A stretch of DNA of 64,000 bases, from the NCBI RefSeq assembly GCF_024746795.1, contig NZ_CP080524.1:2830001-2894000 (forward strand). The letters run 5' to 3'. The stretch is from Mesorhizobium sp. AR10 (GTDB taxonomy: Bacteria > Pseudomonadota > Alphaproteobacteria > Rhizobiales > Rhizobiaceae). The notes below the pieces were generated by a model. The model was not told the origin of the DNA, did not search any database, and saw nothing but the letters and a program-made list of their open reading frames with translations. A program made the translations under genes and the position numbers. Shown here in pieces: positions 1 to 64,000 of this stretch (positions are counted from its first letter, which is position 1; each line of letters begins with the position of its first letter).

Positions 1-1
1 C

Positions 2-1294
2 CTGCAGACCGATGCCGCCGACGTGTCGATCCATCCGCTCGAGTTTCGCATGGCGACAGGCGTCGCTTATCCTGATCCTGTCGCCGTCGAGCGGGCGGCA
101 GCTCTGCTGCTTGCCGCCGAACGTCCCGTCATCCTGGCCGGCGGGGGCGTAATCACTGCAAATGCCTCAGATGTCTTGAGCAAGCTCGCCGCCAAGGTCG
201 GCGCAGCCGTCTCCACCACATGGAACGGCAAGGGTGCGATCCCTGAAGATCATGCGCTCAGCATCGGGGCAATCGGCCAGACCGGTACGCTCTGCGGCAA
301 TCAGATAACCGCCGGAGCCGATGTGGTGATGTCGGTCGGCTGCCGGTTCACCGACTGGTCGGCGTCGAGCTACCGCAAGGGCGCAAGTCTATCGATCCCG
401 CCGGCAAGGCTGATACACGTCGACATTGATCACCACGAGATCGGAAAGAACTATCCAGTAGAGGTCGGCATCGTCGCCGATGCGCGGGCGACGCTGGAGG
501 CGATCCTCGCACTGATCTCCGATCAGCAGTCGCGGCGCTGCCTCGATAGGCGGCAAGGCTATTTTGCACGAATTCAGGCCAGCAAGTCCGATTGGGAAGC
601 CATGCTGGCGCCGCGGCGCGACTCGCGCGAGGCGCCATTCACCTCGCAGTTTCCACTCGGCGAATTGCGCAAGGTCATGGATCGCGATGGCATCGTACTA
701 GCGGGTTCCGGCAACACGCAAGGCGCGGTCAAGCAGACTTTCCCGGTTTATCAGCCGCGCACGCACATCACGTCCGGCTCATTCTCGCCGATGGGATGGG
801 TGCTGCCGGCAGCCCTTGGTGCCAAGCTCGCTCAACCAGATCGCCAGGTGGTCGCGGTCATGGGCGACGGCGACTTCATGATGTCGCTACCTGAAATGGC
901 GACCGCCGTCATGAATGACATCGGCGCCGTGTTCCTGGTTCAGAACAACCGTGGCTACATGTCGATCCGCGGCGGACAACGCAAATTTCTTGGCCGTCAC
1001 CTTGCCAGTGAGTTCAACTACCACAAGGGCAACGGGGAGCCCTATACGGCCGATCTTTCGGAGATAGCCAAAAATTTTGGGCTACCGTCCTGGAAGGTGA
1101 ATGAGGCCGACGACCTGCGCCCGGCGCTGGAGCGGGCGCTCGCTTCCGGTGGTCCTGCCCTCGTCGAGGTTACAACTGCACGGGACGCGGCCGGACCGTT
1201 TGTCACCGGATGGTGGGATTTCCCTTCGCCCGAATACTACGAAAAGGAGCAGGCCGAATACCAGGCGGGACGTGCTCTCGAACAGCATTTGTAA
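2..1294 (+). CDS. Thiamine pyrophosphate-dependent enzyme, acetolactate synthase/IolD-like (5' truncated)
   Basis: C-terminal ~430 residues of a TPP enzyme; the frame is open to the window edge, so the N-terminal pyrimidine-binding domain lies outside. Visible are the central domain (starting near AERPVILAGGG) and the TPP pyrophosphate-binding domain with the GDGDF motif about 280 residues in, followed about 25 residues later by the paired Asn (QNN) that closes the Mg/TPP site. The family includes acetolactate synthase, glyoxylate carboligase and the inositol ring-opening hydrolase IolD. The catabolic setting (Gfo/Idh dehydrogenases, sugar isomerase) makes a carbocycle or ketose cleavage role more likely than branched-chain amino-acid synthesis, but the substrate is an inference. 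A strong hairpin follows the stop codon, so this gene ends its own transcript before the ABC operon. Confidence 0.8.
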   Translation: MQTDAADVSIHPLEFRMATGVAYPDPVAVERAAALLLAAERPVILAGGGVITANASDVLSKLAAKVGAAVSTTWNGKGAIPEDHALSIGAIGQTGTLCGNQITAGADVVMSVGCRFTDWSASSYRKGASLSIPPARLIHVDIDHHEIGKNYPVEVGIVADARATLEAILALISDQQSRRCLDRRQGYFARIQASKSDWEAMLAPRRDSREAPFTSQFPLGELRKVMDRDGIVLAGSGNTQGAVKQTFPVYQPRTHITSGSFSPMGWVLPAALGAKLAQPDRQVVAVMGDGDFMMSLPEMATAVMNDIGAVFLVQNNRGYMSIRGGQRKFLGRHLASEFNYHKGNGEPYTADLSEIAKNFGLPSWKVNEADDLRPALERALASGGPALVEVTTARDAAGPFVTGWWDFPSPEYYEKEQAEYQAGRALEQHL

Positions 1295-1335
1295 TTCATA
1301 TCCGTCGCTTCTCTCCTCCCTGAGACGACGGCCTC

Positions 1336-1369
1336 GCCGGTGCGCGGAAACAAGTCGCCGCGCACCGGC
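1336..1369 (+). terminator. Strong hairpin terminator after the TPP enzyme gene
   Basis: Perfect 12-bp inverted repeat (1336-1347 with 1358-1369, GC-rich arms, 10-nt loop) followed by a short T-rich run (atttctctt). It sits 42 bp after the stop codon and upstream of the operator and RBS of the ABC operon, separating the two transcripts. Confidence 0.75.
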
Positions 1370-1477
1370 ATTTCTCTTGAGAAAGGTACGTGCCGCTCAG
1401 TATGGCGGCATCGGCGCGGCCGGGCCCTGTGAGGCTGATGACAAAGACGAGATTCGGCCGGGAACGCCGGGCAGATA

Positions 1478-1491
1478 ATAGATCGATCTAA
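1478..1491. promoter_or_regulatory. LacI-type operator, site 1 (ABC operon)
   Basis: ATAGATCGATCTAA, one mismatch from the window's palindromic consensus TTAGATCGATCTAA, with the usual CG centre of LacI-family operators. It lies 32 bp before the start of the first permease gene, upstream of its RBS, and so is placed to control genes 1524-6838. The likely ligand is the LacI-family protein encoded at 20899-21954. Confidence 0.75.
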
Positions 1492-1523
1492 TACCGCCTA
1501 TTAAAGGCAAATGGGAGATCACA

Positions 1524-2474
1524 ATGGCAGGGTTACTGGCCGAATTGTATGGCGGTGCCGACGCTGCGCGAACCGAAAAACTGCCGGGCCGCTTCAGGGT
1601 TGGTTTGGCGCGGATGATGTCGCTGATCGTGCTGTCGCCGTCTCTGCTCATCCTCAGCGTCTTCGTCTACGGTTTTGCGATCTGGTCCCTGGTGATTTCG
1701 ATGACGTCGTCGAAACTGGCGCCGAAATACGACTTCGTTGGGCTTGACCAATATTTTGCGCTCTGGTCGATGGATCGCTGGCACGTCGCAGTCAGCAATC
1801 TCGCGATCTTCGCCGGTCTGTTCATTTCGCTGTCCGTCGGGCTTGGCCTCTTGCTCGCCATCTTTCTCGATCAGCGCATCCGCGCCGAAAATGTCATTCG
1901 CTCGATCTACCTTTATCCAATGGCGATTTCCTTCATCGTCACTGGAACCGCCTGGAAATGGATTCTCAATCCTGGCCTAGGCATTGAGAAACTGGTTCGC
2001 GACCTGGGGTGGGCAAGCTTCTCGTTCGACTGGGTCGTCAACCCCAACATGTCAGTCTACACGCTGGTCATCGCCGCCGTCTGGCAGAGTTCAGGCTTTG
2101 CCATGGCAATCTTTCTCGCAGGTCTGCGCGGGGTCGATCAGGAAATCATCAAGGCAGCGCGGATCGATGGCGCCGGGTCTTGGCTGATCTATCGCGCCGT
2201 CATCATTCCGATGCTGCGGCCGGTCTTCCTGACCGTGGTTGTGATCCTGACCTACCAAGCGGTCCGGTCGTTCGACCTCGTCGTATCGCTCACCGGTGGA
2301 GGTCCCGGGTTCTCTTCCGATCTGCCAGCGACTTTCATGTACCAGTTCGCCTTCAGCCGGAACCGCATGGCACTCGCCGCGGCCAGCGGGATGATGATCT
2401 TCATGACGATTGCGGCAGTGATGGTCCCCTACATCTATTCGGAACTTCGTCGGGAGGCCCGCAATGAGCGCTGA
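1524..2474 (+). CDS. Sugar ABC transporter permease (MalF/UgpA-like)
   Basis: 316-residue inner-membrane permease of the carbohydrate uptake CUT1 type. A cytoplasmic N-terminus is followed by about six hydrophobic segments. The EAA loop that docks on the ATPase is visible near residue 205 (IIKAARIDGAG), and the family's N-terminal ISMTSSK-type region follows the first helix. The ATG is preceded by GGGAGA. The stop overlaps the next permease by 11 bp, so the pair is translationally coupled. The matching ATPase is at 3371 and the matching binding protein is displaced to 7071. Substrate unknown; CUT1 systems carry sugars, polyols or glycerol-phosphates. Confidence 0.88.
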   Translation: MAGLLAELYGGADAARTEKLPGRFRVGLARMMSLIVLSPSLLILSVFVYGFAIWSLVISMTSSKLAPKYDFVGLDQYFALWSMDRWHVAVSNLAIFAGLFISLSVGLGLLLAIFLDQRIRAENVIRSIYLYPMAISFIVTGTAWKWILNPGLGIEKLVRDLGWASFSFDWVVNPNMSVYTLVIAAVWQSSGFAMAIFLAGLRGVDQEIIKAARIDGAGSWLIYRAVIIPMLRPVFLTVVVILTYQAVRSFDLVVSLTGGGPGFSSDLPATFMYQFAFSRNRMALAAASGMMIFMTIAAVMVPYIYSELRREARNER

Positions 2475-3366
2475 AGCGACCTTGGGCGCACCGAAGCGCG
2501 AGGCAGGAGCTGGATTGTCCCGGCTTCTTGGCCGGGTATTCATCTACGGCATCCTGATCCTGTTCGCGCTCTACTATCTGATGCCTTTGTTCGTGATGAT
2601 CGTGACATCGCTCAAGGACATGTCCGAAATCCGGGAAGGCAACCTGATATCGCTGCCGCGCAACCCGACTTTGGAGCCGTGGCGGGTGGCCTGGATGGAG
2701 GCCTGTGTCGGCGTCGACTGTCCGGGAATTAGAGGATTCTACGCCAACACTTTCCTGATGGTGCTGCCGGCGGTGACGATCTCGACGCTGCTTGGATCGT
2801 TGAACGGGTTTGCATTGACCAAGTTCAATTTCCCGGGACATCGTCTTGTCTTCGGCCTGATCATGTTCGGCTGCTTCACGCCGTATCAGGCGATCCTCAT
2901 CCCGATGGCGACGGTGCTCGGAAAGCTAGGGCTTTCAGGCAGCCTGTGGGGCCTGATCCTGATCCACGTCATCTATGGCCTGCCGTTCACCACACTTTTC
3001 TTCCGCAACTATTACGTTTCCATTCCACAGGATCTGGTGAAGGCAGCACGGGTCGACGGAGCCGGCTTCTTCCGGATCTTTTACCACATCCTGCTGCCGA
3101 TCTCGGCGCCGATTGCCATCGTCTCTGTCATCTGGCAGTTCACCAACATCTGGAACGACTTCCTGTTCGGCGCGTCGTTCACTTACGGACGCAACGCGCC
3201 AATCATGGTCGCTCTCAACAACATCGTAAACACGTCGACCGGCGAGCGCCCATACAACGTCCAGATGGCGGCAGCGATCATGGCCGCTCTGCCCACCCTG
3301 ATTATCTACGTCTTTGCCGGGCGCTACTTCATCCGCGGCCTGGTCGCTGGTTCCGTGAAAGGTTAG
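2464..3366 (+). CDS. Sugar ABC transporter permease (MalG/UgpE-like)
   Basis: 300-residue second permease of the same CUT1 importer. Six predicted helices and an EAA loop near residue 191 (LVKAARVDGAGFF). The C-terminus ends in the MalG-type GRYFIRGLVAGSVKG tail that contacts the ATPase. Its ATG overlaps the end of the preceding permease. An insertion around residues 75-85 containing two Cys (ACVGVDCPG) is found in a subgroup of alphaproteobacterial MalG-like permeases. It forms the heterodimeric channel with the 1524-2474 product. Confidence 0.88.
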   Translation: MSAEATLGAPKREAGAGLSRLLGRVFIYGILILFALYYLMPLFVMIVTSLKDMSEIREGNLISLPRNPTLEPWRVAWMEACVGVDCPGIRGFYANTFLMVLPAVTISTLLGSLNGFALTKFNFPGHRLVFGLIMFGCFTPYQAILIPMATVLGKLGLSGSLWGLILIHVIYGLPFTTLFFRNYYVSIPQDLVKAARVDGAGFFRIFYHILLPISAPIAIVSVIWQFTNIWNDFLFGASFTYGRNAPIMVALNNIVNTSTGERPYNVQMAAAIMAALPTLIIYVFAGRYFIRGLVAGSVKG

Positions 3367-3370
3367 TGCC

Positions 3371-4480
3371 ATGTCTTCCCTTACGATCAAGGACATCTCC
3401 AAACGCTTCGGCGGATATCAGGCGCTGGACAACGTAAACATCGAGGCGGACTCCGGCGAATTTCTGGTGCTCCTCGGACCTTCAGGATGCGGAAAATCGA
3501 CGCTGCTGAACATGATCGCGGGATTGGAAACCGTAACCGAGGGGTTGATCCGGATCGATGGGGAAGTGGTGAACGACCGCGATCCGAAAGATCGCGACAT
3601 CGCCATGGTATTCCAGTCCTACGCGCTCTATCCGAGCATGACAGTTCGCGAAAACATCTGCTTCGGCATGAGGGTCAGGAAGGTGCCGAAGGCGCAACAG
3701 GTCGAGTCCGTTGGCCGCGTCGCCAGGATGCTCCAGCTCGAATCATTGCTGGACCGAAGGCCCAGCCAGCTCTCGGGCGGGCAGCGCCAGCGCGTCGCCA
3801 TGGGACGTGCGCTGGTACGCGATCCGAAGGTATTCCTGTTCGACGAGCCGCTTTCCAACCTCGACGCGAAGCTGCGGGTCGAAATGAGGACCGAAATAAA
3901 AAAGCTTCACAAGAAGCTCGGTGTGACGATCGTCTACGTGACGCACGATCAGATCGAAGCGATGACGCTAGCCACCAAGGTCGTCGTCATGCGCCAGGCG
4001 CGAATTCAACAAGTTGGATCGCCGCAGGAGATCTACGATCGACCCCAAAACCTGTATGTCGCAAGCTTCATCGGCTCGCCGCCGATGAACCTCGTTCCCG
4101 GGACATTGCGCGAAGATGGCGGCCAGGTTGCAGTCGAAACCACACTCGAGAGTGGCGCCAAGCTGGTAATTCCAATGGGGCGTGCGACCCCGGCCATGGC
4201 GCCGTACTTCGGCAGCAAGATCATCCTTGGAGCGAGACCGGAAATCATCACGGAACCGGGCATCCATTATGATGGTGCGACCCCATATACATTCGATGCC
4301 AGGGTCGAGGTGGTCGAGCCGACCGGCTCCGACAATCTGGCGATCATCAGTCTGGGCGGGATCGATGCGATCGCACGGCTGCGGCCCGGCGCTGGTGTTG
4401 CCGGGAAGCCGATGTCGTTCAGCATCGACACCAGCAAGGCGTTGCTGTTCGATCCGCAATCCGAACAGCGCATCGCCTGA
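3371..4480 (+). CDS. Sugar ABC transporter ATP-binding protein (UgpC/MsmK/MalK-like)
   Basis: 369 residues. Walker A GPSGCGKST at about 37-45, ABC signature LSGGQRQR near 134, Walker B FLFDEP near 155, and the H-loop His in YVTHDQ near 190, followed by a C-terminal TOBE/regulatory region of about 130 residues. All catalytic motifs are intact. It starts 4 bp after the second permease and is followed after 7 bp by a GMC dehydrogenase that starts at GTG, so it is the third gene of an at least five-gene operon. It energises the CUT1 importer; some MalK-type ATPases serve several permeases. Confidence 0.9.
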   Translation: MSSLTIKDISKRFGGYQALDNVNIEADSGEFLVLLGPSGCGKSTLLNMIAGLETVTEGLIRIDGEVVNDRDPKDRDIAMVFQSYALYPSMTVRENICFGMRVRKVPKAQQVESVGRVARMLQLESLLDRRPSQLSGGQRQRVAMGRALVRDPKVFLFDEPLSNLDAKLRVEMRTEIKKLHKKLGVTIVYVTHDQIEAMTLATKVVVMRQARIQQVGSPQEIYDRPQNLYVASFIGSPPMNLVPGTLREDGGQVAVETTLESGAKLVIPMGRATPAMAPYFGSKIILGARPEIITEPGIHYDGATPYTFDARVEVVEPTGSDNLAIISLGGIDAIARLRPGAGVAGKPMSFSIDTSKALLFDPQSEQRIA

Positions 4481-4487
4481 GGCCGCA

Positions 4488-6056
4488 GTGCGCGAGCAGC
4501 GAGACTTCGATGTGATTGTCGTCGGTAGCGGTGTCGGCGGCGGCGCCACTGCACTGCGGCTGGCGTCCTCCGGCCTCTCCATTGCCCTGGTCGAGCGCGG
4601 GACATTCCTGCCGCGCGAGGCCGAGAATTGGAATGCCGATGAAGTGTTCCGGCGCCAGCGGTATCAGTCACCTGACGAGCGCTGGTCGTTCGATGGCGGC
4701 AAGCCGATCAAGCCCGCGTCCTACTACTTCGTCGGCGGCGCCACCAAGCTGTTTGGCGGCGTGATGATGAGGCTGCGCGAGCGCGATTTCCAGAAGATCG
4801 AGTATCCAGACGGGCTCTCTCCAGCATGGCCGATCGGATACCAGGATCTGGAACCCTACTATGGCCAGGCCGAGCGGCTTTTCGGGGTGCATGGACATCC
4901 CGGTGTCGACCCGACAGAACCGCCCCTGACATCGCAACTGCCGTTCGGCCCGGTCGATCACGACCGGCCGAGCGAGCAATTCATCTACCAGTTGAGGGAC
5001 CGCGGTCTGCGGCCGTTCTCCTTGCCGCTCGTGCTGCAACGTCATTCCGGCGGTGCTTGCGTGCGGTGCGGGACATGCGATGGCTATCCCTGCCTGGTTG
5101 GCGCCAAGTTGGACGCAGAGTTGGCGCTGGTCCGCCCGGCAATGGCGCACCGAAACGTCACCCTGCTCGACAACAGCATGGTAACGCGGCTTGAGCTTGA
5201 TCCAGCAAGCAACAGGATCAGCCGCATTGTCGGGCTTCGGGACGGCCAGGAATTCTCGCTGCGTGCGAAGGTCTTTGTTGTTTCGGCTGGCGCCATCAAT
5301 TCGGCAGCCCTGCTCCTGCGCTCCGTCGGCGGGCGATCGCCGCGCGGCATTGCCAATTCCTCAGGCGTGGTTGGGCGCCACTACATGGCGCACAACTCGT
5401 CGGTGGTGATGGCGGTTGGTTTGAAGAAGACAGGAACGGTCTTTCAGAAGAGCTTCGGCGTCAACGATTTCTACTTCGGCGACGAACACTATCCCCATCC
5501 GATGGGCAATGTGCAGATGATCGGCAAGCTGCATGGCCCTATGCTTGCGCACCGTACGCCGATGTTGCCGCCGCGGTTGCGTCAGGCAATCGCCGACCGC
5601 AGCGTCGATTGGTACCTGCAGTCCGAGGACCTGCCGCATCCCGACAGTCGGGTTTCTGTTAGCGCAGACGGCTCGATTAGGCTCGACAGGAAGGTCACGA
5701 ACCTTCGCTCGCACAAGGAACTGGTCAAGCGGATATGTGGCTTGATGCGTTCCCTCGGCTACCCACTGGTGCTGAGCGAAATGCTGGGAGCTCGCACCAC
5801 ATCCCATCAATGCGGCACGGTCAGGATGGGCAGCGATCCGAAGCAAGCGGCGCTCGATGCATTCTGCCGGACCTATGATCATCCAAATCTGTTCGTCGTC
5901 GACGGCTCCTTCTTTCCGTCTTCGGCGGCGGTCAATCCGTCGCTGACGATCGCAGCCCAGGCCCTGCGCGTCGCAGACCACATGCTTGAGGAAGATTTCG
6001 GAATCGGGCAGGCGGGCGAGCGACCCAAGGTTGCCACCGAAAGGATCGATAGATGA
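4488..6056 (+). CDS. GMC-family FAD-dependent oxidoreductase
   Basis: 522 residues from a GTG start chosen because GAGG lies 6 bp upstream and the Rossmann motif GSGVGGGATALRL falls right after it. The open frame extends further upstream inside the ATPase gene but has no reason to be used. C-terminal GMC signature with the active-site His region SHQCGTVRMGSD and PSLTIAAQALRVADH. A Cys-rich stretch, CVRCGTCDGYPC (CX2CX2CX4C), lies near residue 195; similar Cys motifs occur in membrane-type GMC alcohol and gluconate dehydrogenases. It probably oxidises a hydroxyl of the imported polyol or sugar, passing electrons to a quinone or cytochrome rather than O2 (inference). The stop overlaps the next start (ATGA). 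Confidence 0.85.
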   Translation: MREQRDFDVIVVGSGVGGGATALRLASSGLSIALVERGTFLPREAENWNADEVFRRQRYQSPDERWSFDGGKPIKPASYYFVGGATKLFGGVMMRLRERDFQKIEYPDGLSPAWPIGYQDLEPYYGQAERLFGVHGHPGVDPTEPPLTSQLPFGPVDHDRPSEQFIYQLRDRGLRPFSLPLVLQRHSGGACVRCGTCDGYPCLVGAKLDAELALVRPAMAHRNVTLLDNSMVTRLELDPASNRISRIVGLRDGQEFSLRAKVFVVSAGAINSAALLLRSVGGRSPRGIANSSGVVGRHYMAHNSSVVMAVGLKKTGTVFQKSFGVNDFYFGDEHYPHPMGNVQMIGKLHGPMLAHRTPMLPPRLRQAIADRSVDWYLQSEDLPHPDSRVSVSADGSIRLDRKVTNLRSHKELVKRICGLMRSLGYPLVLSEMLGARTTSHQCGTVRMGSDPKQAALDAFCRTYDHPNLFVVDGSFFPSSAAVNPSLTIAAQALRVADHMLEEDFGIGQAGERPKVATERIDR

Positions 6057-6838
6057 CGACAGTCTCGTTCCAGCTCTTCACAGCAAGGCGGTTCGGGTCT
6101 CTGGATCACATCCTTTCACGCCTCGCCAGCCATGGCTACAAGGCGGTTGAGGGGTACGACGATTGCTACGCCGATCCGAAAATCCTTGCATCAATGTTGC
6201 ACGAAAACGGCCTCATCATGCCGACGGGGCACTTTGGGCTCCATCGCCTGGAGGACGTGCGATCAGTCGTTGACGTTTGTCGTCAAGTCGGCATCTCCAC
6301 AGTCATTGGGCCTAACATCGAAAAGGCCAACCGACCCGACACGATTTCCGGTTGGAAACACATGGGTCGGGAGCTCGCCTCGATCGGCAGAGCGATTGTC
6401 GCCGAAGGCTTGTCGTTTGCCTGGCACAACAATGATTTCGAATTCATGCCCGCGCGGGACGGTACGCTACCGATGCAGATCCTGCTTGAAGAGACCCCAG
6501 ACACTGGCTGGCAGTTCGATGTCGCGTGGGCGATCAAAGGCGGCAGTGATCCGGCGTGGTGGATGGATCGCTACGGACCTCGGATCGTATCCCTCCACTT
6601 GAAGGACATCGCAGTATTAGGCGAAAATCTGGATGAGGATGGCTGGGCGGATGTCGGTCACGGTGTCCTCGATTGGCCGTCGCTTGTCAAAAGCGCGCTG
6701 GAGAAGACCCATGCCTCGACTTTTGTGATCGAGCACGAGGCTGTCTCGGATCTCGACAGGTTCGCCGCCAACTCCTTGCTGGCCGCACGCGACTGGCTAC
6801 GAAATGACAGTTCGCGCAACTCTATTGTATCGATCTAA
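6053..6838 (+). CDS. Sugar phosphate isomerase/epimerase (xylose-isomerase-like TIM barrel)
   Basis: 261 residues of the AP endonuclease family 2 fold (IolE/IolH/Hyi-type). Metal-ligand positions typical of the family are visible: HNNDFEF mid-protein, then the QFDVAW Asp and the SLHLKDI His, and a late Glu in VIEHEAV. It overlaps the GMC gene by 4 bp (ATGA) and closes the first operon. The pairing of a dehydrogenase with a TIM-barrel isomerase is the usual oxidise-then-isomerise logic of inositol or rare-sugar catabolism. The exact reaction cannot be assigned. Its stop codon lies inside an operator-like palindrome (6825-6838). Confidence 0.82.
   Translation: MTTVSFQLFTARRFGSLDHILSRLASHGYKAVEGYDDCYADPKILASMLHENGLIMPTGHFGLHRLEDVRSVVDVCRQVGISTVIGPNIEKANRPDTISGWKHMGRELASIGRAIVAEGLSFAWHNNDFEFMPARDGTLPMQILLEETPDTGWQFDVAWAIKGGSDPAWWMDRYGPRIVSLHLKDIAVLGENLDEDGWADVGHGVLDWPSLVKSALEKTHASTFVIEHEAVSDLDRFAANSLLAARDWLRNDSSRNSIVSI
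6825..6838. promoter_or_regulatory. LacI-type operator, site 2 (overlaps a stop codon)
   Basis: TTGTATCGATCTAA, two mismatches from the consensus, both in the left half. Its TAA is the stop codon of the isomerase gene. It lies 136 bp upstream of a perfect copy (6961-6974) in the same 232-bp spacer. A weak CCCCC/GGGGG hairpin (6884-6901) sits between the two, so DNA looping between sites is possible. Confidence 0.5.
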
Positions 6839-6960
6839 TACGCGTGCTATCGTTGACGTGTTTCGGATTCCAAAAGGCATTCGCCCCCGCGTGACAGGGG
6901 GAAACAAGTAACCTTGAATGGGACAGATCGCAAAAGTACCGTTTTCGTTTCGGTCTGCTT

Positions 6961-6974
6961 TTAGATCGATCTAA
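6961..6974. promoter_or_regulatory. LacI-type operator, site 3 (binding-protein gene)
   Basis: Perfect TTAGATCGATCTAA, 96 bp before the ATG of the binding-protein gene at 7071. The spacing suits an operator at or just downstream of a promoter with a leader of 60-90 nt. Confidence 0.78.
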
Positions 6975-7070
6975 TGGCAGGCTAAGAATGCGTAGCCGCA
7001 TAGGGCGGCTCAGTGGCTGTCCGTCCGGGCCGCTGACGACGCGGGGGACGGTAATCAATGGGAGACTGCA

Positions 7071-8339
7071 ATGATGAGTATCAATAGAACGATGATGCGC
7101 GGATTGGTCGTCGCATCGGTATTTGCCCTGGGCTCGGTCAGCGCCGCGTTCGCCGATGGCAAGGTCGAAGTGATGCATTGGTGGACATCGGGTGGCGAGG
7201 CGAACGCCTTGAGCGTCCTGAAAGACGCCCTGAAGTCAGACGGGATCAGCTGGGAAGATTCTGCGATCGCAGGCGGCTCCGGGACCAACGCGCTTCAAGT
7301 TCTGCAAGCTCGCGTGGCCTCCGGAAATCCGCCAGCTGCGATGCAGATGCACGGCCAACAGATCCGCAGCTATTCGGAAGAAGGCCTGCTTGGTGACCTG
7401 TTCGAAGTCGCAAAGGCGCAGAACTGGGACGCTGTCATGGCGCCGGAATTGCAGGCATTCGCTAAATACAACGGTGTCTATGTCGGCGTGCCGTTCAATG
7501 AACACCGTCACAATTGGATGTGGACAAGCAAAAAGATCATCGATCGCTACGACGGCAAGGTGCCGGCAACCTGGGACGATTGGTTTGCGCTTGCAGACAA
7601 GATGAAGGCGGGCGGGGTGCAGCCTCTCGCCCATGGCGGCCAGCCTTGGCAGGAGTTCATGCTCTGGGAGGACATCCTGATTTCTGTTGGCGGGCCGGAA
7701 TTCCACAAAAAGGCCGTCGAGAAACTGGACGCGCAGTCGCTGCAGAGCGACTCGATGGTGAAGACATTCGATATGTTCCGGAAAGTGCTCGGCTACGCCG
7801 ACACCAACGCAGCAAACAGGGATTGGAACCTCGCGACTGCAATGGTGATCGAAGATCAGGCGGCGTTCCAGTTCATGGGAGACTGGGCAAAGGGCGAATT
7901 CACTGTGGCTGGCAAGAAGGCCAACGTGGACTATGTTTGCTCCCCTGCTCCTGGCACCGAAGGAACCTATGTGTTTCTGGCTGATTTCTGGGGCTTCTTC
8001 CCAGTCAAAGACGAGGCGGCGAAGAAGGCTCAGTCCGAGATGGCCCGCCTTACGATGGACGCAAAGGTGCAGACGGAATTCAATATCCGCAAGGGATCAA
8101 TACCGGCCCGGATCGACATTGATCCCAAGGCCTTTGACGAATGCGGGCAGGCCGCAATCGCCGACCGTGCCGCGGCGGCTGCAAAGGGCAATGTTCTGCC
8201 TTCGCTGGCGCAGAACCATGCGCAGTCGCGTGAGGTACGCGGTGTGTTCGAAGACGTTATCACTTCCTTCGCGAACAATCCGGCGATGACGTCGGCCGAC
8301 GCCGTCGCGCAACTGAAGTCGGGTCTGGCCGGTCTTTGA
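7071..8339 (+). CDS. Sugar ABC transporter periplasmic binding protein
   Basis: 422 residues of the SBP_bac_1 (MalE/CUT1) family. Typical Sec signal peptide: charged Arg residues, hydrophobic core, cleavage likely after AFA at residue 28. The mature protein begins DGKVEVMHWW, the characteristic first strand of these proteins. ATG preceded by GGGAGA with about 6 bp spacing. It has its own operator-controlled promoter, so the binding protein can be made in excess over the permeases encoded upstream, the usual stoichiometry. Trp and aromatic residues near HRHNWMW and GGQPWQEF fit carbohydrate stacking. Substrate unknown. Confidence 0.88.
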   Translation: MMSINRTMMRGLVVASVFALGSVSAAFADGKVEVMHWWTSGGEANALSVLKDALKSDGISWEDSAIAGGSGTNALQVLQARVASGNPPAAMQMHGQQIRSYSEEGLLGDLFEVAKAQNWDAVMAPELQAFAKYNGVYVGVPFNEHRHNWMWTSKKIIDRYDGKVPATWDDWFALADKMKAGGVQPLAHGGQPWQEFMLWEDILISVGGPEFHKKAVEKLDAQSLQSDSMVKTFDMFRKVLGYADTNAANRDWNLATAMVIEDQAAFQFMGDWAKGEFTVAGKKANVDYVCSPAPGTEGTYVFLADFWGFFPVKDEAAKKAQSEMARLTMDAKVQTEFNIRKGSIPARIDIDPKAFDECGQAAIADRAAAAAKGNVLPSLAQNHAQSREVRGVFEDVITSFANNPAMTSADAVAQLKSGLAGL

Positions 8340-8427
8340 CCGCGTAGCAAAGCCGGGGGGCGGGAGCATTCTCGTCCTCCGGTAGTTCGTAGCATTCGAA
8401 GTACACAAAGAACCTTACAGGCGCCCT

Positions 8428-9963
8428 GTGACAGCCCCGATACATCCGCTGCGAATACGCCCATTCATCCGGTCCGGCCTGCCTGAGTTACCGCACAGGA
8501 TGAAAATGTTGATCGGCGGCAAATGGGTCGACGCTGCTGCCGGTCAAACGTTCTCGCGATCCTCCCCAGGCAACGGAATGGAAGTAGGCATCTATCCTGA
8601 AGCCGGCGCCGAGGACGTTGACCGCGCGGTGGCTGCCGCTCGCTCGGCCTTCGACGCGGGCGAATGGCCCTACATGGCGGCAGAAGATCGAGCACGCATT
8701 CTGACGCGCACCGCGGAGCTGATCCGAAAGAATGCCCATCGGATTGCACTGATCGAGACGCTGGAAAGCGGCAAGGTGATTTCCCAGGCTCGCGCCGAAA
8801 TGGATTGGTCAGCAAACCTCTGGGACTATTGCGCCGGCGTGGCGCGGACACTGCACGGCGACAGCCACAACAACCTCGGGCCGAACCTGATCGCCAACGT
8901 CATGCGCGAGCCGATCGGGGTGGTGTCGATCATCACGCCGTGGAATTTTCCATTGCTGATCATTTCGCAGAAACTGCCTTTTGCACTCGCTGCCGGTTGC
9001 ACGGCAATCGTAAAGCCGAGCGAATTCACGCCTGGGACGACCCTGATCCTGGGGGAACTGCTGATGGAGGCGGGGCTGCCCGACGGGGTCGTCAACATCG
9101 TCACTGGCCACGGCCACCCAGCGGGCCAACGCATGCTCGACCATCCCGGCGTCGATATGATCTCCTTCACCGGGTCCACAGCTGTCGGCAAGATCGCGGT
9201 GCAATCCTCCGCGCAGCAGCTGAAGAAAGTGTCGCTCGAACTTGGCGGCAAGAACGCCCAGATCGTGTTTGCCGATGCAAACCTCGAAGAGGCGGCAGAC
9301 GCCATCATCGAAGGGGCATTCAAGAACGCCGGAGAGAGCTGCAACTGTGGCGCCCGGCTGCTTGTCGAACGCAGTATCCATGACGAACTCGTGCAGCGCG
9401 TGGCGAAGCGAGCTCGGACTGTCAAGGTCGGCGACCCGCTTGACCCGGAGGCACAGATCGGTGCGATCATCAGCCCCGCTCAACTCGACAAGATCGTCGG
9501 TTTCGTCTCGCGGGCCAGAGAGGGCGGGGCCGGCGTGCTGCTTGGCGAGGGAAGGGTGCCGTCGGATTCCGGTCTTTACGTCTATCCTTCCATCCTGACA
9601 GGTGTGGATCCGCAAATGGAGGTGGCCAACAACGAGATCTTTGGACCGGTGCTTTCCGTGATCCCGTTCGACACCCCCACCGAAGCTGTCGCGATCGCCA
9701 ATCAAACGGATTTTGGCCTCTCGGTCGCGGTATGGACATCGGATTACGAACGCGCGGTCGCGATGACACGCCGGCTCCAGGCCGGTACGGTCTGGGTCAA
9801 TACCTACTCCTCGGGACCAGCCGAGCTACCGTTCGGCGGATACAAGCAAAGTGGTATCGGGCGGGAGAACGGCCGCGCCGGTGTCGAGGAATTCACCGAA
9901 CTGAAAACAGTTCAATTTCATTTCGGTGGCCGTCAGGCCTGGTGGGTGCGAGGACAGCGCTGA
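8428..9963 (+). CDS. NAD(P)-dependent aldehyde dehydrogenase
   Basis: 511 residues. Catalytic Glu in LELGGKN near residue 271 and catalytic Cys in GESC near residue 305, the family's usual 35-residue spacing. The cofactor-binding PWNFPLL and FTGSTAVGK motifs are present. GTG start with AGG about 7 bp upstream; a start at the ATG at 8500 would remove 24 residues and match the usual ALDH N-terminus, so the start is uncertain. It follows the binding-protein gene by 88 bp in the same direction and is probably cotranscribed. It would oxidise an aldehyde made by the GMC dehydrogenases or by an aldolase in the pathway. Confidence 0.87.
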   Translation: MTAPIHPLRIRPFIRSGLPELPHRMKMLIGGKWVDAAAGQTFSRSSPGNGMEVGIYPEAGAEDVDRAVAAARSAFDAGEWPYMAAEDRARILTRTAELIRKNAHRIALIETLESGKVISQARAEMDWSANLWDYCAGVARTLHGDSHNNLGPNLIANVMREPIGVVSIITPWNFPLLIISQKLPFALAAGCTAIVKPSEFTPGTTLILGELLMEAGLPDGVVNIVTGHGHPAGQRMLDHPGVDMISFTGSTAVGKIAVQSSAQQLKKVSLELGGKNAQIVFADANLEEAADAIIEGAFKNAGESCNCGARLLVERSIHDELVQRVAKRARTVKVGDPLDPEAQIGAIISPAQLDKIVGFVSRAREGGAGVLLGEGRVPSDSGLYVYPSILTGVDPQMEVANNEIFGPVLSVIPFDTPTEAVAIANQTDFGLSVAVWTSDYERAVAMTRRLQAGTVWVNTYSSGPAELPFGGYKQSGIGRENGRAGVEEFTELKTVQFHFGGRQAWWVRGQR

Positions 9964-9988
9964 ACCAACACGATGTGGGTCTGGCCGC

Positions 9989-10486
9989 TCAGCTCGAGCG
10001 CAGATCGATGTCTTCGAGAACTAAACCCGTCGGATTTTGGCTCTGTGCCTGGCGCCGACCATCGGGATAGACGGGTGGGCCTTTGATCTCGATCTTGTTG
10101 CCGAATGGATCGGAGATATAGAACGAATGCCCCATGCCGCGAGCGCCGCCATGGAATGCCTCCCGTTCGATCTGCACACCATGATGGACCAAGTGTTTGC
10201 GCACCGTGTTATGGTCCAGTGGGCCGCAAGCGATGCAAACGTGATCGACATTGCGACCCCCGACGACTGGCGGGATTGCATCATGGGCGCCGGGGTTGGT
10301 CGTATCCCACAGGACGATGAGAGCAGAGCCGCACCATAGTTGCTCCATACCCAGATCCGGGTAGACATAGCCAGGCTGGCAGCCGAGAACGCCTTGATAG
10401 AAAGCGAGTGCCGCTTTCATGTCGTCGACGAGAAAGACCACGTGATCCAGTCCGACGAGCGAGATGGGGTTGGCGGTTGACGACAT
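9989..10486 (-). CDS. VOC (glyoxalase/dioxygenase-fold) family protein
   Basis: 165 residues. Paired beta-alpha-beta-beta-beta modules with candidate metal ligands in GLDHVVF (His), DHVCIAC (His) and NKIEIKG (Glu). The start at 10486 is preferred over 10507 because GGAGAG lies 6 bp before it. It lies 39 bp downstream of the Gfo/Idh gene on the same strand and so shares its operator at 11791. The family includes glyoxalase I, ring-cleavage dioxygenases and epimerases. The sequence does not decide which; a lyase or epimerase step in sugar breakdown fits the context. Confidence 0.75.
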   Translation of the reverse strand: MSSTANPISLVGLDHVVFLVDDMKAALAFYQGVLGCQPGYVYPDLGMEQLWCGSALIVLWDTTNPGAHDAIPPVVGGRNVDHVCIACGPLDHNTVRKHLVHHGVQIEREAFHGGARGMGHSFYISDPFGNKIEIKGPPVYPDGRRQAQSQNPTGLVLEDIDLRSS

Positions 10487-10525
10487 CAGTTCTCTCCGTT
10501 GCAACATGTATATTCAGCGCTGCGA

Positions 10526-11695
10526 TCAGTTTCGCACGGGTTCCCATTGACGCGATGCATGAGATGCCATGCATGCATCGACGAGAGCGACGATGCGTTT
10601 CGCGTCCTCAAATGTAGGCCATGCAGGCACGCCCGACACGATCGATCCGATGACCTTGCTTGCTTCAAGCATCTTGATCTCGTTGTAGCCCAGTCCAAAA
10701 TTCGGCAATGGCAGGAAGCTCCGGTAGTCGGCATGCTCCGGCCCAACATCGATGGCGCGGAATCCTTGCTGGCCAGGCGTGTCGCTGAGCTTGAAGAGGT
10801 TTAACCGCGCGATTTGATCGTAGTCATAGGTGATCGAGCCCTTGGTGCCGTAGATCTCATAGCGCTGAGTGAATCTCTTGCCGGTGGCAATCCTGCTGAA
10901 GTCGACTGTGCCAATGGCGCCGGCCTTGAAGCGGCAGATAAGGAAGCCGGCATCCGGATTGGTCACCTTTCGAGTCCTGCCGGTCTCCATCACGGGAGCC
11001 TGTCCTCCATATGTGGCTCCAGGTACGTCCGGACGCTCGCCGAAAATGATCGGACAATGCGCGACCAATTCGTCAACCTCTCCGATCAGATAGTCCATGA
11101 AGCTGAACATATGCGAGCCGGTGTCCCCGACAATCCCTGTTCTGGCGAGTTCGCCGTCAAGGCGCCAGATGAAGGGGGCCCGTGGATCGCCATGGCTGTC
11201 GACGTGCTGCGTGCCGCGGAACATGGTGATGTCCCCGATCTCTCCTGACCGAATGATCTCTCGCGCCAATTGGTGAACCGGATTGACGGGAAAGCTGTGG
11301 CCAACGCGTGTGATGACACCCGCGCTTTTCGCCAGCGCCACCAGTTCGTCGGCCTCGGCACCGGTGTCCGTGAACGGCTTTTCGCAATAGACATGCTTGC
11401 CGTTCTGCAGCGCCGCCTTGGCGACTTCGAAATGCAGTGCGTCCGGCAGGCAGATATCGATCAGGTCGACATCGGGATCAGTGACTGCTTCGCGCCAGTC
11501 CCGGCCGACGAATGCCACACCGAGAAGCCGCGCCGCCTCTCGTGCGCCGGCTTCGTTGTCGTCGACAAGCCATTTGATCCGCACGTCGGCGCCAAGCGCG
11601 GGAAACTGTCGCATCATTGCGGCATATGCATTGGAGTGCACCCGCCCCATCCATCCGCATGCGCCAAGCACCGCCACCACCACCGGCTTCATCAT
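10526..11695 (-). CDS. Gfo/Idh/MocA-family NAD(P)-dependent dehydrogenase (first copy)
   Basis: 389 residues from the ATG at 11695, which has CAGGAG just upstream; the open frame continues upstream without an RBS. N-terminal Rossmann motif LGACGWMGRVH, the family EKP motif (YCEKPF) and the catalytic His region DTGSHMF. Family members oxidise inositols, rare sugars and rhizopine-type compounds (IolG, MocA). A second, only distantly similar copy is at 14590. First gene of a minus-strand unit with the VOC gene; an operator lies 96 bp upstream in the divergent spacer. Confidence 0.85.
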   Translation of the reverse strand: MMKPVVVAVLGACGWMGRVHSNAYAAMMRQFPALGADVRIKWLVDDNEAGAREAARLLGVAFVGRDWREAVTDPDVDLIDICLPDALHFEVAKAALQNGKHVYCEKPFTDTGAEADELVALAKSAGVITRVGHSFPVNPVHQLAREIIRSGEIGDITMFRGTQHVDSHGDPRAPFIWRLDGELARTGIVGDTGSHMFSFMDYLIGEVDELVAHCPIIFGERPDVPGATYGGQAPVMETGRTRKVTNPDAGFLICRFKAGAIGTVDFSRIATGKRFTQRYEIYGTKGSITYDYDQIARLNLFKLSDTPGQQGFRAIDVGPEHADYRSFLPLPNFGLGYNEIKMLEASKVIGSIVSGVPAWPTFEDAKRIVALVDACMASHASRQWEPVRN

Positions 11696-11790
11696 CGTCT
11701 CCTGATCTTGAGATAACGCGCTACGAGAAGCGATTTCACCTGCTCGAAATGCATCAAGCGCCATCACACATACGAGAAGTGAGTTGAAAA

Positions 11791-11804
11791 TTGCATCGAT
11801 CTAA
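11791..11804. promoter_or_regulatory. LacI-type operator, site 4 (divergent Gfo/Idh and cupin-like genes)
   Basis: TTGCATCGATCTAA, two mismatches in the left half. It is centred in the 146-bp divergent spacer between the Gfo/Idh gene (minus) and the 11842 gene (plus), so one site could control both directions. Confidence 0.65.
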
Positions 11805-11841
11805 TTTAAGGTCAAGGCATCTTTTCTGATCATTCTGGAGA

Positions 11842-12543
11842 ATGTCTTTGACGCTCGAAAAGAACCGTTCACGCCCGCTCAACTTCGCCGACAAACACAT
11901 CTCGGCGGTTCTCTACGAGAACGTCGAAGCCCTGGATGTTCGTGGCATCGTCGTCAATCTCAGCCCGCGGACCATCTGGATCGAAGGCGTTGTGAACGCT
12001 CCAATTCAGCCCTGGAGATCAACGACAGTTTTGGGCAAGAAGGTACTCAAGGCGGAACGCATCGCCGTCCTCAGAATCGACAATACCGAGAACCTGGGTG
12101 GCGTCATGCACCGAGGCTGGACATGGTTCGGCGACCTCTATGCCGGCTTTCCCAGGCAGAATCCGCTCTATGTATCGTCAATCGACAGCATAGCCACGGT
12201 GGAAGAGGATCCTTATGAGTTCACGCGAGAGAACACTGGCGGCGGTTCGCGGCAATCCTTCGAACTCAAGCTGAAGCTCTGGTGGGCGCCGGCCCAGACC
12301 GACGCCTTCATCCACAACGAACATCCCTTCCTGGAAACACACACGCAAATCCACGGCTTCGGCAGGATGCAGAAGTTCCGCGAGCGCGATTCGCAGACGA
12401 TCTATGAAGACGTCATCATGTCGCCTGGCTACACGCATGAAGCGTTCTGCCTGGTGACGGGAAAGAACGAGTGGACATATCCGTGGCATCGCTATTTCTC
12501 GGATACCGATGCCATATGGCTCGCCGTCGAGCTCCACCCCTGA
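11842..12543 (+). CDS. Unrecognised cupin-like protein
   Basis: 233 residues, no family I can name with certainty. The C-terminal half carries a metal-site-like set: HNEHPFLETHTQIHGFG (several His and Glu), then SPGYTHEAF and YPWHRYF. This fits a double-stranded beta-helix (cupin) with a 'PGYTHE' second motif, as in sugar isomerases and acyl-carrier cupins. Low-hydrophobicity, cytosolic, no signal peptide. GGAG lies only 1 bp before the ATG; the in-frame TTG at 11848 would have better spacing (7 bp), so translation may begin there. It shares operator site 4 with the divergent Gfo/Idh gene, so it is probably a pathway enzyme. Confidence 0.6.
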   Translation: MSLTLEKNRSRPLNFADKHISAVLYENVEALDVRGIVVNLSPRTIWIEGVVNAPIQPWRSTTVLGKKVLKAERIAVLRIDNTENLGGVMHRGWTWFGDLYAGFPRQNPLYVSSIDSIATVEEDPYEFTRENTGGGSRQSFELKLKLWWAPAQTDAFIHNEHPFLETHTQIHGFGRMQKFRERDSQTIYEDVIMSPGYTHEAFCLVTGKNEWTYPWHRYFSDTDAIWLAVELHP

Positions 12544-12556
12544 CACATCGCATCGG

Positions 12557-12583
12557 GCACCCGGCACACAAGATGCCGGGCGC
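12557..12583. terminator. Bidirectional hairpin between convergent genes
   Basis: Inverted repeat 12557-12566 with 12574-12583 (GCACCCGGCA/TGCCGGGCGC, one mismatched pair, 7-nt loop). It lies in the 48-bp gap between the convergent cupin-like gene and the GMC gene. No T-run, so the strength is uncertain. Confidence 0.5.
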
Positions 12584-12591
12584 CGCGTAGG

Positions 12592-14187
12592 TCAAACGAC
12601 CTTTCCGGCGATCATGATCGCCGCGCCCTTCTCGCCAATCATGATCGATGGGGCATTGGTGTTGCCACTGACCAGCGTCGGCATGATCGACGAATCGATC
12701 ACACGCAAGCGTTCCAGCCCGCGCACGCGCAATTGTGTATCGACGACAGCCATCTCGTCGTTGCCCATCTTGCAGGTGCCAACGGGGTGGTAGTCGGTCT
12801 TGCTCCATTCGCGCACATAGTCGGCGATCTGAGCGTCGGTCCTGAGATCCTTTCCGGGCATGTATTCGCGCTCGATCACCCGGTCGAGCGCCGGCTGGGC
12901 AAAGATTTCCCGTGATTGCTTGAAGCAAGCGATCGACCGGCTCAGGTCTTCATCGACACCGAGAAAATTGGGGTCGATCAGTGGCCGCTGAAGCGGATCG
13001 TTTGAAGCCAGGGTGACGGAGCCGCGGGCCTCGGGTCGCAGATAGGCGGTGTTCAGCGTCATGCCGTAACCGGCAATCTTCTTGCGGCCATGGTCGACGA
13101 CGTAGGCGGGCAGGAAATGCATCTGGTTGTCCGGCCAATCGTCATTGCCCTGCGTCGACAGGAAGGCACCGCCCTCGCAGACATTGGAGGTGACCGGTCC
13201 GGTCCGGTACAACAGGTACTGGATACCATTCCGGATCATCGGGATCAGTCGGTCCTGCCCATCATAGCTGATCGGCTCCTTCAAGGTCGCCACGGCATAG
13301 ACATCGAGATGATCCTGCAGATTCTTGCCGACACCCTTGAGGTCGTGCACCGGTTTGATGCCGAGGGCGGACAGATTGTCGGCTTGCCCGATCCCCGAAA
13401 GCAGCAGCAGGCGCGGTGAACCGATCGCGCCGCTGGAAACGACGACTTCGCGGTCGGCATAGGCAATCTTCGGCGTCCTCGACGGGCCGACCACATACTC
13501 GACGCCAGTGGCACGACCATGCTCGATGATGACCCGCAAGGCCCTGGCCAGCGTGACCACAGTCAAATTGGCGCGATGCCGGACAGGATGGACGTACGAT
13601 ACCGCGGCACTGCCGCGCCGGCGGTCGCGCTGTGTAACCTGATAGTAGCCGACACCATGTTGCCGAGCGCCATTGAAATCGGCAGTGAAGGGATGGCCGG
13701 CCTGCTGGGCGGCGCGCACAAACGTGTCAGTCAGCGCAATAGGGCTGACCTGGTCGGAGACCGCCAGAGGTCCGTCATTGCCATGGTAAGGCGCGGTAAA
13801 ACGCTGGTTGGACTCCGCGCGAACAAAGTAAGGCAGACAGCCATCGTATCCCCAGCCGTCATTGCCGAGCTTTGCCCATTGATCGTAGTCGTTGCTGTTG
13901 CCCCGGATATAGACCATCGCGTTGATCGAACTGCCCCCGCCAAGCGTCATGCCTTGCGGGTAATGCATCTCGCGATTGTTGACGTTCTTTTGCGGCGTGG
14001 TTCGAAACTCCCAGCTCACCCTTGGCCCGACGAGCTTCGAATAGCCGGCCGGGAAGTGGATCAGCAGCGACTTGTCGGGTCCACCGGCCTCAAGAAGGAG
14101 AACTCGTGCCTGCGGATCGGCGCTGAGGCGATTGGCGATCACGCATCCTGCTGATCCGCCACCGACGATGATGTAGTCGTAAGTCAT
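12592..14187 (-). CDS. GMC oxidoreductase, choline/alcohol dehydrogenase (BetA)-like
   Basis: 531 residues. FAD-binding VGGGSAGCVIANRL at the N-terminus, GMC signature 1 (GMTLGGGSSINAMVY) near residue 80, signature 2 (SSGAIGSPRLLLLSGIG) near 250, and the catalytic His in DYHPVGTCKMG near 465. Full length for BetA/AlkJ-type enzymes. The group oxidises diverse primary or secondary alcohols, so choline is not implied. It lacks the Cys cluster of the GMC enzyme at 4488, and the two are different branches. The operator at 14318-14331 lies 131 bp upstream and is shared with the divergent Gfo/Idh gene. Confidence 0.87.
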   Translation of the reverse strand: MTYDYIIVGGGSAGCVIANRLSADPQARVLLLEAGGPDKSLLIHFPAGYSKLVGPRVSWEFRTTPQKNVNNREMHYPQGMTLGGGSSINAMVYIRGNSNDYDQWAKLGNDGWGYDGCLPYFVRAESNQRFTAPYHGNDGPLAVSDQVSPIALTDTFVRAAQQAGHPFTADFNGARQHGVGYYQVTQRDRRRGSAAVSYVHPVRHRANLTVVTLARALRVIIEHGRATGVEYVVGPSRTPKIAYADREVVVSSGAIGSPRLLLLSGIGQADNLSALGIKPVHDLKGVGKNLQDHLDVYAVATLKEPISYDGQDRLIPMIRNGIQYLLYRTGPVTSNVCEGGAFLSTQGNDDWPDNQMHFLPAYVVDHGRKKIAGYGMTLNTAYLRPEARGSVTLASNDPLQRPLIDPNFLGVDEDLSRSIACFKQSREIFAQPALDRVIEREYMPGKDLRTDAQIADYVREWSKTDYHPVGTCKMGNDEMAVVDTQLRVRGLERLRVIDSSIMPTLVSGNTNAPSIMIGEKGAAIMIAGKVV

Positions 14188-14589
14188 CCGTGCAACCCGT
14201 TTCCTGGTGGACCCTCAATGGGCCTCTACAATGTTGATCAGACCTGAGCGCGCGAGCCAAATGGCACCTTGCGGCTCGCCGTCGGCCAAGAGGGTTTGAC
14301 AAACTTCGCCTCAGGCCTTAGATCGATCTAATAGCAACAACGAACGCTCAACTCAATTGTTATTCCAGCACGGGAACGGCCATGATCCGGGACGCGGTTC
14401 GCGATATCAGCGGTGTTCTGATCAAGCCGAATCCTGCGTCGAAAATCGTTCCTGAATCGGATCAAGCTGGAGGCTTCGCCGGCACGTCAGCGTCGCGACT
14501 GGCGACTGCACAAACAGCCCGCACCGGCGCCTGCATCCCTTCCATAGACCGATCCCGGGTCCCTTGGTCTTTTCCAAAAGGAGTTTGAA
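14188..14589. other. Divergent intergenic region with operator
   Basis: 402 bp between the GMC gene (minus) and the second Gfo/Idh gene (plus). It holds the perfect operator at 14318-14331. The remaining 255 bp before the Gfo/Idh start is an unusually long leader. It contains a 68-codon open frame (14382-14588) that ends 1 bp before the Gfo/Idh ATG; its sequence resembles no family I know and I do not call it a gene. AAGGAG at 14577-14582 is the Gfo/Idh ribosome binding site. Confidence 0.6.
14318..14331. promoter_or_regulatory. LacI-type operator, site 5
   Basis: Perfect TTAGATCGATCTAA in the divergent spacer between the BetA-like gene (minus, start 14187) and the Gfo/Idh gene (plus, start 14590); candidate bidirectional control site. 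Confidence 0.78.
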
Positions 14590-15597
14590 ATGGCAAAGCA
14601 CGGAAAACTGAGATGGGGCCTGCTCGGCGCCAGCAATATCGCCAAGCAATGGCTCCATACGTCGATCAGCAAGCACGCCGATTGCGAGGTGGTTTCGGTC
14701 TACAGCCGGGATCAGGAGCGTGCGACGGCCTATGCGCAGGATCTGGGTCTGCGGCGAAATTTCACCGACCTTGATGCATTCCTGTCCGATCCCGAACTTG
14801 ACGCCGTCTATATTTCGACCACCAACGACAAGCACCGCGACGAGGCGATTGCAGCTGCCAAGGCCGGCAAGCACATTCTTTGTGAAAAGCCCCTGGCTTT
14901 GAATGTCGAGGACGCGCAGGCCATGTTGGACGCGGCCAGGGCAGCGGGTGTCGTTCTTGCTACCAATCATCACCTTCGCAACATGGAGACGCATCGCGCG
15001 ATCAAGGATCTGATCAAGTCCGGCCAATTGGGTCACATCACCTCGGCTCGAGTGTCCTTTACTGTCGACCTGCCGGACAACCTGGCTCGTTGGCGGCTGA
15101 ACGACCCCAAGGCCGGCGCCGGTGTTGTTCTCGATTTGACCGTGCACGACATGGATCTGCTGCGCTTCTATTTCGACGCGGATCCGATTTCGGTAACGGC
15201 GATGGGCCTGACTTCAGGGAGCGCGCCGCATGGCATCAAGGACAATGTCATGACGATCTGGGAGTTTCCCGGCCGCTTGCTTGTCAGCTGCCATGACACG
15301 TTCCTGGTGCCCTTCGGTGGGACTGCAATCGACGTTCACGGCATGGACGGATCAGTCCATGGCGCGGACGTGTTGTGGCAGAAACCGCAAGGGCGCGTCA
15401 CAGTGCGCGATGCCGAGGGCACGCATGAAATTCGCGTCGAGCATCTCGTCCCCTACGATCGAACGATAGACGACTTCGTCAAGGCTGTTCGCGGTACCGG
15501 CTCGCCGTCCGTCACCGGCGAAGATGGCTTGAATGCACTGCGGCTCGCACTGGCTGCCATGCAGGCAATAGAGACCGGAAACACTGTTCGGCTATAG
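14590..15597 (+). CDS. Gfo/Idh/MocA-family dehydrogenase (second copy)
   Basis: 335 residues. Nucleotide-binding LLGASNIAKQW, EKP motif in LCEKPLAL near residue 100, and catalytic Asp/His in LDLTVHDMDLL near residue 185. Strong AAGGAG ribosome binding site. Smaller than the 10526 copy and with a different second domain, so it is not a recent duplicate; the two probably act on different intermediates. Single-gene transcript: operator site 5 upstream and a hairpin at 15620-15654 downstream, with the next gene convergent. Confidence 0.85.
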   Translation: MAKHGKLRWGLLGASNIAKQWLHTSISKHADCEVVSVYSRDQERATAYAQDLGLRRNFTDLDAFLSDPELDAVYISTTNDKHRDEAIAAAKAGKHILCEKPLALNVEDAQAMLDAARAAGVVLATNHHLRNMETHRAIKDLIKSGQLGHITSARVSFTVDLPDNLARWRLNDPKAGAGVVLDLTVHDMDLLRFYFDADPISVTAMGLTSGSAPHGIKDNVMTIWEFPGRLLVSCHDTFLVPFGGTAIDVHGMDGSVHGADVLWQKPQGRVTVRDAEGTHEIRVEHLVPYDRTIDDFVKAVRGTGSPSVTGEDGLNALRLALAAMQAIETGNTVRL

Positions 15598-15619
15598 ACT
15601 TCTTCCAAAAGAACATACT

Positions 15620-15654
15620 TCCGGAGGTCTGGGCATGAGGCCCAGTCCTTCGGA
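15620..15654. terminator. Bidirectional terminator-like hairpin
   Basis: Long inverted repeat: outer arms TCCGGAGG/CCTTCGGA (one G-T pair), a T-T mismatch, then inner arms CTGGGC/GCCCAG around a 5-nt loop. It is located between the convergent Gfo/Idh gene and the MFS gene. No T-tract follows on either strand, so termination may be factor-dependent. Confidence 0.55.
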
Positions 15655-15699
15655 CTTGCAATCTATCACTAGGGAAAACCAGCCAGCTTGAGCTCCAAA

Positions 15700-16866
15700 C
15701 TAGGAGCGGATGAGGTTTCCTTTGAAGGCGATGACGAGCAAGGCGACGACCACGAAAGCCAGGCCGATGGTGAGCGACGTCGCTTGTGCGATAAATCCGA
15801 TGAACGGCGGTCCGATCAGCAAGCCTGCATATCCCATCGTCGCGACCCGCGAAATGGCCACGCCAGCCGCCGGGCCACCAAACCTGCCAGCAGCCGAAAA
15901 GACCGCCGGCACGGCGTTGGCGATGCCAAGGCCGCAAACGGCCAAGGCGATGAAGATAACTGGAACGCTGGTCACGCAAAGAGCAAAGCTAAGGGCCAAG
16001 GCCACGGCAAAGGCACCGTAAACGAGCGTTGTCCCGGCATCGAACGACCGTGTGATAATGTCGCCAAAAACCCTGCCGACCGCCATCATGCCGGCAAAGA
16101 GAGCAAAGCCGAAAGCGCCGGTACTTTGGCTCGAGCCGATCGTATTGACCAGATAGATGGCGATCCAGTCGCACAGGGCGCCTTCAGCAAACAGCGAAAG
16201 AAATGCCAACACGCCGAGCAGGTAGAGGTATCGTCTGTCTTTCGGCTCGGTGAAGTTCGACGATTCAGCGGTTGAAACTGAACTCGTTTCCTTCGGCTCT
16301 CGGTGGAGCCTGGACGCGAGACGGCCCAACGCTGCAAATGCAACAACGGATGCTCCGGCCACCGGAAGGCACAGCGTGACCCCGGCGCCTCCGTGCAAGA
16401 GCCATCCGATCAAGCCGGCGCCGGTCAGATTGCCGAAACTGAACATCGCATGGCAAGATGATATGATCGGCGTCTGCAGCTTCCGCTCGAGGAATGTCGC
16501 TTCGGTGTTCATGGCGACGTCAAGTGTGCCGAAAGCTGACCCTGCAACGGCGACAAGCAGGCCAAGCGTGGCGATGTTTGGCGCATGGGGAACCGCGATC
16601 AGCGCTGCGCCAAGCAGACCTGCCCCAGCGAAGCAGATATTGGCCGTTCCCAGGGCAGGAATCAGATCCCCGACCTTGCGCATCATCAGGATCGCGCCGA
16701 TGGCAAAACACAGCAAGACAAGCCCAGTCTCACCCTTGGAAAGCTGCTGCTGTATGCTGATGGCAGGCAGGCACGCCGCCCAGGATCCGATCCCGATGCC
16801 CGCTGCCAGGAAGAAGGCGTAGGCAGCCGGTCGCGACGTCCCTTGGACCTCAACCGATGCATCCAT
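15700..16866 (-). CDS. MFS transporter
   Basis: 388 residues, about twelve hydrophobic segments and the cytoplasmic loop 2-3 signature weakly kept (MMRKVGDLIPALG). GGAGGCG lies 8 bp before the ATG. It follows the hydantoinase B gene by 63 bp on the same strand, so it is probably the third gene of a hyuA-hyuB-MFS unit and an uptake route for the hydantoinase substrate or an export valve. The subfamily resembles sugar (fucose-type) carriers rather than drug exporters, but this is a judgement by eye. Confidence 0.78.
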   Translation of the reverse strand: MDASVEVQGTSRPAAYAFFLAAGIGIGSWAACLPAISIQQQLSKGETGLVLLCFAIGAILMMRKVGDLIPALGTANICFAGAGLLGAALIAVPHAPNIATLGLLVAVAGSAFGTLDVAMNTEATFLERKLQTPIISSCHAMFSFGNLTGAGLIGWLLHGGAGVTLCLPVAGASVVAFAALGRLASRLHREPKETSSVSTAESSNFTEPKDRRYLYLLGVLAFLSLFAEGALCDWIAIYLVNTIGSSQSTGAFGFALFAGMMAVGRVFGDIITRSFDAGTTLVYGAFAVALALSFALCVTSVPVIFIALAVCGLGIANAVPAVFSAAGRFGGPAAGVAISRVATMGYAGLLIGPPFIGFIAQATSLTIGLAFVVVALLVIAFKGNLIRS

Positions 16867-16929
16867 CTGGATCGCCTCCGAACCTGCGGTGAATAGCGGG
16901 ACTAGGCCAACCGAAACGGTCCTGGCGGG

Positions 16930-18597
16930 CTATAAGCCGAACGAGTAGTCGCTCGCTGCCGCAGCCGCCGAAACCAGGCCGTTGTCTATGTCGGACGCGA
17001 CTGCCTCGTGCGCTCTGTTAACCGGCGCACCGTAGCCGGCGCCACCGGGCGTCAGAACGACCAGCCAATCGCCAGCCGGCACTGTTTGCCGGCCTTTGCC
17101 ATTCAGCGTCCTCCCGGATCCCAAACCGACGTAACCTGGTCCGCCGGCCTTGCCTCCAGCTCGACCGCGCGGCGGATGCACGATCCGATCCAGCGCAGCG
17201 TAGAGGTCGAAATCGACGGGATCGCGGTTCTGGATTTCGATGTGCTGGCCGAGTCCACCGCGATAGGTGCCGGAACCGCCGCTGTCGGGCCGAAGCTCTT
17301 TGCATCTGAACAACAGCGGTGAGATGGATTCGATGATCTCCACCGGGACACCGGAGACACCACTTGGAAAGGCAGTCGCCGACAGGCCGTCCAGAGAAGG
17401 ACGCCCACCAACGCCACCGGTCTGCACCGAGAGGACCGAAAAGCGGTTGAAATCGCCCGCAGCCCCGTTTGCCGCGCTGGCGTGGTTCTCCAGGATGAGG
17501 TTCCACAGGCACGACGTGCCTTCGGCCGGCGGCTGTATCGCCGGAATCTGCGCCAGGCAACCGAAGACAACGTCAGGAAGCATCTGACCTATGATGTGTC
17601 GCGATGATACGGGCGCCGGTCGCTGCGCATTCAGGATGCAGTTGATCGGCGCCGTAACCCGTATCGGCTCGAGCGAGCCTGCATTGTTGGGAATGTCGGG
17701 CGCAATCAACACGCGGACGCCATAGGTCGAATAGGCTTGCGCGTAAGTGAGGGGTACGTTGATTCCCTTTGATGAGGCGCCGGAGCTACCCGCGAAGTCG
17801 ATGGTGATGGTCGAACCCTTGACGGTGAGCGTCGCCACGAGGTCGATGGGCTGCTCATAGCCGTCGACCCGCATTGATGACGAATAGCTCCCATCTGGCA
17901 GCGCTGAGATCTGCGTCTCGACCGCATTGCGCGATTGCGTGATGATATGCTCAGCCAGCCCGCGGAGCGTCTCGAGGCGAAACTCGCGCATCATCTCGAT
18001 GAGCCGTTCGACGCCGATGTCGTTGCAGGCTGCGAGCGACAGGATGTCGCCCTCCGCCTCGGTGGGATAGCGGGAATTGCCGCGCACGATGTCGATCAAC
18101 GTCTGGTTCTTGACGCCGCGGTCGATCAACCGAAGGAAGGGCAGATAGAGGCCTTCCTCGATGACATCGCGTCCGTCGGGGCCGAAGCCAATGCCGCCGA
18201 TGTCGACGAGGTGACTGGTGCAGGCAAACAGGGCGACCAGCCTGCCGTCGAGAAATGCGGGCGTCACCACCACCATATCGTGCAAATGCCCGGTGCCTTT
18301 CCAGGGATCGTTGGTGATGTAGACGTCGCCTTCCTGCATCGTCTCGGCAGGGAAGGCGATGAGGAAGTGTTTCACCGATTCAGCCATCGAGTTGACATGA
18401 CCGGGCGTTCCCGTCACCGCCTGTGCCAGCATGCGGCCGTCCATGTCGAAGACGCCGGCCGAAAGGTCGCCTGACTCCCGCACGATCGGGCTGAAGGCGG
18501 TTCGGACCAGGGTCTGTGCCTGCTCCTCGACGACCGAGATCAGGCGATTCCACATGATTTGCGTGTGGATGTCGGAAAGCTCAGAGTGCATGTCCAT
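16930..18597 (-). CDS. hyuB: Hydantoinase B / oxoprolinase beta-type subunit
   Basis: 555 residues of the HyuB family (N-methylhydantoinase, 5-oxoprolinase C-terminal half, acetone carboxylase alpha). Family landmarks: EQAQTLVRTAFSPIVRESGD at the N-terminus, YITNDPWKGTGHLHDM near residue 90 (metal-binding Asp/His) and the Gly-rich PDSGGSGTYRGGLG near 435. Encoded 11 bp after hyuA. The pair catalyses ATP-dependent opening of a cyclic amide (hydantoin, 5-oxoproline-like or lactam) or a carboxylation. Its presence in a sugar-type regulon suggests an intermediate with a cyclic amide or ketone; which one is unknown. Confidence 0.85.
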   Translation of the reverse strand: MDMHSELSDIHTQIMWNRLISVVEEQAQTLVRTAFSPIVRESGDLSAGVFDMDGRMLAQAVTGTPGHVNSMAESVKHFLIAFPAETMQEGDVYITNDPWKGTGHLHDMVVVTPAFLDGRLVALFACTSHLVDIGGIGFGPDGRDVIEEGLYLPFLRLIDRGVKNQTLIDIVRGNSRYPTEAEGDILSLAACNDIGVERLIEMMREFRLETLRGLAEHIITQSRNAVETQISALPDGSYSSSMRVDGYEQPIDLVATLTVKGSTITIDFAGSSGASSKGINVPLTYAQAYSTYGVRVLIAPDIPNNAGSLEPIRVTAPINCILNAQRPAPVSSRHIIGQMLPDVVFGCLAQIPAIQPPAEGTSCLWNLILENHASAANGAAGDFNRFSVLSVQTGGVGGRPSLDGLSATAFPSGVSGVPVEIIESISPLLFRCKELRPDSGGSGTYRGGLGQHIEIQNRDPVDFDLYAALDRIVHPPRGRAGGKAGGPGYVGLGSGRTLNGKGRQTVPAGDWLVVLTPGGAGYGAPVNRAHEAVASDIDNGLVSAAAAASDYSFGL

Positions 18598-18608
18598 GAC
18601 CAGTTCCG

Positions 18609-20699
18609 TCAGACCTTGGCGTTGAGGATGATGTAGCCGTTTGCGTCGATCGATGCGCAGAATGTCGAGGTGACGACCGTCGACGTTTCGTCTTCCGCGA
18701 TGATCGCCGGCCCGCTGATCAACTGCTCAGTGCCGATGGCATCGCGCCAATAGACCGGGCTATCCGCAAAGACCCCGAGTTGGCCGTCGAAAAGGCGGCT
18801 TCTAGAGACGGGCTCCGCCGCATCTGCCGCGTCGGGGCGAATGAAGGCAATGTCCTGCGAGGTTGCCATGCCGGCGGCTGTAACGGTAACGGCCCAGCTC
18901 AAGGCCTCGATGGCGGCGTTGTCGATCTTGCGCCGGTAGAGCGCGATGTAGGCGCTGGTGAAGGCGTCGGCGAGGGCCTCCCGGTCATCGCCGTGCAGCG
19001 GCCTATCCTCCAGCTGAACCTCGATCTCATGGCCTTGTCCGGTGTAGCGCAAGAAAACGGAGCGTCGCGACTGGAGCTGCGCATCTGGATCGGCCTCGCG
19101 GATAACCGCGGAAGCTTCCTTGATCATCTCGTCGAACTGCCGGTTGATAGCCTCGATGTCGAGGCTGGCGATGCGGGCGAACGCGCTGCGCACCACTTCG
19201 TAGCCGAGCGGCGCGCGCAGGAAGCCGACGGCGGAACCGACGCCCGCACTTCGTGGCACGATGACGCGTCTTATGCCGAGTTTTTCCGCAAGACGGGCGG
19301 CGTGAAGAGGGGCGGCGCCGCCGAACGCGACCATGGTCCTGGCGCGAACATCCTTGCCGCGCTCGATCGCATGCACCCGCGATGCGTTGGCCATGTTTTC
19401 CTCGACCACCTCGCAGATGCCGAATGCGCCTGTCTCAAGTTCCGTCCCAAGCCGATCCGAAATGCACGCCGCGATTGCCCGACGTGAAGAACCGGCGTCG
19501 AGTTGGATCGAACCACCGGCAAACCGCAAAGGGTCAATCTTTCCCAGAACAAGATCGGCGTCGGTGACGGTCGGCGTTTCGCCACCGCGACCATAGCAGG
19601 CAGGTCCAGGTTCAGAGGTAGCGCTCTCTGGCCCCACCTGTATCCGGCCGAGCGAGTCCACATGCGCTATCGATCCGCCGCCCGCGCCGATCTCGACCAT
19701 TTCGATGACCGGTATGCGGATCGGCATGCCGCTTCCCTTCATGAAGCGTTTCGATCGGGCAACTTCGAACGAGCGGGATTTGAGTGGCTCGCTGTTGTCG
19801 ATGATGCAGATTTTGGCTGTTGTTCCACCCATGTCGAAGGACAACAGGTCGTTGACGCCGCATTTTGCACCGACATGGGCAGCCAGGATAGCGCCGCCAG
19901 CCGGACCGGACTCGACCAGTCGGATCGGCAATTCACAGGCATTGCTTAGCGTCGTCAGACCGCCGCCGGAGGTCATCAGCAGCAGCGGCGCCGAGAGGCC
20001 GATGCGATCAAGTTCGTCGCGCAGTCGCCGCAGATAGCTTGCCATGAGAGGCTGCACATAGGCGTTGGCGCACGTGGTCATCAGCCTTTCGTATTCGCGG
20101 ATCTCGGGGCAGACCTTGCTGGAAAGCGAGATATACGCTTCCGGCATCAGCTGGTTCAGCCGCTCGCCGACCAGCTGTTCGTGCCGTGGATTGGCGTAGC
20201 TGTGCAGGAGCCCGACAGCCACGCTGGTCACGCCGGCTGCGCGCATCGTGCCCACATGTGCGCTGATCTGGTCGAGATTGATCGGAATGACGACCGAGCC
20301 GTCGACAGCAAGTCTTTCGGGAACCGTCAGGCGCAGCGCACGTGCCACAAGCGGTTCGGGTTTCACAAGATTGATATCGTATTGGTCGAAACGGCTTTCG
20401 CGGCCAATCTCGATCACATCGCGAAACCCCTGCGTGGTGATAAGCGCAGTCTTGGCACCCTTGCGTTCAATCAGCGCGTTTGTGGCCAGCGTCGTCCCAT
20501 GGATAAAGATGTCGACATCGGCGGCGGTTAGCGCGGCCCGCTTCAGCGCCTCAAGGATTCCCGTGATCACGCCGATTTCAGGCGCCTTGGGCGTGGTCAA
20601 TACCTTGGCGGTGAAGCGGCGGTCACCACATTCGAGGGCGATGTCGGTAAACGTGCCACCAATGTCGGCGGCCAATCGACAGGAGAGCTTTCTGGTCAT
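18609..20699 (-). CDS. hyuA: Hydantoinase A / oxoprolinase alpha-type subunit
   Basis: 696 residues, the usual HyuA length. N-terminal Hydant_A_N domain with IGGTFTDIAL and HGTTLATNALIER, then the actin/ASKHA-like ATPase domain with LSFDMGGTTAKI near residue 295 and GAGGGSIA near 345. AGGA about 6 bp upstream of the ATG. First gene of the minus-strand unit whose promoter region carries operator site 6, shared with the divergent lacI-type gene. It supplies the ATP-dependent phosphorylation half of the HyuAB reaction. Confidence 0.86.
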   Translation of the reverse strand: MTRKLSCRLAADIGGTFTDIALECGDRRFTAKVLTTPKAPEIGVITGILEALKRAALTAADVDIFIHGTTLATNALIERKGAKTALITTQGFRDVIEIGRESRFDQYDINLVKPEPLVARALRLTVPERLAVDGSVVIPINLDQISAHVGTMRAAGVTSVAVGLLHSYANPRHEQLVGERLNQLMPEAYISLSSKVCPEIREYERLMTTCANAYVQPLMASYLRRLRDELDRIGLSAPLLLMTSGGGLTTLSNACELPIRLVESGPAGGAILAAHVGAKCGVNDLLSFDMGGTTAKICIIDNSEPLKSRSFEVARSKRFMKGSGMPIRIPVIEMVEIGAGGGSIAHVDSLGRIQVGPESATSEPGPACYGRGGETPTVTDADLVLGKIDPLRFAGGSIQLDAGSSRRAIAACISDRLGTELETGAFGICEVVEENMANASRVHAIERGKDVRARTMVAFGGAAPLHAARLAEKLGIRRVIVPRSAGVGSAVGFLRAPLGYEVVRSAFARIASLDIEAINRQFDEMIKEASAVIREADPDAQLQSRRSVFLRYTGQGHEIEVQLEDRPLHGDDREALADAFTSAYIALYRRKIDNAAIEALSWAVTVTAAGMATSQDIAFIRPDAADAAEPVSRSRLFDGQLGVFADSPVYWRDAIGTEQLISGPAIIAEDETSTVVTSTFCASIDANGYIILNAKV

Positions 20700-20751
20700 T
20701 TCAATTCCTTGCCGCCCGGAGATATCTCCGAAAACAGCTCTAGCTCAGTTG

Positions 20752-20765
20752 TTAGATCGATCTAA
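20752..20765. promoter_or_regulatory. LacI-type operator, site 6 (regulator and hyuA promoter)
   Basis: Perfect TTAGATCGATCTAA, 53 bp before hyuA (minus) and 134 bp before the LacI-family gene (plus). Its position beside the only LacI-family gene in the window is the best evidence that this protein reads the palindrome and regulates its own gene. Confidence 0.82.
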
Positions 20766-20898
20766 TACCTGCGCGAAATGACGTCAAGGCGGTTGATGAT
20801 TTGAAACTGCTTTTCCTGTATGTCAGGGAAGATCGCTCGCTGACTCGCTGGAGTCGGCCGGCGCTCTTTCAATCTCGAACAGGTTGGAGTGGGCAGGC

Positions 20899-21954
20899 AT
20901 GGACGGCAAGACCTTGACGGAAAAGCGCGGGCAACAGCACCGTGTGACGCTTGACGTCGTCGCCAAGCATGCCGGGGTTTCAAGGTCGACCGCCTCCCTC
21001 GTTGTCCGCAACAGCAACCTGATCGCGCCCGAAACGCACGAGCGCGTCCGCGCGTCCATGAAGGCACTGGGCTACATCTACAACCAGTCGGCCGGCAGTT
21101 TGCGATCGCAGAAGACGAAGACGTTGGGCATGGTTATTGCCGACGTATCGAACCCGTTTTACGCGTTGCTCGCGTCCGGGATAGAATGGGCGTGCCACCA
21201 GCAGGACTTCCTGACGATCTTTGCCGACACCGCCGAAGATGGCGGACGCCAGAAGATGATCATCGATCGCCTCATACAGCACAATGTGGCCGGCGTGTTT
21301 CTTTGCCCGGCCGGCGACAACTCTGCTGACGATCTCGCCGCCCTCGAAGCGGCGGGGACACCACTGGTCCAGATCATGCGCCATGTCTCCGGGCAAAAAG
21401 TTCCCTATATCGGCCCGGACAACGTTGCCGGAGTCCAGCTTGGTATCGATCACGTGGTGCGCTTGGGCCGCAAGAAACTGGCGTTCATTGGCGGCCCTGC
21501 CGGCAAGTCCTCGAGCGAGGAGCGACTTGAGGGTTTCAACCAGGGCGTGGCCAAGCATCGGTTGAAGGTGAAGAAGGATTTCATCAAAACCGTCGCGATC
21601 AATCGGCGCGAAGCGATGGAGGCGGCACTTGTCTTGCTCGACCGTCCCGATCGCCCGGATGCGATCATCTGCTACAACGATCTGATGGCGTTCGGTGTGA
21701 TGTTGGCGATGCAGCGCCTCGGCTTAATGCCGGGCAAGGACGTTGCTCTTGTCGGCTTCGACGACATACCGGAATCCGCGCTCTGGACGCCAGCACTGAC
21801 GACCGTCTCGATCGATGCACGCAACATCGGGCGATTGGCAGCTCGCGTTCTTATGGACAAGATCGCCAACCCCAGCCGGACGCCGCGAGACATCATCGTC
21901 GAACCCGAGCTGATCATCCGGGAATCCTGCGGCGAGTCTTTCGCCGCAGCTTAA
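20899..21954 (+). CDS. LacI-family transcriptional regulator, proposed master of the island
   Basis: 351 residues from the ATG at 20899; a TTG at 20884 would add five residues. N-terminal helix-turn-helix VTLDVVAKHAGVSRSTAS (residues about 15-33) and the LacI hinge-helix region, followed by a periplasmic-binding-protein-like sensor domain with the family marker VALVGFDDIP near residue 285. The recognition helix has the SRSTAS pattern of LacI proteins that bind CG-centred palindromes. Divergent from hyuA across an operator. It probably represses in the absence of a sugar-like inducer. It is not an obvious PurR or GalR orthologue. Confidence 0.88.
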   Translation: MDGKTLTEKRGQQHRVTLDVVAKHAGVSRSTASLVVRNSNLIAPETHERVRASMKALGYIYNQSAGSLRSQKTKTLGMVIADVSNPFYALLASGIEWACHQQDFLTIFADTAEDGGRQKMIIDRLIQHNVAGVFLCPAGDNSADDLAALEAAGTPLVQIMRHVSGQKVPYIGPDNVAGVQLGIDHVVRLGRKKLAFIGGPAGKSSSEERLEGFNQGVAKHRLKVKKDFIKTVAINRREAMEAALVLLDRPDRPDAIICYNDLMAFGVMLAMQRLGLMPGKDVALVGFDDIPESALWTPALTTVSIDARNIGRLAARVLMDKIANPSRTPRDIIVEPELIIRESCGESFAAA

Positions 21955-21988
21955 TCCTCGGCACAGCCGCCCTGTCGGCAAGTCGATG

Positions 21989-22783
21989 TCAAGATGCCCA
22001 GTTTTCCCGATAGTCCGGATAGATCGTCAGGCCACCATCGACGTACAGCGTGTGCCCGGTGATGTAGCGGGCATCATCCGAGGCGAGGAAGGCAAAGGCT
22101 GCCGCGACCTCGTCCGCCTCGGCAATTCGTCCGAGCGGAATATGCGCTTCGACAGCGGCGCGCTTGTCGGGATCGAACACCCAGCTCCGGTTCAGCGGCG
22201 TCACCGTTGCGCCAGGCGCGACATTGTTCACCCGGATGCCCTGCGCGGCATATTCCAGAGCCAGTGTCCGCATGATCATGCCAAGCCCGCCTTTGCTTGC
22301 GGCATAGGCGATGAACCGCGGCTTCGGGATCGTTTCATGATTGCTGGAATTGTTCAGGATCACCCCGGCTATGCCGCGCGAGAGAAAATGCCGCACGGCA
22401 AGTTTCGAGCAGATGAACGAGCCTCTGAGATTGACATCCAGGACCGCGTCAAAATCCTCTAACGGGAATTCGTGCGATGCATGCTCGCGGTTGATGCCGG
22501 CATTGTTGATCAGTATGTCGACGTGCCCCGCGAGATTGACCGCCTCGTCGAACATCGTCTCGACCTGGCACGGATCGGACAGATCGCCGGGCACGACACC
22601 ACCGACCCGATCGGTGCCGTAAAGATTAGCTATCGAAGCGGCGGTCTCGCGAAGGGCGTCAGAGCCTTGAAGATCATTGAGAATGACGATCGAGCCTTCC
22701 TCTGCAAAACGCATGGCCGTCGCACTGCCAATGCCTTGTGCGGCACCCGTTATCAGCACCCGCTTGTCGGTCAATCCGCGCAT
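21989..22783 (-). CDS. Short-chain dehydrogenase/reductase (glucose 1-dehydrogenase-like)
   Basis: 264 residues from the ATG at 22783, chosen because GGAGG lies 6 bp upstream; the frame is open 23 codons further. Classical SDR motifs: TGAAQGIG cofactor site, NNAG near residue 90, catalytic Ser in NNSSN, and the YAASK Tyr/Lys pair near 160. An acidic residue after beta-strand 2 (LNDLQ) favours NAD over NADP. Last gene of a minus-strand series after DUF1349, GH3-like and the Mo fusion. Convergent with the LacI-family gene, 34 bp apart. Confidence 0.85.
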   Translation of the reverse strand: MRGLTDKRVLITGAAQGIGSATAMRFAEEGSIVILNDLQGSDALRETAASIANLYGTDRVGGVVPGDLSDPCQVETMFDEAVNLAGHVDILINNAGINREHASHEFPLEDFDAVLDVNLRGSFICSKLAVRHFLSRGIAGVILNNSSNHETIPKPRFIAYAASKGGLGMIMRTLALEYAAQGIRVNNVAPGATVTPLNRSWVFDPDKRAAVEAHIPLGRIAEADEVAAAFAFLASDDARYITGHTLYVDGGLTIYPDYRENWAS

Positions 22784-22865
22784 GACATTCCTCCGTGCTG
22801 CAGGGCAATCGATTTCGGCCTCAATGCCCGTTCGGGCGCCACAGACCTGCATGGCGCGATCAGCA

Positions 22866-23453
22866 TCAGCTGCCGTCCCGCAGATCCGGGATCGGATCGT
22901 AGCTGAGCCTTATGTCCGAGAAACGGACGCGACAGCCGTTTCCGAGCGGCGATTGTGCCGACAAACCGATGGTCAGCGGACCACTGCCACGTGGCAGGGA
23001 AAACCATCGCAGGAAATGCCAGTGGCTACCGGCCTCGGAGAAATGAAAGGCAAAGGCGCCGTCCTGGGCGCTCAGCCTTAGATAGACGGCCTCCTTTTCG
23101 AAGGGCGGACCGTCGCAATCATCCGACACGCCCTTGGTAACGACGCTGACGAGCGTTGGAACGCGCTGAGGAGAATATTCGAAGGCAATTTTAGCCCAAG
23201 TGTCTTCACTGGCTTGGACGAAAATGGTGCCCCCGTCGAACCGGGAACCGAAATCGGCGGTTACTTTTGCTTGCAGGGAAAAGACTGGTGCCTCAATGGA
23301 CATTGCCATCGAAGGAACATTGCGCAATTTCGCGTTGCCCCGAGGATCAAAAAACCAATCGGTGTTGGGGCCGGCCTCGATCACCGCGTCGTTTCCGTCG
23401 AAGTCGATACGCCCTGCCTCTGGGCAGCGTTTTTCAAATCGTTCGATCAGCAT
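22866..23453 (-). CDS. DUF1349 (concanavalin-like) protein
   Basis: 195 residues of the DUF1349/YesU-like beta-sandwich family: NTDWFFDPRG near residue 30 and the FSEAGSHWHFLRWFSLP stretch near residue 140 are typical. No signal peptide, so cytosolic. Family members often sit beside glycoside hydrolases and are thought to bind or act on carbohydrates, but no reaction is established. Here it lies between the SDR and a GH3-like gene on the same strand, which supports a carbohydrate role within the same unit. Confidence 0.72.
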   Translation of the reverse strand: MLIERFEKRCPEAGRIDFDGNDAVIEAGPNTDWFFDPRGNAKLRNVPSMAMSIEAPVFSLQAKVTADFGSRFDGGTIFVQASEDTWAKIAFEYSPQRVPTLVSVVTKGVSDDCDGPPFEKEAVYLRLSAQDGAFAFHFSEAGSHWHFLRWFSLPRGSGPLTIGLSAQSPLGNGCRVRFSDIRLSYDPIPDLRDGS

Positions 23454-23517
23454 TTCTTATGTCCACATTCATAGTTGAATTGAGGTCGCAATTGGCGACG
23501 GCCAGTCGAGACAGCGC

Positions 23518-24531
23518 TCAGGTCAGTCGCAAGGCCAGTGCGCGCAATTTCGAAGCTGATGCGGCGATCTGATCCGCCGAGAGGACCCCATGCTCGACTG
23601 CCAGCTCGATGGCACCGACCATCGACGTGATGTGTGGAACGCCATTTGCAGAGACCAGCATCCAGTCCGCGCCGGCGGCCAGTGCTTTGACAGCGGACTG
23701 TTCTATGGTCATGTCCCGGATCGTTGCTTTCCAATCCAGGTCATCGGTAAGGACAACGCCGCCAAAGCCGAATTCGCCTTTTAGCAGGCTGATCAACTCG
23801 GCGGAGTGGGAGGCTGCAGTGGGCGGAGTCGTCGCCTTGAAGATCGCCGGACCCATCATGACGACATCGCTTCCGGCTTCGATGCCGGCCCGGAAAGGTG
23901 CTGAAAAGGCCCGCAGTTCCTCCAGCGAATGCGGAACTTCACCTTCGTCAACGGCGGGATCGAGCACACAGATCGGGTGTCCGGGAAAATGCTTCACCGT
24001 TGCGGCGACGCCACCATCCTGAACGCCTTTGACAAAGGCACTGACAATTCGCGTCACTTCACCAATATCCTCGCTGAGGGTACGCCCCTCGAGCCAGGGA
24101 TTGGGGCCGACAAGCACATCCGCCACCGGCGACAGGAAGACGTTGACGCCAAGATTGCGCGCGGACACGGCCGAAGCCTTTGATCGCGTTTCGATGGCCT
24201 CACTGGTAGATCGATGCGCCTCTTCGAGTGATGGCAGCGACGTGACGAGCCGGTGAAGCCTCTCGATGCCGCCGATCTCGGCATCGACGGCAACGAGTAC
24301 CGGGCCGGCGATGCTTCGAGCCTGGGCAACGGTCTTGCGCCAGCGATCCGCCGTTTCCTCGGCCACGCGCCTGGCGTCGATGATACGGCTGACATACTCC
24401 TCGCGCGTTTCGCCAAAGAGCAGCGAGATGCCTCCATCTTCCAGGAAACGGGAGGCTGAGCTATCGATCTCGAGTTCGGGGAAGATCGGCAGAAAGAGGG
24501 CATGGATGTCACGCCGCAACTGGGTTCTCAT
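23518..24531 (-). CDS. Glycoside hydrolase family 3-like protein (NagZ-like fold, incomplete catalytic dyad)
   Basis: 337 residues, single-domain GH3 like NagZ. The substrate-binding KHFPGH motif is present near residue 175 and the nucleophile region LTDDLDW near 255. The NagZ-type Asp-Ser-His dyad that should follow KHFPGHG is absent: the sequence runs on as PICVLDPAVDE. Either another residue is the acid/base, as in phosphorylase-like GH3 members, or the enzyme is altered. No signal peptide, so it would act on imported glycosides. It is the second gene of the unit that starts with the Mo fusion protein, 35 bp downstream. Confidence 0.75.
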   Translation of the reverse strand: MRTQLRRDIHALFLPIFPELEIDSSASRFLEDGGISLLFGETREEYVSRIIDARRVAEETADRWRKTVAQARSIAGPVLVAVDAEIGGIERLHRLVTSLPSLEEAHRSTSEAIETRSKASAVSARNLGVNVFLSPVADVLVGPNPWLEGRTLSEDIGEVTRIVSAFVKGVQDGGVAATVKHFPGHPICVLDPAVDEGEVPHSLEELRAFSAPFRAGIEAGSDVVMMGPAIFKATTPPTAASHSAELISLLKGEFGFGGVVLTDDLDWKATIRDMTIEQSAVKALAAGADWMLVSANGVPHITSMVGAIELAVEHGVLSADQIAASASKLRALALRLT

Positions 24532-24566
24532 GAAGTCTCCTTAAAATGGATTATGGTGTGCAGCGT

Positions 24567-27500
24567 TTAGGCGTCGACGAGCAGGTCGGATTTCGGGACA
24601 GCCTGACAGGCCAGACAAGTGTCCGTCGCAGATCTGGCAAGGTCCGTGCGATAAGCGATTTCGCCGTCCAGGACCCGCACCTCGCAGCTCTCGCACTGGC
24701 CGGCGCGGCATCCGTTGGTGATCCTCACTCCTTCCGCCTCGGCCAATTCCAGCAGCGAGCCGCGCGCACGTTCCCAGATTGCCGTCTTGCCGGAACGCAC
24801 GAAGGTGACCGAATAGGGCCCTTCAGGCAGAGCGCTCTGATCGACGCTGCCGGCGGCAAAAGCCTCTTCGAACATAAGCTGATCGGGGTGGCCGGCTCGG
24901 ACCAACTCTGCCCTTAGCGATTCGACCATGCCTGACGGGCCGCAGAAATAGATCGCCGGCGGGACCTCGAACGTCTCTAGCCGCAGATGCCGGAGGTCGA
25001 CGCGCCCCCGATGAATATCGGCAGGAACGTCTTTACCGGCGCGGCTCCAGCATCTGTCGATCGTCACTTCCGGCATGGCCGCGAGCAGTGACCTCAGCCG
25101 GTCAGCAAAGGCTTCCGTTTCCGCGAGGCTGTTGGCGTAGGCAAGATGAACCCTCGGGCGAAGAGGCTGTCGTGCCAAGGTCTCCAGATAGGACAGAAAG
25201 GGGGTAATGCCGATGCCTCCGGCGACCAGCACAACGGGACGTGCCGAGACTAGGGGCGGCGTGAAGCGCCCGGAAGGCGCACGTGCGTCCAGTTCGTCGC
25301 CCGGGGCCAGAACGTCATTTATCGCAGTCGACATGCGGCCCGGCGGCAGGTCGTCATGTCCAACCGGCGCCGGCACTGCGCGCACGGCGATCGTATAGGC
25401 GGTGCGTTGTGCGTCAACGGCCGGTCCCGTCAGTGAATAGCACCGGATAAGGTCGTCGCCGTCGGTGCGCCGCCGCAAAACGATATGCTGACCCGGCTCG
25501 AAATCAGGTAGAAAGTTGCCATCAGGGCTCGCCAGCGTGACCGCGGTTACACCCTCGGCGACCTTGTCGACGCCCATCACCCGCATCGCGCGAAAGCCCC
25601 GCCAGGCGGTCCTTCCCTTGGCGATCGGCACGATGTTGCAGGACTGTGAACGGTGTGCAGCGGCGCCACTGACCGGGTCCAATTGGTCGCTGCCAACGAG
25701 CAAGTTGTAGTTGGCGCCGGTGCTTGAGAAGGCGTCATAGCTGGGGAGGTCGAGTGCGGCATTTCCCTGCCACCATCCAAACGAGGCGCGGACGACCCGC
25801 TGGTCCAGGCTGTTGTCCAGTTTGACTTTCATGCGGGCCTGGCCGTGGCGTGTGCTGATCTCGGCCCAGTCTCCGGCCTCTAGGCCAAGTCGTTCGGCCG
25901 CCTCGGGGGCGAGGTTTACCGTCGGCTCGGGCTCCCGTTTGCGCAGCGACGGCACCTGTCGATGCTGGGAATGGCAGTAATATCCCGTCTTCGCCGTCGT
26001 CAGTGCGAAAGGGTAGGCCTCGTTTGCTGGAAGATCGTCGGCGTCGAATGTCGGCACCGGCGGCTGACCGTTGCGGTGCAACAGCGCTGAATAAAGTTCA
26101 ACCTGACCAGTTTCGGTGGCGAAGCCGGTCACGCCTGCCTCAGTCGGCTCGGCATATTTGCGGTAGCGCTGCTTCAGCGGATAACGGATTCCTTCCGGGC
26201 AATTTTTCAACTGATCGAGCGTGATCCCGCTCGGTTGCAATATGTGAGACCGGGCCGCTTCGATGCTGCCGTCGAAGAACTGATCGCGCAGGCCGAGCTC
26301 CTCGGCCAGGGCAAAGGCGATTTCTGCGTCCGAACGAGATTCACCCGCTGAAGCCACCACCTGCTGTCTCAGTTGCACGTGCTCCTGGGCGGCAAGCCCG
26401 GAACCGAAGCCGATTCTCAGTGCGTCGCGCTCCCACGGTGTGTTGACCGGCAACAGGAAATCGGCGGAGCGAGCGCTTGGGTTTTCGAACACGTCGCAAT
26501 GGACATAGAACTCAAGCGCATCCAGCGCGTCTCGCCCTCGCAACGAGTTCGCATGGGCGACGGCAAGGTTCGCTCCGAAGCCGATAAGTCCACGCACTTT
26601 GTAGGGGCGACCATCGAGCACTGCGGTGTAGAAATCATGCGCGGTGATGCGGCCTTGGTTCGGCGGACCAAGCGGCTTGTCGTCGAGCCCGATGGCCTTG
26701 GCCATCTGCGCCGGATCCAGGAAGTTGGGGCCGCAGATGGCGTTGCGTGGTACGCACGGCAGCACAACATTGCCGCCGGGTGCATCGTAGCAGCCTTTGA
26801 GAGACATCAGCGTGGCGAGCGCACGGTCGATTTGAGTAGATTGTGCGTGCTGACCCAGACCGGTCCAGGTGTAGTAGGCGACCGATCGGGCGGCACCGAT
26901 CATCCGTGCTGCGGCGCGTATTTCTTCTTCTGGTATCCAGGTTAAGCGAGCCACTTCACTCAATGCGTGGCGGCTCGCCGCCGCGTGAAGCCAATCGAAA
27001 GCTGAGGTGCACCGAACGGTGCCGTTCGCAGTGCTGACGATTATTTCACCGGAGCGCGCCGCCTGGGCAAGCACCGTTGGGGAATCGCGGCCTTTGCACT
27101 GCACGAAGGTCAGTCGCCCGTCAGTTCCGAGCACGACGAACGCGTCCGCATCCTTTCCCTGTGCATTCAGGTCGCCGCCGCGCAGAAATTCCCCGTTGTC
27201 GTCGCGTACAAGGAAGGCGGCATTGGTCCACTGCATCAGGAATGAGTCATCGAAAGAATTCTCTTCAATCAGCAGGCGCATGATGCCGAGCGCCAGTATG
27301 CCGTCGGAGCCAGGGCGGACCCGCAGCCATTGGTCGGCGCCGATCGCGAATCCGAAGCGTCGCGGATCGATGACGAGGATCTTGCAACCACGAGCCCGGG
27401 CTGCCGCGACTTGCGTCGCCTGGTCCAGCCAGACGGAACTTGGATTGAAGCCCCAGAGAACGATCAGATCCGCCTGGCCGTAATCAGGGTAGGGGAGGCC

Positions 27501-27968
27501 GGTTCCGAAGGTAAATGCGTGAGCAAAATCCTTGTGCCAGTTGCAGATCTCGGTGGTGCTGACCCAGTTCGGCGTACCGCTAGTCTGGATCAGGCGTTCT
27601 ATCCATTCCTCGCCGTCGCTTAGAGCTGTGCCGCTCGGCGTCGTTGTCGACACGGCGACACTCTCGATCCCGTGCCTGTCGCGCAGGTGGCGGAGTCGCT
27701 CTCCGATTTCAGACAGCGCCTGCTTCCAGGAGACAGGAACCCAGCCGGGCTCGTCGCTTCCCTTCGGTTGGGTGCGCTTCAGCGGCGTCATTAGCCTGTC
27801 GGGGTGATAGAGGATTTCCGGCGCCGCCTTGCCCTTCACGCAAAGCGACTTCCCAGTGGGGTGAGCGGGAGCGGGCGCAGCACCCGTCAGCCGTCCGTCC
27901 TCAATGATGAATGTGGCGCCGCATCTGGATTTGCAGAGCGCGCAGAAGCCGGGCTTTTCCGTACGCAT
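24567..27968 (-). CDS. Molybdopterin oxidoreductase fused to an FNR-type reductase and a [2Fe-2S] ferredoxin domain
   Basis: 1133 residues in three parts. (1) Residues 1 to ~760: bis-MGD oxidoreductase with a [4Fe-4S] motif at C9, C12, C16 and C43 and a probable Mo-ligand Cys at 142 (EICNWHK), followed by a molydopterin dinucleotide-binding domain (EAAERLGLEAGDWAEI). (2) About 770-1020: FAD/NAD(P) reductase with RCYSLTGP and VAGGIGITPFLSYLE. (3) About 1040-1133: plant-type ferredoxin with CRAGQCESC and CLAC. The protein would take electrons from NAD(P)H to the Mo site without partners. The sequence is not clearly nitrate reductase or formate dehydrogenase. Operator site 7 lies 19 bp upstream of the start. 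Confidence 0.82.
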   Translation of the reverse strand: MRTEKPGFCALCKSRCGATFIIEDGRLTGAAPAPAHPTGKSLCVKGKAAPEILYHPDRLMTPLKRTQPKGSDEPGWVPVSWKQALSEIGERLRHLRDRHGIESVAVSTTTPSGTALSDGEEWIERLIQTSGTPNWVSTTEICNWHKDFAHAFTFGTGLPYPDYGQADLIVLWGFNPSSVWLDQATQVAAARARGCKILVIDPRRFGFAIGADQWLRVRPGSDGILALGIMRLLIEENSFDDSFLMQWTNAAFLVRDDNGEFLRGGDLNAQGKDADAFVVLGTDGRLTFVQCKGRDSPTVLAQAARSGEIIVSTANGTVRCTSAFDWLHAAASRHALSEVARLTWIPEEEIRAAARMIGAARSVAYYTWTGLGQHAQSTQIDRALATLMSLKGCYDAPGGNVVLPCVPRNAICGPNFLDPAQMAKAIGLDDKPLGPPNQGRITAHDFYTAVLDGRPYKVRGLIGFGANLAVAHANSLRGRDALDALEFYVHCDVFENPSARSADFLLPVNTPWERDALRIGFGSGLAAQEHVQLRQQVVASAGESRSDAEIAFALAEELGLRDQFFDGSIEAARSHILQPSGITLDQLKNCPEGIRYPLKQRYRKYAEPTEAGVTGFATETGQVELYSALLHRNGQPPVPTFDADDLPANEAYPFALTTAKTGYYCHSQHRQVPSLRKREPEPTVNLAPEAAERLGLEAGDWAEISTRHGQARMKVKLDNSLDQRVVRASFGWWQGNAALDLPSYDAFSSTGANYNLLVGSDQLDPVSGAAAHRSQSCNIVPIAKGRTAWRGFRAMRVMGVDKVAEGVTAVTLASPDGNFLPDFEPGQHIVLRRRTDGDDLIRCYSLTGPAVDAQRTAYTIAVRAVPAPVGHDDLPPGRMSTAINDVLAPGDELDARAPSGRFTPPLVSARPVVLVAGGIGITPFLSYLETLARQPLRPRVHLAYANSLAETEAFADRLRSLLAAMPEVTIDRCWSRAGKDVPADIHRGRVDLRHLRLETFEVPPAIYFCGPSGMVESLRAELVRAGHPDQLMFEEAFAAGSVDQSALPEGPYSVTFVRSGKTAIWERARGSLLELAEAEGVRITNGCRAGQCESCEVRVLDGEIAYRTDLARSATDTCLACQAVPKSDLLVDA

Positions 27969-27986
27969 CGCTGACTCGATTGGTTT

Positions 27987-28000
27987 GTAGATCGATCTAA
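27987..28000. promoter_or_regulatory. LacI-type operator, site 7 (Mo fusion gene)
   Basis: GTAGATCGATCTAA, one mismatch. It lies in the 72-bp gap between the end of the CofD-like gene and the start of the Mo fusion gene, so the fusion gene has its own regulated promoter even though the two genes run in tandem. Confidence 0.72.
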
Positions 28001-28040
28001 TTGCAAACTGCTTCCATCGGTTGCCATTGTCAAGTCAGGT

Positions 28041-29252
28041 TCAAGGGGCAGCCAGTTTCGACAGGTCGTGGGCAACGGCTTCACCATCGTGAGTGCCCCT
28101 TTGCCATAGGTCCTCGAAGTCCCCGGAAATCACCGAGATGCCTTGCGCTCTACACATTTCATGCAGTGAGCCCGACTGGAGGTAGCTGAATTTACCGACG
28201 CGCTTGGGGAAGGGAAAGAAATTGCGATTAGACAGAACATGGGTGAGCACGATGCCGCTGGAGCGGGCCCTGGCAATCCGAAGGAACGTGGAGAGTTGCG
28301 CCTCAAGCGTCATGCCTCGGGTTTCGGCGCAATCGGTGATGTTCCCGACAAATATCTTCTTGGCTCTTGAGTTGGCGGAAATTGCCTCCGAGACACCGTC
28401 GACCAGAAGGTGAGGCAACAAGCTGGAGAAAAGGCTCCCCGGGCCGTACAGAATGATATCGGCGGTACGGATGGCCTCTATCGCAGGGCCGTTGGCCTCG
28501 ACTTTGGCCGATACCGCCGAATCCGATGTTCGCGTCAACCAGATGTCTTCGATCCACACAGGCTGTTCGGTCGGAGTCAGCGTCGTGATCAGGTGCTGCC
28601 GGTCGAGGACACGCCCGTCAGAAAGGCGAGCCGACAAATGGACATCGCCCGCGACTGCGATGGGCCAGACCTTGCCCTCGATGCCGCACATGCCTTTGAA
28701 AATGGAGATGGCGGCGTTGATGTCGTTGTCATGAGCAAGATAGGCGCCAGCCAGAATAAAGTTACCGACGCTTCCGTTTCCAAGATCGAAATCCTCGGGC
28801 AAATGGGACTTGAAAACATCGAGGTAGCGCGTGATAGCGTTGCTTAGGGGCAGCGGCTGTGTCTTCAAAAGCGAATGCCGGCAGTCTGCGAAGAAATCGA
28901 ACTCCGTTCGCAATTGTCGTTTGTCCTCTGCCTCGGACAGCCGGGCATTGCACATCCTGATGACATTGCCGGCGCACTGTTCGCCATGAGCCATCGTCAT
29001 TAATGCTTGCCGGATATCTCCTACTGGAAGAATGCCCAGCGTTTCCCTGATCGCTCGCGAACTGCCGCCGCTATCCCAGGCAGGTACGATGCGCGTTAGG
29101 CGGCCGGCAGACCGTGACAGCGCCAGATTGATGTTGCGACATCCGCTGCCGCCACCCAGCATGACGATATGAGGTGGCTTCCGACGGTCGATACTCAGCG
29201 CTGCCAAACCGCTACTCCCGAGAATGCAAATGAAATCAGACCAATTGCACAT
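28041..29252 (-). CDS. CofD/YvcK-family protein (2-phospho-L-lactate transferase-like)
   Basis: Up to 403 residues; the start is uncertain because no clear RBS precedes the ATG at 29252, and the conserved domain begins only at PHIVMLGGGSGC (residue 27). Family features: the GGGSG nucleotide loop, SGGSSRAIRE, PVGDIRQAL, and YGPGSLFSSLLPHL near residue 270. The family contains F420-biosynthetic CofD and the YvcK/GlmR regulator of carbon and cell-wall metabolism. An isolated copy in a sugar regulon is more like YvcK in context, but the sequence does not settle it. Operator site 8 is 31 bp upstream. Confidence 0.75.
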   Translation of the reverse strand: MCNWSDFICILGSSGLAALSIDRRKPPHIVMLGGGSGCRNINLALSRSAGRLTRIVPAWDSGGSSRAIRETLGILPVGDIRQALMTMAHGEQCAGNVIRMCNARLSEAEDKRQLRTEFDFFADCRHSLLKTQPLPLSNAITRYLDVFKSHLPEDFDLGNGSVGNFILAGAYLAHDNDINAAISIFKGMCGIEGKVWPIAVAGDVHLSARLSDGRVLDRQHLITTLTPTEQPVWIEDIWLTRTSDSAVSAKVEANGPAIEAIRTADIILYGPGSLFSSLLPHLLVDGVSEAISANSRAKKIFVGNITDCAETRGMTLEAQLSTFLRIARARSSGIVLTHVLSNRNFFPFPKRVGKFSYLQSGSLHEMCRAQGISVISGDFEDLWQRGTHDGEAVAHDLSKLAAP

Positions 29253-29282
29253 ATTGAAGTGTGCTGTCTTTTAGTCTACGAC

Positions 29283-29296
29283 TTAGATCGATACAA
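29283..29296. promoter_or_regulatory. LacI-type operator, site 8
   Basis: TTAGATCGATACAA, two mismatches, here in the right half. It lies in the divergent spacer between the CofD-like gene (minus, 29252) and a small ORF (plus, 29361). Confidence 0.55.
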
Positions 29297-29360
29297 TGGC
29301 TGTCGTCGGGCGGTCGCTGCCCAAGGTGCGCTCTTCGCCGGAACGTCGTCAGGGGGACTC

Positions 29361-29612
29361 ATGGTACAGGATCTGATGAGAACAAAGGCGACGAGAATTG
29401 CTTCATTGGCGGTTCTGCTTGTCGCCGCCGATCATATCGCATTGGCCGGGCGAACCATGTCTCGATGCTATGATCTGATCCTGAGGTATGGCGAAGGGCA
29501 GGTCGAAATAGCCGACCTGAAGCTGCAGGCCTCCGGTGCCGTCTGGGCGAGGCTGCTTGGCGTCGAGGACGCTGGCTACGACAACAAGGCCACTGAACCA
29601 CCTGCAGGTTAA
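29361..29612 (+). CDS. Small exported or membrane-anchored protein, unknown
   Basis: 83 residues from an ATG with AGGGGG 4 bp upstream. The N-terminus (about residues 7-30) has an Arg/Lys patch, then a hydrophobic ASLAVLLVAADHIALA stretch resembling a signal peptide. The rest is a short soluble segment with one Cys (RCYDLILRYGEG). No family recognised. The open frame extends upstream through the operator, but nothing supports an earlier start. Its good RBS and its position directly after operator site 8 argue that it is a real member of the regulon. Confidence 0.45.
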   Translation: MVQDLMRTKATRIASLAVLLVAADHIALAGRTMSRCYDLILRYGEGQVEIADLKLQASGAVWARLLGVEDAGYDNKATEPPAG

Positions 29613-29653
29613 CGGCAACTCAGTCGAGTTAGAATTTGGGCTTTCAGAATAAA

Positions 29654-29667
29654 TTGCATCGATCTAA
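29654..29667. promoter_or_regulatory. LacI-type operator, site 9 (racemase-otnC unit)
   Basis: TTGCATCGATCTAA, identical to site 4, 73 bp before the racemase-like gene. It is placed to control the five-gene unit 29740-33608. Confidence 0.65.
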
Positions 29668-29739
29668 TCGACTAAATGCATCGAGCGTTGGCATCGAGGC
29701 GGATCACAACATGGGAAATGAATTTTTGGTCAGCAGAGC

Positions 29740-30414
29740 ATGACATCGAGCAGCAAGATCGTCCTCTTTCATACAGCGCCGGCCCTGGTTCAGGTCTTCG
29801 ATGAACTGGCAGCCGAACTTGCCCCGGATATCGCGATAAGGCATGTGCTTCGGCCGGACTTGCTGAAGCAGGCAATTGACGCAGGAAGCGCGACTCCGGA
29901 GATCATCGCCGCTGCGGCAAAAGCGATGCTTGAAGAAGCCGGGCCGGATATCGACGCTGTCGTTTGCACTTGCTCGACGATCGGACAGGCGGCCGATCTG
30001 GCAAACATGCAGCGACCAGTATTCAGGATAGACCGACCGATGGCGCGCAGAAGTGTCGAATTGGGCGGACGCATCCTGGTGCTGGCAACCGTCGGCACCA
30101 CGATCGCTCCGACCGTGGATCTGTTGGAGTCCGAAGCGAGTGTAGCAAGTCGTGCGCTGTCGGTAAGAAGCCTGGTTCTCGAACGAGCGCGCAGCCTGTT
30201 TCTGGATGGCCGCCACGAAGATTATCTGGATGCGGTCGCGGAAGGCATCTCGGCCGCGGCGCGGGACGCAGACGTCGTCGTTCTCGCCCAGGCATCAATG
30301 GCCGCAGCATTGCCGCGCGCGAAAGATATCGGCGTGCCAGTTCTGAGCAGTCCTCGCATTGGTTTCGAGGGCATGTTGCGGGATTTGCCTCGTCTTGCCC
30401 AGCGACGTGCTTGA
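29740..30414 (+). CDS. Asp/Glu/hydantoin racemase-family protein with one catalytic Cys missing
   Basis: 224 residues of the two-domain Asp/Glu racemase fold. The first catalytic-loop Cys is present (VVCTCSTIG, C76/C78). At the second loop, where the family has a Cys followed by Thr or Ser and Gly or Met, this protein has LAQASMA. One-base racemization is therefore unlikely. Some maleate isomerase, arylmalonate decarboxylase and lyase relatives work with a single Cys. First gene of the unit leading to threonine aldolase, OtnK and OtnC, and controlled by operator site 9. The presence of HyuAB elsewhere in the regulon hints at hydantoin-type chemistry, unproven. Confidence 0.75.
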   Translation: MTSSSKIVLFHTAPALVQVFDELAAELAPDIAIRHVLRPDLLKQAIDAGSATPEIIAAAAKAMLEEAGPDIDAVVCTCSTIGQAADLANMQRPVFRIDRPMARRSVELGGRILVLATVGTTIAPTVDLLESEASVASRALSVRSLVLERARSLFLDGRHEDYLDAVAEGISAAARDADVVVLAQASMAAALPRAKDIGVPVLSSPRIGFEGMLRDLPRLAQRRA

Positions 30415-30460
30415 GGGCCCGGCCGCTCGACCGAACGCCGATCGAAGAAAGGAAATATGC

Positions 30461-31567
30461 GTGGGGACTGTCAGCCAGCCAATCGACCTGCGGAGCGACA
30501 CCGTCACCAAACCCACGCGCGAAATGCTCGAAGCCATGTCGCGCGCGGACCTCGGGGACGATTTCTTTCGGGATGATCCGACCGTTCTGGCTTTCGAAGA
30601 AGAGGTTGCGGAGCTTCTTGGGCTCGAGGCAGCGATGCTCGTGATCAGTGGAACGATGGGCAATATCGTTTCATGCATGGCGCTCTCCTCCAGAGGGGAA
30701 TCGTTCATCGTTGAATCGCGGGCGCACATTCAAATCAATGAAAGTGGGTGGGCTTCGACACTCGCGGGACTGACGCCACGGCCGATTGCCGGTACCAATG
30801 GCGCGATTTCGCCAGAGGCTCTCGAGGAGACAATTCAGGATAGCCGGAGCAGACTTGGTGTGCCATCGCGACTGCTCTGCCTCGAAAACACGCACAACGC
30901 CGCCGGCGGCAGGGTCATGGTCCCGTCGCAGATCGCAACGCTGGCCGGCATAGCGCACTCAAATGGTCTGCGGGTCCATCTCGATGGGGCGCGGATATTC
31001 AACGCATCTGTTGCACTTGACAGGCCGGTCCGAGACTTTGTCCGGGATGTCGATACAGCGACCTTCTGCCTGTCGAAAGGGTTGAGCTGTCCCCTCGGTG
31101 CGGTTGTTGCCGGAGGCACGGACGTGATCAAGGAGGCGCGCCGTTGGCGCCAGGTCGTCGGTGGCGGCATGCGTCAGGCAGGCATCATTGCCGCAACCGG
31201 GCAGGTGGCTTTGCGGTCGATGGTGGATCGGCTTCAGCAGGACCACGAGAACGCGACCCTTCTTGCCTCCCGCCTGGAGGCCGCCGGCATCGACATCGAT
31301 GTGCAGGCGGTCGAGACCAACATCCTGTTCGTCAACCTGCCCGTGTGCGGGTTCGACCCTCTCCTCTTCCATGCCGGACTTCTAGACAAGGGGGTTGTCG
31401 TAAACCCGCCGAAAGGCGGACGCGTCCGGCTGGTCGTCCACCGACACGTAGCGAAGTCCGATGCCGTGGCAGCGGCCGATCTGTTTGTCGAAGCCTTCCA
31501 TGCCGCTTGTAGCGGGGACGGTTCGCCGGAACAACGCCATGTCGAGCACGGCGCGGCGGTCTACTGA
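30461..31567 (+). CDS. Threonine aldolase (low-specificity beta-hydroxy amino-acid aldolase)
   Basis: 368 residues from a GTG start with GAAAGGAAA about 7 bp upstream; an in-frame start further upstream would lie inside the racemase gene. PLP fold type I landmarks: DLRSDTVTKPT at the N-terminus, HLDGARIFNAS (PLP-N1 Asp) near residue 170, and the PLP Lys in CLSKGLSCPLGAV near 205. The enzyme splits a beta-hydroxy amino acid into glycine and an aldehyde, or runs in reverse. Together with OtnK/OtnC it suggests that the substrate carries a hydroxy-amino-acid or C4 unit. The stop codon overlaps the ATG of a tiny ORF (TGATG). Confidence 0.85.
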   Translation: MGTVSQPIDLRSDTVTKPTREMLEAMSRADLGDDFFRDDPTVLAFEEEVAELLGLEAAMLVISGTMGNIVSCMALSSRGESFIVESRAHIQINESGWASTLAGLTPRPIAGTNGAISPEALEETIQDSRSRLGVPSRLLCLENTHNAAGGRVMVPSQIATLAGIAHSNGLRVHLDGARIFNASVALDRPVRDFVRDVDTATFCLSKGLSCPLGAVVAGGTDVIKEARRWRQVVGGGMRQAGIIAATGQVALRSMVDRLQQDHENATLLASRLEAAGIDIDVQAVETNILFVNLPVCGFDPLLFHAGLLDKGVVVNPPKGGRVRLVVHRHVAKSDAVAAADLFVEAFHAACSGDGSPEQRHVEHGAAVY

Positions 31568-31701
31568 TGCCGGGGGCGGAAATGTGGCCCTGGCTTGGAT
31601 GCATCGCGGTTGCTCTGGCCGGAGCGATGTGGATTGCTGCGCGGACCTCGGCGCGCCGGCCCTTTCCAAGGATCCTCAACGCGCCGCCCGAGGTTGGATG
31701 A
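31567..31701 (+). CDS. 44-residue single-pass membrane protein candidate
   Basis: Short ORF bridging the 130-bp gap between threonine aldolase and otnK. Its ATG overlaps the aldolase stop (TGATG) and its TGA overlaps the otnK start (ATGATG), so both ends are set up for translational coupling. The product begins MPGAEMWPWLG, has a hydrophobic helix of about 18 residues (CIAVALAGAMWIAA), then a basic tail with RTSARRPFPR. No family known to me. No clear Shine-Dalgarno, consistent with coupling. It could be a chance frame; the double overlap is the main support. Confidence 0.42.
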   Translation: MPGAEMWPWLGCIAVALAGAMWIAARTSARRPFPRILNAPPEVG

Positions 31702-32972
31702 TGCTGCTCGGCGTGATTGCAGATGATTTCACAGGCGCGAGCGATATCGGCAACACGCTTGCGAAAGGGCTCCCCGGACAGGGGGGCCTGCGAACCGCTC
31801 AGTTTCTCGGGGTGCCCTCCACGCCCGCGCCGGACGATATCGAAGCCGGTGTCGTTGCCCTGAAAAGCCGGTCGATCCCGGCGGGGGAGGCTGTCGCACA
31901 GTCTCTGGCGGCGCTGAAATGGCTGCAGGCGCAACGTTGCCGCCAGTTTGTATTCAAATACTGCTCGACTTTTGATTCCACGCCTGGCGGCAACATCGGG
32001 CCGGTCGGCGAGGCTTTGGCCGGCGCCCTGGGCGTGAAGGGCGTGATCGCCTGCCCGGCGTTTCCGACAGTCGGCCGGACCCTCTATCAGGGCCACCTCT
32101 TCGTCCGGGACCGACTGCTCAACGAGTCCAGCCTGCAAAACCATCCCCTCAACCCAATGACGGATCCGGATATTCGCCGTTGGCTTGCGCGCCAGACGGC
32201 AGGGCCGGTCGGCCTGGTCGCCTTGGGCACCGTCAAGGCCGGTCACGGTGCTTTGTCCTCCGCGCTGGAAGCGGCCGGGCAGGAGGGCCAGACGCTTGTC
32301 ATAGTCGACGCCGTCGACGATGACGATCTGATAACGATCGCCAGGGCCGCCGCCCCGGCCCCCCTGATCACGGGCGGATCCGGCATTGCGCAAGGGCTGC
32401 CGGCAAACTTTATCGCGTCCGGTCTTGCAGCCGGCTCCAGCCACGTCGCGATGAGGGTACGGGGCCCGGAGGCAATCCTCGCGGGAAGCTGCTCAGGCGC
32501 GACGCGGCAGCAGGTCGAGATCCACGCGCGATCGCATCCGGTGCAGGCAATCGAAGTCGAGAAGGTGATGGAGGGCACGGTGACGCCGGAAAGCCTTGTT
32601 GCGTTCATCGAGAGCCACCGCGGCCAAGCGCCTCTGGTGTTCTCCGGAGGCACGCCACAGGAGGTGGCGGCGTTGCAGCATCGCTTCGGGCGTGAACAGC
32701 TGGCCGAAACCCTCGATACGCTTTTTGCCTGCACCGCAAGAATGTTGGTGGAACGCGGGATCAAGCGGCTCGTGGTGGCCGGCGGGGAGACTTCTGGTGC
32801 CGTAGTTTCGGCTCTCGATCTCGGAGCGCTCACCGTCGGCGGCGAAATCGATCCAGGGGTGCCGGCACTCTATTCTCAAGGCGATGACCCGATTGCGCTG
32901 GCACTCAAGTCCGGCAATTTCGGCTCCCCTGATTTCTTCGGCAAGGCACTAGCGAAACTGGAGGGCCGATGA
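31698..32972 (+). CDS. otnK: 3-oxo-tetronate kinase (DUF1537/OtnK family)
   Basis: 424 residues from 31698 (ATGATG; 31701 equally possible), AGG 6 bp upstream. DUF1537 N-domain with the family start GVIADDFTGASDIGNTLA, and the C-terminal nucleotide-binding domain with VFSGGTP and VVAGGETSGAV near residue 360. Members phosphorylate 3-oxo-tetronate (or D-threonate/erythronate) at the 4-OH using ATP. The next gene is the matching class II aldolase-type decarboxylase with no gap, the known otnK-otnC arrangement. Pathway output: 3-oxo-tetronate 4-phosphate, then DHAP and CO2. The usual isomerase OtnI and dehydrogenase LtnD are not adjacent; other island enzymes may substitute. Confidence 0.88.
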   Translation: MMLLGVIADDFTGASDIGNTLAKGLPGQGGLRTAQFLGVPSTPAPDDIEAGVVALKSRSIPAGEAVAQSLAALKWLQAQRCRQFVFKYCSTFDSTPGGNIGPVGEALAGALGVKGVIACPAFPTVGRTLYQGHLFVRDRLLNESSLQNHPLNPMTDPDIRRWLARQTAGPVGLVALGTVKAGHGALSSALEAAGQEGQTLVIVDAVDDDDLITIARAAAPAPLITGGSGIAQGLPANFIASGLAAGSSHVAMRVRGPEAILAGSCSGATRQQVEIHARSHPVQAIEVEKVMEGTVTPESLVAFIESHRGQAPLVFSGGTPQEVAALQHRFGREQLAETLDTLFACTARMLVERGIKRLVVAGGETSGAVVSALDLGALTVGGEIDPGVPALYSQGDDPIALALKSGNFGSPDFFGKALAKLEGR

Positions 32973-33608
32973 ATGGACGAGAGTAAGTTACGGGACGATA
33001 TTGTCCGGCTGTCGAGGTCACTCTACGACCGCGGCTTTTCGGTCGGCTCGGCGGGCAACATCAGCGCCGCGGTTGACGACGGGCTTCTCATTACCCCGAC
33101 GAATTCCTGTCTCGGATTCCTGGACCCGGACAAGATCAGCAAACTCGATCGGAAAGGCAATCATGTGGCCGGTGCCCCACCGTCGAAGGAGATTTTCCTC
33201 CATCGCGCCTTTTATGAAACGCGGCCGCATACCGGCGCTGTCGTCCATCTCCATTCGACTTTTGCCACCGCATTGTCGTGCCTGTCGGACACCGATCCGC
33301 AAGACTGCATCCCTCCAATCACACCTTATGTCGTTATGCGGGTCGGCACCGTGAAGCTGGTGCCGTATGTGCGCCCCGGCGACCCAAAAGCTGGAGATCT
33401 GATTCGCGAGTTGAAAGGTTCATACGCGGCAGTGCTGCTCGCCAATCACGGGCCTGTCGTGACCGGCAAGGACATCTTTTCCGCCATTTGCGCCGCGGAG
33501 GAACTGGAAGAAACAGCAAAACTTCTCGTCATTTTACGCGGGGCGCCAACGAGACGATTGGCTCCTGACCAGATCCAGGAATTGAAGACCGTATTTGGAA
33601 GTCACTAA
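32973..33608 (+). CDS. otnC: 3-oxo-tetronate 4-phosphate decarboxylase (class II aldolase family)
   Basis: 211 residues, full length. Metal ligands of the class II aldolase/adducin fold: HLHSTFA (two His) near residue 92 and a third His in LANHGPVV near 155; catalytic Glu in SKEIFLH near 72; phosphate-binding SAGNISA and TPTNS near 30-45. ATG abuts the otnK stop codon, so the two are translated together. It decarboxylates the OtnK product to dihydroxyacetone phosphate. A fuculose-phosphate-type aldolase is the alternative, but the OtnK partner makes OtnC the better call. Confidence 0.87.
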   Translation: MDESKLRDDIVRLSRSLYDRGFSVGSAGNISAAVDDGLLITPTNSCLGFLDPDKISKLDRKGNHVAGAPPSKEIFLHRAFYETRPHTGAVVHLHSTFATALSCLSDTDPQDCIPPITPYVVMRVGTVKLVPYVRPGDPKAGDLIRELKGSYAAVLLANHGPVVTGKDIFSAICAAEELEETAKLLVILRGAPTRRLAPDQIQELKTVFGSH

Positions 33609-33773
33609 ATCAAGGCGTTTTTGCACGGCTCCTGGGATTGCTTGTCAATCAGCGTGGCTTTGATTCTCTCAATACTGCCTGACGAGGCCGCGACGTGTTT
33701 GCCGAGCACTGCATTGACACCTTCCATGATGTGGTACACGTTTGTGCCGACTTGTGCATGAAGTGAGGTAAAA

Positions 33774-34580
33774 TTGTCCTACCTTTTGTTGGGGGAGCGT
33801 CAATCGCTCATAAAGCAGCGTCTGGGAGCGCGGGGGCGGGTGCTTGCGGGCGATTTGGCGCAAGAATTGGGAGTGTCTGAAGACACAATCAGGCGCGATC
33901 TGAGGGAAATGGCCGCGGCGGGGCTATGTCGGCGGGTTTATGGCGGCGCATTGCCGATTTCTTCGGCGTCGGTCCCGACCTTAGAGCGATCGACAAGTTT
34001 TGCGAACCGGAATGCGATTTTAGGCAAGGCGGCAGCAGCACTTGTTTCTCCCAGCAGCACGATCTTTATCGATGCGGGTTCGACCAACGCTGCTGTGGCG
34101 ATGGCACTATCGCGCGATATCAACATCACAGTGGTCACGAACTCGATCGTCGTCTTGGGGGCGATCGCCAATAGATCGAACATCGAGGTAGTTCTTATCG
34201 GCGGGCGCCTTGATCAAAAAAGCGGAGCTATTCTAGGTGGAAGAGCAATCAAGGACGCCGAGTCCATTCATACCGACATATGCTTTCTTGGTGCGAGCGG
34301 CGTCGACGCAGAAGCAGGAATAACGGCCTCAAGCTTTGAGGAAGCAGAAATGAGGCGGTCGGTGGCAAAGGCGAGCCGTTCGATCGTAGTCGCTGCCACT
34401 CTCGACAAGTTTGGCACTAAGGCTCCGTTCGCTGTCGTCCCGGGCGACGGAGGCTACATATTGGTCACAGAGCATGGTTTCGGCGCCCAAGAGGCTGCCG
34501 CTTTCGAGCGACGCGGGGTCAAGGTAATCAGAGCGCCGGCTATGACGGGCAGCCAGCGCCGATTCGCGATCCCGGATTGA
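33774..34580 (+). CDS. DeoR-family transcriptional regulator
   Basis: 268 residues from a TTG start; GAGG lies 5 bp upstream and the next in-frame start would cut into the DNA-binding domain. N-terminal DeoR winged helix (ERQSLIKQRLG, then LGVSEDTIRRDLREMAAAG) and a C-terminal sugar-phosphate sensor domain with IFIDAGSTNAAVA near residue 95 and TDICFLGASGVDAE near 180. E. coli carries the DeoR gene ygbI beside its otnK/otnC homologues, so this protein probably senses a phosphorylated intermediate of the tetronate branch. No copy of the TTAGATCGATCTAA site precedes it, suggesting separate control. Confidence 0.85.
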   Translation: MSYLLLGERQSLIKQRLGARGRVLAGDLAQELGVSEDTIRRDLREMAAAGLCRRVYGGALPISSASVPTLERSTSFANRNAILGKAAAALVSPSSTIFIDAGSTNAAVAMALSRDINITVVTNSIVVLGAIANRSNIEVVLIGGRLDQKSGAILGGRAIKDAESIHTDICFLGASGVDAEAGITASSFEEAEMRRSVAKASRSIVVAATLDKFGTKAPFAVVPGDGGYILVTEHGFGAQEAAAFERRGVKVIRAPAMTGSQRRFAIPD

Positions 34581-35077
34581 TCGTGTCTGAAAACGGGACC
34601 ACGAGGGGATGAGTTTGGCCTCTCCTATGCCATGGCATTACGCGCGCCGTTGAATATCAGAGCCATGGCAACTCGACGCCGGAGATCTCCGCGCAAGTGT
34701 CGTGAAGGCTGTCTTGCAGAGCGATGTCGTGGGCCTGCGGGTTCGGCTCGCGCTCAGGGTGGCGAGCGTTTGCCGCGGATTGATCTGCTTGAACAGGTGG
34801 ACCGCGTTTGCGATGATCGCGGTCAGGATGTTTCCCTGCAATTCGCCCCAGCTTACCTTTTGGGCGGCAGCTTCTCTGGCTCGCTTTTGTGACGCAAAGT
34901 GGTGTTCGTCCGAGCGTCCGCAAGGCAAAGACCCGTTCCATCGGCAACCGATTGTTGACGGCGACGCACTTTGGCCGTGTCCAAAGTCTTACCTACTCCA
35001 ACCTCGCCGGCCGCTACAAAGCCTTCCACAAGTACGCGGCGAGTGCGCCGAACGAGCGCACGAGACGCTTCAGTTCA
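34581..35077. other. Intergenic region without a supportable gene
   Basis: 497 bp between the DeoR gene and the end of the second ABC transporter operon. Several overlapping frames on both strands exceed 80 codons but none has an RBS, protein-like composition throughout or a recognisable motif. A minus-strand stretch (about 34750-34880, reading GELQGNILTAIIANAVHLF) has a faint transposase-C-terminus look, so this may be insertion-sequence debris; I cannot support more. Confidence 0.5.
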
Positions 35078-36325
35078 TCAGCCCGTTGGACGTGCTTGCG
35101 GCGCTGCCGCCCGAAGGGTCAGCCCACGGTCGCCATCGAACAGATAAAGGCGATCGGGGTCGATCGCGAGCCGCACGTGGTCGCCTCGACGTACTGACTT
35201 GGACCGCCGCCCGGAGCGCGATATCAGGACCGCTCGTCGATCCTGTCCGGATGGATCGATGCCACCGGTCGCGATCGGATCCGCCTCGTTCAGCTGGGCA
35301 CGCAACTGCGGTGCCGACACGCGCTCCGCCTCGACCTCAACGTAGACGACCTCGTCGGCGCCGAGCATCTCAGTTAGCGCGACTGTTGCCGGCAGATTTG
35401 CCAGCACGGCGTGGTCTGACGGCATGGCCTCGTTACCGACGACTCGGACATCCTCCGGCCGAATGCCGAGCGCAACCCGGCTGCCCGACATCGACCGCAG
35501 CCGGGGGAAGCGGTCGGCATGTCGGCTCTCAAGCTGGATCAGCTGTGGTCCGACCCGCAACGTCACGCTGTCATTTCCGGCGACCTCGACTGCCGCGTCG
35601 ACGAAGCTCATGGACGGGCTGCCCATGAACCCTGCGACGAAAAGATTCGCTGGCTCATCGTACAAAAGGGCTGGCGAGGCGATCTGCTGAAGGACACCCT
35701 TGTGCAGGACCGCTACCCGATCGGCCATGGTCATGGCTTCCACTTGGTCGTGGGTCACGTAAACAGTTGTCACGCCAAGCGCCCTCTGAATGCGTGAGAC
35801 CTCTGCACGCATCTGGACTCGAAGGCTCGCATCCAGGTTCGAGAGCGGTTCGTCCATCAGGAAAGCATTCGGGCGACGGACAATCGCGCGGCCCATTGCA
35901 ACGCGCTGCCGTTGTCCTCCGGAGAGCTGCGCAGGCTTACGCCGCAGCAGTTCGGTGAGCTGCAGGAAGCGGGCTGCCTCGGTCACTCGGGCCTCAATCT
36001 CGGACTTGGCGACCCCCGCCATGCGCATCCCGAACGATATGTTGTCGTAGACGGTCATGTGTGGAAACAGCGCATAGTTTTGGAACACCATCGCCACGTC
36101 ACGATCACCGGGCTCCAGTCGGGTCACGTCCTTGCTCGCGATCTGGATCGTGCCGCTAGACGTCTTCTCCAGACCGGCAATCATGCGCAGCAGCGTAGTC
36201 TTGCCACAACCGGATGGACCAACGAGCACCAAAAACTCCCCCTCCTCCACCGTGAGGCTGATGCTATCGACGGCGCGGAGCCCTCCAAACTCCTTGCAGA
36301 CATTACGGATTTCCAGAAACGACAT
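35078..36325 (-). CDS. Sugar ABC transporter ATP-binding protein (second system)
   Basis: 415 residues from the ATG at 36325 (AAGG about 8 bp upstream; a TTG at 36343 would add six). Walker A GPSGCGKTT near residue 37, LSGGQRQR near 133, Walker B FLMDEP near 155, THDQ near 189, then an extended TOBE regulatory region. Longer than the 3371 paralogue by about 45 residues because of extra C-terminal sequence ending in a Leu- and Arg-rich tail. Last gene of the minus-strand order SBP-permease-permease-ATPase, the gene order of alpha-glucoside-type importers without the glucosidase. Confidence 0.88.
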   Translation of the reverse strand: MSFLEIRNVCKEFGGLRAVDSISLTVEEGEFLVLVGPSGCGKTTLLRMIAGLEKTSSGTIQIASKDVTRLEPGDRDVAMVFQNYALFPHMTVYDNISFGMRMAGVAKSEIEARVTEAARFLQLTELLRRKPAQLSGGQRQRVAMGRAIVRRPNAFLMDEPLSNLDASLRVQMRAEVSRIQRALGVTTVYVTHDQVEAMTMADRVAVLHKGVLQQIASPALLYDEPANLFVAGFMGSPSMSFVDAAVEVAGNDSVTLRVGPQLIQLESRHADRFPRLRSMSGSRVALGIRPEDVRVVGNEAMPSDHAVLANLPATVALTEMLGADEVVYVEVEAERVSAPQLRAQLNEADPIATGGIDPSGQDRRAVLISRSGRRSKSVRRGDHVRLAIDPDRLYLFDGDRGLTLRAAAPQARPTG

Positions 36326-36376
36326 AATGAACACCTTGCCCAAGAAGAACTGAGGAACGGGATTGCGACAGGGCCC

Positions 36377-37264
36377 TCAGCCCTTAACCGCGCCCCCGAG
36401 AAGTCCACGCACTACGAACCGCTGCATTGCAAAGAAAACGATGAGCGGGATCACCATCGTGCAGAAGGCGCCAGTCGAGAGAGCCTGCCAGTTCGTGCCG
36501 AACCGTTGCAGGATCGTGACCAACGCGACATTCACGACGGTCTTGTCGGAGTTGAGGAACACCAGCGCGACAAGCATGTCGTTCCATGTCCACAGGAACT
36601 GGAACACCGCGAAGGCAGTGATCGCCGGAAGTGTAAGCGGCAGCACGATCTTCCAGAATACCTGGTAGTGCGACGCTCCCTCCGAGCGGGCGGCTTCGAT
36701 GAGTTCGCTCGGCAGTCGCGAGATAAACCCGTAGAGGACCGAGATCGCGAGCGGCATGCCGAACGCCGAGTGCGTAATCCAGATCGAGATCCACGACCCT
36801 TTTATCCCCAGGCTGAGCCATAGCTTTAGGAGCGGGATGAACGCTACCTGCAGCGGGATGACGAGCATGGAGATCACCACCGCAAGCAGCACCTTTCGCC
36901 CCCGGAACGGAAGGTAGGTGAGGCCGTAAGCGGCATAGGCGGCGAACAGCACCGGCATGATCACCGCCGGGATCACAACGGCCAGCGTCGTGAAGATCGG
37001 CTCGAGGAAGACCTTGATCGAGTTTTGGTAACCGTCCAGCGTCCAGCCTTGGTCCCCCGACGGATCGAGCAGGGCGTCCCACCAAGCCGTTGCCCGGATC
37101 GCATTTTCCGTGCGGAACGACGTGACGAAGAGCCCGAACAGCGGGATCAGCCAGAGGATCACGAGCACAGCGATGGTCAGGCGAACCGACAGCCACCCGA
37201 GGCGGTAACGAAGACGACGGCGCGGTGCGGACGGTGTGGAGCTGGGAGCAGCGAGGGTTGTCAT
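36377..37264 (-). CDS. Sugar ABC transporter permease (AglG/MalG-like)
   Basis: 295 residues. A basic, Pro-rich N-terminus precedes six helices. The EAA loop near residue 203 reads LIEAARSEGASHYQVF, and the protein ends in the MalG-type RFVVRGLLGGAVKG tail. The ATG overlaps the stop codon of the upstream permease. The unusually long first periplasmic loop (WWDALLDPSGDQGW region) is typical of the AglG subgroup. Partner of the 37261 permease. Confidence 0.87.
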   Translation of the reverse strand: MTTLAAPSSTPSAPRRRLRYRLGWLSVRLTIAVLVILWLIPLFGLFVTSFRTENAIRATAWWDALLDPSGDQGWTLDGYQNSIKVFLEPIFTTLAVVIPAVIMPVLFAAYAAYGLTYLPFRGRKVLLAVVISMLVIPLQVAFIPLLKLWLSLGIKGSWISIWITHSAFGMPLAISVLYGFISRLPSELIEAARSEGASHYQVFWKIVLPLTLPAITAFAVFQFLWTWNDMLVALVFLNSDKTVVNVALVTILQRFGTNWQALSTGAFCTMVIPLIVFFAMQRFVVRGLLGGAVKG

Positions 37265-38241
37265 GCCGAGTGCATCCTGCGTTCCTGCCGCATGTTGAGC
37301 CAGACGATGATGATCGCCGGAACGAGCATGATGATCACCACGGCGGACGCCTGCCCCTCGTCGTTGAGCGGGAAGAGCAGTTGGTAGAAACGGTTTCCGA
37401 TCACATCGGTCGAGTCTCGTCCGTTGGTCATGGCGAACACGATGTCGAAGGACTGAAAGCTGAGCAGGGCCACGGTCGTGAAGACGGTGAGGACCGATGG
37501 CAAAATCTGCGGGAAGACGACGTGACGGAAGATCCGGAAGCCACCCACGCCTTCGAGCCGGGCAGCTTCGATCGTCTCGGTGGGCACATTCTTGATCGCT
37601 GTCGAGATCATGACCATCGCAAAGCCGGTTCCGAGCCAGATCGTCACCAGCACCAGGAGCAGCGTGTTGAGGTGGAACGCCTCATTGCTGAGGAGGGCAA
37701 TCGGCCGGTTAGTGAAGAGGGTGATGACGCCGTTGAAGACGCCAATCTGCGGCTCGGGGTTTGGACGGTAGGCAAACATCAGAAACCACACCGCCGATGC
37801 GGCCACGGCGCTCACAGCCATGGGCATGAAGAAGATTGACTTGGTGATGGCCTCCCACCTAGGCCGAAGCTGATCCAGAAGAGCTGCGAGTGCAATGGCG
37901 AGCCCGATCGTTGCCGTGGCACCCACGCCCAGCCAGAATACCACGGAGTTGGTCACGGCCGTGCGGACGTCCGGATTGTTGATCGCTTTTGCGTAGTTGA
38001 CGAGGCCGACGAAATGCCCAGTCCGGGGATTCGTGAACGAGGCAATGAACGTCAGAATCGTGGGGTCGATGTAGGCCAAAAAGACGAACAGGAAGGCTGG
38101 CCCGACGAACATAACTATTGTCGCCGGACCTCGCAGACGGCGTGGCAGCCGCTTGACGCCCTGGTTCATCGCCCAGAGTAGGACTGCAATACCGGCGGTC
38201 CCGCCAATGACCGCGACGGCAGCCGTAAGGATCTGTTCCAA
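37261..38241 (-). CDS. Sugar ABC transporter permease (AglF/MalF-like), TTG start
   Basis: 326 residues from a TTG at 38241, chosen because GGAGGAGA lies 5-13 bp upstream and the first residues (LEQILTAAVAVIG) form the extra N-terminal helix seen in AglF-type permeases. The open frame reaches 38388, but that part overlaps the leader and is not protein-like. EAA loop near residue 227 (TIEAARLEGVGGFRIF). Overlaps the second permease by 4 bp. The first helix, separated by a basic segment (KRLPRRLRG) from the transport core, matches the alpha-glucoside transporter branch. Confidence 0.85.
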   Translation of the reverse strand: MEQILTAAVAVIGGTAGIAVLLWAMNQGVKRLPRRLRGPATIVMFVGPAFLFVFLAYIDPTILTFIASFTNPRTGHFVGLVNYAKAINNPDVRTAVTNSVVFWLGVGATATIGLAIALAALLDQLRPRWEAITKSIFFMPMAVSAVAASAVWFLMFAYRPNPEPQIGVFNGVITLFTNRPIALLSNEAFHLNTLLLVLVTIWLGTGFAMVMISTAIKNVPTETIEAARLEGVGGFRIFRHVVFPQILPSVLTVFTTVALLSFQSFDIVFAMTNGRDSTDVIGNRFYQLLFPLNDEGQASAVVIIMLVPAIIIVWLNMRQERRMHSA

Positions 38242-38329
38242 GCCATTCTCCTCCCGTGACACGACAGGCCAGGTGAAATGTAGTCGCCGGCGCCGGCCGC
38301 ATTGGCCGGCGCCGGCAGACAGATTTCGA

Positions 38330-39634
38330 TCACTGCGGACGGGCGTCGTCGATCCTCTGAAGGATCGCGTCCAGATCCGCGCCGTCACTCTTGAGGAAAT
38401 CCATGTAGCCGTCCCACATGGCTTTTGCCTGTGCCAAAGGCACTGCGTCCGCCGGTGCCTCAGCGGTGGTCACAGGCGTATTCTTGAGGATGTCCGTGAC
38501 CTGGGCAAAGTACTCGTCACCCGGGTGGAATTCGGAGGCGTCGAACGTCTTATTGGCGCTGAGCCACGAGTTGTTGGACTTGCCGAACTCTTGGTAGAAC
38601 TCTGCCGAGTACAGGAACTCGAACAGACTGCGCGTTTCGACTGAATCCTTTAACACAGCCAGGTAGTTGCCGTTCACGATGGCAGTCGGCTGGGCGTCCG
38701 CGGACATCTTGGGGAAGACGAACATGCCGACCTGCCCGGTCGTTTTCATCCCCTCGATCGGGTCGCCCAGACCGATGGTATTGGTGAAGTTCCCCTCGCC
38801 ATGCATCATGGCGCATGTGGGCGGAGTATTGGCGATGCCGACTCCGCCCTCCCAGACGGTCATCGCCACGGTTGCGTCCTTGCCACCGTAAATGGCGTCC
38901 CAGTTGAGCCGAATCTTGCCCTGCTCTACCCAGATTTCCTTCACTCGCGGATCGGTGTTCTTGATCTCGCCGGCGTTCCACTTGTTGACGAAGTCGATGC
39001 CGTACTTGGCCAAGGCCATGTCCATGACCCAGTCGTAGCCGAGCCAGCCGGACGTGGAGCCGTCAACCTCGGGGGTGCACCAGGCCTTCTGCCCAAGCGC
39101 GGTGATCTGGTCGGTGAGAGCCAACAGTTCGTCCCAGGTCTGCGGGGTCTGAAGGTTGTTGTCGCTAAAGAATTTCCGATTGTAAAAGATGGTGCTGTTA
39201 ACAACATGGTACCATGGGGCCGCGTACAGCTTGCCATCACGGCCGAGCCCGTCGAGGAACTTCTCGTCGAGGGCCGCCCGCAGCTTTTCTCCCAAGCCCA
39301 TGTCTTCCACGGACACAACCGGCACGCCCGCGTCCAGGAAGTCGTTGAGCATACCGGTCTGATACAGATGGGTGATGTCCGGGTAGTCACCGGCTCTCGT
39401 ACGAGTCGTGATGACGTCTTCGAGCTTGCCCTCGGACCATACGACTTCGACGCCGGGATGCTTCGGCTTCCAATGCAGATCTACGGCGCGCTGGATGGCC
39501 ACGAGATCACTACCGACCCCGGTCGTGATCTCGATCCTGTTCGTGTGCGGAACATCTTGCGCAAGTGCATTGGACGCAGACAGCGTGAGCAGAAGCGCAG
39601 CGCTCGTCCGCACGATTGCATTCAAGGCCTTCAT
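38330..39634 (-). CDS. Sugar ABC transporter periplasmic binding protein (AglE-like)
   Basis: 434 residues, SBP_bac_1 family. Signal peptide with cleavage probably after ASNALA near residue 25. AAGGAGGG lies just upstream of the ATG. Aromatic-rich APWYHVVNSTIFYNRK near residue 140 is the conserved hinge region of these proteins. First gene of the four-gene operon. It is not closely similar by eye to the 7071 binding protein, so the two importers probably carry different sugars. Best guess is an alpha-glucoside or oligosaccharide, from operon architecture only. Confidence 0.87.
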   Translation of the reverse strand: MKALNAIVRTSAALLLTLSASNALAQDVPHTNRIEITTGVGSDLVAIQRAVDLHWKPKHPGVEVVWSEGKLEDVITTRTRAGDYPDITHLYQTGMLNDFLDAGVPVVSVEDMGLGEKLRAALDEKFLDGLGRDGKLYAAPWYHVVNSTIFYNRKFFSDNNLQTPQTWDELLALTDQITALGQKAWCTPEVDGSTSGWLGYDWVMDMALAKYGIDFVNKWNAGEIKNTDPRVKEIWVEQGKIRLNWDAIYGGKDATVAMTVWEGGVGIANTPPTCAMMHGEGNFTNTIGLGDPIEGMKTTGQVGMFVFPKMSADAQPTAIVNGNYLAVLKDSVETRSLFEFLYSAEFYQEFGKSNNSWLSANKTFDASEFHPGDEYFAQVTDILKNTPVTTAEAPADAVPLAQAKAMWDGYMDFLKSDGADLDAILQRIDDARPQ

Positions 39635-40154
39635 GGTTCTCCCTCCTTGTTGACCAACCAGGTAGTGTTCACCTAGTGATCGCCGCGGAGCAATTTCGCA
39701 TGCCCGCTATAAATGACGCTGTGTGACGCTCCGAATGCAGCAGTGTGTCGCTCTACTTTCGTTTGGCGAGGCTGCATGGGTAAGAGAGAAAGGGCCCACG
39801 AACGCGTGTGGAGCTCATTGCTGACCCGGCTTCCAATCGAAACCGTCACCGCATCGAAGCGGTCGGCGCGTTTGATCGGTTCGCGATTGAACTTGAGAAC
39901 GCACCTCTCCCGGCAAACCCGAAATCCTCGTTCCTGACCGCGCTTAGCCTGGTGCGATTGATCGAGAGCCAGGTAGGTACGCTCGTCGTATGTGACCCCG
40001 TGGACATATGGGCTGCATGAGCAGAGCTCTCGCTCGCAACAAATGCGAAATACGCGGAGGGGGCAGCCGATGCCGTGAGCGAAACGCTCAGCAAAGTGGT
40101 GCTCAGATCAACGCCTTCGGGGTGATACTGGGCGAGTGATTGGAAATTGAGCTC
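39635..40154. other. Promoter region of the second ABC operon plus gene-free stretch
   Basis: 520 bp. The first part must hold the promoter of the minus-strand operon; I see no copy of the LacI operator here. The rest has short frames on both strands (longest about 130 codons, minus strand) with no RBS or recognisable motif. Confidence 0.5.
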
Positions 40155-40310
40155 ATGAAGGCGGCGAGGAAAGAACACCCGAAGGCCTCGAAAAAGGACA
40201 TCGCCCGCGCCGCTTTCTTCTCGATCATTGCACATGCCGACGAAGACCTGGGCAAATCGAAAAATCTGCAGGCCTTCGCGCTGGCGGAAAGAACGCAGGG
40301 TTCTGAATAG
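40155..40310 (+). CDS. Small conserved-looking hypothetical protein (51 residues)
   Basis: 51 residues, charged and alpha-helical. It begins MKAARKEHPKASKKDIARA and continues AFFSIIAHADEDLGKSKNLQ before ending in an ALAERTQ stretch. Composition and amphipathic pattern look like a genuine small cytosolic protein. Weak upstream RBS. I recall no function for such proteins. Neighbours on both sides are degenerate, so it may be a surviving orphan. Confidence 0.42.
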   Translation: MKAARKEHPKASKKDIARAAFFSIIAHADEDLGKSKNLQAFALAERTQGSE

Positions 40311-40351
40311 GCCAGTGTCACAGCACAGTGACAGCTAGGTGCAGCCAATCG

Positions 40352-40588
40352 TCACGATTTGAGTGGAGTGGGCTTTTTCGCCCATCCCATTCTTCGGGCC
40401 AGGGTTCGAACACCGTATGCCAGATAAACAGAGCCCAAGCCGATCAAAGCGCCATAGCTCAATGGCATCTCACCGAAGTAAAGGCGAAATGCAGTATATA
40501 CGCCCCAAGTGAGCAGAATTGCGAAGGCTGCCCATGCGAGAGTCGATATCCAAAACTGGGTTTGAGTCAATTGAACGTCCTCTATCAT
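40352..40588 (-). CDS. Small two-helix membrane protein, unknown
   Basis: 78 residues. Two hydrophobic helices (about 12-34, LAWAAFAILLTWGVYTAF; and about 43-62, LSYGALIGLGSVYLAYGV) followed by a basic tail RTLARRMGWAKKPTPLKS. No family recognised and no clear RBS. Overall pattern and codon use look coding. Convergent with the 51-residue ORF. Confidence 0.5.
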   Translation of the reverse strand: MIEDVQLTQTQFWISTLAWAAFAILLTWGVYTAFRLYFGEMPLSYGALIGLGSVYLAYGVRTLARRMGWAKKPTPLKS

Positions 40589-40637
40589 CTGCAGGCGCGG
40601 ACAATCTTAGGAGACATATCTCTGTCGTCAACGCTGG

Positions 40638-40964
40638 ATGGCCGGAATGCTTCTCGAAGGCGGTGTTATCACCGGCAGAAGGGCTGTCAACGCGATCCGC
40701 GACCTGTTCGCACAGCAGCTGGTCGGCACCGACATCTGGATCCCCTTGCTTTGGTGCGTCGGCATCCTCATAGTCGCGTACATCTTCGCTATGTTCACTG
40801 ACCACCGCAGGATTCTCCTAGTAGCGTCGAACGCGGGTGCTGGCGCTGGGCGTGCGCCGCAGGCGTGCCTGAGTCCATTGAATGGGGCTTTTCCGTCACC
40901 GACTGACCGGCAAGTCTGGAGCAATCTGACTTCGGGTCGCAAGCAGAACGGCAGTTTTTCGTGA
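40638..40964 (+). pseudogene. ABC-2 type permease C-terminal fragment (decayed)
   Basis: The segment from about 40677 to 40800 reads AVNAIRDLFAQQLVGTD followed by IWIPLLWCVGILIVAYIF. This is the end of ABC-2 (daunorubicin-resistance-type) permeases, where a conserved VNAVR-LL segment precedes the last transmembrane helix. The upstream part of the gene is missing and the frame runs on into unrelated sequence, so this is a remnant rather than a gene. No partner ATPase is nearby. Confidence 0.55.
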
Positions 40965-40974
40965 ATCTGGCCCG

Positions 40975-41001
40975 ATTGCGGCCAGTCCGCTTTCGGCCCA
41001 A
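40975..41001 (+). repeat. Degenerate intergenic repeat, copy A
   Basis: 27-bp box whose last 17 bases read GTCCGCTTTCGGCCCAA. Related copies occur at 43159, 50489 and 58676, all on the plus strand and all between genes. It lies just after the ABC-2 fragment and before the end of the alpha/beta hydrolase gene. Confidence 0.5.
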
Positions 41002-41037
41002 TAATGCCGAGCGGCAACGCCCCATTATCGGATCTTC

Positions 41038-41988
41038 CTACTGCGGCGAGAATTGAGTCGCCTTGGAGGTCGGATGTGTCAGATAGCCTTCGATCACGCG
41101 GGCGATATCTGGCCCCTGGCCGAAATTGTAATGCGTATAGCCTGGCACGATAGCGAGCCGGGCTCGGGCATACTCCGGCGTATCGTCCCAACCCGGATCC
41201 TTCACGCCTGCGCCAAACAGAGCAAAGAACTCCGCTATGTGTTTCGCCGAGACAGCGTCGTGATCGGCGAACAACAACAACGTCGGCATGGGCAGCCTGG
41301 CGATTTCCACGCGCCAGTCGTAGTCCTTCCGCATAAGCTCGCCCATCCGGTCGAGCAGGAGCGGGAACTGCTCCGGATGCGGCGCCACTTCGGCGTAACG
41401 CGTGTAAATCGGGGTCTGCTTCATCTGATCGGCCAGCGCCGAACTCACGGCCTCCATTCCCTCCAAACCTTCGGGATACCAGCCGTCGCGTTCGGCGGCC
41501 GTTGAAATGACGATCAGGTTGCGGACCATGTCCGGGTGCTGGATGGCCATGCGGATCGCGGCGTCACCGCCGTGCGAATAGCCCGCTACGTCAGCCTTGG
41601 CGATGTCGAGATGATCGAGGACGGCGGCGACATCGTCGCCGTTGCGTTCGTGGCTCATCGGCGTCTTGCGCAGCGCAGTGCGGCCATGCCCCTCAAGGTC
41701 GATGCCAATCACCTGACGGCTGCGCGAGAGCGGGCCTATCGTCTGGGCCATGGTGCTGATGTCCATCAAGCCGCCCGCCATCACCACGACCGGTTCGCCC
41801 TGGCCGTACACTTCGTAATAGACGCGAAGCCCTTCAGCGCTTTCCGCGTAGCCGGTGGCAGCAGGTTTCAGGGCTTTTGCATCGATCGTTTCCTGGGAGG
41901 ACGCCGGCTGAGGCGGTAAGGCCGCCAGCGAGAGAAGCGCGGCCGAAGCCAGTAACGCGGCGGCAAATTTGGCAGCTCGGTGTGTCAT
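41038..41988 (-). CDS. Exported alpha/beta hydrolase
   Basis: 316 residues from the ATG at 41988, chosen for GGAGG about 10 bp upstream and because it exposes a signal peptide (MTHRAAKFAAALLASAALL, cleavage near ASSQE). Catalytic Ser in the nucleophile elbow GYSHGGDA, Asp in FADHDAV and His in PGYTHYNF, all in order. Oxyanion region VVMAGGLMD. Periplasmic or secreted esterase/lipase-like enzyme; the substrate cannot be told. Stand-alone gene. Confidence 0.82.
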   Translation of the reverse strand: MTHRAAKFAAALLASAALLSLAALPPQPASSQETIDAKALKPAATGYAESAEGLRVYYEVYGQGEPVVVMAGGLMDISTMAQTIGPLSRSRQVIGIDLEGHGRTALRKTPMSHERNGDDVAAVLDHLDIAKADVAGYSHGGDAAIRMAIQHPDMVRNLIVISTAAERDGWYPEGLEGMEAVSSALADQMKQTPIYTRYAEVAPHPEQFPLLLDRMGELMRKDYDWRVEIARLPMPTLLLFADHDAVSAKHIAEFFALFGAGVKDPGWDDTPEYARARLAIVPGYTHYNFGQGPDIARVIEGYLTHPTSKATQFSPQ

Positions 41989-42618
41989 GGTTTGATACCT
42001 CCGCTTGAAAGCCTTGGGCGGGTGCGTGGTTGCTGGTTCAAGAACCGGCCCGCGTCGCGAAGGTTCCAATTGCGACCATGCGACAGACCGCCTGAGAACT
42101 ACCTCATCGAAGGCAGAAATCTTCGTTGTCGGCTTGGTCCAAGACCACGTTGCCCGTGTTTATCTGAATGTCGGCTTTTGAGGATGCGCACAGTGAAGTT
42201 GCCAAGGCTCCTGTCGGCCTGCAGGCAACATCTCGGAAATGCCGTTCTTCTTCCGGCCGATGGTGGCCGAAGGAGAAGCACAATGGCGCCCAACCCAGGG
42301 ACATATTGCGTGTCATGGGTCTGTCGGTTGGATCGACATTCATTCTTGCTGGCGTCAGGGGTTTGCGTGCCCCGGCAGTGGCCAGATTTTCCGGCCAATC
42401 CGCCATGCAGCTTGTGCTAGCGTATGCTCCGACGGCTTGGCAGAAATGGGCCTCATCGACTCGTCCTACAGCTGGATGGCGCCTTCGTCTCGGCGATGCA
42501 CTTGCTGCGGGTCTTTGCCCTAATGTTGCTTGCACCCGTCGTATCCGGATGCTCAGCCGACACGCAATCCTTAACCATTGAGACGCATCCCATTGTCCGC
42601 TCGCCGAACCGCGCGTGA
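41989..42618. other. Mostly non-coding stretch with one tiny lipoprotein-like ORF
   Basis: 630 bp upstream of the hydrolase. Frames here are short and overlapping with no motif. The only one of interest is a 40-codon frame at 42496-42618, listed separately. Confidence 0.45.
42496..42618 (+). CDS. Possible 40-residue lipoprotein (entericidin-sized)
   Basis: Begins MHLLRVFALMLLAPVVSGC: a short basic/hydrophobic signal and a lipobox-like VVSG-Cys, then a 22-residue hydrophilic tail. Size and layout resemble small lipoproteins. There is no clear RBS and the frame is open upstream, so chance is quite possible. Confidence 0.25.
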   Translation: MHLLRVFALMLLAPVVSGCSADTQSLTIETHPIVRSPNRA

Positions 42619-43017
42619 CTAGCGCCACCCAGCCAATATGGCGCCCACCACCGCATGACCGATCAGTTGATGGGCGCTGTCGACTGCGAAGATCCAAATC
42701 GGCGCGGTGCCGTAGAACCAGTTGTACCAAAGCGCTGGAAGTGCGGAGGCCAAGGCAACGACGAGGCCCCATTTGAAACCGTCGGCAACCCCCGCGACAT
42801 TGCCCCAGCTGAACACCACGGCTAGTCCGATCGCGGTGGCAAGCGGTAGAATCATGCCGGAAGCCATGCGCGACGTGCTCAGCTCCGCTTCGTTCATGTG
42901 CTTGGCGGCGTTCCAGGCCTTGAGGTCGACGAGCCGCATATGGATGACGTATCCGATCGCGAAAAACGCCGCAGCCGCGACCAGTACGGCTACCCAATTG
43001 ATCCCAGCGATATACAT
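42619..43017 (-). CDS. DUF1761 membrane protein
   Basis: 132 residues from the ATG at 43017 (GGGAG about 7 bp upstream; an adjacent TTG would add one residue). Four hydrophobic segments in the DUF1761 pattern: an N-terminal helix INWVAVLVAAAAFFAIGYV, then a hydrophilic stretch with AKHMNEAEL, and helices ending with HQLIGHAVVGAILAGW. Function of the family unknown. Single gene. Confidence 0.75.
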   Translation of the reverse strand: MYIAGINWVAVLVAAAAFFAIGYVIHMRLVDLKAWNAAKHMNEAELSTSRMASGMILPLATAIGLAVVFSWGNVAGVADGFKWGLVVALASALPALWYNWFYGTAPIWIFAVDSAHQLIGHAVVGAILAGWR

Positions 43018-43402
43018 CAATCATCTCCCTCACGTTGATCCGAAATCAATAACCCCGGAAGGTTCTGTTTGGTACATGCATCGATCCTGGCGCCTTCCGT
43101 GCCTCACTGCAGCTGAGACGCTGGCAGCCAAACGGCCGCTTTTCGTACTGCTCGCTTCAAACCGGACAGTCCGCTTGCGGCCCAAATGCTGCCGGGCGGC
43201 TATGCGCCGCATGGCAGTCATTCCTGCAGTCCCGTCGATTCACCAAGAGCGGACATCGGGAATGCACAGGCTACAGGCAGCTTTGCGCCGCATGTCGGAA
43301 GTAGAGAAGCGCTTTGCCGTTTCCTGAAAGCAGACATCGCCACTCCGGGTCCTCCAAAGCCTGCCCCCGAATGTTCGTCAATAAATACGCGACCCGCCAG
43401 CG
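43018..43402. other. Intergenic region carrying repeat copy B
   Basis: 385 bp between DUF1761 and the end of the ABC exporter permease gene. Contains the repeat at 43159-43185; no supportable gene. Confidence 0.5.
43159..43185 (+). repeat. Degenerate intergenic repeat, copy B
   Basis: 27-bp box ending GTCCGCTTGCGGCCCAA; one mismatch to copy A over the last 17 bases. The bases that follow (about 20) also resemble those after copy A, so the repeat unit is longer than the core. Confidence 0.5.
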
Positions 43403-44524
43403 TCAGATCCTGCGGAGCGCGTCAGCAGGGAGAAGGCGCGTGGCGCGCCAAGCCGGGTAGAGCGCGCCGAGGGGGCCAGCGATGAATACGAAGATCAGCG
43501 CCTGCGCGATCGACCAGCCTGACAGGTAGGGCACGATCAGCCCCGCCGCGAACTTTGTCTTCGCCGCCATTTCCATTGTAACAGCGCCGAGAATGATCCC
43601 TATAACCCCGCCGGCTGCGCTCATAAACACGCCTTCGATGAGAATGAGCCGAAGAATCCGCCGCGGCGACCAGCCAAGCGCTGCGAGAACTCCGATCTCG
43701 AACGTCCGTTCGTTCACGGCCATCAGAAGTGTATTGGCAACGGCGACAGAGGCCATCATCATGACAACCAGTGAAATTGTCTGGGCAATCGCCTGAAGCA
43801 GATCGAAGATGCGGATGCTGTTGGCAAACTGCTCTGTGTCGCCTACTTCGAACCCCGGTGCGGCCGCGATAAGGTGGGTTCGGGCAACAGCGATGTCGTT
43901 CTGGTCGAGCGGGCGCTTCAACCTCACCTCGAACAAGGTAAACACGTCCTCCCGCGACAGGAGTTGCTGCAGCCCTTCGAGCGGAACGATCGCGCTGTTC
44001 TGGTTCAGCATGGACGAGAACGACGCGATGCCGACGATCTGATAGGGCTGGAACTGGAGCTCGACTGTATCACCGACCCGCTTGTCCAAGGCGCTGGCGA
44101 TCGACTCGCCAAGGATCACGGACCACTGGTCCCCCGGTGCAGGGATTCGCCCCGCCACGAGGTGCATGTCTTTCCACAGAAAGCTGCCGCTCGGCCAGCC
44201 GGCCATGACAATATTTGCGGCGTCGTCAGCGGTGGTGATGTTCAGGAGAATGCCCGACACGGCCTCGACGTTTGGTACCGCGGAAAGCACCGAGCCCAAC
44301 GACCTGGGCACGGTGCTGCTCACTAGGTTGAACGCGCTGCGCTGGCTTACCACCAAATCCGCACCGTTCTCATCGATTCCCGATGCAAACGAGTGCTGGA
44401 CGCCAGCGGTCAGGCCGGTAAGTGCCACAAACCCCGCGACCGCCAAAGCGATGCCGAGAACCGTGAGAAGGGTGCGAAGCGGGCGTGCAATGAGACCGCG
44501 CAAGGGAAGGGTCAGCTCTGTCAT
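43403..44524 (-). CDS. ABC exporter permease (MacB/FtsX family)
   Basis: 373 residues. One N-terminal helix (LLTVLGIALAVAGFVALTG), a large periplasmic MacB-type domain (residues about 45-245) and three C-terminal helices from about 255. The segment MAVNERTFEIGVLAALGWS near residue 285 is the family's conserved cytoplasmic loop. Overlaps the ATPase gene by 4 bp. MacB-type systems extract lipids, lipoproteins or hydrophobic products from the inner-membrane surface. Here it is the last gene of the type III PKS unit, so it may export or flip the phenolic product. Confidence 0.85.
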   Translation of the reverse strand: MTELTLPLRGLIARPLRTLLTVLGIALAVAGFVALTGLTAGVQHSFASGIDENGADLVVSQRSAFNLVSSTVPRSLGSVLSAVPNVEAVSGILLNITTADDAANIVMAGWPSGSFLWKDMHLVAGRIPAPGDQWSVILGESIASALDKRVGDTVELQFQPYQIVGIASFSSMLNQNSAIVPLEGLQQLLSREDVFTLFEVRLKRPLDQNDIAVARTHLIAAAPGFEVGDTEQFANSIRIFDLLQAIAQTISLVVMMMASVAVANTLLMAVNERTFEIGVLAALGWSPRRILRLILIEGVFMSAAGGVIGIILGAVTMEMAAKTKFAAGLIVPYLSGWSIAQALIFVFIAGPLGALYPAWRATRLLPADALRRI

Positions 44525-45234
44525 GGGTTAGCGGATCGCTGCGCAGGCGCAGGCGTCGCCGCCGTTCGGCTGTCCGAACGGATGCGGCCGTCGGTTATCT
44601 CGACGCGCCGCCCGCACAGTGCGGCCACGTCCTCGTCATGCGTCACCACGATCACCGCGGTACCGAACTCGCGATGCACGTTGCCAATGATGTTCATCAC
44701 CGATTGGCTCGTCTGCACGTCGAGGCTTCCTGTCGGCTCGTCGGCAACGAGAAGCTTCGGACGGTTGGCGAGCGCGCGGGCAATTGCAAGCCGCTGGCGC
44801 TCGCCGCCCGAAAGCTCTGCCGGCCGGAGCGTAGCGCGCTCGGCAAGACCGAACCGTGCCAGAAGTTCGAGCGCGCGAACGCGACGCTGGCGCGCTCCGC
44901 CGAGGTTTCCCAACAACGCCACCTCGATGTTCTCGCGCGCCGACAAGGACTGCAGCAGGAAGAAGTTCTGGAAAACGATGCCGATCCTGCTGGCTCGCAC
45001 GGCCGCCCATGCAGCCCTGCCGTTGACGGCTCGTCCTTCAAACCGAATTTCGCCGCGCGTCGGCCGGTCGAGCCCACAGATAAGGTTCAGGATCGTGGAC
45101 TTGCCACTCCCGCTCCGGCCGACAATGGCGACGGTCTCGTCATCCTCGATCGCGAGCGACACATCGTCAACGGCGACGATGCGGCCGCCGTCAAAGTCGC
45201 GGCCGACATTGCTCAATTCGACGAGGGCGGACAT
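44521..45234 (-). CDS. ABC exporter ATP-binding protein (LolD/MacB-type)
   Basis: 237 residues from the ATG at 45234; the frame upstream overlaps the spacer and is not protein-like. Walker A GRSGSGKST near residue 41, signature LSGGERQRL near 142, Walker B LLVADEPTGSLD near 165 and H-loop THDED near 200. The LolD/MacB subfamily has exactly the DEPTG(S/N)LD form seen here. Works with the 43403 permease; 16 bp after the MlaC-like gene. Confidence 0.87.
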   Translation of the reverse strand: MSALVELSNVGRDFDGGRIVAVDDVSLAIEDDETVAIVGRSGSGKSTILNLICGLDRPTRGEIRFEGRAVNGRAAWAAVRASRIGIVFQNFFLLQSLSARENIEVALLGNLGGARQRRVRALELLARFGLAERATLRPAELSGGERQRLAIARALANRPKLLVADEPTGSLDVQTSQSVMNIIGNVHREFGTAVIVVTHDEDVAALCGRRVEITDGRIRSDSRTAATPAPAQRSANP

Positions 45235-45250
45235 GAGCACGGCAGCGGAG

Positions 45251-45868
45251 TCATACCCGGCCTTTCCTGAGATCGGCGACAAGTGCGGGGATCGAGCCGC
45301 CATTGCCGGCGAGCAGCTGGGCAATGCGGTCCCGCTGCTGCACGGTCACGGAGCCGCCGTCGACAAAGACATCGCCGATGCATAGTTGTCCGCGGCAGTG
45401 GCGCACACGCCAGTCCACCGACGTCGGGCCATGGAGCGCCCGGCGGAACTCGCTGCGCACCAGGATGTCGCCGTTGGCCAAAGCCTTTGTGCCGAGCACG
45501 GTGAAATTCTTGTCCTGCGTCCGCTCCAGTTTGTCGGCCAACCTGTGCGCGATAGCATAAAGAAGCGCATCGACCACGGCGGCGCGGTCGTCCGCACTCG
45601 CGCTGCGCCAATGCGTCCCGAGCACGGCTTTGGCGATCCCCTTTCCGTCGAAGGCCGCGGAGATCGAGCGCAGCTGCGCCGCCTCGGCGGGTCCACCATG
45701 CCCAAGCACGATCGCCGCCTGGCGCACAGTCTCAACCAACCTGACCGCATCACTCTGCTCATCGGCGGATGCCGAAAGCGGTGGGGCGCAGGTCGCGACC
45801 AACAGAGGGAAGAGCAACAGCCGGGCCAAGGCTGCCCAGCTTGCGTGCGACCATAGGGCTGTCGTCAT
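45251..45868 (-). CDS. MlaC/Ttg2D-family periplasmic lipid-carrier-like protein
   Basis: 205 residues. Signal peptide (hydrophobic LLLFPLLVATCAPP, cleavage near SASA). The mature part has the MlaC pattern: an N-terminal helical region, then LERTQDKNFTVLGTKALAN and VDWRVRHCRGQLCIGDVFVDG, the strand-turn motif that closes the lipid pocket. The two nearby Cys (HCRGQLC) are unusual for MlaC and could form a disulfide. It lies between a sulfotransferase and a MacB-like ABC pair, which suggests carriage of a lipid product through the periplasm. Confidence 0.78.
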   Translation of the reverse strand: MTTALWSHASWAALARLLLFPLLVATCAPPLSASADEQSDAVRLVETVRQAAIVLGHGGPAEAAQLRSISAAFDGKGIAKAVLGTHWRSASADDRAAVVDALLYAIAHRLADKLERTQDKNFTVLGTKALANGDILVRSEFRRALHGPTSVDWRVRHCRGQLCIGDVFVDGGSVTVQQRDRIAQLLAGNGGSIPALVADLRKGRV

Positions 45869-45877
45869 GATCCCATG

Positions 45878-47095
45878 TCATCCAATGCGCGGTTGGCTGT
45901 CAATATTGAGCGTCCCGGGAGCCTGCGCCGGCGCATGCCCAAAAGCGGCTGCCAGCGGTGCGAGGCGAGCTACGCGCGCTTTCTGCCTTTCCGTCAGGTC
46001 GAGATGGCGGTTGCGCATCTGTTTGCCGAACGTCGCTGCGACCTGCAGCATCCCCTCCTCGCAACCGCGGGAAAATGGCAGGCCGAGTTCGCCGTAGATA
46101 CGCTTCATCTCGCCCACAGGGTCGGCACTGAGATCCTGCAGCCGCACTTCCGCGAGGTCGGCGGCTGGAATCTGGGCTCTGTCCGCCAGATAATGCGTCT
46201 CCGTCGCGAGATATTCCTGAGCGATGATCTCCTCCTGCTCGTCCTCGGGCAGTGGCGACTGCAGGGCGAATGCGCGTTGCAGTTCGCGCGCCAGAAGGAG
46301 GTTGGACCGGAACACCGCTTCCGGCGACCGGGAGATGTGGACAAACTTGGCGCCCGGGAACAGGTCCAACAGGTAGCGGACACGCGCTGTATGGCTCGGC
46401 GACTTGAGCAGAAGTCGCCGCCCGCCTGCAAAGAGAGTGAGCTTCCGGACGAAAGCGAACTGATGAGAGCGCCAGCGGCTCAACTCGTCCGCCGAAAGCC
46501 TGTCGAGATCGTGAAATCGATTGAAGAAGGCTTGCCGGCGGGGAAGCACGGCGCGTCCCGCGAGGATGGACATTCCACCCAGATTGTTCAACGCGAAGTC
46601 ATCCTCCGCTGGCAGCTTGGCGCCCACCGGAACGACTGCGTCGAGGCGCGTCAATGGTAGCAAGGGTACGAACAGGTAGCGCAGGAGAACCCAGCCAAGG
46701 ACGAATGTCTGCGGGGCGAGGACCTGCGGCCAGCTCGGCGATCTCAGGCCCGGGTCGGCTGCCAGCAGGTTCTGCAAGAACGTCGTTCCGGATCGGAAGT
46801 AGCCGAGAACGAACACAGGGGCGTTATCCCGCTCCATCCGGGGAGGACGCAGCCGCAGCCATGCTCCAAGGATCACGCGCTCCGGCAGGGAGGCGATCGT
46901 GTTGATGCCGGAAAGCAGCAGCAGGAGCAACAGGCGCGGCCAGTAGGCAAAGGGGATCTGGCCTTCCGCGCGCCATAAGACCCGCAGTACGGCGTCAAGA
47001 GGCGCCACCCACATAAAGTGCGGATACGGCAAATACGGCACCAACCAGCGGCCTGCGAAAGCTCGGATGCGGTGTTGCACATTGTTCGATGCCAT
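45878..47095 (-). CDS. Sulfotransferase family protein
   Basis: 405 residues from the ATG at 47095, whose first base is shared with the PKS stop codon (TGATG). The frame upstream belongs to the antisense of the PKS. PAPS 5'-phosphosulfate loop VLGYFRSGTTFLQN at 96-109 and the 3'-phosphate motif HISRSPEAVFRSN near 245. A hydrophobic stretch (YWPRLLLLLLLSGINT, 51-66) suggests membrane association, as in lipid sulfotransferases. It would sulfate the PKS product or a downstream lipid using PAPS. The coupling to the PKS gene argues for a shared pathway. Confidence 0.83.
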   Translation of the reverse strand: MASNNVQHRIRAFAGRWLVPYLPYPHFMWVAPLDAVLRVLWRAEGQIPFAYWPRLLLLLLLSGINTIASLPERVILGAWLRLRPPRMERDNAPVFVLGYFRSGTTFLQNLLAADPGLRSPSWPQVLAPQTFVLGWVLLRYLFVPLLPLTRLDAVVPVGAKLPAEDDFALNNLGGMSILAGRAVLPRRQAFFNRFHDLDRLSADELSRWRSHQFAFVRKLTLFAGGRRLLLKSPSHTARVRYLLDLFPGAKFVHISRSPEAVFRSNLLLARELQRAFALQSPLPEDEQEEIIAQEYLATETHYLADRAQIPAADLAEVRLQDLSADPVGEMKRIYGELGLPFSRGCEEGMLQVAATFGKQMRNRHLDLTERQKARVARLAPLAAAFGHAPAQAPGTLNIDSQPRIG

Positions 47096-48165
47096 CAGGC
47101 AGTCCGGAACATCATGGTCTCGGTTGTCAATCCCGGCCCGAACGCCATGCCGCAGCCGAGCAGGCCCGATGGCTCCTTCAGCATTTCGGCCATCACGAAC
47201 ATGACGGTTGCCGACGACATGTTGCCGTATCGCCGCAGCACTTCGCGCGACGCGGCGAGCGCGGTCGGCTCCAGTTTGAGTGCCCGCTCGACCGCGTCGA
47301 GCACGGAGCGGCCGCCGGGATGCACCGCCCACAAATCGACCTCCCTGGCAGGCCTGCCGCCGAGGATGGCCGGATGGTCGTTGCGCAGCATCTCACGCAC
47401 CGCGCCGGGAACCTGGCCGGACAGCACCATGTCGAAGCCGTCGTCGCGGATGTGCCAGCTCATCAGCTCCTTGCGCTCCACTGCCACGATGGCGTGGAAG
47501 CTTTCGAGCAGGATGCCGTACGGTTCGGCCGTGACCAGCGCGGCCGCGCAACCGTCGCCCCACAGGCAGAACGAGATCAGCTTCTCAAGCTCGGCGGCTT
47601 CCCTGAAATGGAGCGTGCACAATTCGATGTTGACGATCAGCACGCGGGCTTTCGGGTCGGAGCGCACGATATGGCGTGACAGCTTCAAGGCGTTGATTGC
47701 GGCATAGCATCCCATGAAGCCGACGATGGTCCGCTCGACAGACGTTGCCAGGCCGCATCGCTGCACCAGCTCGAGGTCGATGCCAGGCGCCGAAAAGCCA
47801 GTGCAGCTCGTCACGATCAAATGCGTGATCAGCGAGCGGTCGTCGTCCGCCAGAAGCTTGTCGACAGCCTTTTGCGCCAGCTCCGGCGCGGCGGCCTCGT
47901 ACATCTCCATACGGATTGCGGTGCTGGCGAACGAGCCCCTGACCGAGGTGCCGGCGCGGTCAATTGCCCCACCGCGCGGATCGTCGGCGGGCGCAAAGCA
48001 GGAATAGCGATGTTCGATCCCGGCGAGAGCGACCATTCGTTCGAAGAGCGTAAGGCGCTGGGCATCGTCTTCCAGCAGCAAAGCTCCATAGCGGAGGTAG
48101 AACTGATGCACGTCGTGTTCTGGTACTGACGTGGCAATGCGGTTCAGATGCGCTTGAGGGGACAA
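47095..48165 (-). CDS. Type III polyketide synthase (chalcone/stilbene synthase family)
   Basis: 356 residues from a TTG at 48165; GGAG lies about 5 bp upstream and later starts would remove the conserved N-terminal strand. Complete catalytic triad: Cys153 in GFMGCYAA, His282 in VHPGGRS, Asn315 in RRYGNMSS. The C-terminal GFGPG-type loop reads GMAFGPGLTTE. The bacterial group includes alkylresorcinol and alkylpyrone synthases, which extend long acyl starters with malonyl-CoA. Followed directly by a sulfotransferase, and divergent from a methyltransferase-flavoprotein pair. Confidence 0.9.
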   Translation of the reverse strand: MSPQAHLNRIATSVPEHDVHQFYLRYGALLLEDDAQRLTLFERMVALAGIEHRYSCFAPADDPRGGAIDRAGTSVRGSFASTAIRMEMYEAAAPELAQKAVDKLLADDDRSLITHLIVTSCTGFSAPGIDLELVQRCGLATSVERTIVGFMGCYAAINALKLSRHIVRSDPKARVLIVNIELCTLHFREAAELEKLISFCLWGDGCAAALVTAEPYGILLESFHAIVAVERKELMSWHIRDDGFDMVLSGQVPGAVREMLRNDHPAILGGRPAREVDLWAVHPGGRSVLDAVERALKLEPTALAASREVLRRYGNMSSATVMFVMAEMLKEPSGLLGCGMAFGPGLTTETMMFRTA

Positions 48166-48206
48166 AATTGCTCCGACAATGAGCCCAATCGGGTCTCATA
48201 AGAGGT

Positions 48207-48232
48207 CTAGGAATTGGGGAAGCGTTTCCTAG
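48207..48232. promoter_or_regulatory. Inverted repeat in the divergent PKS promoter region
   Basis: CTAGGAA (48207-48213) and TTCCTAG (48226-48232) with a 12-nt spacer, in the 291-bp divergent region between the PKS gene and the methyltransferase gene. Symmetry and spacing fit a dimeric regulator site. No regulator gene is within the cluster; nothing else in this spacer looks like a gene. Confidence 0.4.
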
Positions 48233-48456
48233 GGCAAACGTCGGCATAAGGTATTTTATTGCGGGGCGCCGATATTTCTCATTAGCAAACTGTGATACCA
48301 GCCTCCAATCTTGTATGAAAGGGACCGAGGTTCGGCTTCGCCATCCGGATTGAGTTCACATGCGAGTTCCGCCATGAACCGCGCGGAGCCATGAAGGTAC
48401 GACCGAATTCTATTTGCCGGATTGCCGGCTGAAGCCCTAGATTTCCGATCCATCGC

Positions 48457-49161
48457 ATGACCGACATAAACATCCGGCATCTGGAGCCAGAGCTCCTCGA
48501 CGACCTCCCGGCCGATGATCCCCGTGCGATCGCATCCCGTCGTGATCTCGTTCGCATCAATGCATTGATGTTCCAGGCCAGGTTCATGGCATCGCTCTTG
48601 CGGGCGAACGTGCAAACGCTGCCGCTGCGCATCCTCGAAATAGGCGCCGGTGACGGAAAGTTCATGCTGACAGTGGCGCGGCTGATGGCGCGGCGTTGGC
48701 CCAACGTCGAGATCGTTATGGTCGACAGGATCGGCCTGATCGGAAAGGATGTGTGCAACGCTTTCGCCAAATTTGGTTGGCGGGCGCAACCCGTAACCGC
48801 CGATATATTCGATTGGACAGGAGACAGGCCCTTCGATCTTGTCTGCGCCAACCTTATCCTCCATCATTTCGACGATACACGCCTCCTGGAGCTGTTTTCC
48901 CGGATCATGGCGATGGCCCCCATGCTCGTCGCTACGGAGCCATTCAGGGCCAAGGTGCCACTTGTCGCGACACGGTTGCTGCCATTGATCGGCGCCTGCG
49001 CGGTGACACTGAACGACGCGGCGCAAAGTGTCCGCGCCGGTTTTCGCGGCACGGAACTTTCACAATTGTGGCAACTGTCAGGGGGAACGCCTGTGATTGA
49101 GGGCCGCCGGGGCCTGTTCACTCACGCTTTTGTCGGTGCCAGCGTGCCCGGCGCGAGATGA
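48457..49161 (+). CDS. SAM-dependent methyltransferase
   Basis: 234 residues, class I Rossmann fold. SAM-binding motif I ILEIGAGDGKFML near residue 60, acidic motif II VMVDR near 88, and motif IV FDLVCANLILHHFDD near 130. First gene of the plus-strand arm of the PKS cluster; 4-bp overlap with the flavoprotein gene. In streptomycete phenolic-lipid pathways (srsA-srsB-srsC) the equivalent enzyme methylates the resorcinol made by the PKS. By context it is an O- or C-methyltransferase for the PKS product. Confidence 0.84.
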   Translation: MTDINIRHLEPELLDDLPADDPRAIASRRDLVRINALMFQARFMASLLRANVQTLPLRILEIGAGDGKFMLTVARLMARRWPNVEIVMVDRIGLIGKDVCNAFAKFGWRAQPVTADIFDWTGDRPFDLVCANLILHHFDDTRLLELFSRIMAMAPMLVATEPFRAKVPLVATRLLPLIGACAVTLNDAAQSVRAGFRGTELSQLWQLSGGTPVIEGRRGLFTHAFVGASVPGAR

Positions 49162-50330
49162 TGCACGACGCAATTGTCATCGGAGCTGGCCCCGCCGGCA
49201 GCTCTACCGCCATCGCGTTGGCCCAACATGGCTGGTCGGTGGCAATGGTGGAGAAGGTGGTGTTCCCTCGCCGAAAGGTCTGCGGCGAATTCATGTCAGG
49301 GACCAGTCTTGCCTTGCTTGACCGGTTGGGCGTCGGCGAGATCTGGCGCGCGGAAGCCGGCCCGGAAGTACGTCGCGTTGGGTTCTTTTCGGGCGATGTC
49401 TCGGCGCAGGCGCGAATGCCGATCGCCAGGACGGGTCTCGGCCGCGCGCTCGGCCGCGACCGTTTGGATTACATCCTCTTGCAGGCCGCCGAACGCGCGG
49501 GTGTCGAAATTCTCCAGCCTTGCAAGGCCGTCGCCATTCATCAGCGCGATGATTTGCAATTTGTGACCGTGGAGGCGGGCCAGCAACAAAAGGTTTTGAG
49601 CGCACCTGTCATAATTGCCGCGCACGGCTCCTGGGAAGCCGGGAAACTCCCAAGCCAGCTTGAAAGAACAAACCGACCCTCCGACCTTTTCGGATTCAAG
49701 GCGCATTTTACCGGCGCCGCGCTGCCGCCCGACTTGATGCCGCTGCTGGTATTCCCGGGCGGCTATGGTGGAATGGTAACGGCGGACCGCGGCCGGGTTT
49801 CGATTTCCTGCTGTATCCGCAGGGATGTTCTATCCGGGCTGCGCGAGCGCTTTGGAAACATTGCGGCTGCCGATGCACTGTGGCGCCACGTCCTGGCTTC
49901 GTGCCAAGGCGTAGGGACTGTGCTGGCCGGTGCCGAACTGGATGGCCCGTGGCTCGCCGCGGGACCGATTCATCCCGGTATTCGAGCTGGCTATGATCAG
50001 GGCATCTTCCGCGTCGGCAACATCGCAGGCGAGTCACACCCTGTCATCGCGGAAGGCATTTCGATGGCGTTGCAATCCGGCTGGCTCCTTGCGAGAGAAC
50101 TAATCGCATCGGGCAAAGGTCGCGAGGGCCACGACGCCGCCGGACGTCGCTACGAACGCGCGTGGCGTCGGCAATTCTCGGCTCGTCTGCGTGCCGCGGC
50201 CTTGATTGCCCGAATAGCGCTTGGGCCCGGAGGCGGGGCGGCCATGCGTGTCGTGATCAATATTTTTCCAGCGGCTTTAACGCTTGGCGCTCGACTGAGT
50301 GGAAAGACCCAGCGTGTGCCGGGCTTTTGA
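49158..50330 (+). CDS. FAD-dependent oxidoreductase (geranylgeranyl-reductase/monooxygenase-like)
   Basis: 390 residues. FAD dinucleotide fold IGAGPAGSSTAIALAQ at residues 8-23, the Pro-Arg-rich FPRRKVCGEFMS motif near 38 shared by geranylgeranyl reductases and some aromatic hydroxylases, and the second FAD motif VGNIAGESHPVIAEGIS near 290. C-terminal hydrophobic region suggests membrane contact. Overlaps the methyltransferase gene (ATGA). Analogy with SrsC suggests ring hydroxylation toward a quinone; chain reduction is the alternative. Confidence 0.83.
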   Translation: MMHDAIVIGAGPAGSSTAIALAQHGWSVAMVEKVVFPRRKVCGEFMSGTSLALLDRLGVGEIWRAEAGPEVRRVGFFSGDVSAQARMPIARTGLGRALGRDRLDYILLQAAERAGVEILQPCKAVAIHQRDDLQFVTVEAGQQQKVLSAPVIIAAHGSWEAGKLPSQLERTNRPSDLFGFKAHFTGAALPPDLMPLLVFPGGYGGMVTADRGRVSISCCIRRDVLSGLRERFGNIAAADALWRHVLASCQGVGTVLAGAELDGPWLAAGPIHPGIRAGYDQGIFRVGNIAGESHPVIAEGISMALQSGWLLARELIASGKGREGHDAAGRRYERAWRRQFSARLRAAALIARIALGPGGGAAMRVVINIFPAALTLGARLSGKTQRVPGF

Positions 50331-50713
50331 CGTCAAGTAGCGCGGCTCGTCGACCAACTGAATGGGGCGCTGGGGTGACGTAGAGGGTAACGTTAGCCGC
50401 CCTTGCTGACGTATGAGATTCGGCCCGGTGCTAATCGCCGGCTCTGACCGAAGGGCAGATGGATTTCCGCTTCCGCAAAGGTTTGCCGAAACCCGCCCTT
50501 CCGCTCTCGGCCCAATTCCCGCCGCTGCGCCATCACAACGGCCGCTCGGCACCGCGAATTGACCTTCAGCCTGTCGATATGAAGGTCCTGGGTGGATATG
50601 TCCGCCGACGGTCCATTCAGAGGCAAGCCACGCCGGCTTGAGCTGCCGCCGTCGCCGCGACCTCGGGGAAGTGCAAAGGTGCATCCCGCGTCCCGATGCT
50701 TGCCGGTTGCACC
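50331..50713. other. Convergent intergenic region carrying repeat copy C
   Basis: 383 bp between the convergent flavoprotein and iminopeptidase genes, separating the PKS cluster from the LuxR-solo locus. Holds the repeat at 50489-50515; no gene seen. Confidence 0.5.
50489..50515 (+). repeat. Degenerate intergenic repeat, copy C
   Basis: 27-bp box ending TTCCGCTCTCGGCCCAA; two mismatches to copy A over the last 17 bases. The first ten bases resemble copy B. Confidence 0.45.
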
Positions 50714-51640
50714 TCAGTCCTGCGTCTTGAGGAAGTCCGAGACAGTGCGCATGCAGAGCTCCCGCTCCTCGACATGCGGCATGTGGCTCGAATGTTCGAA
50801 CAGTACCCATCGAATACTCGGAACGCGCTCCACATAGGGTCGAACTACCTCGCGCGTGGCCTCGTCGTGGCGGCCCGAAATCAGCAGTGTCGGCACCGCG
50901 ATGTCGGGCAGCCGGTCCTCGATGGTCCAGTCCTTCATCGTACCGATGACGTGGAATTCGGTAGGGCCGTTCATGTTGCGGTAGACCGTGTTGTCCTCGT
51001 CCATGATGGCGAAGGTCCGCGCCACCTCCGGCGGCCATGGCACGACCCGGCAGACATGTCGGTCGTAGAACACGCGCGAGGCTGCTACATATTCAGGATC
51101 GGTGATCGTGCCGGCGGCCTCGTGCCGTGTGAGTGTATCCTGGACGTCGGCGGGCAGTTCACGGCGCAGCCGATTGGCCTCGGACACCCAGGTGCGCATG
51201 TTGGCCGGCGAGTTGGCGATCACCAGGGCCTTGAGGCCCTCCGGCCGGCGCACGGCATGCTCGGCGCCGAGCATGCCGCCCCAGGACTGGCCAAGAAAGG
51301 CGTAGCGCTGCTCGATCCCGAGCGACCGCAACAGCGTATCGAGCTCGTCCAGGAACAGGTCGACGGTCCAGAAGTCTGGTCCCTTCTCCGGCAGCCGAGT
51401 GGAGTTGCCATTTCCGAGCTGGTCGTAGTGTATCACGGCCCGGCCATCGAGAGCCGCGATGTCCTTGAAGGTGTCGACATAGTCGTAGGTACAGCCTGGC
51501 CCCCCATGTGCGACCACCAGGGGGAGCCTCGGCGAGCCTAGGTTGCCGGCGATGCGGTACCAGATGCGGTGGCCGCGAAACGCGACATGGCCTTCCTTCG
51601 CTTCCGTCACGGCGGCTCTCCTCGTTGCGGTGGGCATCAT
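50714..51640 (-). CDS. pip: Proline iminopeptidase-family hydrolase (first copy)
   Basis: 308 residues from 51640 (two adjacent ATG codons, 51640 and 51637). Peptidase S33 alpha/beta hydrolase: oxyanion motif [10 protein letters not shown] near residue 42, nucleophile [11 protein letters not shown] near 120, Asp in ISGRHDEA and His in SSHMPHVEE. Encoded 50 bp downstream of the LuxR-type gene on the same strand. A second copy sits on the other side of the regulator (52569). In PipR/OryR loci this gene is the regulator's main target and may release or process a peptide-like signal. Confidence 0.85.
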
Positions 51641-51690
51641 AGGGGGAGCCTTCCCGAGGCGGCAGCTATGAAAAGTAATAGGTCTCTCCG

Positions 51691-52470
51691 TCAGTTGTCG
51701 AGCAGGCGGAAATGCGCGGCGCGAACGACGGCCTGCGTGCGGTTCCTGGCGCCCAGCTTCCTGGCGGCGGCCGTGAGGTGCATGACGACCGTGGGAACCG
51801 AGCGCCCGATGACGCGTGAGATCTCCTTGGCAGAGAGGCCATGTGCCGAATGGCGGAGACACTCGCGCTCACGCTCGGTCAGCGCCGGCAGTCGCGGACT
51901 GAGGGCCGAGCGGTTGTAGTAGGCATAGGCCGCGTCATGGAAGACATGCGATAGCAGGCCGAACTGGGCGATGCTTCCGAGATCGCGCGGAACATCTTGT
52001 CCGGCGCCGAAATGTACCCCGGTGACCGTGGCATAGCCGCCGCGCGGCATATGAATGGGGATCGTCACGCCTCGGGTGAGACCGCGCTCTCGCAGATATC
52101 GCGCCACCGGCTCCGTCGTCTCGTTGAGTAGCTCGCGTATTTCCGTGTCGGCTCCATCGTCGTAGTTCCAGGCGAAAGGCCTGGAGCTACGCGCAGCGAC
52201 GAGTTGCACTGGATCGATGCGGAAGTAGCCGCGATCGCACCAATAATCCTGCATGTCGTCATCGATGTTGCGCAGCTTGAGCATTGACGGGATCATGATC
52301 GAGCCGTCGAGGTCGTAAGGCACGGGCGTATAGTCGTAGATCAAGGCCTCGTAGCCGAGTCCGCGCATCGCTACGAACGCCTCGTCGATGCAACTGTCCA
52401 GTGTGTCATGGCGAGCGAAACGCCGCCTCATCGTGGTGATTTCGTCCAGCATGAACTCTTCCGCCGACAC
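51691..52470 (-). CDS. LuxR-family solo regulator, plant-associated (PipR/OryR-type)
   Basis: 259 residues from a GTG start; the in-frame ATG at 52452 may be the real start because GGGAGG abuts the GTG. Autoinducer-binding domain, then a C-terminal GerE helix-turn-helix ([20 protein letters not shown]). In the ligand pocket the two AHL-defining aromatics are replaced by Met73 and Trp77 ([12 protein letters not shown]), while Asp86, Pro87 and Trp101 are kept. This is the diagnostic pattern of plant-associated LuxR solos that answer plant compounds instead of AHLs. No luxI gene is nearby. Two iminopeptidase genes and a peptide ABC importer flank it. Confidence 0.9.
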
Positions 52471-52568
52471 CCTCCCGGACCCACCCTATCACTTCTTATA
52501 GCTAACGCACTCACAACGTTTCGCTTAAAATATGAGCATGCCTAAAAGCTGTGCATTCGGAGCGAATC

Positions 52569-53459
52569 ATGTGGCGTGAGATGGCGGCCGACGATCGCAT
52601 CGAGGTAAACGTCGACGGCTTTAACGTCGTTGCCTACAGCTTTGGCTCTGGCAGCGAGACGGTGTTCTGCCTCAACGGCGGGCCTGGCCTGCCCTGCGAC
52701 TACCTTCGCGAATCACACTCCTGCCTGGTAGACCACGGATACAGGGTCGTGGCGTTCGACCAGCTTGGCACCGGCGCCTCCGACCGGCCGACGGACACCT
52801 CGTTGTGGACTATCGCGCGCTACGTCGAGGAGACCGAGACGGTTCGCAAGACGCTGGGGCTCGGCAAGGTCCACATGCTGGGTCATTCCTGGGGCGGCTG
52901 GCTGGCGATCGACTATGCGCTTGCCTACCAGGAGAACCTGCAGACCTTGATCCTCGAGGATACCGTCGCCGACATGCCGCATCTTGTCCTGGAACTGGAA
53001 CGCCTGCGCGCCTCGCTGGGACCCGAGACCGTATCGATGATGCAGAAGCATGAGGCGCAGGGGACCTACGATCATCCGGAATACATGGCGGCGGTGACGA
53101 TCCTCAACTACCGCCATGTCTGCCGCCTGCTCGAATGGCCGGCGCCGGTGCGCCGCTCGCTCGACGACTGGAACATGGGACCCTACGCGACCATGCAAGG
53201 TCCGAACGAGTTTCTCTACATCGGCAATCTCAAGGACTGGAACCGGGTGCCCGACCTGCCCAGGATCAAGGTGCCGGTGCTGATCACGCATGGCGAACAC
53301 GACGAACTGACGCCAGCCTGTGGTCTGCGCATGAAACTTGGGCTGCCGCAGTCGGAGTTGCACATCATCCCGAATGCGAGTCACATGCCCTTCTACGAGA
53401 ACCCGGCTGCATACTATCCGATCCTTTCGGGGTTCCTCTCGCGCAACAAGGCAGGCTGA
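52569..53459 (+). CDS. pip: Proline iminopeptidase-family hydrolase (second copy)
   Basis: 296 residues from the ATG at 52569, with GGAG 6 bp upstream; a GTG at 52551 lies before that RBS and is less likely. S33 motifs: NGGPGLPCDY near residue 38, nucleophile GHSWGGWLAID near 105, Asp in THGEHDEL and His in NASHMPFYE. Clearly related to the 50714 protein but divergent, so an old duplication or separate acquisition. Transcribed divergently from the LuxR gene and leading into the peptide ABC operon, so it is probably cotranscribed with the importer. Confidence 0.87.
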   Translation: MWREMAADDRIEVNVDGFNVVAYSFGSGSETVFCLNGGPGLPCDYLRESHSCLVDHGYRVVAFDQLGTGASDRPTDTSLWTIARYVEETETVRKTLGLGKVHMLGHSWGGWLAIDYALAYQENLQTLILEDTVADMPHLVLELERLRASLGPETVSMMQKHEAQGTYDHPEYMAAVTILNYRHVCRLLEWPAPVRRSLDDWNMGPYATMQGPNEFLYIGNLKDWNRVPDLPRIKVPVLITHGEHDELTPACGLRMKLGLPQSELHIIPNASHMPFYENPAAYYPILSGFLSRNKAG

Positions 53460-53510
53460 TGCAGGCGGAATGCAGGTGGAAGGGAGTGGGCAGGGACACC
53501 CCTCAGGGCC

Positions 53511-54449
53511 ATGCACCGCTATAAGTTTGTTCTATACCGCCCGTTTCAGTTCCTGCCGGTGCTGTTCGGCATCAGCGTCATCACGTTCATCCTTGTCCGG
53601 CTGATCCCCGGCGATCCCGCTCGCGTTCTGCTCGGCACCCGCGCCACCCCGGAAGCGATCGCCCGCATCCGCGCGCAGTACGGCCTCGATGACCCCCTGC
53701 TCGCCCAGTATTTCTACTTCCTGCGCAACCTCGCGGACGGCGAGATGGGACGCTCGATCCTCTACAAGATCGATGTGCTGAAGCTGATTGCCACACGCAT
53801 CGAGCCTACTCTGATGCTGGTGCTTTGCAGCGTGGTGCTGTCGGTATTGATCGCCGTGCCGGTGGCGGCGATCGCGGCGCGCAATCAGGGCAGGCTGGCG
53901 GACCAGGTGATACGCATCGTTTCCACCTTCGGCATCGGCTTCCCGCCCTTCTGGCTCGGCCTGATGCTGATCATCCTGTTCAGCGTCGAACTCGCCATCC
54001 TCCCGGTGTCCGGTTACGGCAATACGCTTTCTGAAAAGCTTGCGCATCTCGTGCTACCTAGCCTCACTGTCTCGCTGTCGCTGTCCACCGTTCTGGCGCG
54101 CAGCTTGCGTGCGGCGATGGTCGAAGGCTTGAAGTCCGACGTGGCGACTGCCGCACGCGCGCGCGGCATGCCGGAGAGCATCGTGTTCTGGCGCCACGTG
54201 CTGCCAAATTCGCTGGTGCCGACCGTCAACCTTCTCGCCGTAAACATAGGTTGGCTGATAGGCGGCACCGTCGTGGTGGAAACCGTGTTTGCGCTGCCCG
54301 GCATGGGCCAGCTGCTGGTGCGCGCCATCTTCTCGCGCGACTACATGGTCGTACAGGGCGTGGCGATGGTCTTCGCCTGCGCCACCGTGCTGATCAACTT
54401 CCTGGCCGACATCGTCACGGTGGCTCTCGATCCGAGGGTGAAGCTGTGA
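53511..54449 (+). CDS. Peptide ABC transporter permease (DppB/OppB-like)
   Basis: 312 residues, DppB family. N-terminal helix FLPVLFGISVITFILVRLIPGDPA, with the DppB-type LIPGDP motif, then five more helices. EAA loop near residue 205 (ATAARARGMPESIVFWRHVLPN). Starts 51 bp after the iminopeptidase gene; the stop codon overlaps the GTG of the second permease (GTGA). It imports di- or oligopeptides or peptide-like plant signals; in the PipR locus the corresponding importer is needed for the signal response. Confidence 0.87.
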   Translation: MHRYKFVLYRPFQFLPVLFGISVITFILVRLIPGDPARVLLGTRATPEAIARIRAQYGLDDPLLAQYFYFLRNLADGEMGRSILYKIDVLKLIATRIEPTLMLVLCSVVLSVLIAVPVAAIAARNQGRLADQVIRIVSTFGIGFPPFWLGLMLIILFSVELAILPVSGYGNTLSEKLAHLVLPSLTVSLSLSTVLARSLRAAMVEGLKSDVATAARARGMPESIVFWRHVLPNSLVPTVNLLAVNIGWLIGGTVVVETVFALPGMGQLLVRAIFSRDYMVVQGVAMVFACATVLINFLADIVTVALDPRVKL

Positions 54450-55294
54450 GCGAGCCCTTGACCGCCCCCGCGATCGGCAGGAGCGGCCGCTTTCGCCGCC
54501 GCGGCACGCTGGCGGCCGGCGTCTTCCTGCTTGGCGCGTTCGTCGTCCTGGCGCTCGGCGCGCCGCTGATCGCGCCCTACGGCCCGATTGCACAGGACGC
54601 GACAGCACGGCTCCAGGGGCCGTCCTGGCTGCACCCGTTCGGGACCGACAATTTCGGCCGCGACATCCTCTCGCGCGTCATCTGGGGTACGCGCATCGAC
54701 CTGAAGATCGCCGTCATCGGCGTCATCTTTCCCTTTCTCATCGGCACCACGCTCGGCACGGTAGCCGGCTTCTTCGGCGGGATAGTTGACGCCATCTTCA
54801 TGCGGCTGGTCGACATCATCCTGGCCTTCCCGTTCCTGGTGTTGATGCTGTCGATCATTGCGATCCTCGGGCCCGGCCTGGCCAGTTTCTACATCGCCAT
54901 GGCCCTCGTCGGCTGGGTGTCCTACGCGCGGCTCGTCCGCGCCCAGATGCTCGTGCTCAAGAACCACGACTACGCGGTTGCCGCGGTCAGCCTCGGCTTC
55001 AGCCGCACGCGCATCATGTTTCGTCACCTCCTGCCCAACGCCGCTGCCGGCTCGGTCGTCTTCGCGATGTCCGACGCGGTCCTCGTCCTGCTGAATGGCG
55101 CGGCCATCAGCTATCTTGGGCTCGGCGTGCAGCCGCCAGTCGCGGAGTGGGGCGTAATGGTGGCGGAAGGCCAAGCCTTCGTCACCACCGCGTGGTGGAT
55201 CACGCTGTTCCCGGGGCTTTCGATCGTGACGCTCGCCTTTGCCTTTAGCATGATCGGCGACGGGCTGGCCGATTTGTTCGGGGTTCACGAATGA
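54446..55294 (+). CDS. Peptide ABC transporter permease (DppC/OppC-like), GTG start
   Basis: 282 residues from the GTG at 54446 that overlaps the DppB-like stop. A longer open frame upstream is antisense-like noise. N-terminal OppC_N segment, the HPFGTDNFGRDILSRVIWGTR motif region near residue 60 that defines DppC/OppC, and an EAA loop near residue 175 (AVAAVSLGFSRTRIMFRHLL). Overlaps the ATPase gene by 4 bp. Confidence 0.87.
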   Translation: MSEPLTAPAIGRSGRFRRRGTLAAGVFLLGAFVVLALGAPLIAPYGPIAQDATARLQGPSWLHPFGTDNFGRDILSRVIWGTRIDLKIAVIGVIFPFLIGTTLGTVAGFFGGIVDAIFMRLVDIILAFPFLVLMLSIIAILGPGLASFYIAMALVGWVSYARLVRAQMLVLKNHDYAVAAVSLGFSRTRIMFRHLLPNAAAGSVVFAMSDAVLVLLNGAAISYLGLGVQPPVAEWGVMVAEGQAFVTTAWWITLFPGLSIVTLAFAFSMIGDGLADLFGVHE

Positions 55295-56967
55295 TCGCGG
55301 CGCTGCTCAAGATCACTGACCTGACGGTCGTCCATGACGGTGACGGCGGGGAGCGTACCCTGCTTGATGCCGTGTCGCTCGACCTTGCCCCGGGAGAAGT
55401 GCTCGGGCTGGTCGGCGAGAGCGGGTCGGGCAAGAGCCTCCTCTGCCGCTCCCTCGTTAGGCTGCTGCCATCGAGCCGGCTCAGGATCAGCGGCGGCTCG
55501 ATCACACTTTCCGGGCGTGAGCTGACGACTGCGCCGGAGGCCGAGATGCTCGCCGTGCGCGGCGGCGAGATCGGCATGATCTTCCAGAATCCGAGCAGTC
55601 ATCTCGACCCGGTCATGAGGATCGGCGACCAGGTCACCGAGGGGATCCGCTTTCACCAGCGGCTGGACGCCAGGGCGGCGCGCGCTGCGGCAGTGGATAT
55701 CCTCGCCCAGGTCGGGTTTCCGGACCCGGCTCGGCAGTACGATAGCTATCCGCACGAACTCTCCGGCGGCATGCGCCAGCGCGCCATGATCGGCGCGGCG
55801 CTTTCGAGCAATCCCAGGATCCTGATCGCCGACGAGCCGACGACGGCACTCGACGTGACGATACAGGCGCAGATCCTGCGGCTTCTGATGGACATCCGCG
55901 CCAGGCGTGGACTCTCGGTGATCCTGGTCACCCACGATCTCGGCATCGTCGCCCAAGTCTGCGACCGCATCGCGGTGATGAGGCAAGGTCGATTGGTGGA
56001 GGTTGGAGAGAAGCGCGGTCTGCTTGCGGCGCCGGCGCACGCCTACACCCGTTCGCTGATCGCCAGTCATCCTTCGCTGCCGGAGGAGGACATGCCGCCA
56101 AAGACTGAAAAGCGCCAGGCACCCGGAGCGGTGGCGCTGGTCGACATCGAGAAGCTGCATGTACGCTTCGCCACCGGCGGCCTGTTCCGGCGAGGCGCGG
56201 TTGATGCCGTCAAAGAGGTCACGCTCCGTGTCATGCCGGGCGAAACGGTCGGTATTGTCGGCGAATCCGGAAGCGGCAAGAGCACTCTGGCACGCGCTGT
56301 CCTTGGCCTTACGCCGGTCTCGTCAGGCACGATACGTTTCAATGGTGCGGACATCGCCTCGGGTCGCGCAATCCTCGCCACGCTGCGACGCCAAACCGCC
56401 ATGGTTTTCCAGGACCCCTACAACGCCCTCAACCCTCATCTTACCGTTGGCAAGATGCTGGCAGAGGTCCTGCGGGTACAGGGCAAGATCGAGACCGCGC
56501 AAATACCCGCACGCTGCGGTGAACTGCTCGACCTGGTCGGCCTGGAGCGCGCATTCCTCGACCGCAAGCCGCGCTCGATGAGCGGAGGCCAATGCCAGCG
56601 CGCCGGCATAGCTCGCGCGCTTGCCGTCGATCCGAAACTGATCATTGCGGACGAGTGCGTGGCGGCCCTCGACGTCACCATCCAGGCGCAGATCGTCGAG
56701 CTGTTCCGCGAACTGGTGGAGCGTATGTCGCTCACTCTGATATTCATCGCCCACGATCTCGCCATCGTGCGTAATCTCTGCCAGCGTGTAGTGGTGATGC
56801 ACCGCGGCGCGATTGTCGAGGAAGGTCGGTCGGAAGAGGTGTTCTCCCGGCCGAAGCATGCCTACACCGCCGCGCTGATCGCCGCCATTCCGCATATCGA
56901 TCCGGACAAGCCGCTGCTTGTTCCCTCGAAGATGGCGACCGCGCAGGCCGACGGGGTCGCAAACTGA
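55291..56967 (+). CDS. Peptide ABC transporter, fused double ATPase (DppD-DppF-like)
   Basis: 558 residues with two complete ATPase domains. Domain 1: Walker A GESGSGKS near residue 45, LSGGMRQRAM near 157, Walker B LIADEPTTALD near 177. Domain 2 (from about 280): Walker A GESGSGKST near 326, MSGGQCQRAG near 430, Walker B IIADECVAALD near 450. In the second domain Walker B the usual Pro after DE is Cys (DECV) and the signature has Cys for Arg (GGQCQR), while the catalytic Glu is kept. Each half carries the oligopeptide-type C-terminal extension with HAYT. Encoded between permease and binding-protein genes. Confidence 0.87.
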   Translation: MIAALLKITDLTVVHDGDGGERTLLDAVSLDLAPGEVLGLVGESGSGKSLLCRSLVRLLPSSRLRISGGSITLSGRELTTAPEAEMLAVRGGEIGMIFQNPSSHLDPVMRIGDQVTEGIRFHQRLDARAARAAAVDILAQVGFPDPARQYDSYPHELSGGMRQRAMIGAALSSNPRILIADEPTTALDVTIQAQILRLLMDIRARRGLSVILVTHDLGIVAQVCDRIAVMRQGRLVEVGEKRGLLAAPAHAYTRSLIASHPSLPEEDMPPKTEKRQAPGAVALVDIEKLHVRFATGGLFRRGAVDAVKEVTLRVMPGETVGIVGESGSGKSTLARAVLGLTPVSSGTIRFNGADIASGRAILATLRRQTAMVFQDPYNALNPHLTVGKMLAEVLRVQGKIETAQIPARCGELLDLVGLERAFLDRKPRSMSGGQCQRAGIARALAVDPKLIIADECVAALDVTIQAQIVELFRELVERMSLTLIFIAHDLAIVRNLCQRVVVMHRGAIVEEGRSEEVFSRPKHAYTAALIAAIPHIDPDKPLLVPSKMATAQADGVAN

Positions 56968-56998
56968 AAACCAGAGGCAAACCAGAAGGGGAATACGG

Positions 56999-58516
56999 AT
57001 GTCAAGAAGCAAATGGATGCGCATAGGCCTGGTCACCGTTATCACCAGCCTGTCCCTAGGGGCGACGCTCGCAGAAGCCGCCGGCGTATTGACGATCGGT
57101 CGGCGCGAGGACTCAACCACCTTCGATCCGATCAAGACCGCCCAGAACATCGACCTGTGGGTGTTCGCCAACGTCTATGACGTGCTGATCCGTGTGGACA
57201 AGACCGGCACCAAACTGGAGCCCGGTCTCGCCGAGAGCTGGGAGGTCAGCCCGGACGGCCTCACGTATACGCTCAAGCTGCGCGACGCGAAGTTCTCGGA
57301 CGGCTCCGACCTGACGGCTGACGACGTGGTGTTCAGCCTCACCCGCATCAGGGACGACAAGGGCTCGCTGTGGGCGGATCCCTTCAAGGTGATGGATACG
57401 GTCGAGGCAACCGATCCGAAGACCGTCACGATCAAACTCAAGCAGGCGACCGCTCCATTCCTGGCGACGCTGGCCTTCCCGATCGCCTCAGTTCTTTCCA
57501 AGAAGGGCTTCGAGACGCTCGGTCCGGAGAAATATGCCGAAACGCCCATCGGCTCCGGCGCTTTCACCATCACGGAATGGCGGCGCGGCGACCGTGTCAT
57601 CCTGGCGAAAAACCCGCATTTCTGGGAGGCCGATCGTGTCAGTCTCGATGGCATCGAGTGGATCTCCGTGCCGGACGACAACACCCGCATGCTGAACGTA
57701 CAGGCCGGCCAGCTCGACACCGCGATCTTCGTGCCATTCTCGCGCGTCGCCGAACTGCAGAAGGATTCCAACCTCACCGTCCATCTAGATCCGTCGACCC
57801 GCGAGGATCACCTGCTGATTAACCATGAGCATGGCGCGCTGGCGAAGAAGGAGGTGCGGCAGGCCCTCGACATGGCCATCGACGAGCAGGCTGTGGTCGA
57901 CACGGTAACGTTCGGCTACGGCGAGGTCGCAAACTCCTACGTCCCGAAGGGCGCGCTCTATTACTACGCCGACAATCTGAAGCGGCCCTACGATCCGGAA
58001 AAGGCCAAGCAGATGCTGGCCGACTCCGGAGCTTCGAACCTGACGCTCAACTACGTCGTGCGCGCCGGCGACGAGATCGTCGAGCAGACGGCCGTGCTGC
58101 TGCAGCAGCAGCTCGGCAAAGCCGGCGTCACCGTGAACATACAGAAAGTCGACCCCAGTCAGGAATGGGACATGTTGGTGGCTGGCGACTATGACGTCGG
58201 CGTCAACTACTGGACCAACGACATCCTGGACCCAGACCAGAAGACCACCTTCGTGCTCGGCCACGACGCGAACATGAACTACATGACCCGCTATGACAAC
58301 GAGAAGGTCAAGGAGCTGGTCGCGGCGGCGCGCACCGAGATGGATCCGGCCAAGCGCGAGCAAATGTACACCGACCTGCAGACGATGGCCAAAGAGGACG
58401 TCAACTGGATCGATCTGTACTACAGCCCGTTCATCAACGTCTCGCGTAAGAACATCGAGAACTTCTACCAGAATCCGCTGGGCCGGTTCTTCCTGGAGGA
58501 CGTGGTCAAGAACTAG
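56999..58516 (+). CDS. Peptide/opine-type ABC binding protein (SBP_bac_5)
   Basis: 505 residues from the ATG at 56999 (AAGGGG about 8 bp upstream). Signal peptide with cleavage probably after LAEAA near residue 28. SBP_bac_5 (DppA/OppA) landmarks: LTIGRREDSTTFDPIKT, LEPGLAESWEVSPDGLTYTF-like segment and GSGAFTITEWRRGDRV near residue 190. Closes the five-gene plus-strand unit (pip, two permeases, ATPase, SBP). A hairpin follows. It would be the capture component for the plant-derived or peptide ligand linked to the LuxR solo. Confidence 0.87.
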   Translation: MSRSKWMRIGLVTVITSLSLGATLAEAAGVLTIGRREDSTTFDPIKTAQNIDLWVFANVYDVLIRVDKTGTKLEPGLAESWEVSPDGLTYTLKLRDAKFSDGSDLTADDVVFSLTRIRDDKGSLWADPFKVMDTVEATDPKTVTIKLKQATAPFLATLAFPIASVLSKKGFETLGPEKYAETPIGSGAFTITEWRRGDRVILAKNPHFWEADRVSLDGIEWISVPDDNTRMLNVQAGQLDTAIFVPFSRVAELQKDSNLTVHLDPSTREDHLLINHEHGALAKKEVRQALDMAIDEQAVVDTVTFGYGEVANSYVPKGALYYYADNLKRPYDPEKAKQMLADSGASNLTLNYVVRAGDEIVEQTAVLLQQQLGKAGVTVNIQKVDPSQEWDMLVAGDYDVGVNYWTNDILDPDQKTTFVLGHDANMNYMTRYDNEKVKELVAAARTEMDPAKREQMYTDLQTMAKEDVNWIDLYYSPFINVSRKNIENFYQNPLGRFFLEDVVKN

Positions 58517-58533
58517 GCTTATGAACGAAGCTG

Positions 58534-58558
58534 CGGGACGCCGCTCGGCGGCGTTCCG
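58534..58558 (+). terminator. Hairpin terminator after the peptide transporter
   Basis: CGGGACGCCGC (58534-58544) pairs with GCGGCGTTCCG (58548-58558) with one G-T pair and a 3-nt loop, 17 bp after the stop codon. No long T-run. Confidence 0.6.
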
Positions 58559-59160
58559 CCCAACCCTGATGACACGCTTGGCGTCCCGCCCGACAGGTCG
58601 CCGCGCGTCGTTTGTCGGGATGAGGTGAGCGATCTGCTGCTGTCGCTACATCCGCTTTCTGATAGTTCAGCGCCGATTGCGGACGGTCCGTTGTCGGCCC
58701 AAAACAGGACATTCGGTACGCCGAACCCTGATGTCGGCTTCGAGGCGCATTTCAGACATTCAGTCTGAAGGGGTGTTGCGAAACACTCGGCCAGCTGTGC
58801 TGGGGCGCCCCGGATTTTGCAACGGGGATCAAAATCTCTTTTGTCCGAGTGCCTGGACGCGCTGAGACGGTGCGTTTGCATGACCAATCGGGCCCAGCCG
58901 GTCAATTCAATCGGGCTGTTTGCATTTTCTAAAAAAGGCGATATCGCAATATATCGTTTGAATTCAACCTCAAAAAACCAAGCAGCATATAGTCTATTAG
59001 TCAACGTAGTTGGAAAATCCAGATCGTATTGACACTCATTGGGCCGTGACCATATATCTTTCGCCACATGAACCTACATATTTCTGAAGCCAGCGACGAA
59101 GTATTTGTCAACATACTTGCATGACCGTAGCCAATTCTCAACAACGCAGAAAGAAAGACA
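58559..59160. other. Intergenic boundary region with repeat copy D, then AT-rich DNA
   Basis: About 600 bp. The first part is GC-rich and holds the repeat at 58676-58702. From about 58920 to 59160 the sequence is clearly AT-rich (runs such as tttctaaaaaagg, atatatcg), unlike the rest of the window. This marks the left edge of the phage-like remnant. No gene, tRNA or attachment duplication was found. Confidence 0.55.
58676..58702 (+). repeat. Degenerate intergenic repeat, copy D
   Basis: 27-bp box ending GTCCGTTGTCGGCCCAA; its first ten bases (ATTGCGGACG) match copy A closely. Last known copy before the AT-rich island edge. Confidence 0.48.
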
Positions 59161-60724
59161 ATGTCCCTCGATCCGAACGAAAATTCTAACATTGAAATCG
59201 CGCACGGAACTCCCGAGAACGACGATGCAGGAGCGCGTATTAGACGCAATGTCCGTCAGCGGATCAGGCCGCCGCCAGTCAAGCCAGCCGGTGTGGAAGA
59301 CAGCGCCCTGCCGAGCGGCATCGACATTCATCGCGCCAAGAAGCCAGCGTCTCTGCGCCGGACGAAACCCTGGAGTATTTTGCCCGCGCAGTCGCAGACA
59401 GGATCGAGCATCTCCCAGTAGCAGCGCTCAAGCCCTTCAATCGCCGGACCCGCACGCACTCCGACGACCAGATCAGTCTTATCATGGGATCATTCGCCGC
59501 CTTCGGCGTCATCAACCCACTGATCATCGACGAGGGCGGCAATGTTCTGGCTGGCAGCGCTCGACTGGAGGCGGCAAAGCGGAAGGGGATCAAAACGCTC
59601 CCGGCGGTCCGTGTCTCCCATCTCACCGACGACGAAAAGCGCGCCTACGTCATTGCCGACAATCGTATTGCCGAAAAGGCCGGCTGGGACATCGAGTCAC
59701 TGGCCGTGGAGTTCGAATTCTTGGCCGGCATCGATCTCGGTTTCGACATCGATGTACTGGGATTTTCCGTCACCGAGATTGATCTGATTATTGGCGAGGC
59801 AAAGCAGCAGGAGCCTGAAGCGGACCCAGCCGACGACCTGCCAGCGCCCACCGAAGCTGCTGTAACCCACAAAGGCGATGTCTGGCTGCTTGGCCGGCAT
59901 AAGGTCATCTGCGGCGATGCGCTGGACGCTACAGACTATTCGTCGATCATGGGAGAGAAAAGAGCTCGCCTCGCATGGCTCTAACCGATCCGCCCTACAA
60001 CGTCAGGATCGATGGCTTTGTCGGAGGACTGGGAAAGACCAAGCATCGCGAGTTCGCCATGGCAGCTGGCGAAATGAGCCAGGATCAATTCACCGCGTTT
60101 TTGGTGACGGCACTGGGCCACATGGCGGACTTCAGTATCGACGGCGCTTTGGTCTATGCGTTCATGGACTGGCGACACCAGTTCGAACTCCTCTCGGCTG
60201 CCCGGACATGTGATCTCGCTCAGCACAATCTTTGCGTCTGGAACAAAATGAGCGGCGCAATGGGATCGCATTACAGAAGCCAGCATGAACTTTGCCACAT
60301 CTTCAAGAACGGCGAGGCTCCCCATCTCAATACGGTGGAGTTGGGTCGACATGGTCGCAACCGCACCAATGTCTGGAGCCATCCTGGCATGTCGTCCTTC
60401 GGTCAGGGGCGCGACGAGGCACTGGCAAGTCACAGCACAGTCAAGCCTGTCCAAATATTGGTGGATGCCATCAAGGATTGTACGCGGCGAAACGACTTGG
60501 TGCTTGATCCATTCCTTGGGTCAGGCTCGACCCTGATTGCCGCGGAGAAATCCGGGCGGGTCTGCTTCGGGATCGAGATCGACCAGATCTACTGCGACAC
60601 GATCATTCGCCGCTATCAGAAATTGACTGGAGCAGACGCAGTCCTTGAAGCCACCGGCGAAACGTTTTCTGCATTGGCGGTGAAACGTCTCGCGAACAGC
60701 GAGCCAATCGCGAGCGCCGCTTAA
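59161..60724 (+). pseudogene. ParB-domain DNA methyltransferase, broken by frameshifts
   Basis: Two frames together encode one protein. 59340-59984 holds a ParB/Spo0J-like nuclease domain (VAALKPFNRRTRTHSDDQI, then GNVLAGSARLEAAK) leading into the methylase N-terminus (WLLGRHKVICGDAL). 59975-60724 holds the beta-class methyltransferase body with DPPYNV (motif IV) and DPFLGSGSTLIAAE (motif I). The link is lost because CTCGC is tandemly duplicated at 59965-59974; removing one copy joins GEKRAR directly to MALTDPPYNV. A small frame from 59161 (MSLDPNENSN) may be the original N-terminus and is also out of frame with the ParB part. Phage-type N4/N6 methyltransferase, probably inactive. Confidence 0.8.
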
Positions 60725-60771
60725 CTGCCGACCATCCCTGTGTTTCCAACCCAAATTTTTGGATAACGATC

Positions 60772-61506
60772 ATGCTTGACCTTACCCAAGGCAGCCGAGC
60801 TGGAGAACTGATAGTTCCCGGGGCGGGCGCGCCGCCAGATTCCTTGGACACCCGCGTGACAGAGGGTGTCCAACCCACCGTCCGTCACCGGGTCCGCCCG
60901 GTGCCGAAGGCAGAGATACCGGCGTCCCCGCTTTCGCCAGTCGATAGCGGGGTAGAGGAGGCGAGCTGGGTGTTGGGGACCCAAGCAGAGAAAGTGCCAA
61001 CCAATAAAACACCGGCTCAACTCGATTCCGGACTAAACTTAGTTGTCCCGAGCCAGGATGAAGAGGGAGGATACTGCAAGCCTCCCAAACATTCGCAGTT
61101 CAAGAAGGGGCAATCTGGGAATCCTTCTGGTCGCCCCCCAGGCAGCAAGAATGCCGCTACCATTGCCATCGAGCAATTGAACAAACCGTTGCGAGTGAAG
61201 ATCGACGGCAAGTTGAAAACGATGAGCGCTCTGGAGGTTGCGGCTCAGCAACTGATGAAGCGCGGAGCAGAGAAAGGCGACCTTAAGGCCATCGGTTTTC
61301 TGCTGCAAATGGCAGGGCAGGTGCCCGGCGGTGTTGGAGCCAAAGGTGCGTCCGATAAAGGGCCGTCAAGTGAAGCGACCGACCCGGTCGATATGCAGAT
61401 TCTCGCTTTCAGCACTCGTGAGCACATGACTGCTGCGGGCCTGTCGGACGATATGGCCGATAGCCTTCTGCTCGCTATGGGCCTCAAGCCAGCAATTGAG
61501 AAATGA
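60772..61506 (+). CDS. DUF5681 phage-associated protein
   Basis: 244 residues. Central DUF5681 motif FKKGQSGNPSGRPPGSKN near residue 107, followed by a helical region (EQLNKPLRVKIDGKLKTM, then ALEVAAQQLMKRGAEKGDLK). The N-terminal 95 residues are low-complexity and variable. The family is regularly found directly upstream of terminase genes, as here. Function unknown; a small-terminase-like or packaging-accessory role is suggested only by position. Reading frame intact although both neighbours are broken. Confidence 0.75.
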   Translation: MLDLTQGSRAGELIVPGAGAPPDSLDTRVTEGVQPTVRHRVRPVPKAEIPASPLSPVDSGVEEASWVLGTQAEKVPTNKTPAQLDSGLNLVVPSQDEEGGYCKPPKHSQFKKGQSGNPSGRPPGSKNAATIAIEQLNKPLRVKIDGKLKTMSALEVAAQQLMKRGAEKGDLKAIGFLLQMAGQVPGGVGAKGASDKGPSSEATDPVDMQILAFSTREHMTAAGLSDDMADSLLLAMGLKPAIEK

Positions 61507-61507
61507 G

Positions 61508-62924
61508 GTGGCCACAGTTCAAGATGCGGAAGCGGCGCTTCGCACTCGACTGGCGCGGGACCTTCTACGAAAAAGCCTCTTCTCGTTCACATGGAGATGC
61601 TTCGAGGAGTTACATAAGGGATCCTCGACGCCGTTTGTTCCAAACTGGCATGTCAAGGCCATGTGCTATGCCTTGGAGCGTGTTGCCACCGGCGAATGCA
61701 AAAGGCTGCTCATTACGGTCCCGCCGCGCCACCTCAAATCAATCTGTGCCGCGGTCGCCTTTCCCTCATGGATGCTTGGCTTGTCTCCGACCACGAAAAT
61801 CATCGTTGCCAGTTACGGATCCGATCTGGCTTCGAGGCATTCTCGCGACTCCCGCACGATCCTGGAATGCGAGTTTTATCGTCGCTTGTTCCCAAACACG
61901 AAGATCGAGACAGCCAGGGAACATGAAATCGAATTGACCCAACGCGGATTCCGCAAAACCGCTTCCGTCAACGGCGCGGTCACCGGTCTCGGTGCCGATA
62001 TCCTAATCGTGGATGATCTCATGAAGGCGGCCGACGCTCATTCGCCGGTCGAACGGCAACGAGCTAAGGATTTCTACGATCAGAGTCTCTCGACCAGGCT
62101 CAACGACAAATCGAGCGGCAGGATCATTGCCATTCAGCAGCGGCTCCATGAAGACGATATCGCAGCGCATTTGATTGAGAAGGGAACATTTGCCCATCTT
62201 GATCTTTGCCATTGCGGAGAGTGATGAGGAGATCGCAACCGCCGACGATCGCGCCTTCTTTCGGGCTCGTGGCGAAGCTTTGTTTCCTCAGAGGGAACCG
62301 CTCGAAACGCTTACCGCCATGCGCCGAGAAATGGGTGAGGCTGCATTCTCGGCGCAATATCAACAAAACCCGGTAGCACCAGGCGGCAACCGCATCCGAT
62401 GGGAGCATTGGAACAGCTATGACGAGCCGCTCGACATTGAGGACTACCAGTTCCGCGTCCAAAGCTGGGACACCGGCATGTCAGCCGAGCCGACAAGTGA
62501 CTATTCCGCCTGCACCACATGGGGTTATCGTGACGGCAAATGGTGGCTGCTAGACGTTTACCGGTCGCGCTTGGACTTCGGAGGGTTACAAAAACAGGTT
62601 CTTTCGATGATGCGGCGCTTTCGCGCCGATAAAATCATCATTGAAAGTGCTGCAACGGGCAAACCCTTGATCCGCGAACTCATCCGGGAACGGCGCCTCA
62701 TTCAAAAGGTATTTCCATACTTCCCCCGTTTTGACAAAGAAGTGCGGCTCAACTCTCAGATAGCCAAGCTTGAAACGGGAAATTTCTTGCTTCCGAACGA
62801 AGCCCCTTGGCTCGGGGATTTCCGCAAAGAGTGCTTAGCCTTCCCGAACGGCAAGAACGACGACATGGTGGATAGCCTTCTCAATTTCTGGACTGGCTCG
62901 GGCAGCGAAGTGGGTTGGGCATAA
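61508..62924 (+). pseudogene. Phage terminase large subunit, frameshifted
   Basis: N-terminal ATPase part in one frame (to 62224): VPPRHLKSICAAVAFPSWML is the adapted Walker A region and ILIVDDLMKA the Walker B. C-terminal RNase H-like nuclease part in another frame (to 62924): VQSWDTG with the first acidic residue and KNDDMVDSLLNFW with the last. The frames meet at about 62201-62208: one reads FAHLDLCHC-stop, the other AIAESDEEIA, so a 1-base insertion or 2-base loss broke a TerL of about 470 residues. Start probably GTG 61508, just after the DUF5681 stop; TTG 61496 is the alternative. Confidence 0.82.
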
Positions 62925-63234
62925 TCAAAGACGTCTATTATAGGGCTCGCCGACCTAAATGATGTCCGATCTGTCGAGCCGTTGCCGCTGGGACATCATC
63001 GGGCGATCCTGTAAAGGATAGGCAACGCTACGGGTCACTTAGTATCCGATAGACCTGCATCTTAGTATCCGATAGAGCTGCATCAGGGAGAACCCTCAAC
63101 CCGCGCCGCAAAGTCGGAACTGTTGGAGGTAAGCCTCGAACTTAGACACAGCTTACGTTCATCTGGGTTCAACAGGATGAGATCGCCGCGTCGTTTCGAA
63201 GAAGTTCGATAGCGCCGGCAGATGCGAGAATCGA
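62925..63234. other. Intergenic region with an inverted repeat and a tandem repeat
   Basis: 310 bp. ATGATGTCC (62959-62967) and GGACATCAT (62991-62999) form a 9-bp perfect inverted repeat with a 23-nt loop, 35 bp after the terminase remnant. A 23-bp tandem duplication follows at 63038-63083. No gene seen. Confidence 0.55.
63038..63083 (+). repeat. 23-bp tandem repeat, two units
   Basis: Units 63038-63060 and 63061-63083 begin CTTAGTATCCGATAGA and differ at one base (CCTGCAT versus GCTGCAT). Located 152 bp before the nuclease-like gene. Confidence 0.75.
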
Positions 63235-64000
63235 ATGCCAATCTATAGTTTTGGAGAGAGCGACCTGACGGAGTTGACGCGAACGACCTTTGCGGAGCAA
63301 GGCATTGGCGAACGTAAGAACTTGCAAGCCCTCATTCGTGATCATGTAAGCGTCATATCACCCGACACGCTTGTGATCGCGGAAGAATTCTCAGAGTGGT
63401 CGGGCAGTGGCCGACGTATAGATTTGCTGGGGGTCTCAAAGGACGCAAGCTTAGTCGTTGTTGAGCTGAAACGCACAGAGACTGGCGAGCATATGGAGCT
63501 CCAAGCGCTGCGCTACGCAGCGATGGTTTCCACCCTTACCTACAAGCGAGCTATCCAGGTCTATGCCGACTACATCCGCAAACGAGGCCTTGAGAGGGAC
63601 GCCGAACGTGACCTGCTCGACTTCCTTGGCTGGGGTGAGCCGCGAGAGAGCGAGTTTGCTCAGGATGTTCGGATCGTCCTAGCCTCCGCCGACTTCTCGC
63701 AGGAACTGACTACGACCGTCATGTGGCTCATCGAGAGAGAGATCGAGATTCGTTGTGTCAGGCTGATACCATATAGTTTCCAAGGGAAACTCCTGCTCGA
63801 TGTTCAACAGGTAATCCCACTCCCGGAGGCCGAGGCGTATCAGGTGAAAATCCGCGAGCAATCGGAGGAGCGTCGGGAGGCAAAACGTGGCGAAGAGCGT
63901 TACCGCCTTCGGGAGGAATTCTGGAGAGAGCTTCTGGAACGCGCCAAGGCGCAAACACCGCTGCACGCGAACCTTTCACCAACCTCAGATACTTGGGTCC
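63235..64000 (+). CDS. PD-(D/E)XK nuclease-like protein (NucS/DUF4268-like), 3' truncated
   Basis: 255 residues visible from the ATG at 63235; the gene continues past the window. Begins MPIYSFGESDLTELTRTTF. The nuclease core is clear at about residues 45-95: EEFSEW, RRIDLLGV (metal-binding Asp) and VVVELKRTETGEHM (Glu-X-Lys), followed by QALRYAAMVSTLTYKRA. This is the pattern of DUF91/NucS-type and DUF4268 proteins, many of which lie in defence or mobile islands. From about residue 205 there is a charged, coiled-coil-like stretch (EEYRLREEFWREL type). Intact up to the edge, unlike its phage neighbours. Specific activity unknown. Confidence 0.75.
   Translation, partial: MPIYSFGESDLTELTRTTFAEQGIGERKNLQALIRDHVSVISPDTLVIAEEFSEWSGSGRRIDLLGVSKDASLVVVELKRTETGEHMELQALRYAAMVSTLTYKRAIQVYADYIRKRGLERDAERDLLDFLGWGEPRESEFAQDVRIVLASADFSQELTTTVMWLIEREIEIRCVRLIPYSFQGKLLLDVQQVIPLPEAEAYQVKIREQSEERREAKRGEERYRLREEFWRELLERAKAQTPLHANLSPTSDTWV

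Follow-up and report, generated by a model that had tools for sequence, protein, structure and literature searches.

A seven-gene block in Mesorhizobium that joins a type III polyketide synthase trio to a sulfotransferase–MlaC–ABC cassette: a candidate route for a sulfated phenolic lipid

Background

Three-gene operons for a type III polyketide synthase (PKS), a methyltransferase and an FAD oxidoreductase are described, in the available excerpts, for hierridin (hidABC), for planctomycetes and as pkqABC (PMC8086630, PMC10896814, PMC9927152). A type III PKS located beside a sulfotransferase is found in the adp cluster of Streptomyces davaonensis, for which sulfated alkylresorcinols (sulfatostatins) are the proven products. 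The adp cluster is a five-gene operon with PAPS genes of its own and, as far as the excerpted description goes, without methyltransferase, FAD, MlaC or ABC genes (PMC12135136). In Mycobacterium tuberculosis, the arrangement rv1371-rv1372(pks18)-rv1373 likewise places a sulfotransferase after a type III PKS, and a role involving negatively charged lipids is suggested by the authors in the excerpted text (PMC13141999).

The means by which Gram-negative bacteria move lipids from one of their membranes to the other are under active debate. In the LolCDE-LolA system a type VII ABC transporter with a separate ATPase works with a soluble periplasmic acceptor for lipidated cargo, while the transporter paired with MlaC is of type VIII and type VII systems have other partners, according to the excerpt of PMC10094684.

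Here we analysed a block of seven genes within a stretch of 64,000 nucleotides from Mesorhizobium sp. AR10 (from here: the window). The original prediction had proposed that this block makes and moves a sulfated, methylated phenolic lipid, and that no bacterial cluster of this composition had been described. The latter statement was too strong, since the combination of a type III PKS with a sulfotransferase has been published (PMC12135136), also as pks18-rv1373 (PMC13141999), as the excerpts of both papers state; a sulfated phenolic lipid from this locus would therefore be a new variant.

Methods

Domain calls are Pfam matches above curated cut-offs, for which the sulfotransferase and the ATPase were scanned from their longest possible starts. 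Whole-genome searches were made in samples of 199, 297, 146, 385, 297, 28, 9 and 385 genomes with varied E-value cut-offs. Block edges were mapped from blastn pieces longer than 300 bp at E ≤ 1e-20. The seven-gene loci L026-L030 were taken to be the same as the relatives L163, L160, L164, L167 and L168 and were counted once.

Results

Layout of the block

All seven open reading frames were present at 43403..50330, and the genes, coordinates and domain calls of the original prediction were confirmed by the ORF check and by Pfam:

43403..44524, minus strand: ABC permease, 373 aa (MacB_PCD PF12704, 79.4 bits, and FtsX PF02687, 54.8 bits)
44521..45234, minus strand: ABC ATPase, LolD/MacB-like, 237 aa if the start is the ATG at 45234 (ABC_tran)
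45251..45868, minus strand: MlaC-family periplasmic lipid carrier, 205 aa (MlaC PF05494, 73.7 bits)
45878..47095, minus strand: PAPS-dependent-type sulfotransferase, 405 aa (Sulfotransfer_3 PF13469, 98.7 bits)
47095..48165, minus strand: type III PKS, 356 aa (Chal_sti_synt_N/C)
48166..48456, no strand: putative divergent promoter region between the PKS and methyltransferase genes (conserved stretches in an alignment of 12 genomes)
48457..49161, plus strand: class I SAM methyltransferase, 234 aa (Methyltransf_23/25, PF13489/PF13649, 30 bits vs 27)
49158..50330, plus strand: FAD-dependent oxidoreductase of the geranylgeranyl-reductase/aromatic-hydroxylase superfamily, 390 aa (FAD_binding_3 PF01494, 56.4 bits)

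There are overlaps of 4 nt each between the ATPase gene and the permease start and between the FAD gene and the methyltransferase stop. The predicted TGATG coupling was also found, with the PKS stop (47097-47095) and the sulfotransferase ATG (47095-47093) having one base in common; this overlap is present in 11 of the 12 genomes that carry the block, the exception being L161. PAPS genes, as well as MacA-like, TolC-like and outer-membrane receiver genes, were absent from the seven by Pfam.

Conservation and mobility in Mesorhizobium

The block MlaC was detected in 12 of 146 sampled Mesorhizobium genomes (E ≤ 1e-5). The same 12 genomes possess a PKS at least 90% identical to that of the window, while the PKS matches of the other 66 PKS-bearing genomes reach at most 74% identity. 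Seven genes in unchanged order were found in all 11 relatives. Among the 12 genomes, median dN/dS was 0.13-0.22 for each of the seven genes, all of which are, judged by these ratios, under purifying selection. Given these values and the presence of the block in 11 other Mesorhizobium genomes, the arrangement is not due to chance.

DNA similarity to the window stops within about 125 bp or less of the block edges in all 11 relatives. Eight flank contexts were distinguished on the permease side and seven on the FAD side, judged on flanks of 4.2-8 kb, so that local gene content differs but chromosomal positions not necessarily. Because the block is under purifying selection and intact in 12/12 genomes and about eight flanking contexts, the seven genes are taken to be mobile as one unit, and this co-movement together with the intact linkage supports a joint function. 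There were no tRNA genes at the block edges (three tRNAs occur in 2 of 11 loci, away from the edges), and no transposase or integrase was found among 10 ORFs near the block in six relatives, one of these ORFs having no Pfam match.

Two modules with separate histories

The PKS, methyltransferase and FAD genes form a widespread operon. A scan of genome contigs gave 102 confirmed loci, of which the best 80 were kept, and 75 more distant loci were fetched; the methyltransferase was found in 73 of these collinear loci and the FAD gene in 69, three of the six FAD misses lying on truncated contigs. A match to the sulfotransferase, MlaC or permease was obtained in none of the 75 (E ≤ 1e-8, within the fetched DNA), and 69 have the trio without the cassette, three of them with an FAD gene merely 27-29% identical. 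The distant loci are collinear, whereas the block is divergent both in the window and in the 11 relatives, with the PKS gene inverted relative to the methyltransferase and FAD genes. The 12 block PKSs group in a single clade (100/100), which has PKSs of collinear operons as its sister and lies nested among them. The catalytic residues Cys153, His282 and Asn315 stand at exactly the predicted positions and are invariant in 87/87 aligned PKSs. ArsC, the partner in the ArsB Trp281/ArsC Gly284 product switch, was absent among the 60 PDB matches listed for the PKS. The FAD enzyme scored 94 bits against TIGR02032, under the cut-off of 158.8. The PKS by itself occurs on plasmids (35 records, the best being a plasmid of Mesorhizobium sp. 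INR15 at 63.8%), and a second type III PKS locus in the genome consists of a PKS with an ICMT methyltransferase.

The sulfotransferase-MlaC-ATPase-permease cassette recurs in genome G1069, which belongs to another family of the order (34, 44, 60 and 61% identity, respectively) and gave no type III PKS match at E ≤ 1e-10. In this cassette without a PKS, the sulfotransferase can presumably serve another substrate, and 34% identity need not mean a shared one. MlaC, ATPase and permease recur in three further genomes, the MlaC match of G1023 being weak (24.8 bits vs 26); the ATPase-permease relative in G441 (L187) has no adjoining MlaC match. The cassette as a known plasmid-borne element was rejected on the results from the plasmid collection, which held no match to the block MlaC, 17 records for the sulfotransferase (none covering 80%, all below 60% identity), and for the permease one distant Granulicella record (E ≤ 1e-25), with none for the G1000 permease.

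The original prediction had suggested a search for the same layout in other Rhizobiales. Beyond one Mesorhizobium clade it was not found, and a Rhizobiales-wide feature was rejected on the 75 distant loci. It had also counted homologues not linked to the PKS as contrary evidence, and outside the clade such homologues do exist in the form of cassette-free PKS loci and the PKS-free cassette of G1069. It is from these two observations that the link between PKS and cassette is deduced to be a derived fusion in one clade; on the sequences compared, the block is a mosaic of two pre-existing modules.

The sulfotransferase

Residues R101/G103/T104/T105 and R256/S264 are invariant across 32 sequences. 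The best PDB folds for the predicted structure are the mycobacterial STF9 and STF1, with TM-scores of 0.54-0.63. Among 385 genomes from the class, the window's own sequence was the only one returned at E ≤ 1e-50, which points to a narrow distribution; of 297 genomes from the family, five others have sulfotransferases with 31-38% identity. A general tie of such sulfotransferases to a PKS was rejected, as the neighbourhoods of these five (L112-L116) had no PKS, MlaC or permease matches (E ≤ 1e-6); 30-32% ATPase matches in two of these neighbourhoods were all that resembled the block. Two near-complete APS-kinase domains are encoded elsewhere in the genome, which supports a possible supply of PAPS from outside the block.

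The MlaC-like carrier and the ABC pair

The MlaC-like protein has a hydrophobic N-terminus resembling a signal peptide and is the sole PF05494 match in the genome (E ≤ 0.001). Its predicted model has a mean pLDDT of 87, and all 11 PDB matches (E ≤ 0.001) are MlaC, Ttg2D, toluene-tolerance or phospholipid-binding proteins, several of them lipid-bound. The fold matches thus back the MlaC-like and sulfotransferase identities originally assigned. Assignment to HpnM was rejected (58.1 vs a curated cut-off of 160.1 bits).

The single permease gene of the block encodes a member of the type VII ABC superfamily with four hydrophobic regions. Its best NCBIfam match is lolCE at 66.9 bits, far under the cut-off of 362.45, and the ATPase scores 198-200 bits against LolD-type models, under cut-offs of 307.75-360; a true LolCDE was therefore rejected, both proteins falling under the curated LolC/E and LolD cut-offs. 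A true MacB was rejected as well, with 46.9 bits for the permease vs a cut-off of 966 and a separate ATPase gene. Of the predicted "MacB-like exporter", the MacB_PCD and FtsX domains stand, but membership in the MacB family does not, and the block has no MacA- or TolC-like gene. The block contains no type VIII partner of the MlaE/MlaD type, its permease being MacB_PCD plus FtsX.

Discussion

We give a probability of about 0.5 to the reading that the two fused modules act as one unit, by which a long-chain phenolic lipid would be made, sulfated and then moved to the MlaC-like carrier. Starting from a fatty acyl group, the PKS would add malonyl units and cyclise the chain to an alkylresorcinol (or alkylpyrone), the methyltransferase would add a methyl group to this product, and the FAD enzyme would oxidise or hydroxylate the ring. 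At the inner membrane, the sulfotransferase would then transfer sulfate from PAPS to a phenolic OH. The amphiphilic sulfated lipid would next be extracted from that membrane by the Lol-like ABC pair and taken over the periplasm by the MlaC-like protein, with the outer membrane as the probable destination. We infer every chemical step, as well as the identity of the substrate, the direction of transport and the destination. Sulfation of a PKS-type product by the cassette is plausible because a published co-clustered sulfotransferase sulfates a type III PKS phenolic lipid, as reported in the excerpt of PMC12135136.

A rather unlikely alternative is that two functions lie side by side, the trio giving an unsulfated phenolic lipid or quinone and the cassette sulfating and moving a different envelope lipid, so that the fusion would serve co-regulation or co-transfer only. 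The cassette alone in G1069 and the trio alone in the distant loci agree with such a separation, but the TGATG overlap that couples the sulfotransferase to the PKS and the survival of the joint block across its flanking contexts argue against it. We consider it quite improbable that, in place of a structural membrane lipid, the block yields a redox shuttle or carrier in the form of a sulfated polyketide quinone or hydroquinone, or else a signal molecule of the sulfated pyrone type. In actinomycetes, the excerpt of PMC9927152 ties the PKS-methyltransferase-oxidoreductase trio to respiratory polyketide quinones, and the superfamily of the FAD enzyme comprises reductases and hydroxylases; sulfation and a periplasmic carrier, however, are more in keeping with an amphiphile that is exported than with a quinone of the inner membrane.

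We give the lowest credence to an inward or protective role of MlaC and the ABC pair, in which they would take back from the envelope, or recycle, either the phenolic lipid itself or phospholipids that it displaces. Canonical MlaC is described as working mainly in the retrograde direction, with anterograde transport also reported, and the sole PF05494 protein of the genome might hold a general role in lipid homeostasis; the type VII transporters MacB and LolCDE, on the other hand, act outward from the inner membrane (PMC10094684, excerpt), and a MlaE/MlaD-type partner is missing from the block.

Extending the reading of a joint sulfated-lipid unit, we tentatively regard it as possible that MlaC forms, with a LolD-like ATPase and one LolC-like type VII permease, a separate, recurring lipid-trafficking machine, with a Lol-style extractor loading a Mla-style carrier, which is partnered with differing lipid-making enzymes by lineage. 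The Mesorhizobium fusion would then be a dedicated route for a sulfated phenolic lipid to the outer membrane or surface. The block is compact and accessory, one half of it appears to make a lipid and the other to move it, and it holds the genome's only PF05494 match; it thus offers a clean knockout system for the direction and cargo of transport. The surface chemistry of root-nodule bacteria matters for symbiosis, and if the cargo is a sulfated phenolic lipid, members of this genus of soil and root nodules would bear a charged lipid on their surface.

Searches of openly licensed PMC papers, which give weak evidence, returned no paper on MlaC with an FtsX-like permease, none on a type III PKS with methyltransferase and geranylgeranyl reductase, none (in the excerpts obtained) on this locus among the type III PKS literature on Mesorhizobium, general envelope papers (excerpts) for MlaC or LolCDE with phenolic lipids, and a single glycan review for sulfated outer-membrane lipids or sulfotransferases in Mesorhizobium.

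The original prediction had likened the trio to srsABC of Streptomyces griseus. PKS, methyltransferase and flavoprotein are indeed alike at the level of enzyme class, but gene content fits the hierridin, planctomycete and pkq operons at least equally well. SrsB and BpsB, which we take to be ICMT-type methyltransferases, may place the srsAB/bpsAB composition closer to the second type III PKS locus of this genome than to the block. The hierridin, planctomycete and pkqABC trios have the same three enzyme classes and, likened by gene content, the collinear order of our distant loci; compared with hidABC and pkqABC, the window has an inverted PKS gene and four extra genes after it. In adp, as in the block, the PKS is directly followed by the sulfotransferase, whereas the block has no PAPS genes (likened by gene content; PMC12135136, excerpt). 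The rv1371-rv1373 arrangement has a predicted desaturase in place of the methyltransferase and FAD genes, and its excerpted description mentions no MlaC/ABC pair (PMC13141999). LolCDE-LolA is a match in the way it works, but the block has one permease gene and a MlaC-family carrier in the place of LolA. With the Mla pathway (MlaC with MlaFEDB) the block has the MlaC-family carrier and its fold in common, while the partner there is the type VIII MlaE/MlaD and here a type VII FtsX/MacB_PCD permease, following the classification in the excerpt of PMC10094684. It is this pairing of MlaC with a type VII ABC transporter, rather than that of a type III PKS with a sulfotransferase, that is the less familiar part of the locus.

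Gene organization

The AR10 genome comprises two contigs (6.88 Mb), and the window is located at 2.83–2.89 Mb of contig C2 (6.13 Mb). All seven ORFs were found in the window, and each scored above the curated cut-off for one or more Pfam families. The features considered here are, in window positions:

43403–50330, minus strand: genes for permease, ATPase, MlaC-like protein, sulfotransferase and type III PKS; plus strand: genes for methyltransferase and FAD enzyme
48166–48456: divergent promoter region
50714–53459: two hydrolase genes on either side of one ORF

The minus-strand operon runs from the PKS through the sulfotransferase, MlaC-like protein and ATPase to the permease. The PKS and sulfotransferase genes overlap in TGATG, 9 nt separate the sulfotransferase gene from that of the MlaC-like protein, and the ATPase and permease genes overlap by 4 nt; the two plus-strand genes overlap as well. 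The PKS catalytic triad Cys153, His282 and Asn315 was unchanged in all 87 aligned homologues. ORFs, Pfam assignments, TGATG junction and triad thus bear out the seven genes as given in the original prediction.

The divergent promoter region contains several invariant or nearly invariant stretches across 12 genomes, e.g. around GCAAACTGTGATA and ATTTTATTGC, possibly a regulator site. At 50714–53459, a proline-iminopeptidase-family hydrolase (above the TIGR01250 cut-off) and a second, similar-looking hydrolase enclose an ORF resembling a LuxR-type regulator, and peptide-type ABC importer genes come next; the second hydrolase, the LuxR-type ORF and the importer genes were called by eye.

Two architectures of the PKS locus

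Close PKS relatives were collected in a one-genome-per-species scan, from which the best 80 of 102 confirmed loci were compared. By PKS, the named members nearest to the window are Mesorhizobium neociceri and M. loti strains (96–92%). Five of the 80 (L026–L030; PKS 90–96%) contain the full seven genes in the divergent layout of the window, and the other 75 (L031–L105; PKS 59–74%) a collinear PKS-methyltransferase-FAD operon. Within these 75, a methyltransferase match was present in 73 and an FAD match in 69, three of the latter at 27–29% identity only and two cut by contig ends. Three of the six loci without FAD match lie on early-ending contigs; L094, L101 and L102 are full length. The last two represent Mesorhizobium soli, whose PKS copies are nearly identical to each other and 59% identical to that of the window, with neither methyltransferase nor FAD match nearby.

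Sulfotransferase, MlaC and permease matches at E ≤ 1e-8 were found in none of the 75 collinear-type loci. Scattered ATPase matches at 28–38% identity occurred in 16 of them, as is expected of generic ABC ATPases. Linkage of the sulfotransferase and ABC/MlaC genes to the PKS, on which the original prediction had made its reading depend, hence does not extend beyond a narrow clade (0/75 loci).

Across 146 Mesorhizobium genomes, the PKS was present in 78 (E ≤ 1e-40) and the window-type MlaC in 12 (E ≤ 1e-5). These 12 are exactly the genomes with a PKS identity of at least 90%, the remaining PKS matches reaching at most 74%. In a maximum likelihood tree of 88 PKSs, with the second PKS of AR10 as distant outgroup, the 12 seven-gene PKSs grouped as a single clade (100/100), whose sister was the main clade of Mesorhizobium collinear operons (100/98); M. 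albiziae, M. camelthorni and Devosia, further lineages with the collinear operon, lay outside. Therefore, the trio operon (PKS, methyltransferase, FAD enzyme) is the older arrangement, and its fusion with the cassette of sulfotransferase, MlaC-like protein, ATPase and permease, together with the rearrangement, is derived. Most simply, this fusion would have arisen once.

In protein searches of metagenomes, the matches listed include PKS relatives of 77–92% identity whose longest contigs are as long as those of sulfotransferase and MlaC relatives in four instances (11,902, 29,873, 26,017 and 40,125 bases) and as those of sulfotransferase relatives in another (11,028 bases). These equal lengths suggest that the linkage may span a wider range than in cultured genomes.

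Mobility and selection

The layout search proposed with the original prediction returned the seven genes, complete and in order, in 11/11 relatives whose surroundings were compared, and the cassette in 0/75 more distant loci. In each of the 11, the stretch similar to the window at the DNA level (blastn pieces >300 bp) started at 43,278–43,402 and ended at 50,331–50,393. Flanks of 4.2–8 kb on each side, compared in 12 genomes, fell into 8 groups without mutual similarity on the permease side and into 7 groups on the FAD side, not counting a piece of ~550–690 bp common to five loci (L160, L161, L164, L165 and L166; blastn), with a GreA/GreB-like ORF in the two that were scanned. This GreA/GreB C-terminal-domain ORF lies beside the FAD end (L161 4359–4841, L160 4319–5017); the flank in the window gave no match. 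In L158, a sulfatase-domain (PF00884) gene (3262–5208) adjoins the FAD end, in a flank common to L167 and L168 (blastn); it is possibly a desulfating partner, or a coincidence.

Median dN/dS values (66 pairs each) were 0.127 for the permease, 0.128 for the ATPase, 0.214 for MlaC, 0.221 for the sulfotransferase, 0.160 for the PKS, 0.199 for the methyltransferase and 0.134 for the FAD enzyme. Pairwise dS was correlated from gene to gene within the block (0.65–0.88), and the TGATG overlap was kept in 11 of 12 block genomes, being absent from L161. Taken together, the intact block, its diverse flanks, dN/dS, dS correlation and TGATG argue strongly for a shared function of the seven genes that is under selection.

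The cassette without the PKS

Searching 297 genomes of the order with the permease yielded three other carriers at E ≤ 1e-30. One of these, G1069 from another family, carries all four cassette genes in the order and strand of the window: sulfotransferase (34%), MlaC (44%), ATPase (60%) and permease (61%). They lie between an upstream neighbour that looks by eye like a sugar ABC importer and a downstream xylose-isomerase-like TIM-barrel gene. PKS, methyltransferase and FAD matches were absent from the surrounding 20 kb, and the whole genome gave zero type III PKS matches at E ≤ 1e-10. The other two carriers, G1023 and G1000 from two more families, have MlaC-ATPase-permease with no sulfotransferase match in 20 kb; the MlaC of G1023 is a short ORF scoring 24.8 bits, just below the 26-bit cut-off, and G1000 has a 62% identical PKS on a different contig. 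In a 28-genome search with two matching genomes, one being G1069, the second was G1103 (same family, other genus), where the MlaC-ATPase-permease set again lacks a sulfotransferase match.

When 385 class genomes were searched with a profile (E ≤ 1e-60), one further ATPase-permease pair was found, in G441 (L187 7555–12361). An oleate-hydratase-family (MCRA) gene lies upstream of it and a cytochrome P450 gene on its opposite side, and MlaC matches were absent; this neighbourhood is another fatty-acid context for the transporter. An MlaC-family gene lies immediately upstream in 4 of 5 fetched extra-genus relatives, one of the four being a weak match. The sulfotransferase search of the 385 class genomes (E ≤ 1e-50) had the window's own protein as sole match. 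By these searches, the transport module is uncommon, not unique. At L181 8693–15706, MlaC-ATPase-permease has a lycopene-cyclase-like gene and one for a large AMP-binding/reductase protein in its vicinity, and this transporter possibly has a different lipid cargo.

Individual proteins

The model of the MlaC-like protein has a mean pLDDT of 87, and all 11 matches to solved structures at E ≤ 0.001 were MlaC/Ttg2D/toluene-tolerance or phospholipid-binding proteins, several of them lipid-bound. It is the only PF05494 match of the genome (E ≤ 0.001). Assignment as HpnM was rejected, the protein scoring below the HpnM cut-off. Permease and ATPase fall within the MacB/Lol (type VII) superfamily, and curated subfamily cut-offs were not reached among the matches listed.

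The sulfotransferase model (mean pLDDT 82) has the mycobacterial STF9 and STF1 as nearest folds, at modest TM-scores of 0.54–0.63. Its RxGTT and R/S positions, which we take to be the PAPS-binding motifs, were unchanged in 32 homologues. APS kinase domains are present elsewhere in the genome, so PAPS supply in AR10 is plausible. The automatic source name 'omega-hydroxy-beta-dihydromenaquinone-9 sulfotransferase' on 5 of 120 homologues listed may hint at lipid-quinone substrates. Three distant metagenome homologues (P0122, P0126, P0158) measure about 530–545 aa; at the C-terminus they are extended by roughly 130 residues that look hydrophobic by eye.

The FAD enzyme matched best FAD_binding_3 (Pfam) and the geranylgeranyl-reductase superfamily (NCBIfam, under its cut-off). 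Its FAD site, where GD is usual, has GN in all 12 members of the seven-gene clade and in 64 of 67 collinear-operon proteins of alignable length from the 75 loci. A second type III PKS of AR10 lies outside the window, about 70 kb from the block (L025 7875–9511; C2 about 2,946,874–2,948,510), and has an ICMT-family methyltransferase (PF04140) as its immediate downstream neighbour, the two forming a bpsAB-like pair.

Interpretation and comparison with known systems

On the best reading, a phenolic-lipid trio was joined with a portable cassette for sulfation and transport, and this derived fusion travels among Mesorhizobium as a single unit. The probability that the block produces and transports a sulfated PKS lipid is roughly 0.5. 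Tentatively, the MlaC-type VII pairing could be a trafficking system in its own right that is used more widely. The sulfated, methylated phenolic lipid of the original prediction, with MlaC-like carrier and MacB-like exporter, is plausible; the precedents below had escaped this prediction, and the unlinked homologues that it had named as refuting do occur outside a narrow clade.

Operons of T3PKS, methyltransferase and FAD oxidoreductase are described in cyanobacteria for hierridins (PMC8086630), in actinomycetes as pkqABC (PMC9927152) and in Planctomycetota for 58 of 96 T3PKS genes, the PKSs within these planctomycete operons being described as alkylresorcinol synthases (PMC10896814). T3PKS and sulfotransferase are paired in adp, with sulfated alkylresorcinols proven (PMC12135136), and in pks18-rv1373 (PMC13141999). 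Thus, each half of the chemistry has a precedent, and the view that no such bacterial cluster had been described is too strong as regards the T3PKS-sulfotransferase pair. For the union of trio, sulfotransferase, MlaC and type VII ABC pair, no description was found in the CC-licensed literature searched. In a review, MlaC goes with the type VIII MlaFEDB, and LolCDE and MacB are type VII (PMC10094684); compared with that scheme, the block, joining MlaC to a type VII pair, crosses the type VII/VIII line.
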